64,000 nucleotides of DNA from Parvibaculum lavamentivorans DS-1 (GTDB lineage Bacteria; Pseudomonadota; Alphaproteobacteria; Parvibaculales; Parvibaculaceae). A model generated the notes under the pieces. It was not told the DNA's origin. It saw only the letters and a list, made by a program, of their open reading frames with translations, and did not search any database. Position 1 is the stretch's first letter; every line of letters begins with the position of its first letter. The DNA lies in assembly GCF_000017565.1 (NCBI RefSeq), contig NC_009719.1, positions 2,711,001 through 2,775,000 on the forward strand, written 5' to 3'. Shown piece by piece: positions 1 through 64,000 of this stretch. The position numbers and the translations under genes are program-made.

Positions 1-1060
1 CATTGGCGGCAATGGCGCCGGAGGCAAGCGGAATGCCGAGCGGCGTGTCGTGCAATTGCAGGCTGCCATTGGCCGAGACGCCGATGATGGCGATGCGGCC
101 CGCCAGCGCGCCGAGATTGGCGCCGCCGGACAGGATGCTGCCGGCCGGGATCGAGCGGCGCGTCGCTTCGCCGCCGAAATAGAGCCGCAGCTCGCCATTT
201 TTCTGTGTAAGCGCATGGAGCCCCGTGCCCGTGATTTCCACGCGCTCCAGGCCCGGTTCGATTTCAAAGGAAAAGCCGCTCTCCGGTGCGCGCACGACCG
301 CGCGATAGCCGGCGCCGCCTCTGGCGACGCGTAAGGCTTCGAGCACGTTCGATGGATAGAGCGTGCCGTCGAGCGCGGTCAGCATCGGCAGTCCGCGTAT
401 CGTCTCGCCATGATCCCGCTCGGGCAGGCTCGCGCCATTGCCGGTCGCCGCCGCCTCGAAGAGCGGCAGGCTCGGTCGCCAGGTCTCGTAGTCCCGCATG
501 TAATGGCGCGGGTCGCCGCCGCTGGGCGTAATGCTGGCGGGGCGGGCAGGCGTGTGCTGGCCGTCGAAGGATGTCTTGCCCGGAACGAAGGAAACGACCG
601 ATTTCGACGAGGAAAGGAGCGCCGCCAGTTCGCGTTCGTGGTTCGGCAGGCCGCTCAGCGTGCGGCTGAAGCCGTTGAACTTCTCTCCGGCGGGGAAAGG
701 AGACCAGAGCCGCAGCAATTCGCTCGTCGCGGTCGGGTCGGCGTCCGCCAGTGTCATGTCGATCACGATGGCGCTCGCGCCCGCGTCGCGCACTTTTTCG
801 ACCAGCATGTCGAGGCGCTTGCGCGGCCAGGGCCAGGCGCCGAAGCGTTTCGCGGTCTCGGTGTCGATATCGACATAAACGGCGTGAGGTCCGCCCGCGC
901 CCGCTTCGCGCGGCAGGATGCGCTGATAGAGGTCGAAGGCCCGGTTCTGCAGGAATGTGCCCGCACCGTGCGGATCGTTGATCGCCACGAATACGCTCAG
1001 CACCAGCACAAGGCCGGGCAGGATGGCGGAAAGTCTGCGGAACGCCGGTGTAGGATTCAT
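1..1060 (-). CDS. CHASE2-domain sensor protein (3' part missing)
   Basis: The reverse strand is open from an ATG at 1060 to the window edge, so only the N-terminal ~353 residues are visible. Residues ~10-27 form one membrane segment, followed by a long extracytoplasmic region. That region has the CHASE2 pattern: a VDIDTETAKRFGAWPWPR-type start and, near the edge, an 'RIAIIGVSANG...DTPLG' stretch ending in a conserved A-N. CHASE2 domains sense unknown extracellular signals and are usually joined, after two or three more TM helices, to adenylate/guanylate cyclase, kinase or GGDEF modules. The effector domain is outside the window, so the output cannot be named. Confidence 0.8.
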   Translation of the reverse strand, partial: MNPTPAFRRLSAILPGLVLVLSVFVAINDPHGAGTFLQNRAFDLYQRILPREAGAGGPHAVYVDIDTETAKRFGAWPWPRKRLDMLVEKVRDAGASAIVIDMTLADADPTATSELLRLWSPFPAGEKFNGFSRTLSGLPNHERELAALLSSSKSVVSFVPGKTSFDGQHTPARPASITPSGGDPRHYMRDYETWRPSLPLFEAAATGNGASLPERDHGETIRGLPMLTALDGTLYPSNVLEALRVARGGAGYRAVVRAPESGFSFEIEPGLERVEITGTGLHALTQKNGELRLYFGGEATRRSIPAGSILSGGANLGALAGRIAIIGVSANGSLQLHDTPLGIPLASGAIAAN

Positions 1061-1225
1061 GTCTCTACTTGCCCCGACACCCGGACGCAGGTGCAGGGAT
1101 TGCCCCAAATTGAACCTTCCGGCTCCACCGCGTCCCGTTATGGAACGTGGAAAGGAGCCGTCAGTTCCACCGTTGCAGCTTTCGTTCCAGAGTTCCGGGC
1201 CGCAAGGGGGCAGTCGAGAGCGGGC

Positions 1226-1624
1226 TTATTCCGCGCCGGTTTCGGATTTGAGATAGGCGATCAGGCTGGCGCGGTCCTCTTCCTTCTTGAGGCCCGGGAA
1301 AGCCATGTTCGTGCCGGGAACCATGGCAGCCGGCTTTTCGAGATAGACCGACAGGGTCTCTTCCGACCAGACCAGGCCCTCGGCGCCTTTTGCCGTCATC
1401 GCCTTGGAGAATTTCACGCCTTCCTTGGTGCCGGCGGTGCGGCCGAATACGCCGTGAAGGTTCGGGCCGATGCCGTCCTTGCCGCCTTCCTCGAGGGTAT
1501 GGCAAGCCTTGCAGCGGGCGAAGATCTTCTTGCCGTCCGCGAGGTCCGGCCCTTCGGCCAGCGCGGCGCCCGAAATGGTCATGGCAAGGGAAATCGCTGC
1601 AAATCCGTGGAACAGGTCGCGCAT
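1226..1624 (-). CDS. Secreted class I cytochrome c
   Basis: This 132-residue protein has a signal peptide (residues 1-23, ending ALA) and one heme-binding CKACH motif at residues 38-42. An 'MVPGTNM' stretch supplies the distal methionine (M107), as in mitochondrial-type cytochrome c2/c550 electron carriers. It should act in the periplasm, shuttling electrons between respiratory complexes or to an oxidase. The ATG at 1624 is chosen over an upstream ATG at 1645 because GGAG lies 6 bases before it and the predicted signal peptide then starts cleanly with MRD. It is monocistronic and its neighbours do not identify a partner. Confidence 0.9.
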   Translation of the reverse strand: MRDLFHGFAAISLAMTISGAALAEGPDLADGKKIFARCKACHTLEEGGKDGIGPNLHGVFGRTAGTKEGVKFSKAMTAKGAEGLVWSEETLSVYLEKPAAMVPGTNMAFPGLKKEEDRASLIAYLKSETGAE

Positions 1625-1775
1625 GGTAACTCCTTCAATCAACACCGTTTCCGCCGAAAAAACCGCCGGCGCGGAACGGAACTTACCCTATTTCGCTGTA
1701 ATGGGAACGCCATGTGACAAGCTGGCGCGGCAAAGGCATATTTAAGGGGAGAGCGGACGCTGGATTGGGGGAAGA

Positions 1776-2939
1776 TTGGCCGAGGCGAATAATCCGAGGG
1801 AGATGGCGGGCGCGCCTGCTTCCTGTCATATCGAGGCCGACGGCAATGTCCTTCGCATCGAGGCGGCGGGGGACTGGTCTATCGTCCATCTCGATCCCGT
1901 GGATCGCCAGCTCCGTGCCATCGGTGCCCGGCCCGGCACGGGCCGCGCGATTATCGGCTTCAAGGACATCACCCGCTTCGACACCGCCGCCGCCGCCATT
2001 CTCGGCCGCACCGCCGCCCATCTCGGCGAGCAGGGCATCAAGGTCGATTTCGAGGATGTCAGCGATGCCCAGCGCCTCCTTCTCGACAAGATCGATTCCT
2101 GCGGCATGCCTGAGCCGGCTCATGTGCCGTGGCGGCCGCTTCATATTCAGATCATCGATAAGATCGGCGCCACCATGCGCGACATCGGCGCCGAGGGGCT
2201 CGCCATGCTCGGCTTCGTCGGCGCGGTCATGGCGACGGCAGGGCGCACCATCGCCCGTCCGAGCCGGCTCCGCTGGACGCCCTTCGTGCACCATATGGAA
2301 AAGGCGGGTTTCGACGCGCTGCCGCTCGTCTGCCTGCTGACTTTCCTGATCGGCGCGGTCGTGGCGCAGCAGGGCGCGGTCCAGCTCCGCCAGTTCGGCG
2401 CGGAAGTCTTCACGGTCAATCTCATCGCGATCATCTTTCTGCGCGAGGTCGGGCTTCTTCTCACCGCGATCATCGTGGCGGGCCGCTCCGGCAGCGCCTT
2501 CACCGCCGAGATCGGCTCGATGAAGATGCGCGAGGAAATCGACGCCATGCGCACCCTCGGCCTCGATCCGATGGAGATGCTGGTGCTGCCGCGCGTGCTC
2601 GCGCTCATGGTCACGCTGCCGCTTCTCACCTTCGTCGCCGACATCATGGGGCTGATCGGTGGCGGTCTCGTCGTCCAGGTCATGCTGGACATGCCCCCCG
2701 GCGTCTATATCAGCCGCGTGCAGGAGGCGGTCGGCTTCTGGACCTTCGGTGTCGGTCTCGTGAAGGCCCCCTTCATGGCCGTCGTCATCGCGCTTGTCGG
2801 CTGCCGCTCGGGCCTTTCCGTTACCGGCAGCGCGGAATCGGTCGGCGCCATGACCACGCGTTCGGTCGTCCGGTCGATCTTCCTCGTCATCATTCTCGAT
2901 GCGCTCTTCGCAATGTTCTTCACGGCGGTGGGCATATGA
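1776..2939 (+). CDS. MlaE-family ABC transporter permease with N-terminal STAS-like domain
   Basis: This is the inner-membrane permease of an Mla-type phospholipid/hydrophobic-molecule transporter. Residues ~1-110 look like a STAS domain ('GFKDITRFDTAAAA'). The rest is the MlaE fold, with several TM helices and the conserved 'RSGSAFTAEIGSMKMREEIDAMRTLGLDP' region (residues ~245-275). In E. coli the STAS function is a separate protein, MlaB; here it is fused. The TTG at 1776 follows a GGGGGAAG ribosome site. An ATG at 1803 is possible but its GGGAG is immediately adjacent, which is too close. It overlaps the ATPase gene by ATGA and heads a four-gene operon. Confidence 0.88.
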   Translation: MAEANNPREMAGAPASCHIEADGNVLRIEAAGDWSIVHLDPVDRQLRAIGARPGTGRAIIGFKDITRFDTAAAAILGRTAAHLGEQGIKVDFEDVSDAQRLLLDKIDSCGMPEPAHVPWRPLHIQIIDKIGATMRDIGAEGLAMLGFVGAVMATAGRTIARPSRLRWTPFVHHMEKAGFDALPLVCLLTFLIGAVVAQQGAVQLRQFGAEVFTVNLIAIIFLREVGLLLTAIIVAGRSGSAFTAEIGSMKMREEIDAMRTLGLDPMEMLVLPRVLALMVTLPLLTFVADIMGLIGGGLVVQVMLDMPPGVYISRVQEAVGFWTFGVGLVKAPFMAVVIALVGCRSGLSVTGSAESVGAMTTRSVVRSIFLVIILDALFAMFFTAVGI

Positions 2940-3715
2940 GCACCGGCAAAAAGGGCGAGCCCATCATCGAGGTCGAAGGCATCGACACGCGCTTCGGCGA
3001 CAATGTCATCCACGAGAATCTCGATCTCACGGTGAGGCGGGGCGAGGTGATCGGCATTGTCGGCGGCTCGGGCACCGGCAAATCCGTCCTCCTGCGGACG
3101 ATCCTCGGTTTGAAGAAGCCAGATGCCGGGCGCATTCGCGTCTTCGGCATCGACTTCTCGACACTCAGCGAAGACGAACGCCGGCTGAACGAGCAGCGTT
3201 GGGGCGTACTCTTCCAGGATGGCGCGCTTTTCTCGGCCCTCACGGTCGCGGAAAATGTGCAGGTTCCCTACCGCGAGCATCTTCATCTCTCGCAGGAACT
3301 GATGGATGAGCTTGCCGCGGTGAAGATCGCGATGGTGGGGCTGAAGCCCGAGGCGGGATCGCTCTATCCCTCCGAGCTTTCGGGCGGTATGCGGAAGAGG
3401 GCGGGGCTTGCCCGCGCGCTCGCGCTCGATCCCGAAATCCTCTTTCTCGACGAGCCGACCGCCGGGCTCGATCCGATAGGCGCCGCCGCCTTCGACGAAC
3501 TGATCAACGATCTGAAGGAAACGCTCGGCCTCACGGTCTTTCTCGTCACCCACGATCTCGATACGCTTTACGCCACTTGCGACCGGATAGCGGTTCTCGC
3601 GGAGAAGCATGTTATTCTGATCGGGACGATCGAGGATATGTTGCGTAGCAGTCATCCCTGGATTCACGAATATTTTCACGGGCCGCGAGCGCGCGCGGCC
3701 TTTGCAGGCAAATAG
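2936..3715 (+). CDS. MlaF-family ABC transporter ATP-binding protein
   Basis: A 259-residue ABC ATPase, expected to power the preceding permease from the cytoplasmic side. Visible motifs are Walker A 'GGSGTGKS' (residues 43-50), signature 'LSGGMRKR', Walker B 'ILFLDEP' and the H-loop 'THD'. The 'SGGMRKRAGLARAL' signature is typical of the MlaF/Ttg2A subfamily. The start codon overlaps the permease stop (ATGA), indicating translational coupling. The MlaD-like substrate-binding gene follows after 5 bases. Confidence 0.93.
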   Translation: MSTGKKGEPIIEVEGIDTRFGDNVIHENLDLTVRRGEVIGIVGGSGTGKSVLLRTILGLKKPDAGRIRVFGIDFSTLSEDERRLNEQRWGVLFQDGALFSALTVAENVQVPYREHLHLSQELMDELAAVKIAMVGLKPEAGSLYPSELSGGMRKRAGLARALALDPEILFLDEPTAGLDPIGAAAFDELINDLKETLGLTVFLVTHDLDTLYATCDRIAVLAEKHVILIGTIEDMLRSSHPWIHEYFHGPRARAAFAGK

Positions 3716-3720
3716 CGGCC

Positions 3721-4629
3721 ATGGAAATCAAATCCAACAATGTCCTCATCGGCGTCTTCACGCTGGTTACTGTCGTCGGCATGTTCCTTTTTCTTCTGTG
3801 GATCAGCGGCGTTCAGTTCAACCGGCAATTCGCCTATTACAAGATCATCTTCGACGGTTCCGTCTCCGGTCTCTCGCAGTCGGGTCCGGTGCAATATAAC
3901 GGCCTGCCCGTCGGCAAGGTGACGGACCTCTATCTGATGGCGCGCAATCCGAACAAGGTGGTTGCCATCATCCAGGTCGATGCGCGCACGCCGGTCAAGG
4001 AAGACTCCGTCGCGCAGCTTGAATTGTCCGGCCTCACCGGCGTCGCCTTCATCCAGCTCACGGGCGGCAGTCCTGAATCCGCCGAACTTCAGGCACGTCC
4101 CGGCCAGGACTATCCGGTCATCAAGGCCGCGCCGTCCTCGCTGCAGGATCTTCTGAAGAGCGGCCCGGAAACGCTGCAGAACGCGAATGAGCTCATCAAG
4201 GAATTGAACAAGGTCGTCGCCGACAACCAGCGGTCGATTTCCGAAGCACTCGCCAATCTCAACACCATTTCGAAGGCGCTGGCCGACAGTTCGGGCGATG
4301 TCACCACGGCGCTCGACCAGATTGCGCAGGCGTCGCGCCACCTCAACAGCATCAGCCGCAGCGCCGACGGGCTGATGAAGGAAGACGTGAAGGCCTTCAT
4401 CGCCGATGCGCGGGAGGCGGCGCGCTCCTACCGCGAAGTCGCGAACGAACTCGACGCCATTCTGAAGCAGGGCGGGCCGGGCATTGCCAGTGGATTGTCG
4501 CAATTGCCGCAGCTGGTCGCGGAGACGCGCGCTCTCGTCTCCTCGCTCGACAGGTTCGCCTCGCGGGCGCAGGACGATCCGGCGCGATACTTCATCGGGC
4601 GCGATGTGCCCGAGGTGGAAGCGGAATGA
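3721..4629 (+). CDS. MlaD-family (MCE domain) lipid-binding protein
   Basis: A 302-residue protein with one N-terminal TM anchor (residues ~7-27), then an MCE domain (~residues 40-120: 'KIIFDGSVSGLSQSGPVQYNGLPVGKV') and a long amphipathic helical C-terminal part. MCE proteins form hexameric rings that carry phospholipids or other hydrophobic compounds between envelope membranes. It lies directly after the ATPase gene and overlaps the following lipoprotein gene by four bases. The helical tail is longer than in E. coli MlaD and resembles the form that lacks separate MlaC/MlaA genes nearby. Confidence 0.92.
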   Translation: MEIKSNNVLIGVFTLVTVVGMFLFLLWISGVQFNRQFAYYKIIFDGSVSGLSQSGPVQYNGLPVGKVTDLYLMARNPNKVVAIIQVDARTPVKEDSVAQLELSGLTGVAFIQLTGGSPESAELQARPGQDYPVIKAAPSSLQDLLKSGPETLQNANELIKELNKVVADNQRSISEALANLNTISKALADSSGDVTTALDQIAQASRHLNSISRSADGLMKEDVKAFIADAREAARSYREVANELDAILKQGGPGIASGLSQLPQLVAETRALVSSLDRFASRAQDDPARYFIGRDVPEVEAE

Positions 4630-5312
4630 GAGGGGCCATGATGAAGACCGCCATTGCAAAACTGACGAGGCTCGCCGCGCTTGTCCTCGTGCTCGCGCCG
4701 CTCGGTGCCTGCGCGCTGGCCGATGTCGCGAGCGGCCCGGCGCCGTCGCTTTATGTGCTGACGGCGCCAACGCCCGCCTTGCCGGGCACCGCCATGGCAG
4801 CGAATACGCAGCTTTCCGTGCGCGAGTTTCAAGCGCCGTCGGCCATCGACACGGGACGGATCGTCTTCCAGCCTTCGCCGAACGAAATCAAATATTATGC
4901 GGGCGCGCGCTGGAGCGATCGGGCGCCCCGCATGATCGCCTCGCTGCTCGTCGAGACGCTGACGAATACCGGCCGCTTCCCCGCCATTCTCGGACCGGAA
5001 ACGCAAGCCCGCACCGATCTCGCGCTGACCGGCGACATCCGCGCCTTCAGTGCCTTCAGGGATGGGGCAGGCCTCGGCGAAGGCGCAACGAAAGTTCGCG
5101 TCGCCTTCTTCGTGCGCCTCGTGCGCGCGCGAGGCGGCGTCGTGTTGGCGGGCAGGGAGTTCACAGCGGAAGCCGCGTCGGCCAGCGGCAGGATGGACGA
5201 CATCGTCGCCGCCTATAACGCGGCGCTCGACACCGCCCTCAGCGACATAACGGCATGGACGCTCGAACAGTCGCTCGCGGCCATGGCCGACGAAGCGCGC
5301 CTCGCCAGTTGA
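4626..5312 (+). CDS. ABC-type transport auxiliary lipoprotein (PqiC/LptE-like family)
   Basis: A 228-residue protein whose N-terminus ends in a lipobox ('APLGAC', cysteine at ~residue 29), so it should be a lipoprotein, probably in the outer membrane. The body fits the 'ABC-type transport auxiliary lipoprotein' family found with MCE transporters: 'YVLTAP' near the start, a central 'YYAGARWSDRAPRMI' and a C-terminal helical 'AYNAALDTALSDITAW'. It is translationally coupled to the MlaD gene by ATGA. In-frame ATG codons at 4638 and 4641 are alternative starts. It likely forms the outer-membrane end of this lipid transporter. Confidence 0.87.
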   Translation: MRGAMMKTAIAKLTRLAALVLVLAPLGACALADVASGPAPSLYVLTAPTPALPGTAMAANTQLSVREFQAPSAIDTGRIVFQPSPNEIKYYAGARWSDRAPRMIASLLVETLTNTGRFPAILGPETQARTDLALTGDIRAFSAFRDGAGLGEGATKVRVAFFVRLVRARGGVVLAGREFTAEAASASGRMDDIVAAYNAALDTALSDITAWTLEQSLAAMADEARLAS

Positions 5313-5319
5313 GCCTGCC

Positions 5320-7566
5320 TCAGACGAGCTTGCCGATCGCCTGTCCAAGCATCAGGTAGACCTTGCCCGTGTCCGAGGTGAGGTAGGTCTCGACCAGGAT
5401 ATTGTCGCGGTCGCGTGTCGATGCGGCGCCGAGCAATTCCTCGAAGCTCGCCACGAAGCGGTCAACATGGCTGCGGAATTCCGCTTCCTTGCGATATTTC
5501 TGCGCGATCCGGTCATAGAGTTCGCGGCCCGCGAGATTGTAGAGCCGCCGCGTGAAGACGTTGCGCTCGCCCGCCTGGTAGCGTTGCCAGAGTTCCGGCG
5601 GCGGGCTCTGCTCCAGCGCCCGGTCGAGATCGATGGCCAGCGCCTGCAGCGTCTCGATGACGTGGAGGGAGGCGCGCTGGAAATCCTGATCGCTGCCATG
5701 GGCGAGGTCGTGCTGCGCGCCGCCACTCTTGCGCTCGGCGGCGGCAAGCAGTTCCGACATGCCCCAGCGCCGCTGCCTGTCGGCAACGCGCGGCAGTTCC
5801 GGCTGCGGTGCCATGCGCTGCGGGAAGGCGCTTTCGCGCGGCAGCGGTGCGGGCGCGGAGCGGTCGAGCGTGCGCGCATGGCGCACCACGATTTCGGCAA
5901 TGGCCGCCAGCGCGCCGATCTGCTCCTCCAGCACGTCCTTCAGGGCCTCGGCGCTCACTGCCGCTTCGCCCGGCAATTCGTCGATGCGGCTCGCCAGTTC
6001 GTCCGTCGCCTCGTGCAGGGCGCGGCCTGCTTCCCGCGCCGTGCCGCCGAGGCGGATCATGGCGGCGTTGAAGCGTTCGGACGCCGTCTCGCCATCGGCG
6101 GTTGCCGCTTCCACCAGCTTGCGCATTTCCTCGGTCCGCTGGCCGATCTCTTCGGCCAGCGTCGTCGTCACGCGCGTCACCTCGTGGTTCATCGCATTGG
6201 TCGCGGCGGTCAGCTTGCCCGTCGTCGTCTCGATCGCTTCGGTCGCGGCGCGGCTGACATCATTTGCCAGTGCGCCTGTCGCCGCCTTCAGCTCGTCCAC
6301 GGTCGCGCCGATGGCGCGCGTCGCCGCGCCCGCCGAGCGGCTGACCGATGTCGAGGCGTCCGCCGCCTCGCTCGCGCCGAGGCGGATCTGGTCGGCGATG
6401 CTTTCGCGCAGCGCCGCCGCGCGCGCCGCCGCCGCCTCGAAGGTCACGTCGAGCCCGGCGCTCAGGCCGGAAACCGCGCGGGAGATTTCCGCCGTGTGAT
6501 GGGCGAGCGCCTTGTCGGCCGCCGTCATGCCGTCGCGATGCGCCTCGAACACGGCCTGCAGCCGCTGATGTTCCTGCTCCAGCCGTCCGGCGGCTTCGGC
6601 AATCGTTTCGCGCTGCCGCTCGTAGCGCTGGCCGATTTCGTCGGCCTTGGACAGCGCATCGTTCGCCACGACTTCAAGCCGCGAGGATTGCCGGTCGAGC
6701 ATTGTCGCCGTCTGGTCGGCGCCCGCGCGCGCCGCTTCGCTTGTCCGCGACAGGGCTTCCGCCTGTTCCGACAGCCGCTTGCTGGCCGCTTCAAGGTCGC
6801 CTTCCGCCTTGCCGGCGAGGCCGCGCACGGCATCCACCTGTTCGCGGATGGCGCGCGAGATCGTGTCGCTTTCCGCGCCCAGCGTCTTCGATATTTCCTC
6901 AAGTCCGTCCTTGTGGCGGTGGAGCAGCTCCTCCATCGTCCGTGCGCGGAATTCGGCGCGGCCTGTGCCGCGGTCGATTTCCTCCACCTCGCGCTCGACA
7001 AGCTCCTTCAGCTCGGCTGCCTGTTTCAGCGCCGCGTCGAGGCCCGCGCGCATCTCGCCCAGTTCGCGGCGCACGGCTTCGGAGATGGTGGTGATCTGGC
7101 CGGTCGCGAAATCCTCCGGGTCCGACAGGCGGATCGCCGTCCGCGCCAGCGCCTCCGACATCAGGCGCATTTCCGCGCCGCGCCAGACCGTCCAGGCCAG
7201 CATCCAGATCAGCGTGAGAGGGGCGAGCACCACAGCCGCGATCAGCCCCTGTTCGAGCGGCGCCAGCGCCTGCAATCCGTCGATGCCGTAAAGCCCGATC
7301 AGGTAGGCCGCTTCCGCGCCGATGCAGAAGATGCTCGCCAGCGCCGCCACGCCGATGATGCGCTTGCTCGGCCGCCGCGCGATCATGCGGTAGAGCGCGC
7401 CGCCGGTCGGGCTGTCCTCGTTCGCGGCGCGGATCGCCAGCGCCGTGTCGGCTTCGGCTTTCGCTGCGGCGTCTGCGGGCGCCTCGTCCGGCACCAGATC
7501 GTTGTTTTTCATGAGCTTTCCCGGCCTGAGCGCCCCCTTCGGCCATATCAAATTGTCGGATGCCAT
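5320..7566 (-). CDS. Large two-TM coiled-coil protein, TipN-like architecture
   Basis: About 748 residues. There is a short acidic N-terminus, two TM helices (~residues 70-92 and 107-127), then ~450 residues of Ala/Glu/Arg-rich heptad-like sequence, and a globular, less repetitive end (~620-748) containing 'WGMSELLAAAE' and 'FVASFEELLGAA'. Two N-terminal TM segments plus a long cytoplasmic coiled coil is the layout of the Caulobacter polarity landmark TipN, so I infer a TipN-like role. The family assignment rests on architecture and recall of the C-terminal pattern, not on alignment. The start is uncertain: ATG 7566 or ATG 7512. It converges on the Mla operon with only 7 bases between stops and diverges from the HPt gene. 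Confidence 0.75.
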   Translation of the reverse strand: MASDNLIWPKGALRPGKLMKNNDLVPDEAPADAAAKAEADTALAIRAANEDSPTGGALYRMIARRPSKRIIGVAALASIFCIGAEAAYLIGLYGIDGLQALAPLEQGLIAAVVLAPLTLIWMLAWTVWRGAEMRLMSEALARTAIRLSDPEDFATGQITTISEAVRRELGEMRAGLDAALKQAAELKELVEREVEEIDRGTGRAEFRARTMEELLHRHKDGLEEISKTLGAESDTISRAIREQVDAVRGLAGKAEGDLEAASKRLSEQAEALSRTSEAARAGADQTATMLDRQSSRLEVVANDALSKADEIGQRYERQRETIAEAAGRLEQEHQRLQAVFEAHRDGMTAADKALAHHTAEISRAVSGLSAGLDVTFEAAAARAAALRESIADQIRLGASEAADASTSVSRSAGAATRAIGATVDELKAATGALANDVSRAATEAIETTTGKLTAATNAMNHEVTRVTTTLAEEIGQRTEEMRKLVEAATADGETASERFNAAMIRLGGTAREAGRALHEATDELASRIDELPGEAAVSAEALKDVLEEQIGALAAIAEIVVRHARTLDRSAPAPLPRESAFPQRMAPQPELPRVADRQRRWGMSELLAAAERKSGGAQHDLAHGSDQDFQRASLHVIETLQALAIDLDRALEQSPPPELWQRYQAGERNVFTRRLYNLAGRELYDRIAQKYRKEAEFRSHVDRFVASFEELLGAASTRDRDNILVETYLTSDTGKVYLMLGQAIGKLV

Positions 7567-7625
7567 GATGGCCGTCAACCTTGCCTGCGCCGCCCCCTCG
7601 GCCAACAGAGGCAAACAAAGAAAGT

Positions 7626-7639
7626 CCCCGTGCACGGGG
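7626..7639. repeat. Perfect 14-bp palindrome in the tipN-like/HPt divergent region
   Basis: CCCCGTGCACGGGG reads the same on both strands. It lies between the divergently transcribed coiled-coil gene and the HPt gene, so it could be an operator for a dimeric regulator. Further right, TTAA at 7725-7728 and TTAA at 7735-7738 are separated by six bases. That resembles a CtrA site, but the usual spacer is seven. Confidence 0.4.
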
Positions 7640-7845
7640 GGCATGACGGGGACGAAAAGACGGGGCGTTTCAAGCCTCGCGGCGGGCTCTTTGGGGCACC
7701 TGGCGATACTTGCGTGTGTAACAGCTTAAAGACGGTTAACCATAAATACAACGCCCGGAATCCCGCGGAAAGCCGCGCTTTAACGAATCGGTACTGTCTG
7801 GCGCGTAAAGTTTCTCCATCAGTTCAGGCGTGATGGAGCGCGGCC

Positions 7846-8232
7846 ATGAAAACTTCCACGGCACAATTGGCCGAACATTCCTCCGGCGTCATTGCCGGTC
7901 CGGCGTCCCGCCGCCCGATCGATCTCGTCCATCTCTCGAAATACACGCTCGGCAACCGCTCGCTTGAAAACGAGCTGCTCGGTCTTTTCCGCACGCAGGC
8001 CGGCGTCTATCTCGCGCGCCTCGTGGAGGCCGCCGACGACATGGAATGGAAAAACGCCGCCCACAGTCTCAAGGGCTCCGCGCGCGGTCTCGGTGCCTGG
8101 GCACTCGCCGAACTTGCCGAAGAAGCCGAAAAACTCCTCGCCGCCGCCGATGCCCGTCCCGCGATCATGGACCGCATCGCCGCCGCCATCGCCGACGTCA
8201 ACGCCTTCATCGACAGCGTCGCGGAAGCGTAA
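7846..8232 (+). CDS. Histidine phosphotransfer (HPt) domain protein
   Basis: A 128-residue stand-alone HPt protein. The phosphorylatable histidine is H73 in the motif 'AHSLKGSARGLG', set in a helical bundle (residues ~25-125). HPt proteins relay phosphoryl groups from hybrid histidine kinases to response regulators. No kinase or receiver gene adjoins it, so its partners are elsewhere. The divergent neighbour is a putative polarity factor, which is suggestive but not proof of a shared pathway. GTCATCCCGG hairpins follow the stop codon and could act as terminator or mRNA-stabilising structures. Confidence 0.88.
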   Translation: MKTSTAQLAEHSSGVIAGPASRRPIDLVHLSKYTLGNRSLENELLGLFRTQAGVYLARLVEAADDMEWKNAAHSLKGSARGLGAWALAELAEEAEKLLAAADARPAIMDRIAAAIADVNAFIDSVAEA

Positions 8233-8240
8233 AAACAATT

Positions 8241-8403
8241 GTCATCCCGGCGAAAGCCGGGACCCATTGGTTCTCCCAGCAAATGCTGCCGGGTTCTGCT
8301 TTCATCAAAAAATAGAAGTGTCATCCCGGGATTTATTCCCGGGACCCATCGGCTTTTTGTTTTATGGCGAAGTGGATTGGGTCCCGGCTTTCGCCGGGAT
8401 GAC
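8241..8403. repeat. Cluster of three GTCATCCCGG palindromic repeats
   Basis: Three copies of a short hairpin repeat lie between the HPt and oxidoreductase genes. They are at 8241-8265 (forward, stem CCCGGC/GCCGGG), 8320-8347 (forward, stem CCCGGG/CCCGGG) and 8379-8403 (reverse, GTCCCGGC...GATGAC). The first and third form a large inverted repeat of about 160 bases. Similar copies occur at 9661-9684 and 31319-31343. They are intergenic and REP-like; here they also lie between convergent genes, where they could end transcription in both directions. Confidence 0.75.
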
Positions 8404-8431
8404 ATCTATATATTTATCCGTATAGAGAGCT

Positions 8432-9556
8432 TCACCCCCGCACCATCCCCAGAACCTCCTCGGCAATCGCCAGCGATGCCGTCAGCCCCGGGCTCTCGAT
8501 GCCGAACAAATTGACGAGCCCCGTTATCCCGTGTGCCTCCGGCCCCGAGATGACGAAATCCGCCGCCGCTTCGCCGGGTGCGTTGATCTTCGGCCGCACG
8601 CCGGCATAGCCCGGCGCCAGCGCGCCATCCGCCAGGCCCGGCCAATAGCGCCGCACCTCGGCATAGAAGGCGTCGCCCCGCGCCGGGTTCACCGCATAGT
8701 CGAGATCGCCGTCTTTCGGTTCGATCCATTCGACATCCGGCCCGAAGCGCGCCTGACCGCCCATGTCGAGCGTCAGATGCACGCCGAGCCCCGCCGCTTC
8801 CGGCACCGGATAGATGAGGCGGCTGAAAGGCGCGCGGCCGGTCAGCGTGAAATAATTTCCCTTGGCGAAAGAGGCGGCCGGAACATGCGCCGCGTCGAGC
8901 CCTTCAATATGCGCGGCGAGGGCAGGGGCCCAGAGTCCGCCCGCATTGATGACGATCCGTGTACGGAGCCTCATGGGTTCCTCGCCCTCGACATGGACGA
9001 TGAAGCCGTTCCTGTCCCGCTCCACCCGCGTCACCCGCGACCCGAAGGCAATCGCGCCGCCTGCATCCTCGAACTCGCCTTGCAGGCTCAGCATATAGGC
9101 ATGGGCATCGAGAATGCCGGTCGAGGGTGAGTGCAGCGCCGCCACGCAATGGAGCGCCGGCTCCATCGCGCGGGCCTCCGCCGCGCTCATCTCCTGAATG
9201 TCGGAGACGCCGTTCGCCCGTGCCCTCTCCGCCACGCCGCCCAGCGTGGCCAGTTGCGCCTCTTCCGTCGCGACGATCAGCTTCCCCGTCCGCCGGTAGG
9301 GCAGGCCATGCGCGTCGAGATAGCGATAAAGCATCCCGCGCCCCGCCACGCAGAACCGCGCCTTCAGGCTTCCTTCGGGATAATAGAGGCCGGCATGGAT
9401 CACCTCGCTGTTCCGCGCCGAGACTTCGGTCCCGACAGCCTCATGCCGCTCCAGCACGATGGTCTCACGCCCGGCCCGCGACAACGCCCGCGCTGAAGCA
9501 AGCCCGATCACACCCGCGCCCACCACCACCGCCCCGATTTCCGCATCCGCCGCCAA
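8432..9556 (-). CDS. FAD-dependent oxidoreductase, L-2-hydroxyglutarate oxidase-like
   Basis: A 374-residue member of the DAO/L2HGDH flavoprotein group. The FAD-binding GxGxxG is '[12 protein letters not shown]' (residues ~10-21), followed by '[25 protein letters not shown]', which is characteristic of L-2-hydroxyglutarate dehydrogenases/oxidases (LhgO/YgaF). The C-terminal '[23 protein letters not shown]' closes the FAD site. Members oxidise L-2-hydroxyglutarate or related 2-hydroxy acids. The exact substrate cannot be fixed from sequence reading. A Pho box lies about 350 bases upstream and points toward it. Confidence 0.85.
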
Positions 9557-9660
9557 ATACTCTCTCCCTCAGGTCACAGTCCAAGCAGTGACGGAGAATT
9601 GGGAGGGTGGCAAGGGGCGGCTGAGGCGCGTGATGTTCGGAGGCCGCCCTATATAGAAGT

Positions 9661-9684
9661 GTCATCCCGGCGGAAGCCGGGAAC
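9661..9684 (+). repeat. GTCATCCCGG palindromic repeat, single copy
   Basis: Same family as the 8.2-8.4 kb cluster (GTCATCCCGGCGGAAGCCGGG), preceded by the same 'tagaagt' tail as the 8320 copy. Stem CCCGGC/GCCGGG. It lies in the leader region upstream of the FAD oxidoreductase. Confidence 0.7.
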
Positions 9685-9713
9685 CATGGGCCGCGCTGGG
9701 CAGGCAAAAGAGG

Positions 9714-9980
9714 GGATTATTTATTTTCGGAAAATCTCTACCCGGGCATAACTCACCGCGCTCATGGCAGCGCAACATATCCCCTCATGCAGCTGCGAAA
9801 GGAGGGGCGTCGTACGTAATTCAGCACCTCCCGGCGCACGCAAACCCGCTCCGCGAAGCGTGCATTTCGCTTGAGGCTGACGTCTCGCGAACACCCCAAA
9901 AAGCTTTGTGACGGTCTCGTGACAGTTCGATGACAGTCGTTGCGTTTATCCCCGCTTTGGAACCCGAAAATAAATAATCC
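9714..9980. repeat. 267-bp segment bounded by perfect 17-bp inverted repeats
   Basis: The 17-mer GGATTATTTATTTTCGG at 9714-9730 recurs as its exact reverse complement at 9964-9980. The termini are AT-rich in a GC-rich genome and the match stops abruptly on both sides. No target-site duplication is visible and there is no convincing ORF inside. The segment contains the Pho box at 9908-9936 and an internal hairpin (GCACGC...GCGTGC, ~9837-9864). It could be a MITE-like element, a remnant, or a structured transcript. It fills most of the 459-base gap between the oxidoreductase and sulfatase genes. Confidence 0.6.
9908..9936 (-). promoter_or_regulatory. Pho box (three 7-mers, 11-bp period)
   Basis: On the reverse strand the order is CTGTCAT (9936-9930), CGAA, CTGTCAC (9925-9919), GAGA, CCGTCAC (9914-9908). 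This matches the PhoB half-site consensus CTGTCAT with 4-base spacers, a three-unit tandem array. It points toward lower coordinates, i.e. toward the FAD oxidoreductase start 350 bases away. No good -10 or ORF lies immediately downstream, so the regulated transcript is unclear. Confidence 0.7.
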
Positions 9981-10015
9981 TCGGTTTTTCCGCCCCATCC
10001 GAATCCGTATACAGA

Positions 10016-12086
<2,071 letters not shown>

Positions 12087-12095
12087 TCCGTCGCG

Positions 12096-12401
12096 TCAGG
12101 CGCTGGCGATTTTCTTTTTCTTTTCGTCGAAGACCGTAAATTCGTGCTCGATCGATTTTTCGATGAGGAGCCGCCATAACGGTTCGGCGATCGCGGGGCT
12201 CAAGCCGGCGCGTTCCGCTTCCGCCAGCACCTTCGCCACCACGTCCTCGATCCGCGCCTCGTCGCGCACCGCCGACCGCTCGCCCTTGATCGCGCCGGCC
12301 TGTTCGATATAGGTCTGCCGCTCGGCGAGGAGCCGGACCAGTTCCCGATCGATTCGGTCGATCTCGCTGCGGACCTCCGGCATCGTGTTGCACTTGACCA
12401 T
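12096..12401 (-). CDS. Chorismate mutase (AroQ class)
   Basis: A 101-residue all-helical protein with the AroQ pattern 'VRSEIDRIDRELVRLLAERQTYI' (residues ~9-31), then 'AGAIKG' and a C-terminal helix. It converts chorismate to prephenate for phenylalanine/tyrosine synthesis. The ATG at 12401 has GGAG about 8 bases upstream and gives the standard monofunctional length; the longer frame upstream begins with low-quality sequence. It converges on the ferredoxin gene with only nine bases between stops. Confidence 0.9.
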   Translation of the reverse strand: MVKCNTMPEVRSEIDRIDRELVRLLAERQTYIEQAGAIKGERSAVRDEARIEDVVAKVLAEAERAGLSPAIAEPLWRLLIEKSIEHEFTVFDEKKKKIASA

Positions 12402-12560
12402 GGGGCATTCTCCGGCAATGAGGTGCGACTGCCTCCGCACTTTCGCGCCGTAACATAGGCACGCCCGCCAGATTGTCACGGCCAAATCCGGCGATTTTTT
12501 TGCTTGGCGTTGGGGGGCGGGCGACCTATATAGGCGTCAGCGGTTGTGAAATATAAATAA

Positions 12561-13652
<1,092 letters not shown>

Positions 13653-13669
13653 GCTTATCGAGGTCAGTC

Positions 13670-13993
13670 ATGCGTATCATTCTAATCGATACCGAAGGCG
13701 TCGAGCACACGCTTGAGGCCGCGGAAGGTTGGCGGGTGATGGAGATCATCCGCGACTACGGGTTTCCCATTGTGGCCGAGTGCGGGGGCGCCTGCGCCTG
13801 CGGTACCTGCCAGGTCGAAGTCGATCCGGACTGGGCCGCGAAACTTCACGAGCCGCGAGAGGAAGAGCTGGATATGCTCGACCAGAATTACGGCGGCGAA
13901 TGGTCACGCCTGTCCTGTCAGCTTCTCATGAACGCGAAGCTCGACGGGCTGCGCGTGCGCCTTGCCGATATCGCGATCCGCAAAGCTGCCTGA
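13670..13993 (+). CDS. [2Fe-2S] ferredoxin, adrenodoxin type (second copy)
   Basis: A 107-residue ferredoxin with ligands C38, C44, C47 ('CGGACACGTC') and C83 ('LSCQLLM'). It is a paralogue of the ferredoxin at 11766-12086, sharing the cluster loop but divergent elsewhere. It lies 17 bases after the ferredoxin reductase gene, so the two should be co-transcribed and form an NADPH-to-ferredoxin electron chain. The terminal acceptor (for example a P450 or other oxygenase) is not in the window. Confidence 0.93.
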   Translation: MRIILIDTEGVEHTLEAAEGWRVMEIIRDYGFPIVAECGGACACGTCQVEVDPDWAAKLHEPREEELDMLDQNYGGEWSRLSCQLLMNAKLDGLRVRLADIAIRKAA

Positions 13994-14051
13994 CCGGCAG
14001 CCGCTGGACAAGTCCTGCTGCAACCTGCCAAGAATGGTGCAGGAGGCATAC

Positions 14052-14453
14052 GTGCAGCGACTCTCTTTCATTCTCATTCTGGTGTTTGCACTTTTTGTGC
14101 AGGGCAACGCTTTTGCGGAGCCGGCGCCTGCGGTAGAGACCACGCTTTATTTTGGTCTTGGTCTCGCCGATGGTGGCAGCGTGAGCGAAGACGATTGGGA
14201 TGGGTTTCTCAGGGATGTCGTAACGCCGCGATTTCCCGGGGGCTTCAGCGTTGTGGAGGCCCATGGACAATGGCGTGATCCTGATGTTGCAGAGGCGCCA
14301 ATCATTCGGGAAGTCACGAAAATTCTCATCATCGTTCATCCCAAGACGCCCGCCACTGAAGCTTCCATTGGTGAATTGAAATCGATCTATAGCGAACTCT
14401 TTCACCAGAAATCGGTTTTCCATACCGAGTCTCCCACACGGATTGTGGAGTAG
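14052..14453 (+). CDS. Secreted DUF3574-family protein
   Basis: About 133 residues. The GTG at 14052 is preferred because AGGAGG lies five bases upstream and the protein then begins with a clean signal peptide (residues 1-22, ending AFA). An upstream in-frame ATG at 14034 lacks a ribosome site. The mature part has the DUF3574 pattern 'TTLYFGLGLADGG...DDWDGFLRDVVTPRFPGGFSV...GQWRD'. The function of this family is unknown; it is small and probably periplasmic. It may share a transcript with the ferredoxin upstream and the UPF0280-like gene 8 bases downstream. Confidence 0.82.
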   Translation: MQRLSFILILVFALFVQGNAFAEPAPAVETTLYFGLGLADGGSVSEDDWDGFLRDVVTPRFPGGFSVVEAHGQWRDPDVAEAPIIREVTKILIIVHPKTPATEASIGELKSIYSELFHQKSVFHTESPTRIVE

Positions 14454-14461
14454 AATTTTCG

Positions 14462-15328
14462 ATGGCTGCGGTTTCGTTGTTTATCCAAAAAAGTTTCGAA
14501 GTATGGCCGGGTAAACTCAATCTCGCGGCATCCGGAGAAGGCGCGTGCGATGCCGTCGATGCGGGGATGGATGCCGCTCGCGATCTTTCCCTGTCATTGC
14601 TTGCCGATGCGGAGCTTTTGTCGGCCGGAACCGAGAATCCATTGCCGCGCGGAAGGGCCGGGCGTCTTGCTGTCGAGGCGATGAGTGTCTTCCGGGACTT
14701 GCTGCCGGTTGCGGCCATGCCGCCGTCATTGACGGCGGTACCAGGTGCCGTTTGCGATGCCGTACTGGCCGCGATGCTCGGGGCAGGGAGCGGGAAGGGC
14801 GGTGTCGAGGTCGCTCTGGTCTCCCTTGGGGATGTGGCGGCAATCCATCAGGAGCCGGGAGCCATCCTTGTGCAAGACGCAAGCATGCCCCCGGTTCTTG
14901 CCGAGTTTCTGAACGCACTGGGAAGCGATGTTCGAGGTGGCGTTGCCATGGGCGGCATTCGTTCGGGTATTCCGACACGAGGTTTGCTCGACAGCGTTAC
15001 CGTGCAATCGAAAAGTGCCGCAATCGCGGGACTGGCCGCCGCGACCATAGCGGATGCGGCAATCGGAGCCGTTGTAGATTCCGGGTGGAAGCCTCGGGAC
15101 AGATTACTTGAGCTGGCTTGGCGAAACCGCCCCGTCAGCGCTGCAACGGGGTTTGTCGAGCCGGAGCAGGTCTGGGAAGCTCTGTCCTCATCCGTCAGAT
15201 GTGCAATGGCAATTCGCGAGAAGAGATTGCTCCGCGCGGCCGCTCTGGGCTTGAAAGGACGGGGCCGGACGATCGGTCCGATTGATGGAGACAGGCTATT
15301 GCGTTTCGGTGTTTCGGAGTGGCGCTGA
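14462..15328 (+). CDS. UPF0280 / ApbE-like family protein
   Basis: A 288-residue protein of uncertain function. The middle has the pattern of UPF0280 proteins, distant relatives of the FMN transferase ApbE: 'SLTAVPGAVCDAVLAAML', 'VEVALVSLGDVAAIH' (where most members have V-N-N-G-G-D-I-A) and 'IPTRGLLDSVTVQSKSAAIAGLAAATIADAA'. The usual glycine/asparagine-rich loop is altered to S-L-G-D, so catalytic capacity is doubtful. It follows the DUF3574 gene with eight bases between. The assignment is by motif recall. Confidence 0.65.
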   Translation: MAAVSLFIQKSFEVWPGKLNLAASGEGACDAVDAGMDAARDLSLSLLADAELLSAGTENPLPRGRAGRLAVEAMSVFRDLLPVAAMPPSLTAVPGAVCDAVLAAMLGAGSGKGGVEVALVSLGDVAAIHQEPGAILVQDASMPPVLAEFLNALGSDVRGGVAMGGIRSGIPTRGLLDSVTVQSKSAAIAGLAAATIADAAIGAVVDSGWKPRDRLLELAWRNRPVSAATGFVEPEQVWEALSSSVRCAMAIREKRLLRAAALGLKGRGRTIGPIDGDRLLRFGVSEWR

Positions 15329-15380
15329 CGGAGGTGCGAGGCCATACTCACACTCATCAGAGTCCGGGGAGGGGTTGAAG

Positions 15381-15998
15381 ATGGGCTTTTACGAACGGCA
15401 TATCGTTCCTCACATCATCAATTGTGCCTGTGGCACGAAGCCGATCCGCTATCAGCGCAAGAAAGTCGTGCCGATGGCGGAGGGTACGGTGCTCGAAATC
15501 GGCATCGGCACAGGGCTTAATCTTCCCTATTACGATCCATCGAAAGTTGCGCGCGTGATCGGTCTCGATCCGTCGGAAGAGTCCTGGAAACTTGCCGGTG
15601 AGCGCGCGAAGGATTTGTCCTTTCCCGTTGAATTCATCGGTTTGCCCGGCGAACAGATTCCGCTCGACGACAAGAGTGTGGATACGGTCCTTTGTACTTT
15701 CAGTCTCTGCACGATCCCCGATCCCGTGAAAGCTCTGGAAGGGATGCGTCGTGTCCTGAGGCCGGGCGGCAAACTGGTTTTCTGCGAGCATGGTGCGGCG
15801 CCCGACGCCGATGTTGCGAAGTGGCAGGACCGGATAAATCCGGTCTGGAAGGTTCTTTTCGGCGGTTGCAACCTGAACCGGAAGGTCCCCTCGTTGATCG
15901 AGCAGGGCGGCTTCAAGGTGGCGGATCTTCAAACCATGTATCTGCCTTCAACGCCGCGTTTCGCGGGGTTCAATTACTGGGGCGTGGCCCAAGCCTGA
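15381..15998 (+). CDS. Class I SAM-dependent methyltransferase
   Basis: A 205-residue methyltransferase. Motif I is 'VLEIGIGTGLNLPYY' (residues ~37-51), followed by an acidic residue in 'VIGLDPSEESW', a motif II-like 'DTVLCTFSLCTIPDP' and a post-motif 'VLRPGGKLVFCEHG'. Overall it resembles the METTL7/TMT1 and UbiE/Coq5-like group. The C-terminal hydrophobic 'TPRFAGFNYWGVAQA' is also typical of that group. The substrate is unknown. Start ATG 15381, preceded by GGGGAGGGG. Confidence 0.88.
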   Translation: MGFYERHIVPHIINCACGTKPIRYQRKKVVPMAEGTVLEIGIGTGLNLPYYDPSKVARVIGLDPSEESWKLAGERAKDLSFPVEFIGLPGEQIPLDDKSVDTVLCTFSLCTIPDPVKALEGMRRVLRPGGKLVFCEHGAAPDADVAKWQDRINPVWKVLFGGCNLNRKVPSLIEQGGFKVADLQTMYLPSTPRFAGFNYWGVAQA

Positions 15999-16043
15999 AC
16001 GGAGGATGCTGGCTCCCCTTGACTCACCGACAGGAGGAAATTA

Positions 16044-16058
16044 GAACAAAAAGCGAAC
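16044..16058. promoter_or_regulatory. LexA (SOS) box before imuA
   Basis: GAAC-N7-GAAC, the reverse-strand reading of the alphaproteobacterial SOS box GTTC-N7-GTTC, with halves at 16044-16047 and 16055-16058. It ends 12 bases before the imuA ATG, a position that would block transcription. Confidence 0.85.
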
Positions 16059-16070
16059 AATGGTTTTCTC

Positions 16071-16898
16071 ATGTCACAAGCTGCCAAAGCCGCCCTTATC
16101 GCAGACCTTAAATCCAGGATCGCCAGCCCTCTCTCGATTGGGGGGGACGGCTGCGCCGCGATGTCTCTGGGCGATGCCAAAATCGATCGCATGCTCCCCG
16201 ATGGAGGTCTTCGGCTTGGGGCTTTGCATGAGATTGTGGCGGCTACCTATCATGATACGGGCGCGGTGGGCGGCTTCCTTGCGGGGCTTGCCGTTTGTGT
16301 CATGAGCAGGTCCACCGCACCCATCCTGTGGTGCGACGCAGGGCGTTCCCCCTTTGATATGGGCCGGCTTTATGGGCCCGGCATTGCGGCCTTCGGTCTC
16401 GATCCGGCGAGGCTCATCCTCGTTGCGCCGCCACGCGACAGCGATTGTCTGTGGGTGATGGAAGAAGCGCTTCGCAGCCATGCCTTTGCCGCTGTGGTGG
16501 GGGAGGTGGAGAGTTCATCTGCCTCTCTCGACCTTACCGCAACACGGCGGCTGCAGCTTGCGGCGGAGGAGGCCAAGATCCCCGTGTTCCTTTCCACCGG
16601 TTGCAGGAAAGCGGCGGGTGGTGCAAGTGCTGCCGTTACCCGCTGGCAGGTGAAGGCGGCCCCCAGTGCGCCGGTCTCTTATGCAGACGAAAAAGAAAGA
16701 CTACCCGGCATTCCGCGCTGGGAGGTCGATCTGGTCCGGTCGCGTGGAGGCCAGCCCGGTCACTGGCTGGTGGAGTGGAGTGGCGCGGCAAATCTTTTTT
16801 CCGTCATCGACGCAGAAGAAACGCATCGCGCAAAGCCCGGTCTTGTTGCCGGCTATGCGAACGTGGAGGCTCTGGTCCCATTGCGGAGAATGGGCTGA
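16071..16898 (+). CDS. imuA: ImuA, SOS mutagenesis RecA-like protein
   Basis: A 275-residue protein with the ImuA start 'GDAKIDRMLPDGGLRLGALHEIVA' (~residues 35-60) and a RecA-like core that lacks a proper Walker A. ImuA works with ImuB and DnaE2 in error-prone translesion synthesis after DNA damage. In most alphaproteobacteria it is the first gene of an imuA-imuB-dnaE2 operon. Here imuB starts about 760 bases further on, after two genes on the opposite strand. No in-frame start lies upstream of ATG 16071. It has its own LexA box. Confidence 0.9.
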   Translation: MSQAAKAALIADLKSRIASPLSIGGDGCAAMSLGDAKIDRMLPDGGLRLGALHEIVAATYHDTGAVGGFLAGLAVCVMSRSTAPILWCDAGRSPFDMGRLYGPGIAAFGLDPARLILVAPPRDSDCLWVMEEALRSHAFAAVVGEVESSSASLDLTATRRLQLAAEEAKIPVFLSTGCRKAAGGASAAVTRWQVKAAPSAPVSYADEKERLPGIPRWEVDLVRSRGGQPGHWLVEWSGAANLFSVIDAEETHRAKPGLVAGYANVEALVPLRRMG

Positions 16899-16910
16899 CG
16901 GCTGGAGGTC

Positions 16911-17216
16911 TTACCAGCGGCGATAGGGGTATGGATAAGGATAGGGGTAGTAGCCAGGATAAGGGCCGCCCCACCAGGGCGAGGGTGTTTGCGCTCGTCT
17001 CAATTCACGTGTGTTTGCTTCCTGCGCCCGAATTTCCCGCAGTTTCAGCAGGCAATTGGCAAAAGCTTCCGACCCTGGCGTGAAGCCGATTTTCTGACAT
17101 TCAGCCTCGTCCGACTGCCGTTGGGCAGCTTCGCGAGCGGCTTGCTCTTGCGGGCTTGCGCAAGCGGCAACAACGAGCAGAAAACCGATGGCCAATGCTG
17201 ACGGGATCATACGCAT
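16911..17216 (-). CDS. Small putative lipoprotein, paralogue of the next gene
   Basis: A 101-residue protein with a lipobox ('LVVAACAS', cysteine at residue 19), a 'AECQKIGFTPGSEAFANCLLKLREIRAQE' core, and a C-terminal tail of alternating Pro/Tyr/Gly (~residues 82-101). The start has GGAGG eight bases upstream. It lies on the opposite strand between imuA and imuB and is followed, in its own direction, by the end of imuA. The core is shared with the 17235-17504 gene. I do not recognise a named function; similar small lipoproteins are common in envelope-stress contexts. Confidence 0.8.
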   Translation of the reverse strand: MRMIPSALAIGFLLVVAACASPQEQAAREAAQRQSDEAECQKIGFTPGSEAFANCLLKLREIRAQEANTRELRRAQTPSPWWGGPYPGYYPYPYPYPYRRW

Positions 17217-17234
17217 CTACATTACCTCCGTACG

Positions 17235-17504
17235 TCAGAACCCTTTGCTGACGCCGATGCCCACGCCAAAGCCAATATTGGGAGAGCGATTGGCTTCTTC
17301 CTTGGCGCGGATTTCCTTCATTTTAAGACGGCAATTGCCATAGGCCTCTGTGTCCGGCTGGAAGCCCAATTCCACGCAGTTCTGGTGATCGAGAGCATTG
17401 AGCCGCGCTTGCTCGGCCGCGGGATCGCTGCATGCGGCGAGCGCCAGCGGTGCCGTCAACATCACGCCCAAAACCAGGCGTCTGGTTTGAATTCGCGTCA
17501 GCAT
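17235..17504 (-). CDS. Small putative lipoprotein, paralogue of the previous gene
   Basis: An 89-residue protein. The ATG at 17504 gives a standard lipoprotein signal with lipobox 'ALAACSD'; GGAG/GAGG lie 6-10 bases upstream. The core 'NCVELGFQPDTEAYGNCRLKMKEIRAKEE' matches the neighbour's core, including both cysteines, so the two are tandem duplicates. The C-terminus is Gly-rich ('GFGVGIGVSKGF') rather than Pro/Tyr-rich. Together they form a reverse-strand pair inserted into the imu cluster. Function unknown. Confidence 0.8.
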   Translation of the reverse strand: MLTRIQTRRLVLGVMLTAPLALAACSDPAAEQARLNALDHQNCVELGFQPDTEAYGNCRLKMKEIRAKEEANRSPNIGFGVGIGVSKGF

Positions 17505-17624
17505 GCTCTGCCTCTCCGGCTGGATCCTGTTTCGTCCGTTCTTATCCAACTAATCCTATCCTTGTTTCAGGCAAGAAAGAGGCAATTCAGATTGGACTCG
17601 CCTTTCGGGTAAGCCCGATGATAT

Positions 17625-17639
17625 GTTCCCTTTTTGTTC
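17625..17639. promoter_or_regulatory. LexA (SOS) box before imuB
   Basis: GTTC-N7-GTTC with halves at 17625-17628 and 17636-17639, 23 bases before the proposed imuB ATG at 17663. Because imuB is cut off from imuA by two reverse-strand genes, this gives it and dnaE2 an independent SOS promoter. Confidence 0.85.
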
Positions 17640-17662
17640 CATCCAGCTTCTCGGGTAGACGT

Positions 17663-19264
17663 ATGGGAGGCGAACGCAGGATTGTTGCAGTCTGGTGGCC
17701 TCACTGGGCCATCGAACGCCTTGAGCGCGATCTCGCGCGACGAGCGCGGCCCTTGCGGGTGCCGGAGAAGCCACGTGCTCTAGCCATGCCGGGGGTGGGT
17801 GGGCTCCGTGTGACCGCGCGCAACGAACTTGCAGATGCTGCAGGGATAAGACCGGGGCAGATGGTCTCCGACGCCACGGCACTTTGTCCGGGGCTAGAGC
17901 TGCATTCAGCGGATAGGGAAGGCGATCGCAAGGGATTGGTCCGGCTGGCAGGATGGTGCGGGCGTTACACTCCCTGGACGGCGCTTGATCCTCAAGGGAT
18001 CGGAGATGAACCCGATGGCATTCTGCTGGACATCACCGGGTGCGATCATCTTTTCGGCGGTGAGGCGAAGCTTCTCGAAGAATTGCGGAGACGGCTTCAG
18101 GGCTTTGGCCTGACGACACGAGCCGCCATCGCATCGACGAGGGGAGCAGCCTGGGCATTGGCTCGCTTCGGTAACCAGCCTGCTCTTGTTTTGCCGGTAA
18201 ACGGAGAAGTCGATGCTCTCCGTTCGCTTCCTGTAGCCGCACTTCGATTGAATGAGGCCATCGTCAACGGCCTCATGCGTCTCGGGCTCAAAAAGATCGG
18301 CGATCTCTATGGAAAGCCCCGGGCACCTGTTACGGCACGTTTCGGACCGGAGGTTTCGCGCCGTCTCGATGAAGCGCTCGGATTTGAACCGGAGCCGATA
18401 TCGCCGGAGCTTCCGCCTGTGTTCTATCGGGCCAGCATTACTTTTTCCGAAGGCCTGACGCGAAACGCGCATATCGAAGATGCTGTAAAGCGGATCGCTG
18501 CCGATCTCTGCGAAGTGCTTGAGCGGGAGCACCAGGGTGCGCGACGGTTGGAATTGCAGCTTTTCCGTGTCGATGGGGAAGTGACGCGATTGCAAGCCGG
18601 AACAGGCATTGCTTCACATGATGCCTTTCATCTCTCTCGTCTTTTTCGCGAGAAACTCGCCCAACTGGGAGATGATTTTGACACGGGGTTCGGGGTGGAA
18701 GCTCTCACGCTTTCCTGCCTTGCCGTCGACGAACTGAAGCCTGCACAGGAAACTTTCGAAAATGAAAGCAGTCGCGCGCAGGCGCTGGAACAATTTATCG
18801 ACAGGCTGAGCAATCGCTTCGGGGCTGATCGTGTTCTGCGACTGGAGCCACGTGCAAGCCATATTCCCGAACGCGCAGCTGTCGCCGTTCCAGCCTTGCA
18901 CGGCCATATGCCGGCCATGCAAGGCTGGAAAACCTATGTGAGCGAACAGATGGCTTCGGTTCTTGGAGGAAGCCTGCCTCGTCCTCTTCGGCTTTTGCCG
19001 TCCCCTGAAGCCGTGGATGTAATGGCGGAGGTGCCTGAAGGTCCCCCTCGTATTTTCCGTTGGCGGCGCATATCCCACCAGGTTGCCCGCGCTGAGGGAC
19101 CGGAACGGCTTTCTCCGGAATGGTGGCGAGAGGGAAAGCACCGCACGCGGGATTACTACCGCGTGGAAGATATCGAAGGACGGCGTTTCTGGCTTTATCG
19201 CGATGGACTTTACCATCGGGATAATGAAGGGCCGCGCTGGTATCTGCATGGAGTGTTCGAATGA
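17663..19264 (+). CDS. imuB: ImuB, Y-family polymerase-like protein
   Basis: About 533 residues with the ImuB N-terminus 'RRIVAVWWPHWAIERL', a Y-family-like palm/fingers region ('GILLDITGCDHLFGGE' at ~120-135) and an HhH/little-finger part. ImuB is a catalytically inactive Y-family homologue that bridges the beta clamp, ImuA and DnaE2. The frame stays open upstream to 17432, but the LexA box at 17625-17639 would then lie inside the gene. I therefore start at ATG 17663, whose ribosome site is weak. It overlaps dnaE2 by ATGA. Confidence 0.9.
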   Translation: MGGERRIVAVWWPHWAIERLERDLARRARPLRVPEKPRALAMPGVGGLRVTARNELADAAGIRPGQMVSDATALCPGLELHSADREGDRKGLVRLAGWCGRYTPWTALDPQGIGDEPDGILLDITGCDHLFGGEAKLLEELRRRLQGFGLTTRAAIASTRGAAWALARFGNQPALVLPVNGEVDALRSLPVAALRLNEAIVNGLMRLGLKKIGDLYGKPRAPVTARFGPEVSRRLDEALGFEPEPISPELPPVFYRASITFSEGLTRNAHIEDAVKRIAADLCEVLEREHQGARRLELQLFRVDGEVTRLQAGTGIASHDAFHLSRLFREKLAQLGDDFDTGFGVEALTLSCLAVDELKPAQETFENESSRAQALEQFIDRLSNRFGADRVLRLEPRASHIPERAAVAVPALHGHMPAMQGWKTYVSEQMASVLGGSLPRPLRLLPSPEAVDVMAEVPEGPPRIFRWRRISHQVARAEGPERLSPEWWREGKHRTRDYYRVEDIEGRRFWLYRDGLYHRDNEGPRWYLHGVFE

Positions 19265-22200
19265 GCGCTTCGTTCGCGGAACTTGCGGTTGCCACTAATT
19301 TCAGTTTTCTGCGCGGCGCTTCACATGCCGAAGAACTGGTTCTTGCGGCGAAAGCCCAGGGACTTTCGGCAATCGGTATTGCCGACAGGAACACACTGGC
19401 CGGTATCGTGCGGGCGCATGCAGCTGCGAAAGAAGAAAAGATACGCCTTCTCGTCGGTGCCCGATTGGTGCTGCAGGATGGATTCGAGGTTATTGCCTAT
19501 CCTCAGGACCGCGCTGCCTATGGAAGGCTGACGCGGCTTCTGACGCTTGGCAACAGGCGGGCGCCGAAAGGGGAATGCTTTCTTGCCATGAGCGATCTTC
19601 TGGAGCATGGCGAAGGCCACTGTTTCATTGCCATGCCGCCCCCCGTTCCGGACGAGGATTTTGAGGCGAAGCTGAGGCTGATAGCGGAGACGTTCCCGGA
19701 TTCGATCTGGCTTGGTCTCACACCTTTTTACCGGGCCGATGATGTGAGGCGGCATCATGTGCTGGAGCTACTGGCGCGGAAAACCCAGGTGCCATTGGTG
19801 GCGACCAATGATGTTCTTTATCATTCACCGGACAGGAAACCGCTTCATGATGTTGTTACATGCGTTCGAGAGCATTGCACATTGAAGGAAGCCGGGTTTC
19901 GGCTCGCGGCGAATGCAGAACGGCATGTGAAATCGCCAGAAGAAATGTCGCGTCTTCTGGCGCATGTGCCGAAGGCTCTTTCCGCCACGTTCGATATTGT
20001 TGAACGGTGTTCTTTTTCCCTTGAAGAGCTCCGCTATGAATATCCAGCCGACAATTTTTCCGAACATGAAACACCTCAGGAGTTGCTTGTCCGGCTGACA
20101 TGGGAAGGGGCGCGCGATTTTTTCTCGCAAGGTGTGGATGACAAGATACGGAAGGCCATCGACCATGAGCTGAAGCTTATAGAGGAAATGGCCTATGCGC
20201 CCTATTTCCTGACCGTTCATGATATTGTCAGATATGCGCGTAGTCAGAATATTCTTTGTCAGGGACGAGGCTCCGCAGCCAATTCCACTGTTTGTTTTTG
20301 CCTGGGTATTACCTCCGTCAATCCTTCCGAGATAGACTTGCTGTTCGAGCGATTTATCTCAAAAGACCGTAATGAACCGCCCGACATCGATGTCGATTTC
20401 GAGCATGAACGGCGCGAAGAGGTAATCCAGTACATTTATGAAAAATATGGGCGACACCGCGCGGGGATTGCCGCGACCGTGATTTCCTATCGGTCGCGAA
20501 GCGCCATTCGCGATGTGGGCAAGGTATTCGGTCTCTCGGAAGATGTCATAAGCGCCTTGTCGCGTTCTACCTGGGGCTGGTCGAGCAGTGGTGTCTCGCA
20601 AAAGGATGCACGCGAAATAGGCCTCGATCCGTCCGATCGACGGCTTCGGCTTGCGCTAAAACTTGCCGGAGAGCTGATTGGATTCCCCCGCCATCTTTCG
20701 CAGCATGTCGGCGGATTCGTTATTACAAAAGGTCCGCTGGATGAAGTCGTGCCGATACAGAATGCTGCAATGGATGACCGTACTTTCGTCGAATGGGACA
20801 AGGACGATCTCGACACGCTCGGCATCCTGAAAATCGATGTCCTGGCGTTGGGAATGCTCACCTGCATCCGGAAGGCTTTCGAGTTCATCGAGAAGCATTA
20901 CGCCAGACCAATGACCCTCGCCGGTGTGCCGCAGGGCGACAAGGCAGTCTATGACATGCTTTGCGAAGCGGATGCCATCGGCGTATTTCAGGTCGAAAGC
21001 CGGGCGCAGATGTCGATGCTGCCACGCCTGAAGCCCCGGAATTTCTACGACCTTGTCGTCGAGGTCGCGATCGTGCGTCCGGGGCCGATACAGGGTGACA
21101 TGGTGCATCCCTATTTGCGGAGGCGGAGCGGAAAGGAGGAAATCACATATCCTTCTTCTGTCCTGGAGGAAGTTCTTGAAAGGACATACGGCGTGCCGCT
21201 CTTTCAGGAACAGGCGATGAAGATCGCTATCGTCGCTGCCGGCTTTACACCCGGTGAGTCGGACCAGCTACGCCGTGCGATGGCAACCTTCCGCAAGTCC
21301 GGAACAATCGGCATGTATCGTGACAAGTTCATCGCAGGAATGCTCAAGAATGGCTACAAACAAGATTTTGCAGAGCGCTGCTTCAAGCAGATCGAAGGAT
21401 TTGCCGATTACGGTTTTCCGGAAAGCCACGCAGCCAGCTTTGCGCGTCTGGCTTATATTTCTGCATGGCTCAAGTATCACTATCCGGATGCATTCTGCGC
21501 GGCTCTTCTGAATTCTCAACCAATGGGTTTCTATGCGCCGGCGCAGCTTGTTCGCGATGCAAGCGAGCATGGCGTGGAGGTGCGACCCGTCGATGTGAAC
21601 CATAGCGACTGGGACTGCACACTTGAGAAGACAACGGGAGGAAAATGCGCTGTCCGGCTCGGTTTGCGGCAGGTGAAAGGCGTGCAGATTGCAACAGGGG
21701 AAACGATCGAAGGGAAGCGAGGAAAGGGGTTCGATTCCATCCGACATTTATGGCTGAAGACGGGACTTGGGCCACGGGTCATCGAGAAGCTTGCCGATGC
21801 CGATGCATTCAGATCCATCGGCTTCGACCGGCGGGAGGCGCTTTGGGCAGTTCGCGGGCTGGGGGGATACGGGAACGGACAGAACGGCACAACGCCGGCG
21901 GCTTTGCCACTCTTTGCCACTCTGGAAGAGGGAGGTCTGCAGGTTGAAGAAGACGTATCCTTACCGGCTATGCCGCCCGGCGAGCATGTCGTGCTCGATT
22001 ACGCAATGCTCCGGCTTTCTCTCAAGGCGCATCCGATTTCCTTTCTCCGCCCTCGTTTTGCCGCTTGCGGTGCAATATCCAGCCGGCAATTGAAGGAAAC
22101 GGAAGCGGGCAAGCGTATAAGCATTGCAGGTCTTGTGCTCGTGCGTCAGAGGCCGGGAACTGCCAGCGGCGTTATTTTCGCGACGCTTGAGGACGAGACA

Positions 22201-22518
22201 GGCATCGCCAATATCATCATATGGCCCAAGCTTTACGAAAAACGGCGCCGGATCGTTCTTACGTCACGTCTTCTGTTCGTACGGGGGCGGATACAGAAGG
22301 AAGGCATCGTGATCCATATCGTGGCGGATGATCTGGAAGACTGGACACATGAACTTGCACATCTGTCTTCAGAAGCGGATATCGGCGAAGCTTTGATTTC
22401 CCCGGCTGACGGGGTGAAGCATCCCGGACAAGACCCGCGCGATGGCAACCATACGCGTGAGGAACAGAAAAGAATGCGCGCCGCCCGCTTTGTGCCGAAG
22501 AGCCGCGATTTTCACTGA
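19261..22518 (+). CDS. dnaE2: Error-prone DNA polymerase III alpha subunit DnaE2
   Basis: A 1085-residue C-family polymerase. It begins with a PHP domain ('FAELAVATNFSFLRGASHAEELV'), continues with the polymerase palm ('GRGSAANSTVCFCLGIT' and 'EPPDIDVDFEHERREEV', which carries catalytic aspartates) and ends with an OB fold ('ISIAGLVLVRQRPGTASGVIFATLEDE'). The C-terminus 'DGNHTREEQKRMRAARFVPKSRDFH' is diagnostic of DnaE2/ImuC. It performs SOS-induced translesion synthesis. It is translationally coupled to imuB, so both depend on the LexA box at 17625. Confidence 0.95.
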   Translation: MSASFAELAVATNFSFLRGASHAEELVLAAKAQGLSAIGIADRNTLAGIVRAHAAAKEEKIRLLVGARLVLQDGFEVIAYPQDRAAYGRLTRLLTLGNRRAPKGECFLAMSDLLEHGEGHCFIAMPPPVPDEDFEAKLRLIAETFPDSIWLGLTPFYRADDVRRHHVLELLARKTQVPLVATNDVLYHSPDRKPLHDVVTCVREHCTLKEAGFRLAANAERHVKSPEEMSRLLAHVPKALSATFDIVERCSFSLEELRYEYPADNFSEHETPQELLVRLTWEGARDFFSQGVDDKIRKAIDHELKLIEEMAYAPYFLTVHDIVRYARSQNILCQGRGSAANSTVCFCLGITSVNPSEIDLLFERFISKDRNEPPDIDVDFEHERREEVIQYIYEKYGRHRAGIAATVISYRSRSAIRDVGKVFGLSEDVISALSRSTWGWSSSGVSQKDAREIGLDPSDRRLRLALKLAGELIGFPRHLSQHVGGFVITKGPLDEVVPIQNAAMDDRTFVEWDKDDLDTLGILKIDVLALGMLTCIRKAFEFIEKHYARPMTLAGVPQGDKAVYDMLCEADAIGVFQVESRAQMSMLPRLKPRNFYDLVVEVAIVRPGPIQGDMVHPYLRRRSGKEEITYPSSVLEEVLERTYGVPLFQEQAMKIAIVAAGFTPGESDQLRRAMATFRKSGTIGMYRDKFIAGMLKNGYKQDFAERCFKQIEGFADYGFPESHAASFARLAYISAWLKYHYPDAFCAALLNSQPMGFYAPAQLVRDASEHGVEVRPVDVNHSDWDCTLEKTTGGKCAVRLGLRQVKGVQIATGETIEGKRGKGFDSIRHLWLKTGLGPRVIEKLADADAFRSIGFDRREALWAVRGLGGYGNGQNGTTPAALPLFATLEEGGLQVEEDVSLPAMPPGEHVVLDYAMLRLSLKAHPISFLRPRFAACGAISSRQLKETEAGKRISIAGLVLVRQRPGTASGVIFATLEDETGIANIIIWPKLYEKRRRIVLTSRLLFVRGRIQKEGIVIHIVADDLEDWTHELAHLSSEADIGEALISPADGVKHPGQDPRDGNHTREEQKRMRAARFVPKSRDFH

Positions 22519-22904
22519 TAGCGTCGAAGTGCGAAAAACTGTGCCATGCTGCCTGTAATTTCCGAAGCAATGAAGAGCCAGAGGACCGGCGTGGCGCCCT
22601 GCGCGATTGCGTAGGCAATCAACGCCGCGACCGCGAGTCTCGCACCCGCATCAATGCGCGCGAGAGCTGGGATAGGTGTTCTCAGCCGGGCGAAAGCCCA
22701 GACGACACCGAGGACGCCCATGATATGAACGAACATCATGGAGAGCGGCCCCATCTCGAACAAGGTAACTGGCGTGCCGAAGCCTGCTTGCCTGTCCATT
22801 TCATGGATAAGGGAGATCAATGCTTCGGCAACGAAAGGAATGGCGAAAGGTGCTGTTAGCGCGAGGTCGCACCAAGCTACTGCCTTTATTGTCCTCTCCT
22901 GCAT
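22512..22904 (-). CDS. Small four-TM membrane protein, unknown function
   Basis: A 130-residue hydrophobic protein with four predicted TM helices (~residues 8-30, 48-70, 82-103, 107-125) and short polar loops. It converges on dnaE2 and their 3' ends overlap by seven bases. I do not recognise a named family with certainty. Neighbouring genes give no functional hint. Confidence 0.7.
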   Translation of the reverse strand: MQERTIKAVAWCDLALTAPFAIPFVAEALISLIHEMDRQAGFGTPVTLFEMGPLSMMFVHIMGVLGVVWAFARLRTPIPALARIDAGARLAVAALIAYAIAQGATPVLWLFIASEITGSMAQFFALRRYQ

Positions 22905-23007
22905 TTCGTATCCTTTTGTACATGCGACATTCCGCTGCTAGATCATGCGCGGAGTTTGGCGCGATTCTGCTAGTATCTATCGAGCGTGGAGTGGCGAAAA
23001 TAGCCGG

Positions 23008-24057
23008 ATGACGGGCGGAGACATCTTGACCAAGCGTATGATCTGGACCGGCGGTGCGGTTGTGCTGGCGGTTCTTGTGGTTGCTGGAGCCTTTTTCCTG
23101 TTTCTGAGAGCGCCTGCCGCTGTTGTCGTGACGCCTTTCCGTGGAATGGCGGTAGAGGCGGTTTACGCGACCGGTACTGTCGAGCCGGTAAACTACGCGC
23201 GGGTTGGAGCAAAAATTTCCGGACGTATCACCAATGTGCTGAAGCGCGAAGGCGAGCCCGTGGAGAAGGGCAACATACTAGCGATCATCGAACTGGGTGA
23301 GGATATCTCTCGAGTGCATGAGCTCGAAGCACGACTCAAACTAGCAAATGCGGATCTCGACAGGGCGCGTACGTTACGGCGATCGGGAAATGTCAGCGAA
23401 GCGGCGCTCGACCAGGCGCAAAGCGCACAATCCGCCACCGCAGCGGCCCTACGCGGCGCAAAGGCGAGGCTTGACGATCATTTCATCACCGCACCTATGG
23501 CCGGAACCGTGTTGCGCTCCGAAAGCCAGATCAGGGTCGGGGACATGGCGCAGCCGGGGCACGTTCTCTTCATGGTCGGCGATACGGCGGAGTTGCAGAT
23601 CGACGCCGAGGTAGATGAGGAGGACATTACCAAGGTTGCGCCGGAACAGGAGGCGCTGATCCGCGCAGATGCCTTTCCGGGCCGGGCGCTCAAAGGCACG
23701 GTAAAAAGGATTACGCCTTATGGCGATCCCGTGGGCCGCACCTATCGTGTCTACATCTCTCTTCCCGCGGATACGCCGCTGATTTCCGGCATGACGACGG
23801 AAATCAATATCGTTGTGCGACGTGAGGAAGAGGCCTTGCTGGTGCCGGTATCCGCGCTGTCGGGAAACTCGGTCTGGACCGTCTCCGGCGGCAGGGCGCG
23901 ACGGGTGGAGGTCGAGCTGGGCGCGGTTGGCAGCGATACGGCGGAAATTCTCTCCGGTCTCCCCGAGGATGCGCTGGTCATCGCGAATCCTTCATCCGGT
24001 ATCGCGGAGGGCGACAGGGTGCGCGCCGAACAGGCTGCGCCTGACGGAACGTCCTAG
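23008..24057 (+). CDS. Efflux periplasmic adaptor subunit (HlyD/MacA-like)
   Basis: About 349 residues: an N-terminal TM anchor (~residues 12-34), lipoyl/barrel-sandwich halves ('ARVGAKISGRITNVLKREGEPVEKG' and 'FITAPMAGTVLRS'), a helical hairpin between them ('HELEARLKLANADLDRARTL') and C-terminal beta domains. It links an inner-membrane transporter to an outer-membrane channel. The permease and ATPase genes follow directly, giving a MacAB-type set. Start uncertain: ATG 23008, or TTG 23026, which has a better-placed GGAG. No outer-membrane TolC gene lies nearby. Confidence 0.9.
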   Translation: MTGGDILTKRMIWTGGAVVLAVLVVAGAFFLFLRAPAAVVVTPFRGMAVEAVYATGTVEPVNYARVGAKISGRITNVLKREGEPVEKGNILAIIELGEDISRVHELEARLKLANADLDRARTLRRSGNVSEAALDQAQSAQSATAAALRGAKARLDDHFITAPMAGTVLRSESQIRVGDMAQPGHVLFMVGDTAELQIDAEVDEEDITKVAPEQEALIRADAFPGRALKGTVKRITPYGDPVGRTYRVYISLPADTPLISGMTTEINIVVRREEEALLVPVSALSGNSVWTVSGGRARRVEVELGAVGSDTAEILSGLPEDALVIANPSSGIAEGDRVRAEQAAPDGTS

Positions 24058-24065
24058 AGGGTCCG

Positions 24066-25316
24066 ATGTTCTGGCAGGTCGTCTTCAGCATCGCAGCGGC
24101 ACACCTTACGTTCAGGCGGCGGCAGACCATTGTTTCGACGCTTGGTGTGGCGCTGGGCGTGGGGTTTTTCATTGCGACGTCCTCGGTCATGTCGGGATCG
24201 GAAAAAGACCTGACGCAGCGGCTCGTGGATAATGCGCCGCACATCACCATCAAGGACGAGTTTCGTACCGCTGCGAAGCAGCCGGTTTTCCTGGCATTTC
24301 CGGATGCGACCGTGAAGCTCACCAATACGAAGCCCCGGGAATATCTGCGGGGCATCAAGAATTACGGCGCAATCGTTGAGGAATTATCGCAGCAACCCGG
24401 CGTAATTGCCGAGGCGGCGCTGACCGGGCAGGCGATCGTGCGTTATGCGAGCAAGGATGTCGGCGCAGCGATCGCCGGGATCGATCCGGAGAAGGAGCGC
24501 CAACTAACTACCGTCGAGCGGGACATGCGGCAGGGGAGCCTCATGCGGCTCAAGACGGCCTCGCAGGGCATTGTGATCGGCAGCGGCATGTCAGTGCGCC
24601 TGGGGCTCGGGATGGACGATCTGGCGACCGTCGTCTCGCCTACGGGGCTTGTGCGGCGGATGAAGGTGGTGGGTATTTTCCGGACCGGCAATCTGCTGCT
24701 CGATGAGGGGCAGGTTTACATGCTCATCAAGGATGCGCAGGTGCTCCTCGACAAGCCGTTCATTGCCAATCGCATTCGCATCAAGGTCGGCGACCCGGAC
24801 AATGCCGAGGATTTCGCGGCGCGGATAGAAAGCCGCTGGGGATATCGCTCGGAATCCTGGCAGGAAGTGAACCGCGATTTCCTGGGGCTTTTCGCCATCA
24901 GGAACACGATCACCTATTCCATCGTGGGGGCGATCATGGTCGTCGCCTCGTTCGGTATCTTCAACATCATCTCGACCATCGTCATGGAAAAACGGCGGGA
25001 TATCGCCATTCTCATGTCGATGGGGTTCCGCGCGCGCGACATTCAGGCGATCTTTCTCGTACAGGGCGCAGTCGTGGGACTGATCGGCATGTTGATGGGC
25101 TGGTGCGTCGGGCTCGGCCTGTTGCAGATGCTGGCATCGGTCGAGTTCACCATTCCGGGCATGTCGGAAAAGCAGGGAATGGTGCTCGACCGGGGTTTTT
25201 TCCAGTTCGCGCTGGGCGGTTTTTTCTCCGTTATCTCGGCTGTGGGGGCCGCGTGGTATCCGGCGCGCAAGGCGTCGCAAGTCCGGCCGGTCGACATCAT
25301 CCGGGGTGCGGCATGA
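24066..25316 (+). CDS. FtsX/MacB-like ABC transporter permease
   Basis: A 416-residue permease with the MacB/LolC layout: one N-terminal TM helix, a large periplasmic domain (~residues 45-270) and three C-terminal TM helices separated by 'MEKRRDIAILMSMGFRARDIQAIFLVQG' (~residues 318-345). It starts eight bases after the adaptor gene and overlaps the ATPase gene by ATGA. Together the three genes encode an efflux or lipoprotein-handling machine of unknown substrate. Confidence 0.92.
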   Translation: MFWQVVFSIAAAHLTFRRRQTIVSTLGVALGVGFFIATSSVMSGSEKDLTQRLVDNAPHITIKDEFRTAAKQPVFLAFPDATVKLTNTKPREYLRGIKNYGAIVEELSQQPGVIAEAALTGQAIVRYASKDVGAAIAGIDPEKERQLTTVERDMRQGSLMRLKTASQGIVIGSGMSVRLGLGMDDLATVVSPTGLVRRMKVVGIFRTGNLLLDEGQVYMLIKDAQVLLDKPFIANRIRIKVGDPDNAEDFAARIESRWGYRSESWQEVNRDFLGLFAIRNTITYSIVGAIMVVASFGIFNIISTIVMEKRRDIAILMSMGFRARDIQAIFLVQGAVVGLIGMLMGWCVGLGLLQMLASVEFTIPGMSEKQGMVLDRGFFQFALGGFFSVISAVGAAWYPARKASQVRPVDIIRGAA

Positions 25317-26005
25317 CGGGGGCGGCGCTCATCGAGGCGCGCGGGGTGACGCGCGTGCTGCAGGAAACCGTGCCGGTGACGCTGGTGCGCGAGATCGATC
25401 TCAGCGTCGGAAAGGGCGAATTCGTGAGCGTTACCGGGCCTTCGGGCTCGGGAAAGTCGTCTCTGCTCTATTTGCTCGGACTGCTCGACGTGCCGACCGC
25501 GGGGCATGTGTCAATCGAGGGGAAAGACACAACGGGGCTCGACGCGGATGAGCTGGCGGCGGTCCGGCTCAACAAGATCGGCTTCGTTTTCCAGTTTCAC
25601 TTCCTGCTGCCGGAATTCACCGTGCTTCACAATGTGATGCTGCCCATGCGCCGGCTGGGCAGACTGAGCGAAAGAGAAATGGCGGAACGCGGCCATTTTT
25701 TGCTCAATGAATTCGACGTTGCCGACCAGACGAAGAAGCGCCCGGACCAGCTTTCAGGCGGTCAGCGGCAGCGCGTGGCGATTGCGCGGGCGCTCGCCAA
25801 CGACCCGGCGCTCATTCTTGCCGACGAGCCGACAGGCAACCTCGACACAAAGAACAGCGAGATCGTGTACGGGATATTCGCGAAGCTCGTTCGCGACGAG
25901 GGGCGAACGGTGATCGCGGTCACGCATGACCCGGAATTCGCGGCCGCGGCGTCGCGCAACGTCCATCTCGTGGACGGAAAAATCGACAGCGATACAAGGC
26001 GTTAG
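25313..26005 (+). CDS. ABC transporter ATP-binding protein (MacB/LolD type)
   Basis: A 230-residue ATPase with Walker A 'GPSGSGKSS', signature 'LSGGQRQRVAIARAL', Walker B 'ALILADEP' followed by 'TGNLD', and 'VTHD'. The 'DEPTGNLDTKN' wording is typical of LolD/MacB/FtsE ATPases. The ATG at 25313 overlaps the permease stop; the frame is open further upstream but that part lies inside the permease gene. It ends overlapping the stop of the convergent VWA gene by four bases. Confidence 0.94.
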   Translation: MTGAALIEARGVTRVLQETVPVTLVREIDLSVGKGEFVSVTGPSGSGKSSLLYLLGLLDVPTAGHVSIEGKDTTGLDADELAAVRLNKIGFVFQFHFLLPEFTVLHNVMLPMRRLGRLSEREMAERGHFLLNEFDVADQTKKRPDQLSGGQRQRVAIARALANDPALILADEPTGNLDTKNSEIVYGIFAKLVRDEGRTVIAVTHDPEFAAAASRNVHLVDGKIDSDTRR

Positions 26006-27177
26006 CGGGAAAGCTCGCGCATGGCGTGGTCGAGGCCTTCCAGCGTCAGCGGGAACATGCGCTCGCCCATGATCTGCTTGATGATCTGCAGAGAAGGCGT
26101 GTATTCCCAATGCCTTTCAGGGATCGGATTGATCCAGATGGCACTTTCGTAGATCTGGTTGACGCGCTCGAGCCAGATGCCGCCGGGTTCCTCGTTCCAA
26201 TGCTCGACGGAGCCACCGGCATAGGTGATTTCGTAGGGGGACATGGTGGCGTCGCCGACGAAAATCACTTTGTAATCAGAGGGATACTTGTGGAGGACGT
26301 CCCAGGTCGACATTTTTTCGGCGTGGCGGCGACGGTTGTCCTTCCAGACGCCTTCATAGAGGCAATTGTGGAAGTAGAAATATTCGAGGTTCTTGAATTC
26401 GCTGCGCGCGGCGGAGAAGAGTTCCTCGCATAGCTTGATGTGGCTGTCCATCGAGCCGCCGATATCGAAGAAAATCAGCACGTTGATCTTGTTGCGGCGC
26501 TCGGGACGCATGATCAGGTCGAGATAACCTTGATGCGCGGTCGCCTTGATTGTGCCGTCGAGATCGAGTTCTGTCGGCGCGCCCTCGCGCGCGAAGCGGC
26601 GGAGCCGCCGGAGCGCCACCTTGATGTTGCGCGTGCCGAGCTCGACCTGGTCGTCGAGGTTCTTGTATTCGCGCTTGTCCCAGACCTTCACGGCCTTGCC
26701 GTGGCGGCCTTCCTTCTGGCCGATGCGAACGCCTTCCGGGTTGTAACCATTTGCACCGAAAGGAGAAGTTCCGCCGGTGCCGATCCACTTGTTGCCGCCT
26801 TCGTGGCGTTCCTTTTGTTCCTCCAGACGCTTCTGGAGCTCCTCCATGATCTTTTCCCAACCGCCCAGCGCCTCGATTTGTGCCTTCTCTTCCTCGGTGA
26901 GGAATTTCTCGGTGAGGGCGCGGAGCCATTCTTCGGGGATGTTGGCGATCTCGCCATCGCCGACCTGCTCCAAGCCCTTGAAAACATGGCCGAAAACGAT
27001 GTCGAACTTGTCGAGATTGCGCTCGTCCTTGACCAGCGCGGCGCGGGACAGGAAGTAGAAATCCTCGACCCTGCGCTCGATGATGTCGGAATCCATGGCC
27101 TCCAGCAGCGTCAGGTATTCGCGGAGCGAGACGGGGACGTTGGCTTTTTTCAGTTCATGGAAGAAGTGGACGAACAT
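26002..27177 (-). CDS. CoxE-like von Willebrand factor A domain protein
   Basis: About 391 residues. The N-terminal half is charged and helical ('FFHELKKANVPVSLREYLTLLEAM'). A VWA domain with a MIDAS-like motif 'FFDIGGSMDSH' lies at ~residue 240; the canonical D-x-S-x-S is here D-I-G-G-S. This protein is normally encoded next to a MoxR AAA+ ATPase and the pair is thought to act as a chaperone in metal-centre or protein-complex maturation. Here the likely partner at 31562-32407 is 4.4 kb upstream on the same strand. ATG 27177 is preferred to 27183 because of GGAAATG spacing. Confidence 0.87.
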   Translation of the reverse strand: MFVHFFHELKKANVPVSLREYLTLLEAMDSDIIERRVEDFYFLSRAALVKDERNLDKFDIVFGHVFKGLEQVGDGEIANIPEEWLRALTEKFLTEEEKAQIEALGGWEKIMEELQKRLEEQKERHEGGNKWIGTGGTSPFGANGYNPEGVRIGQKEGRHGKAVKVWDKREYKNLDDQVELGTRNIKVALRRLRRFAREGAPTELDLDGTIKATAHQGYLDLIMRPERRNKINVLIFFDIGGSMDSHIKLCEELFSAARSEFKNLEYFYFHNCLYEGVWKDNRRRHAEKMSTWDVLHKYPSDYKVIFVGDATMSPYEITYAGGSVEHWNEEPGGIWLERVNQIYESAIWINPIPERHWEYTPSLQIIKQIMGERMFPLTLEGLDHAMRELSR

Positions 27178-27731
27178 GAGCATTTCCGCGGGTTTAATGG
27201 CTTGTTGGCGGCAGTCTAGGGCTTATGGACGGCAGTTTGAAGGTCCATTTGCGGGGGGCTTCCGGGCGGTCTTGAACAGGCCGTTTTGCGAGCGGAACGA
27301 ATTTATCCCGCAAAGGGCGTTTTTGTCAGCCGGGGCGGGCGGTTAGGGCGGGGCGTGGAAGCACTTTGCCAGCGACTGTCATGAGACTGTTATCGAACTG
27401 TCATAAAGGCGGGTTTATGTGTTCTGTGTACGGAGCAGTTCGGGTTTATTCACGGGTGGGGAGGCGATGGCGGGTGCGCGAAACACGAAGAAGGGCGGGT
27501 GGGGATAAATAGTTTTCGCGTGGGAAGGTGTAGCACTGGCAGTCGTCGTCTGCGGGCCCGTTGCGAGTAGACAGGGCGAACGACCTGAGTGCACTATTTT
27601 CACTCAAGGGTTGGGGGACTCAGCATGACAATTGGAGGCTGCGAACGGTTATTCGACCGGAATAGATTTTCCCGTTTCTTCGGAGAGGTGGTCGCCAGTC
27701 AGCTTGTGGTCGGCTTTTGGAGAAGACAAAG
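27178..27731. other. 554-bp intergenic region with Pho box
   Basis: It contains a Pho box (27376-27404) and, in its direction, a 13-codon ATG ORF at 27466-27507 preceded two bases upstream by GGGGAGG. That ORF is too short to call a gene. A 60-codon frame at 27632 has no recognisable features. The right half is AT-richer than the flanking genes. No terminator or repeat was seen. Confidence 0.5.
27376..27404 (+). promoter_or_regulatory. Pho box (three 7-mers, 11-bp period)
   Basis: CTGTCAT (27376-27382), GAGA, CTGTTAT (27387-27393), CGAA, CTGTCAT (27398-27404). It matches PhoB half-sites with 4-base spacers. A -10-like TTATGT begins 10 bases after the last repeat (27415), the spacing expected for a PhoB-activated promoter. 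Transcription would run rightwards toward the unknown gene at 27732. Confidence 0.75.
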
Positions 27732-28589
27732 GTGAGAAGTCAGGCTCAGGTCGGCGCGGCAATTGGGGTGGTAGCAGGGTTGGCCCTACTGGGATGCGGA
27801 CTGATATTCGGTAGTTCAAGTTTCCCTGGACTTGCGTCGTTCGCAGCGATTTCCAGTTCTACTTTTGAAAACACGTGCAAAGTCGACGCAGGAGTCAGAG
27901 TCTATGATCGGCCGATTGATGTTGCAGGATACTCCGAGATGCCCGGGGTGGACGCGCCGTCAATTGAAGAGATCGTAGGCGGTCGCCCTCCCAAAAGCCG
28001 AGCTCGTGGTGGATGCTTCCCGTGTTTCGATGAACTGGTGAGGGATGGATACCAATATATAGAAGCTTATTACATAGCGGCTGCAGACCGGGAAGGACAA
28101 CCGGTGCTAGGCCGGCAGCGGGACTACTACACGTCAAAGACAGGACTGTATCGGTACGAACTTCTTGAGAGAAGCGAAGCGGGTGAGAGGTGCGACACGT
28201 TTGACCGTATACGGCATGAGACAAGAGGATTGACGAAAATCAATCCTGCCTTTGCCGACCCGTCCATGTATTTCTTCGCTAAACAGTTCGAAGAATACGC
28301 CGCCACAATTGCAGACAAGTGTGTTGTCGCGAGCAGGATTGAAAATTTTTCCGCGTTGTATCGGATCGGGCTGGAACAAGAAGTCCTTCCTTGGTCGACT
28401 CCAGACGAGACGGTCTATAGGCGAAGATCGTTCATTGAATCAAAGCAAGGAACCGTTGTCGCTGAAGGTGTCTCTTATGCTTACTTTAGCAAAGTGCCAC
28501 AGCACTATCTTAAGGTGGCAGACGCTCGCTGTGGATCGATTGTATTGCCGCCAGTGGCGGAGTTGTTGCGGCCTGCCGGCCCCAACTAG
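27732..28589 (+). CDS. Hypothetical protein with N-terminal membrane anchor
   Basis: About 285 residues from a GTG at 27732, preceded by GGAGAAG nine bases upstream; TTG 27717 is an alternative. Residues ~8-28 form one hydrophobic segment ('GAAIGVVAGLALLGCGLIFG') that could be a TM anchor or a poor lipobox. The rest is soluble, aromatic-rich, with five cysteines; 'GGCFPCFDELVRDGYQYIEAYY' and 'RRSFIESKQGTVVAEGVSYAYF' stand out. I recognise no family. The coding sequence is AT-richer than its neighbours (one 60-base line counted at 45% GC), suggesting acquisition. A Pho box lies about 330 bases upstream. Confidence 0.65.
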   Translation: MRSQAQVGAAIGVVAGLALLGCGLIFGSSSFPGLASFAAISSSTFENTCKVDAGVRVYDRPIDVAGYSEMPGVDAPSIEEIVGGRPPKSRARGGCFPCFDELVRDGYQYIEAYYIAAADREGQPVLGRQRDYYTSKTGLYRYELLERSEAGERCDTFDRIRHETRGLTKINPAFADPSMYFFAKQFEEYAATIADKCVVASRIENFSALYRIGLEQEVLPWSTPDETVYRRRSFIESKQGTVVAEGVSYAYFSKVPQHYLKVADARCGSIVLPPVAELLRPAGPN

Positions 28590-28965
28590 ATGCTTTATCT
28601 CGGGGATAGCAATTTTTTGGGCCTCGTGAAGAAAGAGTTTTTTCCGACGCCGCTTTGCGGCTTCTGGATTGCCGGGTCAAGCCCGGCAATGACGGTCGTA
28701 TTGGGTGGTGCTGTTGTGGTGAGCGCTGCGTCCCCTCCCCAAACGGCTTGCAGTCGTTTGACCCTCCCTCAGCGAGAGGATGGTAGGCAGAATTTGGGTC
28801 AGGCCGGTTTCGCGGCTTGCAGGAAGAGCCAGCCGGTGGAATCCGAACGCAGGCCGTATTCACGCACGCTCAGGAACTTAGCGAAGGTGGCGTTTCAGTA
28901 AGAGAGTAGAACCGGGTGTGGACTAAAGTGAACTGAACAGCGCCTGGATATGCACCGATCATCGT
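28590..28965. repeat. Intergenic composite repeat (copy 1) plus gene remnant
   Basis: The region has no intact gene. 28626-28738 holds a composite repeat: 'gccgctttgcggcttctgg', then a GCCGGG/CCCGGC hairpin, 'caatgacggt' and a GT-rich tract. It continues into a 'cccctcccc...gaccctccc' palindromic unit to ~28782. The same order recurs at 29842-30000, and partial copies occur at 31398-31458 and 40887-40946. 28799-28894 is a methyltransferase C-terminal remnant, listed separately. Confidence 0.65.
28799..28894 (-). pseudogene. Remnant of a methyltransferase C-terminus
   Basis: On the reverse strand, 31 codons end in a stop at 28799-28801 and finish with 'TGWLFLQAAKPA'. The intact methyltransferase at 30010-30621 ends 'TDWLFVQAVKPS', so 8 of 12 residues match and both stop at the same point. 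A stop codon just upstream (28895-28897) leaves no room for the rest of the gene. Both copies are followed by the same intergenic repeat, so this looks like a degraded partial duplication of a gene end plus its downstream DNA. Confidence 0.5.
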
Positions 28966-29649
28966 TCATGCCCGTAATGCCCAATCCGAAAGAAGCTTGT
29001 CTACATACATGTCGATGCCAGTCACGGTGTCGTTCGCAATGTGGCGCATCCGCTTCTCGATTTGGCAATCGTACGGTTTCAGGAGTTCCTTTATTTCGGC
29101 GTCGCTGCGACCGAGTTGCGCGGCTACGGCGACAATTTGGGCTACCCTGATCATATGATTACTACTTACCAACCACCGATTTGGTTCTAGGTCGGCAACA
29201 AGGAATGCGAGATAGGTCTCAAGATCAATGATGCTCTTGATGATCGGGAGTAAATTCCGGACAACAAAACCCATGACCAAATTCACCAGTTCGTCGCCGC
29301 TAGTATCGGGGACGCGAACTCTCGGAAAAGAGGTCCGCGAGAACTTATCCAGGCTTGCGAAGTGAAACGTCATGCTGCACTCCACAACAACATCACGTTC
29401 TTTCGCCCATAGCTGGAAGTTGGGGTGGCCATATTTCACCATTGCCTCAATGCCAAACTTCTGGGCATCAGGGTTCCGCAATCCGAATTGAGCCGTGAAG
29501 TACTGCCGGGAGTCTTGTCCGAAATAGAGAAAATGCTCGACTTCCGCCGTGCTCCATGTGGCGCGGTAAACGCTTTTCCTGAGGCGGTCGTAGCCGATTA
29601 CCGCCAGTTCTTTCTGGATCAAGGTGTCTTCAAACACGTTCAATCTCAT
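28966..29649 (-). CDS. Hypothetical protein, unknown family
   Basis: A 227-residue protein without signal peptide or clear TM segment. ATG 29649 is chosen because AGGACGAG lies just upstream; the frame continues to 29709 without a better start. It begins 'MRLNVFEDTLIQKELAVIGYDRLRKSVYRATW' and ends with a helical 'RSDAEIKELLKPYDCQIEKRMRHIANDTVTGIDMYVDKLL'. I recognise no domain. Base composition is AT-richer than the flanking chromosome and the gene sits between two copies of the same composite repeat, suggesting acquired DNA. Confidence 0.6.
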   Translation of the reverse strand: MRLNVFEDTLIQKELAVIGYDRLRKSVYRATWSTAEVEHFLYFGQDSRQYFTAQFGLRNPDAQKFGIEAMVKYGHPNFQLWAKERDVVVECSMTFHFASLDKFSRTSFPRVRVPDTSGDELVNLVMGFVVRNLLPIIKSIIDLETYLAFLVADLEPNRWLVSSNHMIRVAQIVAVAAQLGRSDAEIKELLKPYDCQIEKRMRHIANDTVTGIDMYVDKLLSDWALRA

Positions 29650-29841
29650 GTTCTCGTCCTGTTGGGACAGACGTCTCCCAAGGCAGATAGCGATACCTGC
29701 ACGTTCCAACTGTCCTTGGAGGACATACGGACGCAGTTGAATCTCACCAACTTGTTTTGACCTTAACTCCTATTGTTGGTCATGTGCATCGCCTCCGGCC
29801 TGTCTCTTATCCAATTCCGGCGGACCAGTCTTGCGAAGGGT

Positions 29842-30000
29842 AACGCCGCTTTGCGGCTTCTGGATTGCAGGGTCAAGCCCGGCAATGACGGTTGTATTGG
29901 GGGTTGTGGTTGTGGTGGGCGCTGCGACCCCCACCCGGAAAATCCGCGAAGCCGCGAATTTTCCGGCCTCCCCGCAAGGGGGAGGCAATCGCATGTTGTG
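29842..30000. repeat. Intergenic composite repeat (copy 2)
   Basis: Same order and orientation as the 28626-28782 copy: 'cgccgctttgcggcttctgg', a hairpin with 'gggtcaagcccggcaatgacggt', a GT-rich tract ('gggggttgtggttgtggtgggc'), then a large palindromic unit ('aaaatccgcgaa...ttcgcggatttt'-like) and 'gcctccccgcaagggggagg'. It fills most of the 360-base gap before the methyltransferase stop. Confidence 0.65.
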
Positions 30001-30009
30001 GCTTTTCAG

Positions 30010-30621
30010 CTAGCTGGGTTTCACGGCCTGAACGAACAGCCAATCCGTCGGTTTGCCGTCATAGCCGCTGCCGGCGGTTTCCTTGATTTCGATTTGGTGC
30101 CATGAGGCGCTCGCGGTGAGCCAGGCGGATAATTGATCCCTGGACGGATAATTGTAGTAGCGGCCGAAGCCGTCGCGGCCTTCGGCGTTGCCGCTCTTGA
30201 AGCTCGCGAAGAGGAGACCGCCGGGTTTCAGGGCGCGGTGGAGGCGGGCGAGGATGCCGGCCATGCCTTCGACGGGAACGTGAAGCAGCGAGGCATGGGC
30301 CCAGATGGCGTCGAAGGCTGCGACGTCGTCGATTTCCTCGAAGCGGGCGATGCGCACCGGTTTGCCGAGGCGGCGGGCGGCGATGGCGGCGAGGCCGGCG
30401 GAGCCGTCGAGGGGCGTTACCTCGAAGCCTGCTTCCATCATCGCCGCCGAGTGGCGGCCGTCGCCGGAGCCGAGGTCGAGGACGTGCGCGCCTTGTGCGA
30501 GGCGGGCGAGGAAGGGGTGGAGAAACGAGCCCACATCCGTCCTGTCGCCGCGCGCGGCATAGGCTTCGGCCTCCGTGTCGTAGAAGGCGAGGGTTTTGGT
30601 GTCGTGGTTTTTTTCAGTCAT
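30010..30621 (-). CDS. Class I SAM-dependent methyltransferase
   Basis: A 203-residue methyltransferase of the TehB/UbiE-like group. Motif I is 'VLDLGSGDGRHSAAMMEAGFEVTPLDGS' (~residues 45-72), motif II-like 'FDAIWAHASLLHVP' and post-motif 'ALKPGGLLFASFKSG'. Substrate unknown. ATG 30621 follows GGAGAGAG by about ten bases; ATG 30642 is an alternative. The last 12 residues recur as a degraded copy at 28799-28894. Confidence 0.87.
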   Translation of the reverse strand: MTEKNHDTKTLAFYDTEAEAYAARGDRTDVGSFLHPFLARLAQGAHVLDLGSGDGRHSAAMMEAGFEVTPLDGSAGLAAIAARRLGKPVRIARFEEIDDVAAFDAIWAHASLLHVPVEGMAGILARLHRALKPGGLLFASFKSGNAEGRDGFGRYYNYPSRDQLSAWLTASASWHQIEIKETAGSGYDGKPTDWLFVQAVKPS

Positions 30622-30652
30622 CCGCGCAGCTCTCTCCGGCATTCATATAGAA

Positions 30653-30677
30653 AAGCCCGCGCGTGAGGCGCGGGCTT
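30653..30677 (-). terminator. Rho-independent terminator of the lipoprotein gene
   Basis: A 10-bp stem (AAGCCCGCGC / GCGCGGGCTT) with a 5-base loop, followed on the reverse strand by TTTT. It lies 38 bases after the stop of the 30715-31230 gene. Its arms are nearly identical to the terminator at 31363-31390. Confidence 0.85.
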
Positions 30678-30714
30678 CGATCTCGTGCGGCGACCGGCAC
30701 ACCGGTCAACGCCC

Positions 30715-31230
30715 TCAGGCTTTCTTTTCCTTGACGATCTCGACGACCGACCTGATGAAGCCGACTTCGACATCTTCGATGGATGTGGACGCGCCATACA
30801 CTCCACCGAAGGCAAAGGTCTTCGACACTTCGTATTGAGCGAACGTCTTGCCCGCCGTGTCGATCAGAAAGACATCCGCCTCGATCTCGATCTGGCCGAG
30901 ACCTGCAAGCATGGCGCGGGCGAAGGCATTGCCTTCATCGTATTCGGTAAAGACGACCTTCATCGTCACGGGCGCCGTTTCACCCTCGGCCGCCATCATG
31001 TCGGCGGCCTGAAGCGCCAGTTCCCCCATCAACTTGCCCGCAATCCGATCTAGGTCGTATTGCGTTATCTGAACGCCGGATGCGGCCTCGGCCGTGACCT
31101 CCGCAATCTTGAGCGATGACTTCTGCTCCGGCGCGAGCGCCAGAACAGGAACAGGTTTCGATACGCTGTCGGCGCAGCCGGCCAGAATGGCCGCAACGCC
31201 GAGCAGGATCGCCACACCAAAAAATCTCAT
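30715..31230 (-). CDS. Putative lipoprotein, DUF4410-like
   Basis: A 171-residue protein with a signal peptide and lipobox ('AAILAGCADS', cysteine ~19). The mature part ('SLKIAEVTAEAASGVQITQYDLDRIAGKLMGEL', 'GQIEIEADVFLIDTAGKTFAQYEVSKTFAFGG') reads like the DUF4410 family of small envelope lipoproteins, which have no known function; this assignment is tentative. ATG 31230 has GGGGGA upstream and gives a normal signal peptide. Single gene with its own terminator. Confidence 0.75.
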   Translation of the reverse strand: MRFFGVAILLGVAAILAGCADSVSKPVPVLALAPEQKSSLKIAEVTAEAASGVQITQYDLDRIAGKLMGELALQAADMMAAEGETAPVTMKVVFTEYDEGNAFARAMLAGLGQIEIEADVFLIDTAGKTFAQYEVSKTFAFGGVYGASTSIEDVEVGFIRSVVEIVKEKKA

Positions 31231-31318
31231 GCTGAATCCCCCATTTAGATACCCGCAGAGAAGGTGCCGGAAAATTACGTTCTGGTGAAGCGTCAACTTC
31301 ACTGAGCATGACGCTTAT

Positions 31319-31343
31319 GGATCCCGGCTTTCGCCGGGATGAC
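31319..31343 (-). repeat. GTCATCCCGG palindromic repeat, single copy
   Basis: Reverse-orientation copy of the 8.2-8.4 kb repeat (GGATCCCGGC...GCCGGGATGAC). It lies between the lipoprotein gene and the MoxR terminator. Confidence 0.7.
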
Positions 31344-31362
31344 ACCTTGTTTTGGACATGAA

Positions 31363-31390
31363 AAAGCCCGCGCGGTGAGGCGCGGGCTTT
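31363..31390 (-). terminator. Rho-independent terminator after moxR
   Basis: An 11-bp stem AAAGCCCGCGC / GCGCGGGCTTT followed on the reverse strand by a T-run (TTTTTC). It is 170 bases after the moxR stop, with a partial composite repeat (31398-31458 and 31532-31550) in between. Confidence 0.8.
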
Positions 31391-31397
31391 GGTGGCT

Positions 31398-31550
31398 TGA
31401 AGAAGGAGTCTTTTCCTGACGCCGCTTTCGCGGCTTCTGGATTGCCGGCTTTTGCCCTTCGCTTGCGCTTCGGGCGTTCGAGGCTCGAAAAGGTCCACCG
31501 GACCTTTTCGTTCGCTATGCGAAACGCCTCTCACCCCGGCAATGACGAAG
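31398..31550. repeat. Partial composite repeat (copy 3), interrupted
   Basis: 31398-31458 matches the start of copy 1, including the leading 'tgaagaa.gagt.tttcc.gacgccgctt'. The second half ('ccccggcaatgacg') reappears only at 31532-31550. About 75 bases containing another palindrome (TTCGGGCGTTCG...and GGTCCACCGGACC) lie between, so this copy appears interrupted. Confidence 0.5.
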
Positions 31551-31561
31551 GAGAGAGGAGG

Positions 31562-32407
31562 CTAGTTCCTCTCGCGGCGGGCGAGGAAGGCGAGGCGTTC
31601 GAAGAGGTGGACGTCTTGCTCGTTCTTCAGGAGGGCGCCGTGGAGGGGCGGGATGAGTTTGGTGGGGTCTTTTTCGCGGAGCGTTTCCGGCGAGATGTCT
31701 TCCGAGAGGAGGAGCTTCAGCCAGTCGAGGAGTTCCGACGTCGAGGGCTTCTTCTTCAGGCCGGGGACTTCGCGGATCTCGTAGAAGATCGAGAGGGCTT
31801 CCTGCACGAGCTTGCCCTTGAGACCCGGGAAGTGGACGTCGATGATCGCCTTCATCGTGTCTTCGTCCGGGAACTTGATGTAGTGGAAGAAACAGCGGCG
31901 CAGGAACGCGTCCGGCAGTTCCTTTTCGTTGTTCGAGGTGATGATGACGATGGGGCGGATGTCGGCCTTGATGGTTTCGTTCGTCTCGTAGACGTAGAAT
32001 TCCATGCGGTCGAGTTCCTGAAGCAGGTCGTTCGGGAATTCGATATCGGCCTTGTCGATTTCGTCGATCAGCAGGATGGGGCGCTTCTTGCGCTCGAAGG
32101 CCTCCCAGAGCTTGCCCTTGGAGATGTAGTTGCGGATGTCCTTGACGCGCTCGTCGCCGAGCTGGCTGTCGCGCAGGCGCGAGACGGCGTCGTATTCATA
32201 AAGGCCCTGATGCGCCTTGGTGGTCGACTTGATGTGCCAGGTGATGAGCTCGGCGTCGAGCGCCTTCGCCACTTCCTCGGCAAGCACGGTCTTGCCGGTG
32301 CCGGGCTCGCCCTTGATGAGGAGCGGACGCTGCAGCGTGATGGCCGCATTGACGGCGACGCGCAGGTCTTCGGTGGCGATGTAATTCTTCGTACCCTCGA
32401 ACTTCAT
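31562..32407 (-). CDS. MoxR-family AAA+ ATPase
   Basis: A 281-residue AAA+ ATPase. Walker A is 'GEPGTGKT' (residues 33-40), Walker B 'ILLIDEIDKAD', and sensor 1 lies in 'PIVIITSNNEKELPDAFLRRC'. MoxR ATPases act as chaperones with a VWA partner; the CoxE-like VWA gene at 26002-27177 is the probable partner on the same strand. ATG 32407 follows GGGGAAAG and gives normal family length. The frame is open to 32704, but the extension has low-quality sequence. Confidence 0.92.
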   Translation of the reverse strand: MKFEGTKNYIATEDLRVAVNAAITLQRPLLIKGEPGTGKTVLAEEVAKALDAELITWHIKSTTKAHQGLYEYDAVSRLRDSQLGDERVKDIRNYISKGKLWEAFERKKRPILLIDEIDKADIEFPNDLLQELDRMEFYVYETNETIKADIRPIVIITSNNEKELPDAFLRRCFFHYIKFPDEDTMKAIIDVHFPGLKGKLVQEALSIFYEIREVPGLKKKPSTSELLDWLKLLLSEDISPETLREKDPTKLIPPLHGALLKNEQDVHLFERLAFLARRERN

Positions 32408-32682
32408 GGATATGGACTTTCCCCTGGACGCGGGAACAGACGCTTGATGCGCAGGCCGCCGCTTATCTAATTGCGAAACGGGTGTGAAGCTAATGGCTGA
32501 CACTGGCGGGTTCAAGGAAAACGCCTGTTCGTTTCGGAAGGGCATGGCCCCCGAAATTGGGAGGGAAAAGGGCGGTTTCGCCGCCGCCCCTGCGGCAATT
32601 TCTGCCGGGCAAAGGGCAGCAGGTACCCGGTGCGGGGAGGGTTCGTCCATCGTAACCCATTGAAAATGCTCAAATAAAACTA

Positions 32683-32698
32683 TGGCCCGCTCCTTGCT
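32683..32698 (+). promoter_or_regulatory. Sigma-54 promoter of flgE
   Basis: TGGCCCGCTCCTTGCT: GG at 32684-32685 and GC at 32696-32697 separated by ten bases, matching TGGCAC-N5-TTGCW with one difference. It is 64 bases before the flgE ATG, consistent with class III flagellar control in Caulobacter-like bacteria. Confidence 0.85.
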
Positions 32699-32761
32699 CC
32701 CCATGGTCCAGCACGTGTCCCGCCAGCGCCTTGCCGGGACCTACCGCATGGAGACAGGACC

Positions 32762-34126
32762 ATGAGTTTCTTTGGATCGATGACCACCGCCATCACGGGT
32801 ATTCGCGCCCAGTCGAGCGCGCTCGGTCACATCTCGGACAATATCGCCAATTCGCAGACCATCGGCTTCAAGCGGACGGACACGAATTTCCAGGACATCG
32901 TGACGGCTTCGACGAGCCGCAACCACCTTCCGGGCGCGGTGCTGGCAGCGCCTTCCTTCACCAATAATGTGCAGGGCTCGATCGACGCTTCCGAAGTGCC
33001 GACGCATATGGCGATCAACGGTTCGGGCTTCTTTGTCGTGTCGGCGCGGGTGGCGACGGTCGACGGCAACCCGGTCTTCGACAATGTGAACTACTACACG
33101 CGGCGCGGCGACTTCTCGATGGACAAGTATGGCTACCTCGTGAATGGCGGCGGCTACACGCTGCAGGGGCTGGCCATCGATCCGGTGACGGGCAATCCGG
33201 TAGGCGACACGCCGAGCCGCATCCAGATCAACCGCGATTTCCTGGCGGCGCGCACGACCTCGACCATCAGCTACAAGGCGAACCTGCCGGCCTGGCCGAA
33301 GACGGTGAACGCCGATCCGGCGATCGCCAACAGCGAGCTTCTGACGGTGGGCCGCTTCACGCCGGCGCTGGCCGATCTCAGCGTCATCTCGGCGGCGAAT
33401 GAAGACATCTTCCTCGACAACTCGCTCTCGGGCGGCGCGGTGACGGGCTATGACGAGCTTGGCGCACCGGCGAACGTCCAGTTCCGCTGGGCGAAGATCG
33501 ACAATGAGGATGGCGGCGGCGACACCTGGAACCTGTTCTACAAGACCAGCGACAGCGCGACCGGCGCGACCGACAAATGGGTGAATGTGGGGCAGGACTA
33601 TGCCTTTGACGGGCAGGGCCGGCTGACACCCGCCGTGGACTCGACGACGATTACCGGCCTGACGGTGAACGGCGTCAGCCTCGGCAATGTGACGCTCGAT
33701 CATGGCGCGTCGAACGTGACGCAGTTCGAGGACGATAACGGCACGGTGAAGACGACCGAGCTCGACCAGAACGGCTATCCCTCCGGCGAGCTTGTGAGCA
33801 TCGCGGTGTCGGAGAACGGGCGCATTACCGGCACCTATTCCAACGGCAAGACGGTGGACCTCGCGCAGGTTTCGCTGGCGACGTTCAATGCTTCCGACAA
33901 GCTGAAGAAGCTCGACGGCACGGCCTTTGCGGCGACGCAGGAATCCGGCGAGCCGATGCTTGGCGGCGGCGGCGACATCATCGCCTCGGCGCGGGAAGCA
34001 TCCAACGTCGATATCGCCGACGAGTTTTCCAAGCTGATCGTGACGCAGCAGGCCTATACGGCCGGTACGCGCATCGTGACGACGGCGGACGAACTTATCC
34101 GCGAAACGCTGAACATGAAGCGCTGA
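32762..34126 (+). CDS. flgE: Flagellar hook protein FlgE
   Basis: A 454-residue axial protein with the FlgE/F/G N-terminal motif ('MTTAITGIRAQSSALGHISDNIANSQTIGFKRTDTNF'), 'MAINGSGFFVVS', a long variable domain, and a C-terminal flg_bbr helix ('SNVDIADEFSKLIVTQQAYTAGTRIVTTADELIRETLNMKR'). It polymerises into the hook joining rod and filament. The sigma-54 promoter upstream should also serve flgK and flgL. Confidence 0.95.
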   Translation: MSFFGSMTTAITGIRAQSSALGHISDNIANSQTIGFKRTDTNFQDIVTASTSRNHLPGAVLAAPSFTNNVQGSIDASEVPTHMAINGSGFFVVSARVATVDGNPVFDNVNYYTRRGDFSMDKYGYLVNGGGYTLQGLAIDPVTGNPVGDTPSRIQINRDFLAARTTSTISYKANLPAWPKTVNADPAIANSELLTVGRFTPALADLSVISAANEDIFLDNSLSGGAVTGYDELGAPANVQFRWAKIDNEDGGGDTWNLFYKTSDSATGATDKWVNVGQDYAFDGQGRLTPAVDSTTITGLTVNGVSLGNVTLDHGASNVTQFEDDNGTVKTTELDQNGYPSGELVSIAVSENGRITGTYSNGKTVDLAQVSLATFNASDKLKKLDGTAFAATQESGEPMLGGGGDIIASAREASNVDIADEFSKLIVTQQAYTAGTRIVTTADELIRETLNMKR

Positions 34127-34203
34127 TGAGGGGCGCGGCGGGAGCCTCCACGGCACCCGGCGCGAACCGGCCGCTCTCAAGGTAAAAAGTTACAGGTCTC
34201 CAG

Positions 34204-36045
34204 ATGAGCCTTTCCTCCGCACTCGGCGCCGCAATGAGCGGGTTGAACGTCACCCAGGCCGGGATCGACGTTACCTCGCGCAACATCGCCAATGTCGGCA
34301 CGGCCGGCTACACCCGCAAGGTGCAGCAACAGGTGAACGCGCTGGCGGGCGGCGAGGGCATCGGCGTGCGGCGCGAGGCGGCGCAGCGCCAGATCGACGA
34401 ATTCCTGCAGCAGCAGCTCCGCACGGCATCGGCCGGATCGGCCTTTGCCAATGTGAAGGCGAACATGCTTGGCCGCGTGGACAGCATGTTCGGCACGCCG
34501 GACTCCAATTCCTCCATCGCGGGCGCGATCAGCGGGCTTGCGACGATGCTGCAGGAGCTGGCGGGCAACCCGGAATCGGACGCGGCGCGGCAATCGCTGC
34601 TGAACGAGGCGGGGAACCTGGCGGCGAAGCTGAACAACATGTCCGGCACCGTGCAGGAGATGCGGCTCGAAGCGGAGCGGAACATCGCGGCGGCTGTGGA
34701 GAGCGCGAATGCGCTGCTCGGCACCATCGCGGATGTGAACAACCAGATCGCGCAGCGCCAGGCGGGCAATCTTTCGGTCGGCGACCTGCAGGACAAGCGG
34801 GACATGGCCATCGACGAGTTGTCGAGGCTGATGGATGTGAAGGTCGTCAACCGCGACGACGGTACGGTGACGATATTCACGTCGGGCGGGCAATTGCTGC
34901 TCGACCGGACGCCTGTCGAACTGCGGTTCGACGAGCGCACGCAGATGGACCCGACATCGACGCGGGAAAATGGCGGGGTGGGCACCATCTCGCTGATTTC
35001 CGGCTCGAACAGCATCGACCTGCTGGCGGCGGGCGCCATCCGCTCCGGCGCTATTGCGGGCTTCGTATCGCTGCGCGACGATATTCTGCCGAAGGCGCAG
35101 GCGCAGCTCGACGAACTGGCGGCGCAACTGGCGCTGGCGCTTTCCGAGGAACAGGTGGCGAGCGAAGCGGCGGTGGACGGCGCGGCGACGGGCTTCGACA
35201 TCGACACCGCCTCGATGATGGCGGGCAACACGATCAGCCTCAGCTATACGGTGGGCGGCGTTACGCAGAACGTGACCATTGTGCGGGTGGACGATCCCGC
35301 GTCGCTGCCGCTTGCGAATGATTTCACGGCGAAGCCGAACGACATTGTGGTCGGCATCGACTTCAACCAGCCGATGGCGGGGATCATCGCGGACCTGCAG
35401 GCGGCTTTGCCGGCGGATGTCGTGGTGTCGAACCCGGGCGGCGATACGATCCGCTTTCTCGATGATGGCGCGGCGGGCAACAGCGACATCAATTCGGTGA
35501 GCGCGACCGTGACGCCGGCCGGACTGAGCGACGGGACGATGGGTATGGCGCTCTTCGTCGACGGCTCGGGCGGCAAGATCTTCTCCAACGAGCCGGGACA
35601 GAAGACGGGCTTTGCAAGCCGCATCCAGATCAATCCCGCGGTCGTGGCGGACGATACGCTGCTGGTTTCCTACGACACCGGCACGCCGCTGGGCGACGCG
35701 ACGCGGCCGCTGGAGCTTCTGAAGCGGCTGACCGGCAATGGCCGCGACTATGCGCCGGGGACAGGGATCGGCGGCACGTCGACGCCGTTCAACGGCTCGG
35801 TCGACGCCTTTGCGCGGCGGATCGTTTCGTTCCAGTCGGGGCAGGCGGCGAATGCGACGCGCGACGCGGAAGCGCAGCAGGTCGTGGCGTCCTCGCTGCA
35901 GGACCGTTTCGACGCGCAGACGGGCGTCAATATCGACGACGAGATGTCCAACCTTCTGTTGCTGCAGAACGCCTATTCGGCGAATGCGCGCGTCATCACC
36001 ACCATCAAGCAACTCTTCGATGTGCTTTTGAGCATCGGCAGGTAA
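34204..36045 (+). CDS. flgK: Flagellar hook-associated protein 1, FlgK
   Basis: A 613-residue protein with the FlgK start 'SLSSALGAAMSGLNVTQAGIDVTSRNIANVGTAGYTRK' and the C-terminal 'VNIDDEMSNLLLLQNAYSANARVITTIKQLFDVLLSI'. It forms the first hook-filament junction layer. It lies 77 bases after flgE and is followed by flgL after four bases, so the three are one operon. The middle has the usual low-conservation insert and no anomalies. Confidence 0.95.
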   Translation: MSLSSALGAAMSGLNVTQAGIDVTSRNIANVGTAGYTRKVQQQVNALAGGEGIGVRREAAQRQIDEFLQQQLRTASAGSAFANVKANMLGRVDSMFGTPDSNSSIAGAISGLATMLQELAGNPESDAARQSLLNEAGNLAAKLNNMSGTVQEMRLEAERNIAAAVESANALLGTIADVNNQIAQRQAGNLSVGDLQDKRDMAIDELSRLMDVKVVNRDDGTVTIFTSGGQLLLDRTPVELRFDERTQMDPTSTRENGGVGTISLISGSNSIDLLAAGAIRSGAIAGFVSLRDDILPKAQAQLDELAAQLALALSEEQVASEAAVDGAATGFDIDTASMMAGNTISLSYTVGGVTQNVTIVRVDDPASLPLANDFTAKPNDIVVGIDFNQPMAGIIADLQAALPADVVVSNPGGDTIRFLDDGAAGNSDINSVSATVTPAGLSDGTMGMALFVDGSGGKIFSNEPGQKTGFASRIQINPAVVADDTLLVSYDTGTPLGDATRPLELLKRLTGNGRDYAPGTGIGGTSTPFNGSVDAFARRIVSFQSGQAANATRDAEAQQVVASSLQDRFDAQTGVNIDDEMSNLLLLQNAYSANARVITTIKQLFDVLLSIGR

Positions 36046-36049
36046 GATC

Positions 36050-37543
36050 ATGCAGATTTCCACGCTCTCCCAATCTCTCGCGCTGCGCCAGTCGATCAAC
36101 AACATGCGGGCGCAGTTCGACGATCTGCAGCGGCAGTTGTCGACCGGGCTCAAGACGGACAGCTATGCGAAGCTCGGGACGGACCGCAACGTGGTGCTGT
36201 CGCTGTCGCACCAGCTCAACCAGATCTCGGCCTATACCAACACGATCTCGAAGACGCAGATGCGGATCGAGGTGATGTCGGACGCGCTGACGCGGGTGAA
36301 CAGCATTTCCAGCGAGATGAAGACGGGGGTGCTGACGTCGGGCTTCGAACTCGTCAACGGCAAGCAGACCACGGCGCAGATTTCGGCGGCGATGCAGTTC
36401 GACGAGATGGTCAACCTGATGAACCTGCAGGTGGAGGACCGCTATCTCTTCGGCGGCGTCGACACGCAGACGCGGCCGGTGGCGCTGCCGGACGAGATCA
36501 TGAATGGCAGCGGCGCCAAGGCGGGGCTGAAACAATTCATCGACGAGCGGGCGCAGGCCGATATGGGCGCGGACGGGCGCGGGCGGCTGACGCTCGGCAT
36601 AGCGGGCGCCACGGTGACGCTGGCGGAAGACGCGGCGCCGAGCATTTTCGGTTTCAAGCTCGAGGGCGCGACATCGACGCTGAGCAATGCGACGGTGACG
36701 GGACCGGCGGGGGCGCCCGCGGGCGTGGACGTCGAGTTCACCGGGCTGCCGGCGGCGGGCCAGCAGATCACGCTCGACATGCGGCTGCCGGACGGGACGA
36801 CGACAAAGGTGACGCTGAAGGCGACGATGGACAATCCGCCGGCGGCGGGCGAATTCACCATCGGCACCGACGCGGCGACGACGGCGGCGAATTTCCAGGC
36901 GGCGCTCGACACGGCGGTGCAGACGGAAGCAAGCGTCACGCTGAAGGCGGCATCGGCGGTGGAAGCCTCGAACAATTTCTTCGACTACCAGGCGGGCGGT
37001 TCGCCGCAGCGCGTGGACGGGCCGCCCTTCGCCTCGGCGACGGGGCTGCGGGACGCGACGGATGCCGACACGGTGTTCTGGTACAAGGGCGATCTCAGCG
37101 GCACGGCCGGAAACAACATGGTGGCGCAGATCGACAGCGGGCGGCAGGTGAGCTACGGCGCGCGGGCCGACCAGGCGGCGATCCGCGACACGCTGAAGAT
37201 GTCGGCGCTGCTGTCGGCGGTCGAGTATTCGGACGCGGACGATCTTTCGCAGCGCAAATCCTATGCGGCGCTTTCGACGCGGGTGGGCGACAAGCTCAGC
37301 TTCAAGGGCGTGCAGTCGCTCGAGAGCATCGTGACGGGGCTCGGCCTGACGGCGGCGACGCTTTCCAATACGCAGGACCGGCATGACCTGGTGATGGCGA
37401 CGTCGAACGAGCTGCTGGGCGACATACAGAATGCCGATGATTACGAGGTCGGCGTGAAGCTGACCATGCTGCAGACGCAGCTTCAGGCGAGCTATCAGGT
37501 GACGGCGATGCTGTCGCAGATGTCGCTGGCGAACTATCTCTAA
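36050..37543 (+). CDS. flgL: Flagellar hook-associated protein 3, FlgL
   Basis: A 497-residue flagellin-fold protein. The N-terminal helix region 'QSINNMRAQFDDLQRQLSTGLKTDSYAKLG' and the C-terminal helices 'LVMATSNELLGDIQNADDYEVGVKLTMLQTQLQASYQVTAMLSQMSLANYL' are the conserved FlgL/flagellin ends. It forms the second junction layer. The central ~300 residues include a beta-rich domain longer than in E. coli FlgL. It ends the flgE-flgK-flgL operon at a strong terminator. Confidence 0.93.
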   Translation: MQISTLSQSLALRQSINNMRAQFDDLQRQLSTGLKTDSYAKLGTDRNVVLSLSHQLNQISAYTNTISKTQMRIEVMSDALTRVNSISSEMKTGVLTSGFELVNGKQTTAQISAAMQFDEMVNLMNLQVEDRYLFGGVDTQTRPVALPDEIMNGSGAKAGLKQFIDERAQADMGADGRGRLTLGIAGATVTLAEDAAPSIFGFKLEGATSTLSNATVTGPAGAPAGVDVEFTGLPAAGQQITLDMRLPDGTTTKVTLKATMDNPPAAGEFTIGTDAATTAANFQAALDTAVQTEASVTLKAASAVEASNNFFDYQAGGSPQRVDGPPFASATGLRDATDADTVFWYKGDLSGTAGNNMVAQIDSGRQVSYGARADQAAIRDTLKMSALLSAVEYSDADDLSQRKSYAALSTRVGDKLSFKGVQSLESIVTGLGLTAATLSNTQDRHDLVMATSNELLGDIQNADDYEVGVKLTMLQTQLQASYQVTAMLSQMSLANYL

Positions 37544-37565
37544 GGCTCACGGCGGATGAAAGAAG

Positions 37566-37595
37566 AAGGGCTCGCGGTTGCGGGCCCTTTTTTAT
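37566..37595 (+). terminator. Rho-independent terminator after flgL
   Basis: Stem AAGGGCTCGC / GCGGGCCCTT (one GU pair), loop GGTT, then a T-run, 22 bases after the flgL stop. Confidence 0.85.
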
Positions 37596-37602
37596 TGCGG
37601 CA

Positions 37603-38040
37603 TCAGGCGTCCGCTTGCTCGGGGGTGAGGCCGATGGCGGCACGGTAGCTGCCGTCCATGTGGAAGGGCACGGAGGCGTGGTCGTGAAGAATGAGCCATT
37701 TGCCCGCCCGCTTCGTGAAGCAGGTGGTGGTGCGGAACCAGAGATCGACCTTCTCGCCATCCGTCTTGGTGCCGCGCATGTGCTGGAGCGCGGCGGCCCA
37801 GGCGCTGCTGCCTTCAATCACGATCTCCAGGTCCCGTGTTTCGAGGCGGATGGGGCCGTCCCATGTCGCGAACCATGCGGAGGTCGAGGCGGCGTCGAAA
37901 CCGCGATGGAGAAGGGGCGGGGCGAGATCGAAGAAGAAGGCTTCCGGCGCATAGCACGCGGCCAGCGCGCCGGCATCCTTCGCGGCATGCGCCTCCTGAA
38001 TCCTGGCACCGAGGGCGGCGATTTCCTGCTGCGGGCTCAT
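37603..38040 (-). CDS. NTF2-like / SnoaL-type protein
   Basis: A 145-residue single-domain protein of the NTF2 superfamily (DUF4440/SnoaL-like): 'IQEAHAAKDAGALAACYAPEAFFFDLAPPLLHRG' and 'WFRTTTCFTKRAGKWLILHDHASVPF' are the characteristic helix-strand pieces. Members are small enzymes or binding proteins; no specific reaction can be given. Its ATG overlaps the TetR gene stop by ATGA, so it is co-expressed with that regulator and may belong to the same detoxification or metabolic unit. Confidence 0.85.
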   Translation of the reverse strand: MSPQQEIAALGARIQEAHAAKDAGALAACYAPEAFFFDLAPPLLHRGFDAASTSAWFATWDGPIRLETRDLEIVIEGSSAWAAALQHMRGTKTDGEKVDLWFRTTTCFTKRAGKWLILHDHASVPFHMDGSYRAAIGLTPEQADA

Positions 38041-38678
38041 GAGACAGCTCCTTTGCGGGTTCGAGGGGTTTCGAAAAGCGTTTCGATGTAACGCTTCAGG
38101 TGATCGCAGGTTTGGCGGGCGCTGCGGACACCGTTCTCCGCCTTGGCGAGAATGAAGGCGCCTTGCAGGACGGCCTGGATGTGGAGCGAGAGACTGCGCG
38201 CACTCCAGTCCGCATCCAGGCCGCGATCCGCCATGGCTGCCGCGATGTCGGCCTCGAGCATGCGCGCATGGGAAAAGATGTCGGCGGCGCAGGCTTCACG
38301 AATGGCGGGATTGGAGGCGTAGGTTTCCTGCAGCATGGTGCCCATGAGGCAGGTGAAGCCGGCGAGATCGCCCTTCATGAGCGATTTGCGGAAATCGACA
38401 TAGGCGAGGACGCGGTCGAGCGGGTCCTTCGGCGCCTGAAAGGGGGCGTTGCCGAAGAAGTCCTTGTTGGTCTCGGTCCATGAGGAGGCGGCGGCGATGG
38501 CGAGCGCCTCCTTGCTCTCGAAATGATGGAAGAAGGCGCCCTTGGTGACGCCGGCGCCGGCGCAAAGATGATCGACCGTGGTGGCGGTGTAGCCGCGCTC
38601 CCGAATGAGGCGGCGGGCGGCGTCGAGAATTTTCTCCTTCGCACCGTGTCTTGCGGCGGGGGCTTTGGCAGCGGCCAT
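38037..38678 (-). CDS. TetR/AcrR-family transcriptional regulator
   Basis: A 213-residue repressor. Residues ~15-60 form the TetR HTH ('ILDAARRLIRERGYTATTVDHLCAGAGVTKGAFFHHFESKEALA'). The C-terminal part is the ligand-binding domain. It is transcribed divergently from the SDR gene at 38880 and in operon with the NTF2-like gene. A 16-bp near-palindrome 16 bases before its start is a good candidate for its own operator. Ligand unknown. Confidence 0.93.
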   Translation of the reverse strand: MAAAKAPAARHGAKEKILDAARRLIRERGYTATTVDHLCAGAGVTKGAFFHHFESKEALAIAAASSWTETNKDFFGNAPFQAPKDPLDRVLAYVDFRKSLMKGDLAGFTCLMGTMLQETYASNPAIREACAADIFSHARMLEADIAAAMADRGLDADWSARSLSLHIQAVLQGAFILAKAENGVRSARQTCDHLKRYIETLFETPRTRKGAVS

Positions 38679-38693
38679 GATTTCAAACCTCAG

Positions 38694-38709
38694 TACCGAC
38701 TAGTTGGTA
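38694..38709. promoter_or_regulatory. Probable TetR operator
   Basis: TACCGACTAGTTGGTA: a 16-bp palindrome with one mismatched pair. It lies in the divergent region between the TetR gene and the SDR gene. Similar ACCNACTNGTNGGT-type palindromes are common TetR-family sites. Confidence 0.65.
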
Positions 38710-38879
38710 TGTTTTTATGAGGGGCGAGCCAGCATGTCAACAGGGGAGATCAGGCCAGCTCTCCGCAACGGCAAGGCGCCGCACCGCGCCGCGAAATTTG
38801 CGCGCCGGGAAAAAGGCGGCATTCTGTGCGCCATCAAGGCATTCAGCCGAACAGAAAAAGAAGAGAGGGAGGCTCGATC

Positions 38880-39671
38880 ATGAAGCTCGACAGTTCCATT
38901 TCCGCGGTCGTGACCGGCGGCGCGTCGGGCCTTGGCAAGGCGACCGTGACGGCGCTGCGCGCGCTCGGCGCGAAGGTGGCGATCTTCGACCTCAACCGCG
39001 AGAACGGAGAACGGGTGGCGAAGGAGCTCGGCGCGCTTTATTGCGAGGTCAATGTGATGGATGAGGCATCCGTCGATGCGGGCTTCGCGAAGGCGCGGGC
39101 GGAGAACGGGCAGGAGCGGTGCCTCGTGAACTGCGCCGGCGGCGGGCGCGGCGGCAAGACGATTGCGCGCGACAAGAAGACGGGCGAGATCGTTCCCTTC
39201 AAGATCGCGGATTTCGAATATGTGCTGGGACTGAACACGGTGGGCACGTTTCGCTGCATCGTGAAAAGCGCGGCGGGAATGGCGACGCTCGATCCGCTGG
39301 AAGGCGGCGAGCGCGGCGCCATCGTGAATACGGGATCGGTCGCGGCGGAGGACGGGCAGATCGGGCAGGTGGCCTACTCGGCGGCGAAGGCGGCGATCAA
39401 GGGCATGACGCTGACGATTGCGCGCGACCTTTCACGCGAAGGCATACGCATCAACACGATCCTTCCCGGCATCATGGCGACGCCGCCGATGCTGGGCGTG
39501 AAGGACCGCGCGCCGCAGATTTTCGACAATCTGGCGGCGTCGGTGCCTTTTCCGCCAAGGCTCGGCGATCCGTCGGAATATGCGGATCTGGCGCTGACGA
39601 TGCTGAGGAACGGGTATTTCAACGGCGAGACGGTGCGTCTCGACGGCGCCATCAGAATGCCGCCGCGCTGA
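38880..39671 (+). CDS. Short-chain dehydrogenase/reductase
   Basis: A 263-residue classical SDR. The cofactor motif is 'TGGASGLG' (residues 12-19). The catalytic residues are S153, Y166 and K170 in 'NTGSVAAEDGQIGQVAYSAAKAA'. The pattern resembles 3-hydroxyacyl-CoA dehydrogenase type 2 (HSD17B10-like), which uses NAD. The ATG at 38880 has GGGAGG eight bases upstream. Divergent from the TetR gene, it is the probable target of that regulator; substrate undetermined. Confidence 0.9.
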   Translation: MKLDSSISAVVTGGASGLGKATVTALRALGAKVAIFDLNRENGERVAKELGALYCEVNVMDEASVDAGFAKARAENGQERCLVNCAGGGRGGKTIARDKKTGEIVPFKIADFEYVLGLNTVGTFRCIVKSAAGMATLDPLEGGERGAIVNTGSVAAEDGQIGQVAYSAAKAAIKGMTLTIARDLSREGIRINTILPGIMATPPMLGVKDRAPQIFDNLAASVPFPPRLGDPSEYADLALTMLRNGYFNGETVRLDGAIRMPPR

Positions 39672-39681
39672 TTGCGGGCGC

Positions 39682-40857
39682 CTAGGCGGCGGAGCCAAGC
39701 GTCCGCCGAGCGAGGGCGGCGATAAGGTCCGTGCGGGTGACGATGCCGGCGAGGCATTCCTCCGAGAGGACGGGCACAGCGTCGCAGCCGCTTTCCGCCA
39801 GCATCGGCAGCAAGGCGCCAGCCGGCGTGTCGGGCGCCGCCTTCGGGATGCTGACCGACATGACCTCGCCTGCTTTCACGTAAGCAGCACTCCGCGTGTC
39901 GAAGAGGCGCGTCATGGCGGCGACGAAGCCACGGTCGAGACTGAGCGTATCTTCCCTGGCGCGGCGGATCAGGTCGATCTGATAGATGATGCCGAGGAAG
40001 CGGCCGTCTTCAGCCACGACAGGCAGGGATGTGAAGCTGTATTGCCGGAAGAGGTCCGCGACTTCCGACAGCGGCGTGTCGAAGGCGACTGTCACGAGGT
40101 CACGCGACATAATGGCGGCAGCGGTGAGCGGCTCCGTCCTATGCGTGGCCGCCTGCAACTCGGCGGCCCCGATGAGGCGAGCGAGATCCTCGACGCCGAG
40201 GTTCAGCGATTGACGATAGCGCTGAAGAATGCCGGTCAGTTCCTGCTCGCTGAGATCAAGACGCTGCAGCGGCGGCGGATCGGCGGTGCCGAGCGCGTTG
40301 TCTTCCTCGAACTGCCGGAACGGATAACGGCGCCCCGTGAGATGGGCATAGATGACGGCGATGAGCACGAGGATCAGTGTTCCGAGAGCGACTGGCATCA
40401 GAGCGAACATGAAGCCCAGTTCGCGAACCATGTCGGGGCTCAGGGCTGCCGTCATCGCAACTGCGCCCGCCGGCGGATGAATGGCGCGGGCGACGCTCAT
40501 CGCGGCGACGGAGAGGCTGACCGCAAGAACGACGCGCAGAAGCGGATCCGAAATGCTCAGGCACACCGCGACGCTGACCAGCGCGGCAAGCGTGTTGCCG
40601 ACAATCGCCGACCAGGGCTGGGCGAGCGGACTGTTCGGCGCGGCGAAGAGGAGGACCGAGGATGCACCGAACGGAGCAATGAGAAAGAGACCGAGTTCGA
40701 GGTCGACTTTCGGCGAGAGGACGAAGAGCCCCGCGACGCCGAGACCCGCAATCGCGCCGCCGCCCGCGCGCAGGGTCTCCCGCAGGGAAACGCCGGGAAT
40801 GGCGGGACCAAGAGCGCGTACCGAGCGGCGAAGCAGCTTTGCGAGAGGCGATGACAT
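39682..40857 (-). CDS. HPP-family membrane protein with CBS domains
   Basis: A 391-residue protein. The N-terminal half has several TM helices and the signature 'ARAIHPPAGAVAM' (~residue 125), defining the HPP family. The C-terminal half carries two CBS domains ('IMSRDLVTVAFDTPLSEVADLFRQYSFTSLPVVAEDGRFLGIIYQIDLI' and a second copy beginning ~residue 325). Some plant HPP proteins transport nitrite, but bacterial ones are largely uncharacterised. CBS pairs usually bind adenosyl ligands. Single gene, convergent with the SDR gene. Confidence 0.9.
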   Translation of the reverse strand: MSSPLAKLLRRSVRALGPAIPGVSLRETLRAGGGAIAGLGVAGLFVLSPKVDLELGLFLIAPFGASSVLLFAAPNSPLAQPWSAIVGNTLAALVSVAVCLSISDPLLRVVLAVSLSVAAMSVARAIHPPAGAVAMTAALSPDMVRELGFMFALMPVALGTLILVLIAVIYAHLTGRRYPFRQFEEDNALGTADPPPLQRLDLSEQELTGILQRYRQSLNLGVEDLARLIGAAELQAATHRTEPLTAAAIMSRDLVTVAFDTPLSEVADLFRQYSFTSLPVVAEDGRFLGIIYQIDLIRRAREDTLSLDRGFVAAMTRLFDTRSAAYVKAGEVMSVSIPKAAPDTPAGALLPMLAESGCDAVPVLSEECLAGIVTRTDLIAALARRTLGSAA

Positions 40858-40886
40858 GGCGGGGGTTATACACAGATCGCGCAGGC

Positions 40887-40946
40887 GAAGTGACCCCTCC
40901 CCAAAATTCGCAGGCGAATTTTGACCCTCCCGCAGGGGGAGGGTGG
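40887..40946. repeat. Palindromic intergenic repeat
   Basis: Two nested hairpins: AAAATTCGC/GCGAATTTT (40904-40923) and CCCTCCC/GGGAGGG (40926-40944), preceded by 'cccctcccc'. It resembles the second part of the composite repeats at 28.7 and 29.9 kb. It lies between the HPP gene start and the flaF stop. Confidence 0.6.
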
Positions 40947-40978
40947 GAAGAAAGGGAAACCGTCGTGTGGATTGCCGA

Positions 40979-41356
40979 TCAGCCGCGGCTGTAGAGGCCG
41001 GCGGCGATTTCGCGGTTGATCATGATGAGGGTGTCGAGGAGTTGCGGCGCGGGTTCGCGGCTCGACTCGATTTCGCTCGTGCGCTTGAAGATGAAGATGG
41101 CGAGGTTGGCGATGTTCTGCTTGATCTCGCGGGGGAGCGGGTGCTCCTTCTCGGCGGCCGAGGCGGCGAAGACGGTCCAGATGCGGCGATTGTAGAGGAG
41201 CGCGTCACGCAGGGCGCTGGCCGTTTCGTTCGTCCAGTTGTCGCGGATGCGCTGCAACTGGCCGGCGGCGCGGGTCAGGATGGTCGCCTCGAACTCGCGC
41301 GGGTCCTTGGTCGCCATACGCGATGCATTGGCATACGCGTCATGAGGTCTTGACAT
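40979..41356 (-). CDS. flaF: Flagellar biosynthesis regulator FlaF
   Basis: A 125-residue alphaproteobacterial FlaF ('DPREFEATILTRAAGQLQRI...WTVFAASAAEKEHPLPREIKQNIANLAIFIFKRT'). In Caulobacter, FlaF is needed for flagellin translation and export, opposing FlbT. ATG 41356 overlaps the end of flbT; it includes the 'HDAYANA' start that fits the family, so I prefer it to ATG 41317. Transcribed with flbT. Confidence 0.9.
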   Translation of the reverse strand: MSRPHDAYANASRMATKDPREFEATILTRAAGQLQRIRDNWTNETASALRDALLYNRRIWTVFAASAAEKEHPLPREIKQNIANLAIFIFKRTSEIESSREPAPQLLDTLIMINREIAAGLYSRG

Positions 41357-41732
41357 TCTCCAGTAGCCCCCGTTCGTACTCGATCAACTTACGAGCTTCC
41401 TTGAGAGCTTTATACATTTCGCCGGTTAAGATTTTACTGTTCACCGCGTCTATAAATGGCGCAGTCGAGGGGGCTGCGTCGATCACGTCCTTGACGATCT
41501 GGAAGTAGAGATCGTGGTGGGGGCGGGGATCGGGCGCCAGATACATCATCTGAACCAGGAGATAGAGACGCTTGCAGGGCGTATCGGCGTCCGCCGCGCG
41601 GAGGATGTCCTTTTCGCGGAGGATCGGCGTCTCGCCCTCGATGAACAGGCGGGTGCGCTGGTCGTCGTTTGTGATGACGCTGTCGCCCAGGATGAAACGC
41701 TCACCGGGCTTGAGTTCGACTTTGAGAGCCAT
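41340..41732 (-). CDS. flbT: Flagellar biosynthesis repressor FlbT
   Basis: A 130-residue FlbT ('MALKVELKPGERFILGDSVITNDDQRTRLFIEGETPILREKDIL'). In Caulobacter it binds flagellin mRNA leaders and represses translation until the hook is complete. The two flagellin genes just upstream are the expected targets. It overlaps flaF by 17 bases. A terminator at 41872-41897 separates this unit from the flagellin gene, so it should have its own promoter, which I could not place. Confidence 0.92.
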   Translation of the reverse strand: MALKVELKPGERFILGDSVITNDDQRTRLFIEGETPILREKDILRAADADTPCKRLYLLVQMMYLAPDPRPHHDLYFQIVKDVIDAAPSTAPFIDAVNSKILTGEMYKALKEARKLIEYERGLLENVKTS

Positions 41733-41871
41733 TGCGGGGCCGTCCTGACGGAGAATCTCGGAAAATTTCCTGCCCAGTCTAAACTGAATCGCGGGCGGAT
41801 TCCTCGTTTTGTCATATTTTCTTGCGGGCGACCGCGGGCCGTTCCGCCGGAATATGCGGCACCAAAAGGAA

Positions 41872-41897
41872 ACGGCGGGAACCGGGGTTCCCGCCGT
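41872..41897 (-). terminator. Terminator after the first flagellin gene
   Basis: A perfect 12-bp stem ACGGCGGGAACC / GGTTCCCGCCGT with a 2-base loop, 40 bases after the stop codon of the 41937-43064 gene, followed on the reverse strand by TTCCTTTT. Confidence 0.85.
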
Positions 41898-41936
41898 CTT
41901 TTGCCGTTTGCCTGTCCGCGCGAGCGCGGGCGGGTA

Positions 41937-43064
41937 TTAGCGCAGGAGCGAGAGAACGCTCTGTTCGGCCTGTGTCGCGAGCGACAGCGAGGTCTGCGCG
42001 AGAGACTGGCGGGTCTGCAGAGCGAGCAGGTTCGCCGCTTCTTCGTTCGTGTCGGCCAGCGTCAGGTTGCCCGAACCGGTTTCGAGAACCGAAATCATGT
42101 TCGAGGTGAAGTCCTGACGGTTCTGCACGACCGAGAGGTTCGCACCGAAGGTCGAGGCCTGGGCGCGGAGGGTCGCCGTGGCCGTATTCAGGCCAGCAAC
42201 GGCTGTTTCGATGTCCGCATTGGTGGAGAAGTCAGCTTCGTCGATACCGAGATCGTCACCAACCGTCATCGTGACGCCGGTGATGTCCAGCTTGGACGTG
42301 CTGTCTTCGTTGAAGTTCACCGTCAGCGTATCGCCCTTCAGCAGGTTGATGCCGTTGAAGGAAGCGTCGTTCGCGATCTGGTCGATCTGATCGCGGAGGC
42401 CGTTGAAGTCCGTGACGTAGGTCGCACGGGCTTCCGTGAGCGTTTCGCCGTTGTCGGAGGAGAGCGTCGAGCCGAAATCGCCCGAGTCCGCGCCGGCAAT
42501 CGTGATGTCTTCGCCGCTGACGGCCTTGAAGGTCACGCCCGTGCCGGAGACTTCGGCGGTGACGCCCGCCGAGGCGGCGGACAGCTGGTCGTTGATGTCA
42601 GAAACCATCGCCGCGAGCGAACCGTAGTCCTGGTCGAGCGTGATGGTGTCGGCGGAAGCGTCGCCCAGTGCGACCGTGAACGTGGCGCTGGCACCGGAAG
42701 CGGAGTAGTCGGTGTCCGCGTCGGGAGCCGCAGTTGTCGTCAGCGTGGTCGTGGTGGCTTTGGCCTGGAGAGCCTGGTTGGCAACCGACTTCGCCTGGTC
42801 GACGAGCTTCTGGATCGACTTGATGCCTTCATCGGCGGCCTTCAGCGTCTGCACACCGAGGCTCATCGAGTCCTGCAGGGCGCTAAGATCGCTCGCGCGG
42901 GCATTCAGGCCAGCGGCGGTGAAGAAAGACTGGGGATTGTCGAGAGCGCTGGAAACCTTCAGGCCGGAAGCGAGACGGTTCTGCGTCTGCGCCATCATCT
43001 TCGCGGTGCTCTGGAGGGTTTCGAGGTTCGTGCGCACTGCGCTGTTAATGGTGATATCACCCAT
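41937..43064 (-). CDS. Flagellin
   Basis: A 375-residue flagellin. The N-terminal helices ('INSAVRTNLETLQSTAKMMAQTQNRLASGLKVSSALDNPQSFFTAAGLNARASDL') and C-terminal helices ('ALQTRQSLAQTSLSLATQAEQSVLSLLR') are conserved; the middle (~residues 110-250) is the variable surface region, rich in Ala, Asp and Thr. It is a paralogue of the 43257-44438 gene and should be a filament subunit. A possible promoter element lies at 43138-43152. A GGCTC...GAGCC hairpin in the 5' leader could be a translational control element. Confidence 0.95.
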   Translation of the reverse strand: MGDITINSAVRTNLETLQSTAKMMAQTQNRLASGLKVSSALDNPQSFFTAAGLNARASDLSALQDSMSLGVQTLKAADEGIKSIQKLVDQAKSVANQALQAKATTTTLTTTAAPDADTDYSASGASATFTVALGDASADTITLDQDYGSLAAMVSDINDQLSAASAGVTAEVSGTGVTFKAVSGEDITIAGADSGDFGSTLSSDNGETLTEARATYVTDFNGLRDQIDQIANDASFNGINLLKGDTLTVNFNEDSTSKLDITGVTMTVGDDLGIDEADFSTNADIETAVAGLNTATATLRAQASTFGANLSVVQNRQDFTSNMISVLETGSGNLTLADTNEEAANLLALQTRQSLAQTSLSLATQAEQSVLSLLR

Positions 43065-43137
43065 CGTCGTAGTCCTTTCCTAGGAACTGTCTTGACCGGC
43101 TCTTTCTGAGCCATGTTCGAAGCATGCAGGACGGATG

Positions 43138-43152
43138 TTAAAAGGCGGTAAA
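43138..43152 (-). promoter_or_regulatory. TTTA-N7-TTAA element upstream of flagellin
   Basis: Read on the reverse strand: TTTA (43152-43149), seven bases, TTAA (43141-43138). This is one base from the CtrA consensus TTAA-N7-TTAA. It is 74 bases before the ATG; the other flagellin gene has the same motif 70 bases before its ATG. Confidence 0.5.
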
Positions 43153-43207
43153 TCGCCCGATTTTTTTCGATTGTTTTTCAAAAAGCTTTTTTCAGGCCGT
43201 TAAACAA

Positions 43208-43235
43208 AAAGGGCGGACCGTGCGGTCCGCCCTTT
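43208..43235 (-). terminator. Terminator after the second flagellin gene
   Basis: A 12-bp stem AAAGGGCGGACC / GGTCCGCCCTTT, loop GTGC, followed on the reverse strand by TTTTTGTTT; 22 bases beyond the stop at 43257. It keeps the two flagellin genes on separate transcripts. Confidence 0.88.
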
Positions 43236-43256
43236 GTGTTCGCAGAGATTTTATTC

Positions 43257-44438
43257 TTAACCGAAGAGACGCAGCACACCCTGTTCGGCCTGGTTCGCAA
43301 GCGACAGGGCAGTGGTGCCGAGCTGCTGGCGGGTCTGCAGGGCGAGCATTTTCGCACCTTCTTCGTTGGTATCGGCGACGGTGAGGTTCGACGCGCCGGT
43401 CTCCAGCGTGTTGACGAGGGACTTCGTGAAGTCCTGACGGATCTGCACCACACCGAGGTTCGCACCGAAGGTCGAGGCCTGCTGGCGCAGCACGTTGGTG
43501 GCGGAGTTCAGCGTATCGACGAAGGCCTTGATGCCCGCATCGAGAGCGAAACCGTGATTGCCGGATTCATTGTCCACGGCGCCGATGTTGAGATCGCCTT
43601 CCGGTGTCAGGTCTACGCCTTCAATGTCGAGCTTGCTGGTCTGCTCGGTATTGAAGAAGACGCTGAGCGTGTCGCCCTTCAGGAGATTGACGCCCTTGTA
43701 GCTGGCATCCCTGGCGAGCTGTTCGATCTGTTCACGGAGATTGTTGAAGTCGCGCTCGAACTTGTCGCGGTTCACGCCGTCGGTGGCGGTGGTGCGGGAA
43801 CCGAGCAGGCCGCTGAGGCTGACCGGGGTGACACCGCTCGCCGCCGTGACGGCGACATCGCGGCCGTTGGCGCCTTCGAATGTGAGCTGACCTTCCGGGG
43901 TGAGCGCGGCCGTCAGCGGCTCGTCGCCGTCGAAAGTGTCGTTCGCCCAGTCGATGAGGTCCTGCACCGTCGCGATGTTGCCGGAGGCGGCGCCGATCGT
44001 GACCGTCTCGGTGACTTCGCCGACCGTGATGGTGATGGTGTTGCCGGTGGCAAGATCGCCGAGGCCGTTGAGGGCCGTGGCGGCGGAAAGCGCGGCGCCG
44101 GTCTGGTTGCCGGTGATGACGGCGGCCTTGACCTTGGTTTCAAGCGCCTGGTTCGCGACGGCCTTCATGCTGTCGACGAGTTTCAGGATCGACTTGATAC
44201 CCTGGTCGGCGGCTTCGAGCGTCTGGACGCCCTGGCCCATCGCATCGAGCAAGCTGTTCAAATCGGATGCGCGGTTGTTGAGGCCCTGCGCGGTGAAGAA
44301 TGAGGTCGGGCTGTCGACAGCGCTGCGCACCTTGAGGCCCGTCGCCAGACGCAGCTGCGTCTCGTCGAGCATCTTCGCGGTGTTCTGCATGCTGAGCAGG
44401 TTCGACCGGATCGCGCCGGAAAGGACTACATCAGCCAT
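43257..44438 (-). CDS. Flagellin
   Basis: A 393-residue flagellin with ends like those of its neighbour ('AIRSNLLSMQNTAKMLDETQLRLATGLKVRSAVDSPTSFFTAQGLNNRASDL' and 'ALQTRQQLGTTALSLANQAEQGVLRLFG'). The variable centre differs clearly from the other copy and is Thr/Val-rich. Two divergent flagellins suggest a composite filament. A short GGAGGGTAGAG ribosome site precedes the ATG. Confidence 0.95.
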   Translation of the reverse strand: MADVVLSGAIRSNLLSMQNTAKMLDETQLRLATGLKVRSAVDSPTSFFTAQGLNNRASDLNSLLDAMGQGVQTLEAADQGIKSILKLVDSMKAVANQALETKVKAAVITGNQTGAALSAATALNGLGDLATGNTITITVGEVTETVTIGAASGNIATVQDLIDWANDTFDGDEPLTAALTPEGQLTFEGANGRDVAVTAASGVTPVSLSGLLGSRTTATDGVNRDKFERDFNNLREQIEQLARDASYKGVNLLKGDTLSVFFNTEQTSKLDIEGVDLTPEGDLNIGAVDNESGNHGFALDAGIKAFVDTLNSATNVLRQQASTFGANLGVVQIRQDFTKSLVNTLETGASNLTVADTNEEGAKMLALQTRQQLGTTALSLANQAEQGVLRLFG

Positions 44439-44815
44439 TTTCTCTACCCTCCAGGGTTTGGCCAGGCCGTCTCATGGCGGCACGGGCACTACACTCGGCA
44501 TTAATCATTAATTCGACGTAAACGAACCAAACTGCATTGCGATTTGACTGTCAGTCCGACTATTCGGGTCTTCAGCCGCTTCGCGCTCAATCCGGATGCA
44601 GGAACCGGCCATGCCGAGTTTCGAATCCACAAGATTGCTTGCCCTCTCATTGGCAAGACGCGGGCCAAGTCAAAAAATGTAATGAAATCAATTGGTTGGT
44701 ATTTTGCGCAGGCGGCGTTGTGGGCATGGATTGCCGTACCGGGGGAAAAATTTTCCGTCTTACCCGGAAAATTGCGTCGCTTGCCGGTCGGACAGAAGCG
44801 GCGTGGAAACCGGTG
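44439..44815. other. 377-bp gap between flagellin and TPR/glycosyltransferase genes
   Basis: It contains the flagellin promoter element at 44508-44522. Toward the TPR gene I see no ORF with coding character, hairpin terminator or repeat. No sigma-54 element was found on the reverse strand. Confidence 0.5.
44508..44522 (-). promoter_or_regulatory. TTTA-N7-TTAA element upstream of flagellin
   Basis: Read on the reverse strand: TTTA (44522-44519), seven bases, TTAA (44511-44508). It is 70 bases before the ATG and matches the element before the other flagellin gene. Confidence 0.5.
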
Positions 44816-46459
44816 TCACAGCTTGCCGGCGGCGCGAAGCCGGGTCAGGGCTTCATCGGTCATGGCGCGGGTGAGGGCGAGGGGGTCGAAGCCCGGCCTG
44901 ATCTGGAAGGGCTTCAGGCAGGGGTGCCAGGGGATGCCGCCGGTGCCGAGCAGGACCGGGTTGCCGGCCGCGAGATAGACGACGCCCGGAATGCAAAGCG
45001 CGCCGGCCATTTCGGAAGAGGCATTCCACTGGGCAACGAAGAAATCCAGCTCGGCGGTGAGCGCGGCGGTGCCTTCGAGGTCGTTCATGGTGTCGAGGCC
45101 GGGCATCCGGTGGATACGGATGCCGTATTTTTCCTCCGCCTCGATTATTTCCTCGTCGGCCTCGCCATATTGCAGGTTCACGACCTGGACAGTGTCGAGC
45201 TTCAGGAAATCCAGCCAATGTTCCAGCCTTGTGGCGAAGGAGGCGCGGATGGGATTTCGTACGCTGGAACGCCAGCAGAAGCCGATGCGGGGGCCGGGGC
45301 CGAGGGTGGCGAGCCAGTCGCGCGCGGCCTGCCGCCTTGCGGGATCGGCGACGAGCGGGCGCGGATTTGCGGGAAAGCTTTGCAGCGAACGGCGGCGGCG
45401 GGAGGCGACGATGCCGGCGGGGGCGGTGACGTCGAAATCGACCTCGCCGTAATTGCCGAGGCCGGTCGAGGTGCCGGTTTCGGCGCGGACGGTCGCTTCA
45501 GGCCAGGTCCGCTGGTAGAGCGAGACGAGGCGGCGGTCCGTTTCGATGATGAGGTGGCCGGCTTCGCGGACCAGATCGTGGTAGCAGGTCGAAAAGTAGA
45601 GATCGTCGCCGAGGCCCTGTTCGCGCCAGACCATGAACGTCTTGTCCGAGAGATCCTCGCCTTCCCAGATGAGGCCGGGGAAGGGGCGGTACGGCGACCG
45701 CTCGCGGCAGGCGAAGCCGAAGCCATACATGTCCCAGCCGGCTTCTATATGGCCGGTGGCGAGGAGGGCGCGGGCGAGGTTCCAGCGCGTGCCGTCGCAG
45801 TCCGGGTTCATGTTGAGCGCGATCTGGAGGAGCTGCAGGGCCTCCTGCTGCCGCCCGACAACATCGAGAAGGGCGCCGTAATTCGCGTAAACCGTGGGCA
45901 GTTCGGGATTGATGGCGATGGCGCGGCGGTAGCTTGCCTCGGCTTCGTCGTACATGGCGGCGCCCGCAAGCGCGCGGCCCAGCGTGTTGTAGCATTCGGC
46001 CGTATCGGGCCTGATCTCGAGAGCGTGCGAGATCAGGTCCACCGCTTCCTGATAGCCTGCCTTCTCGACAATTATGCTGGCGAGATTTCCGAGGGCGACG
46101 AAGGCATCCGGGTCGATTGTCAGGACGCGGCGATATAGCTCTTCGGCGCGAACATGTTTGTATGCGAAGCAAATGCCGGCGAGGGCCAGAAGGTGCTGCT
46201 TGTCCTCCGGCGCGGAAGCGGCTGCGGCATCAAGGGCGTGGACGGCTTCGTCGGGGCGGCCGACCGCGATGAGCGAGCGGCAGAGGGCGTTGAGCGCGTT
46301 GACATGGCGCGGGTCGGCGGCGAGCACCTTGCGGAAGCGGGTGAGGGCGTCGTTGGCGCGGCCTTGATCCAGGAGCCGGAGACCCTGTTCGTATTTTTTC
46401 TGAAGGTCGCCGGTGACGGATTTTCCCGCGGCAAGGCGCCGATTGCTCATGGTCGACAT
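44816..46459 (-). CDS. TPR / glycosyltransferase-like protein, putative flagellin modification (FlmG/FlbA-like)
   Basis: A 547-residue protein. Residues ~18-215 are TPR repeats ('LLDQGRANDALTRFRKVLAADPRHVNALNALC', 'AYKHVRAEELYRRVLTIDPDAFVALGNLA', and further copies). The remainder looks like a GT-B/O-GlcNAc-transferase-type domain ('FMVWREQGLGDDLYFSTCYHDLV...LIIETDRRLVSLYQRTWP', 'AELDFFVAQWNASSEMAGALCIPGVVYL'). In Caulobacter a TPR glycosyltransferase, FlmG, modifies flagellins. Position next to two flagellin genes suggests the same role. A CtrA-like TTAC-N7-TTAA lies at 46520-46534, before its start. Confidence 0.78.
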   Translation of the reverse strand: MSTMSNRRLAAGKSVTGDLQKKYEQGLRLLDQGRANDALTRFRKVLAADPRHVNALNALCRSLIAVGRPDEAVHALDAAAASAPEDKQHLLALAGICFAYKHVRAEELYRRVLTIDPDAFVALGNLASIIVEKAGYQEAVDLISHALEIRPDTAECYNTLGRALAGAAMYDEAEASYRRAIAINPELPTVYANYGALLDVVGRQQEALQLLQIALNMNPDCDGTRWNLARALLATGHIEAGWDMYGFGFACRERSPYRPFPGLIWEGEDLSDKTFMVWREQGLGDDLYFSTCYHDLVREAGHLIIETDRRLVSLYQRTWPEATVRAETGTSTGLGNYGEVDFDVTAPAGIVASRRRRSLQSFPANPRPLVADPARRQAARDWLATLGPGPRIGFCWRSSVRNPIRASFATRLEHWLDFLKLDTVQVVNLQYGEADEEIIEAEEKYGIRIHRMPGLDTMNDLEGTAALTAELDFFVAQWNASSEMAGALCIPGVVYLAAGNPVLLGTGGIPWHPCLKPFQIRPGFDPLALTRAMTDEALTRLRAAGKL

Positions 46460-46519
46460 GGTGGAAGCTGCCCCGCGACTGCCCGATGCTTCGTATACGC
46501 CATTTCGGCGCCAGTATGG

Positions 46520-46534
46520 TTACCACCGGGTTAA
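46520..46534 (-). promoter_or_regulatory. CtrA-type box (one mismatch) before the TPR/glycosyltransferase gene
   Basis: TTAC-N7-TTAA on the forward strand (46520-46523, 46531-46534), 61 bases before the ATG at 46459. One base differs from TTAA-N7-TTAA. Confidence 0.5.
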
Positions 46535-46543
46535 CGGCGGCGG

Positions 46544-47020
46544 TTAGACGCGGGAGTCGAGCGTGAGGGAGCCGGCGCCGGCCGGGTTCGAGGCGGAGCG
46601 CGCGGCCGGGGCGGCGTTGCGGCCATAGCCGAGCGAGGGTGCGGCGCGCTCGCTCATGGCGTCGGCGACCATGCGAATGAGGCTTTCGGAGACGGATTTC
46701 GCGGCCTGCAACGCCTCGGCATTGAGGGCGAGGACGCGATCAAGCTCGGCCATTGCCGATTTGAGGCGCGAGACCCGCTCGGCGGGGGCGCGGTCGATGA
46801 GTTCCTTGCGGGCGCGGATCGCCTGCACATCCATCGCGTAGTCGTTGGCGATGCGGATTTTTTCGGGCTGGAGGGCGGCGACCTCGGCCTGGGCGCGGTC
46901 GCGCAGCAGCTCCGTTTCGCGGGCGACGATGCCGGTAAGGCTTGTCGTGAGGGCGATCACGCGGTCCACGAGATCCATGGGCGCCAGGGTTTCGGCGGGG
47001 ATGCGGCGGGGTTCGCTCAT
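46544..47020 (-). CDS. FlgN-like flagellar export chaperone (FlbY position)
   Basis: A 158-residue, mainly helical protein ('DLVDRVIALTTSLTGIVARETELLRDRAQAEVAALQPEKIRIANDYAMDVQAIRARKELI') with a disordered Ala/Gly/Ser-rich tail. FlgN-type proteins chaperone the hook-associated proteins FlgK and FlgL. It is coupled to the cheL gene by ATGA. In Caulobacter the gene at this place after flgI-cheL is flbY. Family assignment is by helical pattern and position. Confidence 0.72.
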   Translation of the reverse strand: MSEPRRIPAETLAPMDLVDRVIALTTSLTGIVARETELLRDRAQAEVAALQPEKIRIANDYAMDVQAIRARKELIDRAPAERVSRLKSAMAELDRVLALNAEALQAAKSVSESLIRMVADAMSERAAPSLGYGRNAAPAARSASNPAGAGSLTLDSRV

Positions 47021-47349
47021 TTCTGCACCTCCTGCATTTGCAGCATTTCGCGGTAGACGGCGTCGGCGATGCCGATGCCGCCCGATTGGGCCATCTGGCG
47101 GCCGTACTGATCGACGAGCATGGAGCGGAACATGGTTTCGCCCGGGCCGCCGCTGAAGGGATCGTCCTCGCCGACGCCTTCATACATCGACTGGAAGAGC
47201 GTGGAGACAAACTGGGCTTCGAAATCCTGCGCGGTTTCCCAGATGCGGGCGTCGCGCGCCTCATCCTTCGCGGCGGGCTTTCCGGTATGGACGGAAGGCT
47301 GCGCGGGCGTGTGGATGAAGGCGGGGAAGACGGAGAGGGCTTCCATCAC
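47017..47349 (-). CDS. cheL: Rod-binding protein CheL (FlgJ N-terminal domain type)
   Basis: A 110-residue protein with the FlgJ rod-binding core 'AQDFEAQFVSTLFQSMYEGVGEDDPFSGGPGETMFRSMLVDQYGRQMAQSGGIGIADAVYREML'. It lacks the muramidase domain of enterobacterial FlgJ, as in alphaproteobacteria where it is called CheL. It should help rod assembly in the periplasm. It is translationally coupled to flgI (ATGA) and to the FlgN-like gene. Confidence 0.88.
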   Translation of the reverse strand: MMEALSVFPAFIHTPAQPSVHTGKPAAKDEARDARIWETAQDFEAQFVSTLFQSMYEGVGEDDPFSGGPGETMFRSMLVDQYGRQMAQSGGIGIADAVYREMLQMQEVQK

Positions 47350-48482
47350 ATCACCTGGATTTCGGCCTGAAGGGCGCCGGAGGATTTGATCGCCTGCAGG
47401 ATCGTGATCATGTCGCGGGGGCTGACGCCCAGCGCATTGAGGCCGTCGACAAGCTCCTTGAGGCTGATGCTGCCGTCGAGAATGCCGAGCTGCTTGCCGG
47501 TTTCCTCGTCGACATCGATGTCGGTGCGCGGCACGACGACGGTATCGCCCTGGGTGGAGAAGGGAGAGGGCTGGCTGACCTGCGGGGATTCACTGACGGA
47601 GATCGTCAGGTTGCCCTGAGCGATGGCGACCATGCTGACGCGCACATCCTGGCCCATGACGATGACACCGGAGCTTTCGTCGATGACGACGCGGGCGGTG
47701 AGATCGGGCTGGACGCGGAGCTGCTCGATGTCGGTGAGCAAGGCAACGACGCCGCCGCGATAGGCGGGAGGTACGGTGAGCTGGACCGTTGTCGGGTTGT
47801 CGGCGGTGGCGGTCTGCGTGCCGATAAAGGCGTTGATGGCGGAAGCGACGCGCTGCGCGGTCGTCAGGTCCGGGTTGCGGAGCGAGAGACGAAGGGCGCG
47901 GAGGTCGGAAAGCTGGAAGTCGAGTTCGCGCTCGACGATGGCGCCGTTGGCGATGCGGCCATTGGTCGGCACGCCGCGCGTGACGGAGGCTCCTTCGCCC
48001 TTGGCAGCGAAACCGCCAGTGGCAAGCGAGCCCTGGGCGACGGCATAGACCTGGCCGTCGGCGCCCATGAGCGGGGTGACGAGAAGGACGCCGCCCTGAA
48101 GATTGGTGGCATCGCCCAGCGCGCTCACCGTGACGTCGATGCGGGTTCCCTGCGAGGCGAAGGCGGGGAGATTGGCCGAGACCATGACGGCGGCGACGTT
48201 GGCGGTTTTCAGCGAGGTGCCGCGCGTGTTGACACCGAGGCGCTCAAGCATGCCGATGAGGCTCTGCTGCGTGAAGGGGGCGTTGCGGAGCGTGTCGCCG
48301 GTGCCGTTCAGGCCGACCACGAGGCCGTAGCCGACCAGCATGTTGTCGCGGATACCCTCGACATCGACGATGTCCTTGATGCGGGAACTGGCCTGCGCGC
48401 CACCCGGATTGCCGGCGGCGAGAAGGCCGGCAAGGACCAGCGTCAGGAAGGTGCGGAGATGGAGGGCGGAAAGCCAGGACAT
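47346..48482 (-). CDS. flgI: Flagellar P-ring protein FlgI
   Basis: A 378-residue secreted protein with signal peptide (~residues 1-30) and the FlgI core 'SRIKDIVDVEGIRDNMLVGYGLVVGLNGTGDTLRNAPFTQQSLIGMLERLGV'. It ends 'LVDGLNALGVSPRDMITILQAIKSSGALQAEIQVM'. It builds the periplasmic P ring. It is the first gene of flgI-cheL-flgN-like and has a sigma-54 element 40 bases upstream. Confidence 0.95.
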   Translation of the reverse strand: MSWLSALHLRTFLTLVLAGLLAAGNPGGAQASSRIKDIVDVEGIRDNMLVGYGLVVGLNGTGDTLRNAPFTQQSLIGMLERLGVNTRGTSLKTANVAAVMVSANLPAFASQGTRIDVTVSALGDATNLQGGVLLVTPLMGADGQVYAVAQGSLATGGFAAKGEGASVTRGVPTNGRIANGAIVERELDFQLSDLRALRLSLRNPDLTTAQRVASAINAFIGTQTATADNPTTVQLTVPPAYRGGVVALLTDIEQLRVQPDLTARVVIDESSGVIVMGQDVRVSMVAIAQGNLTISVSESPQVSQPSPFSTQGDTVVVPRTDIDVDEETGKQLGILDGSISLKELVDGLNALGVSPRDMITILQAIKSSGALQAEIQVM

Positions 48483-48521
48483 GAAACGACCGTTTAATCG
48501 CTGCGATTACGGGCTTCCTGA

Positions 48522-48537
48522 AGCGAAAGCCGTGCCA
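48522..48537 (-). promoter_or_regulatory. Sigma-54 promoter of flgI
   Basis: Reverse strand TGGCACGGCTTTCGCT: GG and GC separated by ten bases, one difference from TGGCACG-N4-TTGCT. It is 40 bases before the flgI ATG. Confidence 0.88.
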
Positions 48538-48671
48538 TGCCGGGCTCTGGCCCAAGCCATTGAAATAATTGGATTTTATTTCCGGCGGCGGGCTGGGAGG
48601 GCGCGGTGGAGACGCGGATTGCCGGGCGGTGGCCGTGGCACCCGGCAAATCCTGCCCGCCTGACCGCAGGG

Positions 48672-48686
48672 TTAACGCCACTTTAA
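48672..48686 (+). promoter_or_regulatory. CtrA-type box before fliX
   Basis: TTAA (48672-48675), seven bases, TTAA (48683-48686): exact consensus, 71 bases before the fliX ATG. fliX is a CtrA-controlled class II gene in Caulobacter. Confidence 0.8.
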
Positions 48687-48756
48687 GACCTGAAGGTCCA
48701 TTTTGGAGGAACCGGAACGTTCCGGCATTCGAGGATCGGGATCGGGGGCGACCCAG

Positions 48757-49182
48757 ATGAAGATCGGCAATAGCAGGGCGACATCGCAGGCGGGGGGCGG
48801 ACGCACGGCCTCCGTCCGCAGCGGCGGCAGCGGCTTCGCGCCGGCCGGCGCAGGCGCGACCCGCGGCGCGGCAGGGCTTTCGGGCCCGGTTTCGCTCGGC
48901 GCGGTCGATGCGCTGCTGGCCTTGCAGGAGACGGACGACGCGCTGCACGCGCCACGCCGCAAGGCGGTGGCCCGGGGCGAGGAAATGCTAGACATCTTGG
49001 ACGATATCAAGCTGGCGCTGCTGATGGGCGGGGTGCCGAAGGCGAAGCTTTCGCGGCTTCTCAGCATTGTCGAGCGGCAAATGGGGGCGGTTGCCGACCC
49101 GATGCTGCGCGAGGTGCTCGACCAGATCGAGCTGCGGGCGCGGGTGGAACTGGCGAAGTTCGGGACCTATACTAAAGGCTAG
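48757..49182 (+). CDS. fliX: Flagellar assembly regulator FliX
   Basis: A 141-residue FliX: a Ser/Gly/Ala-rich N-terminal part, then 'LDILDDIKLALLMGGVPKAKLSRLLSIVERQMGAVADPMLREVLDQIELRARVELAKFG'. In Caulobacter FliX couples basal-body assembly to the sigma-54 activator FlbD. ATG 48757 gives normal length; the frame is open to 48703. Single gene, divergent from flgI, with a CtrA-type box. Confidence 0.9.
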   Translation: MKIGNSRATSQAGGGRTASVRSGGSGFAPAGAGATRGAAGLSGPVSLGAVDALLALQETDDALHAPRRKAVARGEEMLDILDDIKLALLMGGVPKAKLSRLLSIVERQMGAVADPMLREVLDQIELRARVELAKFGTYTKG

Positions 49183-49336
49183 GTCCTGCCGTCCGCCCGG
49201 CGCAGCCGGGGCTTTCGAGATTTCACAGATATTTCACCGGCTTGGCGGGTTTTGAGCGGTTGAGAATCGCAAAGCCCGTCCCTATACTCCGCCGCGTTTC
49301 GGCTGGGGTTCCGTGTTACGAGAAAGATCGCCAAGG

Positions 49337-49753
49337 ATGGCTGTCCGTTTGCCCAAGGGCTATATGCCTTCAGACGACGAACCGTTTATGAACAAGCGGC
49401 AGAAGGAATACTTCCGCCGCAAGCTCGAAAAATGGAAAGAGGATATCCTCAAGGAAAACCGGGAGACGCTGCAGCATCTTCAGGATGATTCCGTTCAGCA
49501 TCCCGACATTGCGGATCGCGCCTCCTCCGAGACGGAGCGTTCGCTCGAACTGCGGACGCGCGACAGGCAGCGAAAGCTCGTTTCCAAGATCGACGCCGCG
49601 ATCCGCCGGATCGACGAAGGCACATACGGCTATTGCGAAGAGACGGGAGAGCCGATCAGCCTGAAGCGGCTCGATGCGCGGCCGATCGCGACATTGTCGA
49701 TCGAGGCGCAGGAGCGGCATGAGCGGCGCGAGAAGGTCTACCGCGACGACTGA
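49337..49753 (+). CDS. dksA: RNA polymerase-binding factor DksA, one-cysteine type
   Basis: A 138-residue DksA with start 'AVRLPKGYMPSDDEPFMN', coiled coil 'SSETERSLELRTRDRQRKLVSKIDAAIRRIDEGTYGYCEETGEPI', and end 'SIEAQERHERREKVYRDD'. It binds the RNA polymerase secondary channel and, with ppGpp, adjusts promoter use. Only one of the four zinc-finger cysteines remains, as in other alphaproteobacterial DksA proteins. ATG 49337 is chosen from family length; the frame extends to 49313. Confidence 0.93.
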   Translation: MAVRLPKGYMPSDDEPFMNKRQKEYFRRKLEKWKEDILKENRETLQHLQDDSVQHPDIADRASSETERSLELRTRDRQRKLVSKIDAAIRRIDEGTYGYCEETGEPISLKRLDARPIATLSIEAQERHERREKVYRDD

Positions 49754-49780
49754 CGGCGCTTTCTTCACAAGCGTGAAATG

Positions 49781-49812
49781 AAAAACGCGGCCCTTGCGAG
49801 GCCGCGTTTTCT
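49781..49812. terminator. Bidirectional terminator between dksA and flgH
   Basis: A 9-bp stem AACGCGGCC / GGCCGCGTT with a 7-base loop, T-rich on both strands. It serves dksA (forward) and flgH (reverse). Confidence 0.85.
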
Positions 49813-49832
49813 TTTGGTGCGCCTGGTTGCCG

Positions 49833-50567
49833 TCAGAACGGCATGATGATGTCGAAGAGCTGCTGGCCGTAGCGCGGCTGCTGAACGTCGCTGATCTGGC
49901 CCTGACCGCCATAGGCGATGCGGGCTTCGGCGATCTGGGTGTGGGCGACGGTGTTGGTGTTGGAAATGTCTTCCGGCCGGACAATGCCCGTCACCTCGAG
50001 GTCGCGCACTTCGTAGTTCACACGGACCTGCTGGCGGCCGGCGATGACGAGGTTGCCATTGGGGAGGACCTGCGTCACCACGGCGGCGACGGTGAGGTCG
50101 ATCTTTTCCTTGCGGTCGACGGAGCCGGCGCCGGCACTCGAGCTGCTGCTGCCCAGGCGGGCGAGGTTGTCGTTGTCGACGCCGTCAGGGAAGACCTTGC
50201 CGAGATAATTTTCGTAGCCGAACAGGTTGCCGAGTTCCGCGTCCTCGGCGTTGGCGCGGCTGCGTTTTGTCGAGTTGTCGACCTTGGCGCTGTCGGCGAT
50301 GCCGATAAGGACGGTCAGAATGTCGCCGACGCGGGCGGCGCGCTGATCGCGGAAGAAGGCGCGCGAGCCGGAGCGCCAGAGCGAGTTCGGCTGGTAGACG
50401 ATCTGCTCGGGCTCGGGCATCGGCATTGCGATGGTGGTTGCCGGCGAGGAAATGGGCGCGAAGTCCGGCGCCTTGCCGATGTTGGATACGCGGTCGGCGG
50501 CATTGCAGCCGGCAAGCGCGGCGGCGATGAGAACGATCGAAACGAGGCGGGAAGCGTTACCGTACAT
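49833..50567 (-). CDS. flgH: Flagellar L-ring lipoprotein FlgH
   Basis: A 244-residue lipoprotein: lipobox 'AAALAGCNA', the FlgH core 'SLWRSGSRAFFRDQRAARVGDILTVLIGIADSAKVDNSTKRSR', and C-terminal 'TVAHTQIAEARIAYGGQGQISDVQQPRYGQQLFDIIMPF'. It forms the outer-membrane L ring. Last gene of flgF-flgG-flgA-flgH. Confidence 0.95.
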   Translation of the reverse strand: MYGNASRLVSIVLIAAALAGCNAADRVSNIGKAPDFAPISSPATTIAMPMPEPEQIVYQPNSLWRSGSRAFFRDQRAARVGDILTVLIGIADSAKVDNSTKRSRANAEDAELGNLFGYENYLGKVFPDGVDNDNLARLGSSSSSAGAGSVDRKEKIDLTVAAVVTQVLPNGNLVIAGRQQVRVNYEVRDLEVTGIVRPEDISNTNTVAHTQIAEARIAYGGQGQISDVQQPRYGQQLFDIIMPF

Positions 50568-50590
50568 TTTATCTGCCTTTGCGATCGGCG

Positions 50591-51571
50591 TTACGAATTG
50601 TTTGCTGTGCCGGCAATGCTCGCCGCGTGGGCGGCGCCGGGCGCGTCGATGCGGATGAGGTTCGGCCCGGTAACGATGCCCTGGACGGTGCGGTTGGACC
50701 GGATGTTCAGTACATTGACGATGTCCCCAACGGCGCCGCTCTGGAGCGCGCGCCCGCGTGCGGTCAAGGTCAGCGCACCGGAAACGAAGGTCATGTCCAC
50801 CTGAGCATTTTTCTCGACAACGAGCGGCGGCTGCATGTCGGAAAGACGCAGCGGCTCTCCCGCGCGGGCGGGGTGGCGCGGCGACATGCCGACGAGATGA
50901 TCGATCGAGGCGATCATATTCTGGCTGACGCGGTTCGCGGGCATGCGCACCCAGTCGATATCCTGATGGCGGACGATGTCTCCCGGCTGCATGTCGCGGA
51001 CGAGGACCGGCACGTCGAGAACGGGATAGGCGCGGCCGGTGACGCGGCGGAGCGGGCTCAGCGCGTCATGCGCGGGTGCGCGGACAATGGCCGTGAAAGC
51101 GCCGCTGCGCGTGTTGAAGGAAATCTGTTCGACGCTGACCGTCGGCTCCTCGCCCTCGGCGACCTGGATGCCTGCCATGCCGTTTGTGAAGTCGACCTGA
51201 AGCCGGGCGGCGGAGGGAAGGCTCGAAGAGCGCGTTTCAACGGCGGCAGCGACGGCAGCGGCAATGTCCTCGTCGCTGACGGCAACGCCGGTGCGCGCGA
51301 CCGCGACATGGGTAAGGCCTGCATCGTTGCGCCACTCGATACCGTTGCGGCGCGCGGCAAGCGAAATGCGCGAGACGGTGATCTCGCCGCGAAGGCCGGG
51401 CGCGGGCGCATTGGCGACAGCGACGGAAGCGGCGTTGCCCGCATCATCGAAGAGATCGCCGAGCGTGACGACCGGCCCTGCGACGGTGATGGCGGGGCGA
51501 AGTTCGGCCGCCTGCGCGACAGAGGCGAAAGCGAGAAGGGCGGCGGCGAGGGAAAGGATACGCGACAACAT
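50591..51571 (-). CDS. flgA: P-ring assembly chaperone FlgA
   Basis: A 326-residue secreted protein (signal peptide ending AQA, ~residue 21). It carries a SAF-domain region 'VLVRDMQPGDIVRHQDIDWVRMPANRVSQNMIASIDHLVGMSPRHPARAGEPLRLSDMQPP' and ends 'TVQGIVTGPNLIRIDAPG'. It chaperones FlgI. The N-terminal part is longer than in E. coli FlgA, as usual in alphaproteobacteria. Confidence 0.93.
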   Translation of the reverse strand: MLSRILSLAAALLAFASVAQAAELRPAITVAGPVVTLGDLFDDAGNAASVAVANAPAPGLRGEITVSRISLAARRNGIEWRNDAGLTHVAVARTGVAVSDEDIAAAVAAAVETRSSSLPSAARLQVDFTNGMAGIQVAEGEEPTVSVEQISFNTRSGAFTAIVRAPAHDALSPLRRVTGRAYPVLDVPVLVRDMQPGDIVRHQDIDWVRMPANRVSQNMIASIDHLVGMSPRHPARAGEPLRLSDMQPPLVVEKNAQVDMTFVSGALTLTARGRALQSGAVGDIVNVLNIRSNRTVQGIVTGPNLIRIDAPGAAHAASIAGTANNS

Positions 51572-51581
51572 CTCTCAGCCC

Positions 51582-52367
51582 TTATTTCATGTTCGAGGTG
51601 ACGGACATCATCTCGTCCGAGGCGGTGATGATCTTGGCATTCATCTCATATGCACGCTGGGCGGTGATGAGCGAGGTGATTTCGCTGACCGCGTTCACGT
51701 TCGAGGTTTCGAGGAAACCCTGAAGCACGCTGCCGAGACCGTCATTGCCGGGTGTGCCGATGGTCGGCGCGCCGCTGGCAGGCGTTTCCGCGAAGAGATT
51801 GCCGCCGAGAGGATCGAGGCCGCCTTCATTGGCGAAGGCGACGAGTTCCATCTGGCCGACGATCTGCGGCGCGGTCTGGCCGGGAATGGCGACCTGCACC
51901 TGGCCGTCGGCGCTGATGGCAATGTCGGTCGCCTCCGGCGGAATGGTGATGCCGGGGGCGAGCGTATAGCCGTCGGCGGTGATGAGCTGTCCGTCGGGGC
52001 CGATGTCGAAGGTGCCGGCGCGGGTATAGGCGTCGTCGCCGCTCGGCAATTCGATGCGGAAATAGCCGCGGCCCTGAATGGCGACGTCGAGCTTGTTTTC
52101 CGTGTTGTTCATGTTGCCCTGGGTCATGATGCGGTTGACCGCAGCCGTCTTGACGCCGAGGCCGACCTGCACGCCGGAGGGGACGATGGTGCCCGCATCC
52201 GACGAGTTCGCGCCGACGCGCCGCAGGTTCTGATAGAGCAGATCCTGGAATTCGGCGCGGCCGCGCTTGAAGCCGGTGGTGCTCATGTTGGCGATGTTGT
52301 TCGAGATCACCTCGACATTGAGCTGCTGGGCCATCATGCCTGTGGCGGCGATGCTGAGCGACTGCAT
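51582..52367 (-). CDS. flgG: Flagellar distal rod protein FlgG
   Basis: A 261-residue axial protein with start 'MQSLSIAATGMMAQQLNVEVISNNIANMSTTGFKRGRAEFQDLLYQ' and C-terminal 'SNVNAVSEITSLITAQRAYEMNAKIITASDEMMSVTSNMK'. It forms the distal rod. It is flanked by flgF (29 bases) and flgA (10 bases) in one operon. Confidence 0.96.
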   Translation of the reverse strand: MQSLSIAATGMMAQQLNVEVISNNIANMSTTGFKRGRAEFQDLLYQNLRRVGANSSDAGTIVPSGVQVGLGVKTAAVNRIMTQGNMNNTENKLDVAIQGRGYFRIELPSGDDAYTRAGTFDIGPDGQLITADGYTLAPGITIPPEATDIAISADGQVQVAIPGQTAPQIVGQMELVAFANEGGLDPLGGNLFAETPASGAPTIGTPGNDGLGSVLQGFLETSNVNAVSEITSLITAQRAYEMNAKIITASDEMMSVTSNMK

Positions 52368-52396
52368 GGACTTTCTTCCTTACTTGCGGGCCGGCC

Positions 52397-53128
52397 TTAC
52401 GCCGCCGCTCCGAGATCCTGAATGGCTTTGCGGCGCATCTGGTCCGCCTGGTCGATAAGCTTCTGTGCGCTTGCGTAGGAGCGCGTAACCTCGATCATGT
52501 TGGTCATTTCGAGGATGGGATTGACGTTCGACCCTTCGAGCGCGCCCTGCACGAGCCTGATGTTTTCAGCCGGGACTTCTTCCTGCGCGGTGCTCAGGAG
52601 GCTGTTGCCGGCCTTTCTCATTTCCTGCTGGTTTTCGAAGGTGACGATGGCGAGCTTGCCGCGCAGGCCGCGATCGCTGGAGATCGTGCCGTCACGGGCA
52701 ATGGTGATGCCGATTTCGTCGCGGGCGAAGGTGATGGGTGTGCCGGCATCGGTGAGGATCGGGTCGCCGTTCGAGGTTACGAGCTGGCCGTCGGCGTCGA
52801 GCTGGAAGTTGCCGTTGCGCGTATAGAGGACGCCCTGGCCGGTTTCGACGCGGAAAAAGCCTTCGCCGGTGATTGCCACATCGAAGGGGTTGCCGGTCGT
52901 CTGGAGCGCGCCGTCGCGGAGATTGCGGTGCTGGCCGACATCCTGGACGAAACGGATGGTGCTGTCGGGGCTGTCTTCGGAAGCGTCCTTCGCCAGAAAC
53001 TCCTCGAACAGCATCGCTTCCGACTTGTAAGCGGTCGTGTTCATGTTCGCGATGTTGTTCGCGATGGTCGCCATTTCGCGCGACATCGCCATCTGGCGCG
53101 AAAGACCTATGAGAAGAGCGTTTTCCAT
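52397..53128 (-). CDS. flgF: Flagellar proximal rod protein FlgF
   Basis: A 243-residue axial protein with start 'MENALLIGLSRQMAMSREMATIANNIANMNTTAYKSEAMLFEEFL', 'ITGEGFFRVETGQGVLYTRNGNF', and C-terminal 'MTNMIEVTRSYASAQKLIDQADQMRRKAIQDLG'. ATG 53128 matches the family start; the frame is open to 53167. First gene of flgF-flgG-flgA-flgH with a sigma-54 element upstream. Confidence 0.95.
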   Translation of the reverse strand: MENALLIGLSRQMAMSREMATIANNIANMNTTAYKSEAMLFEEFLAKDASEDSPDSTIRFVQDVGQHRNLRDGALQTTGNPFDVAITGEGFFRVETGQGVLYTRNGNFQLDADGQLVTSNGDPILTDAGTPITFARDEIGITIARDGTISSDRGLRGKLAIVTFENQQEMRKAGNSLLSTAQEEVPAENIRLVQGALEGSNVNPILEMTNMIEVTRSYASAQKLIDQADQMRRKAIQDLGAAA

Positions 53129-53184
53129 GTCGAAGCCGGCGTCCGGTTGAATTCCTGGCGCAAGCATGGCGCCGCTCGCAGATG

Positions 53185-53200
53185 TGCAGGGGCTGTGCCA
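53185..53200 (-). promoter_or_regulatory. Sigma-54 promoter of flgF
   Basis: Reverse strand TGGCACAGCCCCTGCA: GG and GC separated by ten bases, one difference from TGGCAC-N5-TTGCA. It lies 57 bases before the flgF ATG. Confidence 0.88.
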
Positions 53201-53469
53201 CTCTGAAAATCAAATAAAATCAATGGCTTGTGTTGTGCCCTGGGGCTTGCGGGGTGGCTCGCGGAAGGCTTTACCGGGCAGTTTCTGCCGGATGCGGCGG
53301 CGAAGCGGGCGGGGAGGCAGACATATTCTATTAAGACAACTACACGAGAGCGCCATCCGCCAACGCTTCGTTAACCAAAGTCGGCGAGCATCCGGTTGTA
53401 GCGGCAAATATGCCGCGCGCTTGCGGCGCCGGATGACATCCGGTGCCGGTTTCAGCTGGGGTATTTCAA

Positions 53470-53973
53470 ATGGCAGCAGTCGACGCTGACATCTCCGAAG
53501 ACGAGGAAGACGCCTCCGCACCGCCGGCGAAGCGCCGGCTCGCGGGCAAGGTGCTGGTGCTCTATGTCGTGCTGCCGGTTCTGCTTCTGGTGGGCGCGGG
53601 CGTGGGCGTCTACATGTCCGGCATTCTGGGCGGCACTTCCGAAGAGGAACATGCGGTCGTGGCCGCACCCGCACCTGTCTTTTACGATCTCCCCGACTTT
53701 CTCGTAAATCTCAGCGGGCCGCCGCCGCAACATTACCTGAAGCTTCGCGTCGCACTCGAAGTGCCGAGCAAGGAAACCGTTGCGCGTCTCGAAGCGGAGA
53801 TGCCGCGCGTGCTCGACGGTTTTCAGACATTCCTGCGCGAGTTGCGCCCGGAAGATCTCGAAGGATCGCAGGGCATGCTCAACCTCAAGGAAGAGCTCAT
53901 GCGCCGCCTGGCGCTCGCCACGCAGGAGCCGCTGGTGACGGACGTGCTCTTCAAGGAAATCATCGTTCAATAA
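53470..53973 (+). CDS. fliL: Flagellar basal body protein FliL
   Basis: A 167-residue FliL: an acidic cytoplasmic start ('ISEDEEDASAPPAKRR'), one TM helix (~residues 30-52) and a periplasmic domain ('FYDLPDFLVNLSGPPPQHYLKLRVALEV'). It supports stator function. First gene of fliL-fliM-DUF6468-motE-like. The 341-base region shared with flgF holds one GTTAACC half-site (53370-53376) but no complete CtrA box or clear sigma-54 site in this direction. Confidence 0.93.
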   Translation: MAAVDADISEDEEDASAPPAKRRLAGKVLVLYVVLPVLLLVGAGVGVYMSGILGGTSEEEHAVVAAPAPVFYDLPDFLVNLSGPPPQHYLKLRVALEVPSKETVARLEAEMPRVLDGFQTFLRELRPEDLEGSQGMLNLKEELMRRLALATQEPLVTDVLFKEIIVQ

Positions 53974-54000
53974 GCAGCAGAAGGCGCGGGAACAGATTAC

Positions 54001-55125
54001 ATGACCGCCACCGATCTTCAGGAACAAGGACAGGAAGCGCTCGCCGCCGCCGCGGAGGCCGCGACGAAGGCGCCTGAGCGCGTGCTCAACCAGGACGAGA
54101 TCGACAGCCTGCTGGGCTTCGAGCTCGACGGCGATTCCACGCCGGAACGGCATGGCATCGATGCCATCGTCAATTCGGCGCTGGTCTCCTATGAACGCCT
54201 GCCGATGCTTGAAATCGTGTTCGACAGGCTTGTCCGCCTGATGACGGTTTCGCTGCGTAACTTCACATCCGACAACGTCGAAGTGTCGCTCGACAATGTG
54301 TCGTCCATTCGCTTCGGCGATTACCTCAATTCCATTCCGTTGCCCGCCATTCTTGCGGTTTTCCGCGCGAAGCAGTGGGACAATTACGGGATGTTCACGG
54401 TCGACTCGAACCTGATCTATTCGATCGTCGACGTGCTGCTCGGCGGACGGCGCGGCACGGCAGCCATGCGGATCGAAGGGCGGCCCTATACGACCATCGA
54501 ACTCAATCTCGTCCAGCGCATGATCGAAGTGGTGCTGCAGGACGTGCAGTCGGCTTTCGAGCCGCTGTCGCCGGTGACGCTCGAACTCGACCGGATGGAA
54601 ACCAATCCGCGCTTCGCGGCCATTGCGCGGCCTGCAAACGCCGCCATTCTCGTGAAGCTGCGCGTCGACATGGAAGACCGCGGCGGCCGCATCGAGCTGC
54701 TGCTACCTTATGCGACGCTCGAACCGATCCGCGAGCTGCTGTTGCAGATGTTCATGGGCGAGAAATTCGGCCGGGACACGATCTGGGAAAGCCATCTCGC
54801 GACGGAGTTGTGGGCGACGAAAGTGCCGCTGGAGGCGGTGCTCGACGAACAACAGCTTTCGCTGCGCGAAGTGATGGATTTCCGCGTCGGACAGACGCTG
54901 ATGCTCAATAGCGGGCCGGAGGGCGCGATCGACCTGCGCTGCGGCGGCGTGCGCCTCGGCAAGGGCAAGATGGGCCGGGTCGGCAATCATGTCGCCGTGC
55001 GCGTGGAGCAGGCGATAAAGAATGCGCGGCGCGCCGTTCTCGCCGCCGCGCCCGATGCGGCGGCGCCCTCGGTGCCGCTTGAACTTCATGCACCCGCAGT
55101 CAAGCCCGGAGGAGCTGGGAAATGA
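54001..55125 (+). CDS. fliM: Flagellar motor switch protein FliM
   Basis: A 374-residue switch protein. The CheY-binding 'LNQDEIDSLLGF' lies at ~residues 29-40, later than usual because of an Ala-rich N-terminal extension. Then come the FliM middle domain ('FTSDNVEVSLDNVSSIRFGDYLNSIPLPAIL') and the C-terminal SpoA domain ('REVMDFRVGQTLMLNSGPEGAIDLRCGGVRLGKGKMGRVGN'). It sets rotation direction. It overlaps the next gene by ATGA. Confidence 0.95.
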   Translation: MTATDLQEQGQEALAAAAEAATKAPERVLNQDEIDSLLGFELDGDSTPERHGIDAIVNSALVSYERLPMLEIVFDRLVRLMTVSLRNFTSDNVEVSLDNVSSIRFGDYLNSIPLPAILAVFRAKQWDNYGMFTVDSNLIYSIVDVLLGGRRGTAAMRIEGRPYTTIELNLVQRMIEVVLQDVQSAFEPLSPVTLELDRMETNPRFAAIARPANAAILVKLRVDMEDRGGRIELLLPYATLEPIRELLLQMFMGEKFGRDTIWESHLATELWATKVPLEAVLDEQQLSLREVMDFRVGQTLMLNSGPEGAIDLRCGGVRLGKGKMGRVGNHVAVRVEQAIKNARRAVLAAAPDAAAPSVPLELHAPAVKPGGAGK

Positions 55126-55601
55126 CGCCAGATCTGCCGCTCGGGGTATTCCTCGAGATCATCGTTTGCGTGTTTCTCGCGGCCACGATCGCCTATTGCG
55201 CGATGCTCGACCGGCGGTTGCGCGCCATGCGCTCCGGCCAGGACGGATTGCGCGACCTTGTTCGCGAACTCAACGTGGCGACGCAGCGCGCGGTAACGGC
55301 CATCGACGGGTTGAAGCAGGCAAGCGCCGCGACGAACGACGAACTGGGCGAACGGGTGCGGACAGGGCGCATTCTTGCCGACGAACTGACATTGATGATC
55401 GAAGCGGGAAACAGCATCGCGGAACGGCTTGGACATGGCGACCGCCCGGCTTTGCCGCGCGCGCCGTCGCCTTCGGCCACTTTCCAGCCCGGCAACGGAC
55501 CGCGTTCGACGCCGGTGCCCAAACCCGCCTCCGGCCGCGACTCGGCCACGGCCGCGCGTGCCGCCCACCAGCTTCTGGATGCGCTGAAGCGCAGCCGCTG
55601 A
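55122..55601 (+). CDS. DUF6468-family flagellar-associated protein
   Basis: A 159-residue protein with one N-terminal TM helix (~residues 7-27), a helical segment ('RLRAMRSGQDGLRDLVRELNVATQRAVTAIDGLKQASAATNDELGERVRTGRILADEL') and a Pro/Arg-rich tail. This small family sits after fliM in alphaproteobacterial flagellar operons; its role is unknown. It is translationally coupled to fliM. Confidence 0.82.
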   Translation: MTPDLPLGVFLEIIVCVFLAATIAYCAMLDRRLRAMRSGQDGLRDLVRELNVATQRAVTAIDGLKQASAATNDELGERVRTGRILADELTLMIEAGNSIAERLGHGDRPALPRAPSPSATFQPGNGPRSTPVPKPASGRDSATAARAAHQLLDALKRSR

Positions 55602-55625
55602 GACACAGGAACAGGCCTAACGCAT

Positions 55626-56387
55626 ATGCTCGACCGTCTCCGCCTTTTGCCGACCGTCATCCTCTGCGCCTCGCTGCTGCTGGTGCTGAAACTCGCCGAA
55701 GTGGCGACGGGTGGTGAAAGCACGGCATCGCTCGGGGCCATCTCGGTTGCTCATGCGAATGCGCCCGAACCGGAGCCGGCGGAAGAGCCGAAAGCGGAAG
55801 CCGAGGCCGAGGCCGAGGCCGAGGCCGGAACAGCGGCGGAGGGTGAGGCGGAAACGGCCGGCATGCAGCCGGAAGCCGCAGCTGCGGAAGAAGCGGCGCC
55901 GCGGCTGAGCAAATCCGAAATTTCCGTCCTCGAAAGCCTCGCCGAGCGCCGCAAGGAGCTCGACAGCCGCGCCGAAGGTCTCGACACGCGGGAGCGGCTG
56001 CTGGCCGCCGCCGAAAAGCGCGTGGAGGAGCGGGTCGCCGAGCTGAAGGAAATCGAGGCGCGGATCAACCAGCAGATCAGCCGCCAGGATGCCGAGGGCG
56101 AAGAGCGGCTGGCCGGGCTCGTGTCGATGTATGAAACGATGAAGCCGAAGGATGCCGCGCGCATTTTCGAGCGGCTCGACATGGGCGTGCTGCTCGACGT
56201 GGTCAAGCGGATGCAGCCGCGCAAGATGGCCGCCGTGCTCGCGGCGATGGATCCCGTTGTGGCACAGGATCTGACGGTAGAACTTGCGGTGGGCGACCGG
56301 CTGAACGTGGCGCCCGCAGCCTCCGAGGACGAGATGCCGCAGGCAACACCGGAAGCGGCGCTGGCACCTGCGCAAAAAGCCAGCTAA
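55626..56387 (+). CDS. MotE-like flagellar protein (MgtE-N-like domain)
   Basis: A 253-residue protein: N-terminal TM anchor (~residues 6-24), an Ala/Glu-rich linker with repeated A-E pairs (~55-80), a coiled coil (~100-160) and an MgtE-N-like domain ('LVSMYETMKPKDAARIFERLDMGVLLDVVKRMQPRKMAAVLAAMDPVVAQDLTVELA'). MotE-type proteins stabilise stator components such as MotC in rhizobia. It ends the fliL operon. Confidence 0.82.
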   Translation: MLDRLRLLPTVILCASLLLVLKLAEVATGGESTASLGAISVAHANAPEPEPAEEPKAEAEAEAEAEAGTAAEGEAETAGMQPEAAAAEEAAPRLSKSEISVLESLAERRKELDSRAEGLDTRERLLAAAEKRVEERVAELKEIEARINQQISRQDAEGEERLAGLVSMYETMKPKDAARIFERLDMGVLLDVVKRMQPRKMAAVLAAMDPVVAQDLTVELAVGDRLNVAPAASEDEMPQATPEAALAPAQKAS

Positions 56388-56409
56388 TCCGCGAAAATAC
56401 GGTTCGGCC

Positions 56410-56424
56410 TTAAATCCCACTTAA
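56410..56424 (+). promoter_or_regulatory. CtrA-type box before the 1159-residue gene
   Basis: TTAA (56410-56413), seven bases, TTAA (56421-56424), exact consensus. It is 23 bases after the end of the motE-like gene, giving the next gene its own cell-cycle-type promoter. Confidence 0.75.
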
Positions 56425-56449
56425 CCGACAGCCCCATAAACTGCGGGTC

Positions 56450-59400
56450 ATGCGCGGCAGAAAGCCGTTGCGAGCCAGCAGAAGCTTCAGGGGCATACCG
56501 GGCGTGAACCGAATCCACCCACATATCGCGCGACACAGCGGGGTCGGAAGGCCGCGCCATTTTCTCATGGGAATGGCCGCCCTGCTGCTGATGCTCGCTG
56601 CCTTCGTTCCCGACGCGCGGGCGGAAGCCATGCGCGTTGCGCTGAGCGAGAAGGATGGCTACGGCCGAATGGTCTTCACCGCGCCGGGCGGGGAGCCCAG
56701 CGTTCGCGCTTCCATCAGTTCAGGCGTTCTGGTGATCGCGTTCGGCAAGGCGAGCGGGCTCGATCCGGATCTCTTCCTGCGGACCATGCCGCGCTATTTC
56801 GCAATGGTGCGGCAGGATGGCAATGAAAGCACCTTGCGGTTCGCTCTTACGACCGAGTTCCGGCTTGATGTCAAAAAGGCCGAGAACGCCGTTTACGTAG
56901 ACCTGTTGCCGCCGGACTGGGCGGGCGAGGCGCCGCCCTTGCCGGCCGATGTGGTCGCGCGTGTCGCGGCTGCGGAAGAGGCGAAACAGAAGGCGGAAGA
57001 AGCCGCGCGACTAGCGAAGGCGCAGGGCATCGTCGAGCCCGATGCGCCGCCGCCGGGCCTTGCCGTGCGCGTGGTTGCGCGCGATGGCATGACGCGGCTC
57101 GTCTTCGACTGGAACCAGCCGGTGCTTTACTCGCTGGTGCAGCGGCAGGGGCTCGCAACCATCACATTCGATCGCACGGCAAAGGTCGACCTGTCGTCGC
57201 TCCGTGTCGATCCGCCGCCTTATCTCAGCCATGCCAGCGCGACCGAACATGACGGACGCCTCGCCGTGATCCTGACGTTGAAGCCCGGCGTGAGTATCGC
57301 CGACTTCCGCGAGGATATGGGCGTGGTGCTGGACCTGAAGCCCGCGCAGGGCGGCATCGAGGATGAAGCGAAAGCCGCAGCCGCGGCATTGACGGATGAG
57401 AAGAAGGCGCCCGCGCCGAGGGACATCAGGCCTGAGACCGCGCGGGGAGCGGAAGAGCCGGCCGCCACGGCGGAGGCGCCGGAAGATGTTCCGCCGGCGG
57501 AAGAGATGGCGGCGGCGCCGGGGAAGACGAATGCGATGCCGCAAGGCGGGCGGCCTGAAGGAAAGGCCGTCGTCCGCATTCAGCCGGGGCGCAGCGGCAT
57601 GGATGTCATTGTCGCATGGCCGGAGCCTGTCGGCGCGGCGGTCTTCGAGCGGGCGGGGCGGCTGTGGGCGGTGTTCGATGCCGCGCTGCCGATGGATATT
57701 TCCGGGATCGAGGCGGAAACGTCCGGTCCCTTCGGCGCGCCGGAAGTAGTGCGTTTCGAGGGAGGAACGGCGCTGGTGCTGCCGCTCCGCGAGCGGGTGC
57801 TTGTGGGCGCCATCGAGGAAGGCGCGTCCTGGCGGATATCGGCGGGCGAGACGCTGACGACGACGGGGCGGCCGATTGCGACTTCGCGGGACTGGCGGGA
57901 CGACGGGCGGGGCAGCGTGACATTCGATTTCGCCGGCGCGCGGCGCATTCTGACGGTGGGCGACCCGCTGGTGCGCGACACGATCGTTGTTGCGACGGCG
58001 CGCGGTCCGGTGCAATCGCTGCAGACGGCGCGCAGCTATGTCGAATTCCAGGCATTGCAGACGGCGCAGGGGATCGCCATCGTGCCCGTGGCCGACGATG
58101 TGAATGTCGCGGCGGCGCCGGACAATGTGCTCGTGTCGCGGCGTGAGGGGCTGACACTCTCCGCCGACGATCACCGGGACGGGAGCGGCGATAGCGAAAG
58201 CGCGTCCGTTGCGTCGGTGCCGGTGACGTCGCTGATGAATTTCGAGGAATGGCGCAAGGCGCCGGGCGAGACGTTCACGGAACGGCGCCAGCATTATCTT
58301 TCGCGTTTCGTGCAGGCGCAGGCGCATGAGCTCGGCAAGCTGCGGTTCGAATATGGGCGGTTCCTGTTGGCCTATGGGCTCGCACCGGAAGCACGCTCCA
58401 TGCTCGAAAAGGCGGCGGAGGCGAATACGCGCTATGGGATCGACCCGACTTACCGCGCGGTGAAGGGCGTGGCGGGCGTGATGAGCGGACGCTATGTGGA
58501 CGCGATCAACGATCTCTCCTCCACCGGCCTCGAGAACGCGCCCCATGCGGCGGTCTGGCGCGGGCTCGCGCGGACGGAGCTCGGGCATTGGGAAGCGGCG
58601 CGGGCGCAGTTCGGCCTGGCCGGTGCGGTCATAGACGCTTTCGACGACGATCTGCGGACGCTGTTCCGGTCGCGGGCGGCGAAGGCGTCGCTGAGGGGCG
58701 GCGATCTGGCCGCCGCGCAGCATTACGCGGAAGGGTTTCCCGCAGCGCCCCCCGGAAAACAGGCCAAAGCCGAAATCCTGCTCGTGAATGCGATGATCGC
58801 GGATGCGCGAGGCGGGAAGGAAGAGGCGGTCAGGCGCTATGAGGCGGCCATCGCAAACGGCTATCCGCCGGTTGCGGCGCGGGCCCGTTTCGGCAAGGCG
58901 GTGCTGCTTCACAAGGCGGGCGAGCTCGACGACGAGGCTTATGCGAAAGAGCTCGAGTCGCTGCGTTTCGCGTGGCGCGGCGACGATCTGGAACTCGATG
59001 TGCTGACGCAACTGGCGGCGCTGCGGCTGGAGCAAGGCGAGATCGCGGATGCGCTGAAGCTCATGCAGATCGCGACGGCGAATTATCCGGACAGCGACGA
59101 AGCGCACCGGATGAACATGCGCATGTCGGACATCTTCGCCGATTATTTCCTGAGCGAGAAGGCGAACGAGATGCCGCCGGTGCAGGCGCTCGCCTTTTTC
59201 GATGCCTTCAAGGAATTGACGCCCATCGGAAGCAAGGGCGACGAGATGATCCGCCACCTGGCGGAACGCCTGGTTGCGGTCGATCTCCTGCCGCAAGCCG
59301 AACATCTGCTCGATTATCAGGTGGCAAACCGGCTGCATGGCGGCATCGCCAAGGCGCAGGTCGCGGCACGGCTTGCGGCTATCTACCTTCTCGACCAGAA

Positions 59401-59929
59401 GGCCGACCGGGCGCTGGCGGCGCTTCGGGCGACGAAGCAGAACCTGCTGCCGGAGGCCCTGGCGGAGCGGCGGCGTTTGCTCGAAGCGCGCGCCCTGGCG
59501 GACCTCAAGCAATATGACAATGCGCTCGATCTACTGGAGGAGAAGACGGACGATCTCTCCGTGCGGCTGCGGGTCGATGTGCTGTGGGACAGCGGCCGCT
59601 GGCAGGATGCCGGACCGGCAATCGAGGCCCTTCTCGGCGACGCATGGAAGACGGAGGAGCCGCTGTCCGATGAGATGCGGCTTCTGGTGATGCGTGGCGC
59701 CATTGCCTATTCGCTCGCCGGAGAGGAGGGCGGTCTCTCGCGGCTGAGGACGAAATTCGGTGAGGCGATGGCGGCGAGCCCGGATGCGAGCGCCTTTGCG
59801 ATCGTGTCGGATCCGATCGTGCAGCAAGGCGTCGCCTTCCGCGAGATGGCAAGCCGCATCGCATCGATCGATACGCTCGACCGGTTTCTCGCTTCGCTGA
59901 AAACGGACGACGCGACGGTGCTGAACTAG
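56450..59929 (+). CDS. Large putative periplasmic protein: three AMIN-like beta domains plus TPR-like repeats
   Basis: Up to 1159 residues. A hydrophobic segment (~41-53) ending 'PDARAEA' looks like a signal peptide. Three similar beta-rich segments follow (~60-155, 205-305, 380-480), each of the form 'R-V/I-x-Arg-x-G-x-x-R-hydrophobic' and resembling AMIN domains. They are separated by Ala/Glu/Pro linkers. From ~residue 595 to the end it is helical, TPR-like ('AHELGKLRFEYGRFLLAYGLAPEARSMLEKAAEAN', 'GLARTELGHWEAARAQFGLAG'). Start uncertain: the CtrA box suggests transcription begins near 56450, so GTG 56504 or ATG 56567 may be the true start. No named homologue recognised. Confidence 0.72.
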   Translation: MRGRKPLRASRSFRGIPGVNRIHPHIARHSGVGRPRHFLMGMAALLLMLAAFVPDARAEAMRVALSEKDGYGRMVFTAPGGEPSVRASISSGVLVIAFGKASGLDPDLFLRTMPRYFAMVRQDGNESTLRFALTTEFRLDVKKAENAVYVDLLPPDWAGEAPPLPADVVARVAAAEEAKQKAEEAARLAKAQGIVEPDAPPPGLAVRVVARDGMTRLVFDWNQPVLYSLVQRQGLATITFDRTAKVDLSSLRVDPPPYLSHASATEHDGRLAVILTLKPGVSIADFREDMGVVLDLKPAQGGIEDEAKAAAAALTDEKKAPAPRDIRPETARGAEEPAATAEAPEDVPPAEEMAAAPGKTNAMPQGGRPEGKAVVRIQPGRSGMDVIVAWPEPVGAAVFERAGRLWAVFDAALPMDISGIEAETSGPFGAPEVVRFEGGTALVLPLRERVLVGAIEEGASWRISAGETLTTTGRPIATSRDWRDDGRGSVTFDFAGARRILTVGDPLVRDTIVVATARGPVQSLQTARSYVEFQALQTAQGIAIVPVADDVNVAAAPDNVLVSRREGLTLSADDHRDGSGDSESASVASVPVTSLMNFEEWRKAPGETFTERRQHYLSRFVQAQAHELGKLRFEYGRFLLAYGLAPEARSMLEKAAEANTRYGIDPTYRAVKGVAGVMSGRYVDAINDLSSTGLENAPHAAVWRGLARTELGHWEAARAQFGLAGAVIDAFDDDLRTLFRSRAAKASLRGGDLAAAQHYAEGFPAAPPGKQAKAEILLVNAMIADARGGKEEAVRRYEAAIANGYPPVAARARFGKAVLLHKAGELDDEAYAKELESLRFAWRGDDLELDVLTQLAALRLEQGEIADALKLMQIATANYPDSDEAHRMNMRMSDIFADYFLSEKANEMPPVQALAFFDAFKELTPIGSKGDEMIRHLAERLVAVDLLPQAEHLLDYQVANRLHGGIAKAQVAARLAAIYLLDQKADRALAALRATKQNLLPEALAERRRLLEARALADLKQYDNALDLLEEKTDDLSVRLRVDVLWDSGRWQDAGPAIEALLGDAWKTEEPLSDEMRLLVMRGAIAYSLAGEEGGLSRLRTKFGEAMAASPDASAFAIVSDPIVQQGVAFREMASRIASIDTLDRFLASLKTDDATVLN

Positions 59930-60672
59930 GTCCCGAAGCTCTGGACGAGGCTTCCCGCGATCAGCGACCAGCCATCCACAAGCACGAAGAAGATGAGCTT
60001 GAACGGCAGTGAGATGATCACCGGCGGCAGCATCATCATGCCCATCGACATCAGCACCGAGGCGACAACCATGTCGATGACGATGAAGGGCAGGAAGACG
60101 AGGAAGCCGATCTCGAAGGCGCGGCGAAGCTCGCTGATCATGAAGGCGGGAACGATCACCTGAAGGCCGATATCGGTTGCTTCCTCGGGCTGCTCGGTCT
60201 GTGAGAGGTCCACGAAAAGCTGCAGGTCCTGCTTGCGCACCTGGGAGAGCATGAAGGTCTTGAAAGGAACGCTCGACCGCTCGAAGGCTTCCGCCGTCTC
60301 GATCTGCTGGTTCATCAAGGGCTCGATGCCTTCATTGTATGCCGTCGTGAAAGTCGGCGTCATGACGAAGGCGGTGAGGAAAAGCGCGAGGCTGACCAGC
60401 ACGGCATTGGGCGGCGACTGTTGCATGCCGAGCGCCGTGCGCAGAAGGCTGAGCACCACGATGATGCGGACGAAGGACGTCACCATGATCAGGATCGAGG
60501 GTGCGAGGCTGAGCACCGTGACCAGGGCGACGATCTGAACGATGTGATCGGTCAGGCCGAGATTGTCGGACAGATCCACCTGGATCGCCTGCGCAAAGGC
60601 GGGCTGTGCGACGCCGAAGCTCAGCAGGACGAGCGCGAGCGCGGGCAGGAACTTGCAAAGGGTACGGATCAC
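59926..60672 (-). CDS. fliP: Flagellar export gate protein FliP
   Basis: A 248-residue protein with a cleavable signal peptide (ends AFA, ~residue 27) and four TM helices: 'IVQIVALVTVLSLAPSILIMVTSFVRIIVVLSLLRTALG', then 'IVPAFMISELRRAFEIGFLVFLPFIVIDMVVASVLMSMGMMMLPPVIISLPFKLIFFVLVDGW'. It forms the core of the export gate with FliQ and FliR. It starts with a GTG at 60672 that overlaps the fliO stop (GTGA). It converges on the 1159-residue gene with a four-base overlap. Confidence 0.95.
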   Translation of the reverse strand: MIRTLCKFLPALALVLLSFGVAQPAFAQAIQVDLSDNLGLTDHIVQIVALVTVLSLAPSILIMVTSFVRIIVVLSLLRTALGMQQSPPNAVLVSLALFLTAFVMTPTFTTAYNEGIEPLMNQQIETAEAFERSSVPFKTFMLSQVRKQDLQLFVDLSQTEQPEEATDIGLQVIVPAFMISELRRAFEIGFLVFLPFIVIDMVVASVLMSMGMMMLPPVIISLPFKLIFFVLVDGWSLIAGSLVQSFGT

Positions 60673-61043
60673 GCGCGGCGCTCCCTGATGAAATCGACAA
60701 TGCGCTGGAACTGGGCGGCGGGGCGCTCGAACGGCAGAACGGGCGCGGCCTCGGCGGGCGCAACCTCTGCCGGCACGGGCGCTTCGATGCCGGTTTCGAC
60801 GAGAAGCGGATGGTCGCCGCCCGTCAGAAGAAGATGTTCCTTGCCATCGCGGCGAATGAGCACGAGACGATGCTTCGGATCGATCTGCTTTACCTCGACG
60901 ATGCCGAGGCGGCGCTGCGAACCCGGCGCCGTGACGCCACCCGGCACAAGGCCGAAACGCTTCGCCAGAACCGCGCAAAGGCCGATCAGGCCGATGATAA
61001 AAGCAAGCGCGGCGACGAACCGGAAGATTTCCGAGAAGTCCAT
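60669..61043 (-). CDS. fliO: Flagellar biosynthesis protein FliO
   Basis: A 124-residue FliO: one TM helix (~residues 7-29), then 'QRRLGIVEVKQIDPKHRLVLIRRDGKEHLLLTGGDHPLLVETGI'. It helps FliP complex assembly. ATG 61043 gives a normal N-terminus; ATG 61055 or 61082 are alternatives. Translationally coupled to fliP and preceded by a CtrA-type box. Confidence 0.87.
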   Translation of the reverse strand: MDFSEIFRFVAALAFIIGLIGLCAVLAKRFGLVPGGVTAPGSQRRLGIVEVKQIDPKHRLVLIRRDGKEHLLLTGGDHPLLVETGIEAPVPAEVAPAEAAPVLPFERPAAQFQRIVDFIRERRA

Positions 61044-61115
61044 TTTGGATTGCATCCCCACCAAAGAGCGGCCGCCCGGCACGCCCTGTCATGGGAAGAA
61101 TTTGCCGCGTCAGGC

Positions 61116-61130
61116 TTAATGCCGGGTTAA
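61116..61130. promoter_or_regulatory. CtrA-type box in the fliO/flgB divergent region
   Basis: TTAA (61116-61119), seven bases, TTAA (61127-61130), exact consensus and symmetric. It is 73 bases before the fliO ATG, so it most likely controls fliO-fliP. Confidence 0.8.
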
Positions 61131-61196
61131 GGGCAAGCGTTTCCGCGCATTTCTCTGGTTACCGATTTATGAACGCACTAGAACCATTTTGCCGCG

Positions 61197-61211
61197 TTAG
61201 CATGATCTTAA
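61197..61211 (+). promoter_or_regulatory. CtrA-type box (one mismatch) before flgB
   Basis: TTAG-N7-TTAAC at 61197-61211, 113 bases before the flgB ATG. Together with the 61116 box it would give each divergent operon its own CtrA site. Confidence 0.6.
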
Positions 61212-61323
61212 CTCTCCAGAGCAAGACTCCGGGTTGCCGCCAAGAAATGCGTGGCTTCGGATCCGGACGTTCAAGCACTCAGAATGAGAGCGCGATGAGC
61301 CGGTCGCGGGGGCACGCGGGCTA

Positions 61324-61752
61324 ATGGCAATCGGCGATCTTCCCATCTTCGACATGATGAAGCAGCGGCTGCACTGGCTGACAGCGCGCCAGCAGGTGCT
61401 TGCGCAGAACGTCGCCAATTCCGACACGCCGGGCTATGCCGCGAAGGATCTGAAGGAACTCGATTTCGGCGCGCTGGTGAAGCGCAGCGGCCCCTCATTG
61501 ACGCCGGTAGCGACGCAGGGCGGACATATCGGCAGCCCGGTTTCCGGCCATGGCAATTTTTTCCGTCCGGGGCAGTCCACGGGCGGGCAGGTGGTGAAGA
61601 AGGCGGATTTCGAAACCTCGCCGAGCGGCAATTCGGTCGTGCTTGAAGAACAGATGATCAAGGTCGCCGAGACGCAGATGGATTACCAGACCGTGACGGG
61701 GCTCTATTCGAAGAGCCTCGGCCTCATCAGGATCGCGCTCGGCCGTAGCTGA
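61324..61752 (+). CDS. flgB: Flagellar proximal rod protein FlgB
   Basis: A 142-residue rod protein: 'MKQRLHWLTARQQVLAQNVANSDTPGYAAKDLKELDF' and C-terminal 'NSVVLEEQMIKVAETQMDYQTVTGLYSKSLGLIRIALGR'. First gene of flgB-flgC-fliE-fliQ-fliR-flhB, an early (class II) operon. Confidence 0.95.
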   Translation: MAIGDLPIFDMMKQRLHWLTARQQVLAQNVANSDTPGYAAKDLKELDFGALVKRSGPSLTPVATQGGHIGSPVSGHGNFFRPGQSTGGQVVKKADFETSPSGNSVVLEEQMIKVAETQMDYQTVTGLYSKSLGLIRIALGRS

Positions 61753-61776
61753 GCCGCGCTGAAAGGAATATCGAAC

Positions 61777-62196
61777 ATGAGCGCCATGGACCTGATCAAA
61801 TCGATGATGGTGGCAGCTTCCGGCCTCAAGGCCCAGAGCGGCCGCATGCGCGTGATCGCGGAAAACATCGCCAACGCGGATTCGACCTCGCGCGTGGCGG
61901 GCGGCGATCCCTATCGCCGCAAGATCGTAACCTTCGAGGACAAGCTCAACCGGGAGATCGGCGCCAATACCGTGTCGCTCGGCCGGCCGGTCCTCGACAA
62001 GACCGAATTTCAGCTCAAATACATGCCGGGCCATCCGGCCGCGGACGAGGCGGGCTACGTCAAAATGCCGAATGTCAACGGCATGGTGGAGGCGATGGAC
62101 ATGCGCGAGGCGCAGCGTTCCTACGAGGCCAACCTCAATCTCATTCAGGCGTCGCGCCGCATGATCTCTCAGACAATCGACATTCTGCGGAAGTGA
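61777..62196 (+). CDS. flgC: Flagellar proximal rod protein FlgC
   Basis: A 139-residue rod protein: 'SMMVAASGLKAQSGRMRVIAENIANADSTSRVAGGDPYRRKIVTFE' and 'VNGMVEAMDMREAQRSYEANLNLIQASRRMISQTIDILRK'. Second gene of the flgB operon, 24 bases after flgB. Confidence 0.96.
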   Translation: MSAMDLIKSMMVAASGLKAQSGRMRVIAENIANADSTSRVAGGDPYRRKIVTFEDKLNREIGANTVSLGRPVLDKTEFQLKYMPGHPAADEAGYVKMPNVNGMVEAMDMREAQRSYEANLNLIQASRRMISQTIDILRK

Positions 62197-62209
62197 CGGG
62201 AGCTAGACC

Positions 62210-62533
62210 ATGACCACCATACCGGCATCCACAGCTCTCAACGCCTATGCCCGCGCCGCGGGAATGGGCGGCGGCGCGCAGTCGCCGCAGACGGGCGGGC
62301 TCAAGGAAGCAGGCGGCGGCTTCGGCGACATGCTGAAGCAGGCGCTCGACGAGACGGTTGAAACGTCGAAATCCGGCGAAATGAAAATGGCGGCCCTGAC
62401 CGGCACCCGCGACGGCAACATCGTCGATGTGGTGACGGCGGTCGCGGAAGCGGAAACCACCTTGCAGACGGTCGTGACCGTTCGCGACAAGGTGATCGCC
62501 GCCTATCAGGAAATCTTGAGGATGCCGATCTGA
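62210..62533 (+). CDS. fliE: Flagellar hook-basal body protein FliE
   Basis: A 107-residue FliE: 'GGGFGDMLKQALDETVETSKSGEMKMAALTGTRDGNIVDVVTAVAEAETTLQTVVTVRDKVIAAYQEILRMPI'. It joins the MS ring to the rod. It lies between flgC and fliQ in the same operon. Confidence 0.95.
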   Translation: MTTIPASTALNAYARAAGMGGGAQSPQTGGLKEAGGGFGDMLKQALDETVETSKSGEMKMAALTGTRDGNIVDVVTAVAEAETTLQTVVTVRDKVIAAYQEILRMPI

Positions 62534-62566
62534 AAAAGATCGCAGCTGGGCAGGGCAGAACAGAGT

Positions 62567-62830
62567 ATGAGCGGACCTGAAGTTCTCGATCTCGCGCGAC
62601 AGGCGATTTACGTGCAGTTGATCGTGTCGGCGCCGATGATGGCGGTAGCGTTGCTGGTGGGTCTTGCCATTGCGCTCTTGCAGGCGCTGACGCAGGTGCA
62701 GGAAATGACGCTCGTTTTCGTGCCCAAGATCGTCGCGATCTTTCTTACCATGCTGATATCCCTGCCATTCATGGCGCAGGCTCTTTCCGGCTTCATGACC
62801 CTGGTCGCCCAGAAGATCGTTACGGGCTGA
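62567..62830 (+). CDS. fliQ: Flagellar export gate protein FliQ
   Basis: An 87-residue protein with two TM helices ('IVSAPMMAVALLVGLAIALLQALTQVQEMTLVFVPKIVAIFLTML'). Component of the export gate. Followed by fliR after 15 bases. Confidence 0.95.
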   Translation: MSGPEVLDLARQAIYVQLIVSAPMMAVALLVGLAIALLQALTQVQEMTLVFVPKIVAIFLTMLISLPFMAQALSGFMTLVAQKIVTG

Positions 62831-62845
62831 CGGGGCGGGGCCGTT

Positions 62846-63607
62846 ATGATCACCATAGATTTCCTGCCGCAAACGGCCTTCACCTTCATGCTGGTGTTCT
62901 CGCGGCTTGCCGCGATGATCATGCTGATGCCCGCGCTTGGCGAGGCGAGCATTCCGGCGCAGGTGCGGCTCATGCTGGCGCTGCTGCTCTCCTTCGTGAT
63001 GATGCCGCTGGTCGCGGGCAGCTATGGCGCGATCCCGGCAACGGTGCCCGGTCTCGTCTTCATCGTCTGCTCGGAAATCGCCGTCGGCCTGTTTATCGGC
63101 ACGGCCGCGCGCCTCATCATGAGTGCGCTGCATGTGGCGGGCAACATCATCGCCGCGCAGATGAGCCTTTCCTTCGCGATGAACGTCGATCCCTCGCAGG
63201 GCCAGCAGGGCGTGCTGATCGCGAACTTCCTGTCGCTGCTCGGCGTGACGCTTATTTTCGCGACCAATCTCGATCACGTGCTGATCGCGGCGATGCGCGA
63301 CAGCTATGAACTGTTCAAGCCGGGCGAGCCGATCCCGGTCGGCGATTTCCTGGCGATGGCTGTGAAGATGGTGTCGGGCTCGTTCCGGCTCGGCCTTCAG
63401 CTTGCCGCGCCGTTCCTCGTCTTCGGCCTGATCTTCTATCTCGGCATCGGCATTCTTTCGAGGCTGATGCCGCAGATTCAGATTTTCTTCATTGCGATGC
63501 CCGCCAACATCGCGCTCGGTTTCATTCTGCTTCTGTTGCTGCTCGGCGCATTGATGACCTGGTTCCTGCAGGGCTTCGAGCAGTATATTTCGATGTTCGT
63601 CGGTTAG
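62846..63607 (+). CDS. fliR: Flagellar export gate protein FliR
   Basis: A 253-residue multi-TM protein: 'FMLVFSRLAAMIMLMPALGEASIPAQVRLMLALLLSFVMMPL', 'EIAVGLFIGTAARLIMSALHVAGNIIAAQMSLSFAMNVDPSQGQQG' and 'LLGALMTWFLQGFEQYISMFVG'. It completes the FliPQR gate. Upstream of flhB by 15 bases. Confidence 0.95.
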   Translation: MITIDFLPQTAFTFMLVFSRLAAMIMLMPALGEASIPAQVRLMLALLLSFVMMPLVAGSYGAIPATVPGLVFIVCSEIAVGLFIGTAARLIMSALHVAGNIIAAQMSLSFAMNVDPSQGQQGVLIANFLSLLGVTLIFATNLDHVLIAAMRDSYELFKPGEPIPVGDFLAMAVKMVSGSFRLGLQLAAPFLVFGLIFYLGIGILSRLMPQIQIFFIAMPANIALGFILLLLLLGALMTWFLQGFEQYISMFVG

Positions 63608-63622
63608 GCCGGAGAGAGACAG

Positions 63623-64000
63623 ATGGCCGACCAGGACGATTCGGAAAAAACAGAAGAACCAACCCACCGAAAACTAGAGGAAGCCCACAAGAAGGGCGAC
63701 CTCGTCAAAAGCCAGGAAGTCAGCACCTGGTTTGTGATGATCGGCGGCGCGACGGCGATCGCGCTGATGGCGCCGTCCACGGCATCGTCGCTGATGGGCT
63801 CGCTCACCGTTTTTCTCGCACAGCCGGAAACGATCCCGATGGATGCCGAGCATCTGCGGCGGATCTGGCTGAATGTCGGCAGCAGCGCCTTCATGTCGAT
63901 GATCGGGCCGCTGGCCGTTCTGGTCGGTGCCGCGCTGGTCGGCCACCTGATCCAGCATGCGCCGGTCTTCACCGCCGAAAACATGAAACCGAAACTTTCG
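63623..64000 (+). CDS. flhB: Flagellar export switch protein FlhB (3' part missing)
   Basis: The first 126 residues are visible: 'SEKTEEPTHRKLEEAHKKGDLVKSQEVSTWFVMIGG' and one-plus TM helices, then 'GHLIQHAPVFTAENMKPKLS'. These are hallmark FlhB N-terminal motifs. The cleavable NPTH cytoplasmic domain is outside the window. The ATG follows GGAGAGAG. Confidence 0.95.
   Translation, partial: MADQDDSEKTEEPTHRKLEEAHKKGDLVKSQEVSTWFVMIGGATAIALMAPSTASSLMGSLTVFLAQPETIPMDAEHLRRIWLNVGSSAFMSMIGPLAVLVGAALVGHLIQHAPVFTAENMKPKLS

Follow-up and report, generated by a model that had tools for sequence, protein, structure and literature searches.

The protein encoded directly downstream of the MotE-like gene in the window, the whole 64,000-nucleotide stretch of Parvibaculum lavamentivorans DS-1 DNA analysed here, is by analogy most probably a periplasmic stator scaffold of the FssB/MotK type in the alphaproteobacterial flagellum. 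The initial annotation had suggested that it serves alphaproteobacterial flagella as an accessory scaffold of the motor, comparable to PflA, or that it binds the cell wall, and the scaffold proposal is supported by the FssB-like gene position and domain plan, the resemblance to MotK and the co-occurrence with FliM and MotE. The scaffold idea is right, but it is largely in print already and is not new; for the scaffold, a literature search outside subscription journals on motor proteins combining AMIN and TPR domains returned a Helicobacter paper and the preprint PMC11870540, whose figures model CC_2058, so the three-domain plan may itself be in print. Our analysis adds class-wide counts, a family profile that reaches MotK-position proteins, a conservation peak in the TPR part and the range of a CtrA box, and it assigns a protein of probably 1141 residues to a family with relatives in Caulobacter and Cereibacter that flagellar rotation depends on.

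Gene neighbourhood, translation start and promoter region

The gene lies, as originally described, between fliM/motE-like genes and fliO–fliP, following the MotE-like gene directly on the same strand in the order fliL–fliM–pflI–motE. On the forward strand, fliL (53443..53973; PF03748, E 2e-21) and fliM (54001..55125; TIGR01397, E 1e-94) precede a gene for a DUF6468 protein (55122..55601; PF20072, E 2e-21), tentatively equated with PflI by gene position, and a gene for a MotE-like E-ring protein that is the probable partner of the scaffold (55626..56387; MgtE_N, E 1e-4, and NCBIfam FlbB, E 2e-9, both under the cut-offs). The latter protein shares 29–44% identity with 22 MotE-like proteins of homologous loci. 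Downstream, convergent fliP (59926..60768, reverse strand; PF00813, E 1e-81) shares with the scaffold gene a CTAG palindrome belonging to both stop codons, and is accompanied by fliO (60669..61082, reverse strand; PF04347, E 8e-4, just below the cut-off).

An open reading frame of 1159 residues is present on the forward strand at 56450–59929, as first annotated, but translation probably starts at GTG 56504, giving a coding sequence at 56504..59929 of 1141 residues plus the stop codon. We prefer this start because, in the aligned 5′ regions of 22 relatives, codon 56504 is GTG in 17 and TTG in 4 (with a gap in 1), whereas ATG 56450 is retained in just 4, and indels whose sizes are not multiples of three fall between the two; the open reading frame list and homologues were also taken into account. 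Domain residue numbers below count from ATG 56450. The signal-peptide-like start noted initially is visible by eye, here and in relatives, as a hydrophobic core, MGMAALLLMLAAFV, and a predicted cleavage site, PDARA↓E (signal peptide region 56504..56623, forward strand), which suggests export by a Sec-type signal.

Just upstream of the gene is the CtrA-type box TTAA-N7-TTAA reported earlier (TTAAATCCCACTTAA; 56410..56424, forward strand). The match is exact here and in 20 of 22 aligned relatives, the other two reading TTAG-N7-TTAA, and the window holds three exact boxes against a mean expectation of 0.06 in 100 dinucleotide shuffles. Unlike most other loci, Parvibaculum and its near kin have a CtrA box of their own before the scaffold gene (20 of 22 testable near relatives versus 3 of 81 other loci, of which L059 most likely lies on the same contig as L008; L016, whose 5′ end is missing, was excluded), and on this sequence comparison the box is a trait of that group. 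CtrA would time synthesis of the protein with that of other early flagellar genes.

Downstream of the box lie a conserved putative −10-like element (ATAAACTG; 56436..56443, forward strand), for which 12 of the 22 relatives have exactly TAGACTG, and, just past the expected transcription start, an inverted repeat (CGGCAGAAAGCCG; 56455..56467, forward strand). A CGGC-N4..6-GCCG repeat is located 26–30 bases past the box in 16 of 23 sequences, counting that of the window, and could be an FlbD (ftr-like) site; we take the likeness to the FlbD ftr site as marking a candidate only, and our literature search found no ftr consensus. Matches to CGGCAGAAAGCCG with at most two mismatches number 42 in the window against 31.9 expected, a count reached by 4 of 100 shuffles, and CGGCARAA occurs 14 times against 8.0 expected. 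With so little excess over shuffles, we rejected the element as a widespread flagellar motif and rely solely on how well it is conserved in this promoter region. A folded RNA in the 5′ leader was likewise rejected (z −1.54; 10 of 200 shuffles fold equally well).

Four beta domains and a TPR-like superhelix

Structural models place four beta domains (all coordinates on the forward strand) ahead of a helical C-terminal part. D1 (residues 62–153; 56633..56908) is built of four strands, a helix and four strands, and its profile matches that of D2 with a probability of 99.8; D2 (residues 203–298; 57056..57343) has structural matches to AmiC and PilQ; and D3 (residues 373–466; 57566..57847) lacks the helix and matches the D2 profile with a probability of 98.5. 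The class-wide profiles of D1, D2 and D3 match each other (hhalign probability 97.8–99.8, E 8e-13 to 1e-27), and superposing the D2 model on AmiC of E. coli (4bin, AMIN domain) gives Z 13.9 and an r.m.s.d. of 2.4 over 102 residues. Because D1 and D3 match D2 in profile and D2 superposes on AmiC, the models indicate that all three share the AMIN fold and are mutually homologous. Pfam returned no AMIN model at E ≤ 1, so that 'AMIN' denotes a fold here, and not Pfam membership; the AMIN-like identity and mutual similarity of three segments that the initial annotation had seen hold in that sense, but it overlooked a fourth beta domain, D4 (residues 478–564; 57881..58141), modelled with about ten short strands. 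D4 has no profile similarity to D1–D3 (hhalign probability <1), occurs in 104 of 105 sequences, the lone exception being partial, and by this profile comparison is unrelated to the AMIN-fold domains.

The C-terminal part (residues 598–1149; 58241..59896, forward strand) is modelled as a superhelix of about 550 residues, where about 500 residues of TPR-like helices had been estimated. Its best match among solved structures is NprR (4gpk; Z 18.7, r.m.s.d. 5.2, 297 residues), and consensus TPR proteins also match (9qhb, Z 16.7; 8chy, Z 16.5). Pfam TPR models score below their curated cut-offs (TPR_16, 27.3 versus 32.7 bits, E 5e-6; TPR_14, 17.5 versus 23.5), and we therefore name this part a TPR-like superhelix by its modelled fold; the full model has a pTM of 0.45, at which the arrangement of the domains is uncertain. 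Within the superhelix lies the most conserved block of the family (residues 905–985; 59162..59404, forward strand; consensus FRELTPxGxxGDxMIRxLADRLVxVDLL...), with a mean column entropy of 1.47 against 2.39–2.80 in the other ten regions (79 sequences). This conservation makes the block a candidate partner-binding surface, and one target for mutations aimed at identifying the partners of the scaffold. Similarity in TPR parts can be generic: proteins encoded on Azospirillum plasmids, of doubtful kinship to the family, reach E 1e-8 to 5e-6.

Distribution across the class

The family tracks FliM and MotE across the class. Among 290 class genomes, 148 of the 164 that are FliM-positive hold the scaffold protein (raw counts, with kinship ignored), so the gene is not, as the initial annotation had allowed for, absent from most flagellated relatives. 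The FliM-positive genomes comprise 146 with both scaffold and MotE, 11 with neither and 7 with one alone; conversely, FliM is present in 148 and MotE in 147 of the 152 genomes with the scaffold protein, the MotE profile having been built from loci that contain the scaffold gene. Nine MotE-positive genomes that lacked a match to the single query were read further; four of them (G015, G186, G247 and G040) have a member by the family HMM, which reached none in the sequence covered for the other five (G136, G083, G236, G237 and G243).

By our script's rule, 92 of 104 homologous loci carry motE upstream of the scaffold gene and in the same orientation, or 93 with L025, which has an over-extended reading frame; 4 of the 11 loci without an upstream motE have fewer than 300 bases of upstream sequence. 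The flagellar neighbours in the 104 loci are motE (93), pflI (90) and fliM (88), and in many other loci MotB-like or CheZ-like reading frames sit between motE and the scaffold gene. This set omits L120, one of 80 class-draw loci, where our script's tblastn step gave no match although the class-wide search lists one; it includes two partial loci (L027 and L028) and the pair L059 and L008, which lie on contigs of equal length, have the same reading-frame length and neighbours and most likely represent a single locus entered twice. For a 655-residue relative (L141, in genome G027), the match to the family HMM (E 1e-86) is confined to TPR parts, and AMIN gave no match.

Secretin and type IV pilus systems also contain AMIN and TPR proteins, and in structural comparisons of the N-terminal model PilQ ranks second (Z 11–13; D2 versus 4aqz, Z 11.9, and 4av2, Z 11.3), as it might be if the protein belonged to such an envelope system and sat in a flagellar cluster by chance. 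Given the FliM and MotE counts above, the flagellar genes adjoining it in the majority of the 104 loci and the CtrA box, we regard this as extremely improbable.

Relation to FssB, MotK and PflA and a proposed role in the motor

In Caulobacter crescentus, the full gene order is presumably a fliL–fliM–pflI cluster in which CC_2058 follows CC_2059. Published work (PMC10954123 and PMC13023049) places CC_2058 (fssB; CCNA_02137) directly downstream of the MotE-like CC_2059, and Caulobacterales motE in the fliL operon. Like FssB as described in PMC7885107, PMC10954123 and PMC13023049, the Parvibaculum protein has a Sec signal, a TPR region and a gene directly after a MotE-like gene, and FssB is reported there to have an AMIN-like N-terminal domain. 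The probable kinship with CC_2058/FssB thus draws on gene position and domain plan.

AMIN domains occur in several assembly systems, and the AMIN fold seen here is as in AmiC, which would suit a factor acting on the cell wall, there to open or mark the peptidoglycan for seating of the rod and P-ring, with a role in assembly, not rotation. We consider this improbable: no catalytic domain is among the family-model matches, and no enzyme family, the outcome that the initial annotation had named as telling against a scaffold, scored significantly in Pfam or NCBIfam. Moreover, the C. crescentus fssB deletion mutant makes filaments yet is non-motile (PMC7885107), and the localisation of MotK depends on stator proteins (PMC10954123).

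MotK of Cereibacter sphaeroides (652 residues) is described in PMC10954123 as having a predicted AMIN fold and TPRs, being essential for rotation and interacting with MotE and MotB2. The stator scaffold proposed here likewise has an N-terminal AMIN fold, a C-terminal TPR part and a gene in a fliL operon with motE; in Cereibacter, motA sits between motE and motK, whereas here the scaffold gene adjoins motE. The family HMM matches the AMIN and TPR parts of three reading frames, labelled MotK by gene order, at E 3.4e-17, 4.5e-27 and 4.4e-17 (84 sequences, filters off), the best of 40 scored shuffles reaching −0.2 bits; with default filters, the MotK-position reading frame L161 was reached by the D2 model alone (E 6e-6). 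These three (775–830 residues) have one AMIN match and no D4 match, against three AMIN domains and D4 here. With this link at the profile level, the published suggestion that FssB-type proteins are kin to those in MotK position, a guess from structure, can now be tested as one family.

The protein might instead serve mainly to stabilise MotE, or the reverse, without a structural place in the motor; the earliest description of MotE, in Sinorhizobium, reportedly cast it as a chaperone of MotC. The tight co-occurrence with MotE fits that role, as does the dependence of Cereibacter MotE stability on MotK given in PMC10954123. According to the same source, however, MotK and MotE sit at the pole that carries the flagellum and interact with MotB2, which, with the large conserved architecture including three AMIN-fold domains, makes mere stabilisation highly improbable.

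CC_2058 has been called a PflA homologue, or a PflA-like partner of the E-ring protein CC_2059, in PMC11870540 (a preprint) and PMC13023049 (a review), which also describe Campylobacter jejuni PflA as a partner of the E-ring protein FlgY with an N-terminal AMIN-like beta-sandwich and C-terminal TPR repeats. The scaffold resembles PflA in joining an N-terminal AMIN-type beta part to a C-terminal TPR part, but has four beta domains where PflA has one. Chain K of 9hmf, the periplasmic scaffold from C. jejuni, is a weak structural match (Foldseek E 0.38, probability 0.75); neither sequence nor profile searches of the PDB returned a PflA chain, and the best 50 VIA-align matches of the full model include no flagellar scaffold, which does not count against such a likeness. 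Run as a single sequence against solved structures, the protein matched just an antibody chain (E 0.63), and profile searches gave no flagellar or AMIN chain: A1 matched one TPR protein (E 0.004), A3 nothing under E 0.15 and A2 (MotE) nothing under E 0.014. Sinorhizobium meliloti MotC, a TPR-rich periplasmic partner of MotE according to PMC13023049, is likened to the scaffold by description only and, unlike it, has no AMIN domain reported there. No MotC sequence was identified in the loci read, and in G009, where MotE is absent by profile, the motB neighbourhood has no clear MotC.

In a stator scaffold of this kind, anchorage outside the motor would come from the AMIN domains gripping peptidoglycan or the P-ring region, the TPR superhelix would reach inward as a spoke, and block 905–985 would meet MotE or the periplasmic part of MotB. 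Such a peptidoglycan-anchored spoke would join the MotE ring to the stators, which would thereby be placed around the rotor and kept in an open, torque-giving state.

Outside Parvibaculum and its near kin, two MotB-like reading frames precede the scaffold gene in 42 of 71 loci with an upstream motE (the 42 include L027 and L028, whose genomes fall outside the 40 searched), and the first of the pair lacks the channel Asp in 41 of 42. Our literature search outside subscription journals, which took in PMC12505986, returned nothing on this pair. It is conceivable, although doubtful, that in many Alphaproteobacteria the scaffold works with the ordered pair (of which only the second member has the proton-carrying Asp) as an asymmetric heterodimer that anchors or gates the stator–MotE–FssB assembly beside canonical MotAB, and that Parvibaculum has dispensed with the pair and uses canonical MotB alone, with its own CtrA promoter. 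If part of the same machine, the MotB-like pair would be a new kind of stator component.

A probable motor-scaffold family and its link to MotK

The initial annotation proposed that the large, putatively periplasmic protein encoded at 56450–59929 (+), here called the scaffold protein, might act as a PflA-like motor scaffold. The observation is real and its outline was correctly read; in light of published data on FssB, MotK and PflA homologues, the proposal is of the right kind, and most of it has already been published. FssB (CC_2058 of Caulobacter) carries a Sec signal and TPRs, and fssB deletion strains make filaments and do not swim, as in a motB mutant (PMC7885107). MotK of Cereibacter sphaeroides is described as periplasmic, with a modelled AMIN fold, essential for rotation and binding MotE and MotB2 (PMC10954123), and two further papers name CC_2059 a FlgY homologue and CC_2058 a PflA homologue (PMC11870540, PMC13023049). 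Chain K of the Campylobacter jejuni flagellar scaffold (9hmf) matched our model weakly (Foldseek E 0.38, prob 0.75). The scaffold protein would be exported by Sec, its AMIN domains may be seated on peptidoglycan and its TPR superhelix could reach the MotE ring and MotB in the manner of a spoke, as the MotK binding data suggest; stators would thereby be positioned and active, in keeping with the rotation defect shown in homologues. The interest of the case lies in the class-wide numbers, the link to MotK, a conserved TPR block and a MotB-like pair.

Three class-draw genomes that gave no single-query match (G186, G247 and G015) carry fliL-pflI-motE, space for motA and then an ORF of 776, 830 and 775 residues, respectively, which is the order published for the Cereibacter fla2 cluster. 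At one of these loci (L161), a MotA-like ORF was recognised by eye in the motA space. With filters off, the family HMM matched the three ORFs (E 3.4e-17, 4.5e-27 and 4.4e-17; 84-sequence set), with hits in the AMIN region, in the TPRs and in the segment that precedes them; the best of 40 scored shuffles has −0.2 bits. Under default filters the third ORF was reached by the D2 model only. These ORFs have one AMIN match and no match to the fourth beta domain (D4), in contrast to the three AMIN domains plus D4 of the window's protein. Because BLAST is reported to show no similarity of MotK to the Caulobacteraceae proteins (PMC10954123), this profile-based link, which suggests that the MotK-position proteins belong with the scaffold family, is a modest gain. 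In G040, another genome lacking a single-query match, the HMM placed in the family (E 5e-32) a protein adjoining a second motE; it found no member in those segments of G136, G083, G236, G237 and G243 that were read. Downstream of fliL-fliM-pflI-motE in G237, a 1.1 Mb genome in which the family was not found, lie two similar ORFs of 599 and 558 residues with signal-like starts (L166, 9394–11190 and 12660–14333).

Locus, promoter and start codon

The gene follows fliL (53443), fliM (54001), a DUF6468 protein in the pflI position (PF20072; 55122) and, directly before it, the MotE-like gene (55626), all on the plus strand; fliP and fliO lie 3′ on the minus strand. A CTAG palindrome at 59926–59929 forms the overlapping stop codons of the scaffold gene and convergent fliP. 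The genome has a single MotA_N match and a single MotB_plug match (E ≤ 0.1), both at 3.09 Mb, far from this locus. Sixteen of the 25 related loci from named genomes carry the title Parvibaculum; the titles of the other nine are Rhodobiaceae, Parvibaculaceae, Hyphomicrobiales, or further or unplaced groups.

The exact TTAA-N7-TTAA box noted at the outset is present at 56410–56424. The window contains three such boxes where 0.06 would be expected; the others are at 48672–48686 and 61116–61130, the latter between fliO (−) and a rod-gene-like ORF at 61324 (+). In an alignment with 22 near relatives, 20 of them carry the exact box and two read TTAG-N7-TTAA; the element that follows is TAGACTG in 12 and a variant form in the others. 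Overall, an exact box lies in the upstream stretch of 23 of 103 testable loci, whose own rates predict 2.1. Because 20 of 22 testable near-relative loci (up to L026) carry it versus 3 of 81 others (L059, L072 and L079, of which L059 is most likely L008 again, so that one is probably counted twice), a CtrA-type box in this position is a trait of Parvibaculum and its near kin.

Just 3′ of this promoter lies a conserved inverted repeat, CGGCAGAAAGCCG (56455–56467); the form CGGC-N4..6-GCCG occurs 26–30 bases 3′ of the box in 16 of 23 sequences (22 relatives and the window). Conceivably, CGGCAGAAAGCCG serves as an FlbD (ftr) site through which an early gene is repressed, in the manner of C. crescentus fliF. 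FlbD of C. crescentus is described as binding an ftr site at fliF and repressing fliF (PMC3930126).

The first-read start, ATG 56450, is kept in four of the 22 relatives, and indels between 56450 and 56504 break the frame. Codon 56504 is GTG in 17 relatives, TTG in four and missing in one; the protein therefore probably starts at GTG 56504 and has 1141 residues, not 1159.

Domain architecture

The mature protein was modelled with AlphaFold2 from 22 sequences (mean pLDDT 80.6, pTM 0.45); the model has beta domains D1 to D4 at residues 62–153, 203–298, 373–466 and 478–564 and helices at 598–1149, and a separately made model of the N-terminal half is in agreement. In VIA-align comparisons D2 fits AmiC over 102 residues at Z 13.9 and rmsd 2.4, and it fits AMIN domains of PilQ at Z 11.3 and 11.9; the match to the M. 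xanthus PilQ model, spanning 1–406 (Z 12.8), takes in several domains, given its rmsd of 19.3. Class-wide profiles of D1, D2 and D3 match one another (prob 97.8–99.8) and none matches D4 (prob below 1), so the three AMIN-like domains of the initial annotation stand, with a fourth, different beta domain overlooked. Three AMIN domains plus D4 occur in 78 of 105 sequences and two plus D4 in 25, the remaining two being partial; every two-AMIN form comes from the class draw, in which 54 of the 79 sequences have three. The helical part does resemble TPR proteins (NprR, Z 18.7), and conservation peaks at residues 905–985 (mean entropy 1.47 versus 2.39–2.80 elsewhere; 79 sequences including the window's).

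Distribution and neighbours of motE

Across 290 class genomes, each at least 95% complete, the scaffold protein matched in 152, FliM (PF02154) in 164, DUF6468 in 149 and the MotE profile in 158. Co-occurrence with FliM was borne out: both were found in 148 genomes, FliM alone in 16 and the scaffold protein without FliM in 4. The 164 FliM-positive genomes comprise 146 with scaffold protein and MotE, 2 with scaffold only, 5 with MotE only and 11 with neither (Fisher p 8e-12, kinship ignored and with a MotE profile built from scaffold-gene loci). FliM is weak (E above 1e-40) in 10 of the last 11 (G006, G009, G076, G113, G160, G202, G207, G210, G226, G272 and G285), whose flagellar system looks as if it were of another type. 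In a phylum draw, 45 of 299 genomes matched the scaffold protein, all 45 in the same class, whose share of the 299 is unstated. PF20072 matched, among 14 control genomes, only in Caulobacter vibrioides.

A motE HMM match is present at 93 of 104 homologous loci, 92 of them on the same strand and upstream; the exception, L025, is due to an over-extended ORF, and in 4 of the 11 loci without a match the sequence available upstream is shorter than 300 bases. At L145 (G223; 3847–7208, minus strand) the homologue is divided among three ORFs, through a sequencing error or because the copy is broken. L027, on a contig whose title is Candidatus Marinimicrobia, carries an alphaproteobacterial-looking flagellar cluster with a family member; the label is probably a binning error.

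Between motE and the scaffold gene, 42 of the 71 non-Parvibaculum loci with upstream motE have an ordered pair of MotB-like ORFs (L060, L061, L062, L064, L067, L071, L085–L087 and others), 6 have one and 23 none; no pair was found in the 21 Parvibaculum-type loci counted. At 41 of the 42 loci the first member carries S, G or A at the channel-Asp position (D in L073); there the second has D in 39 by script and in the other three by eye. Along its length the second member matches canonical MotB (prob 99.5); the first has a match to the second (prob 99.4) and a weak one to canonical MotB (prob 63.5). Searches of 40 pair-bearing genomes gave an additional MotB-type match elsewhere in 39; G153 has the pair only. 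CheZ-like ORFs were detected by HMM in 36 loci (L082, L087 and others), 33 of them between motE and the scaffold gene; that of L087 matches Pfam CheZ at E 1.5e-14.
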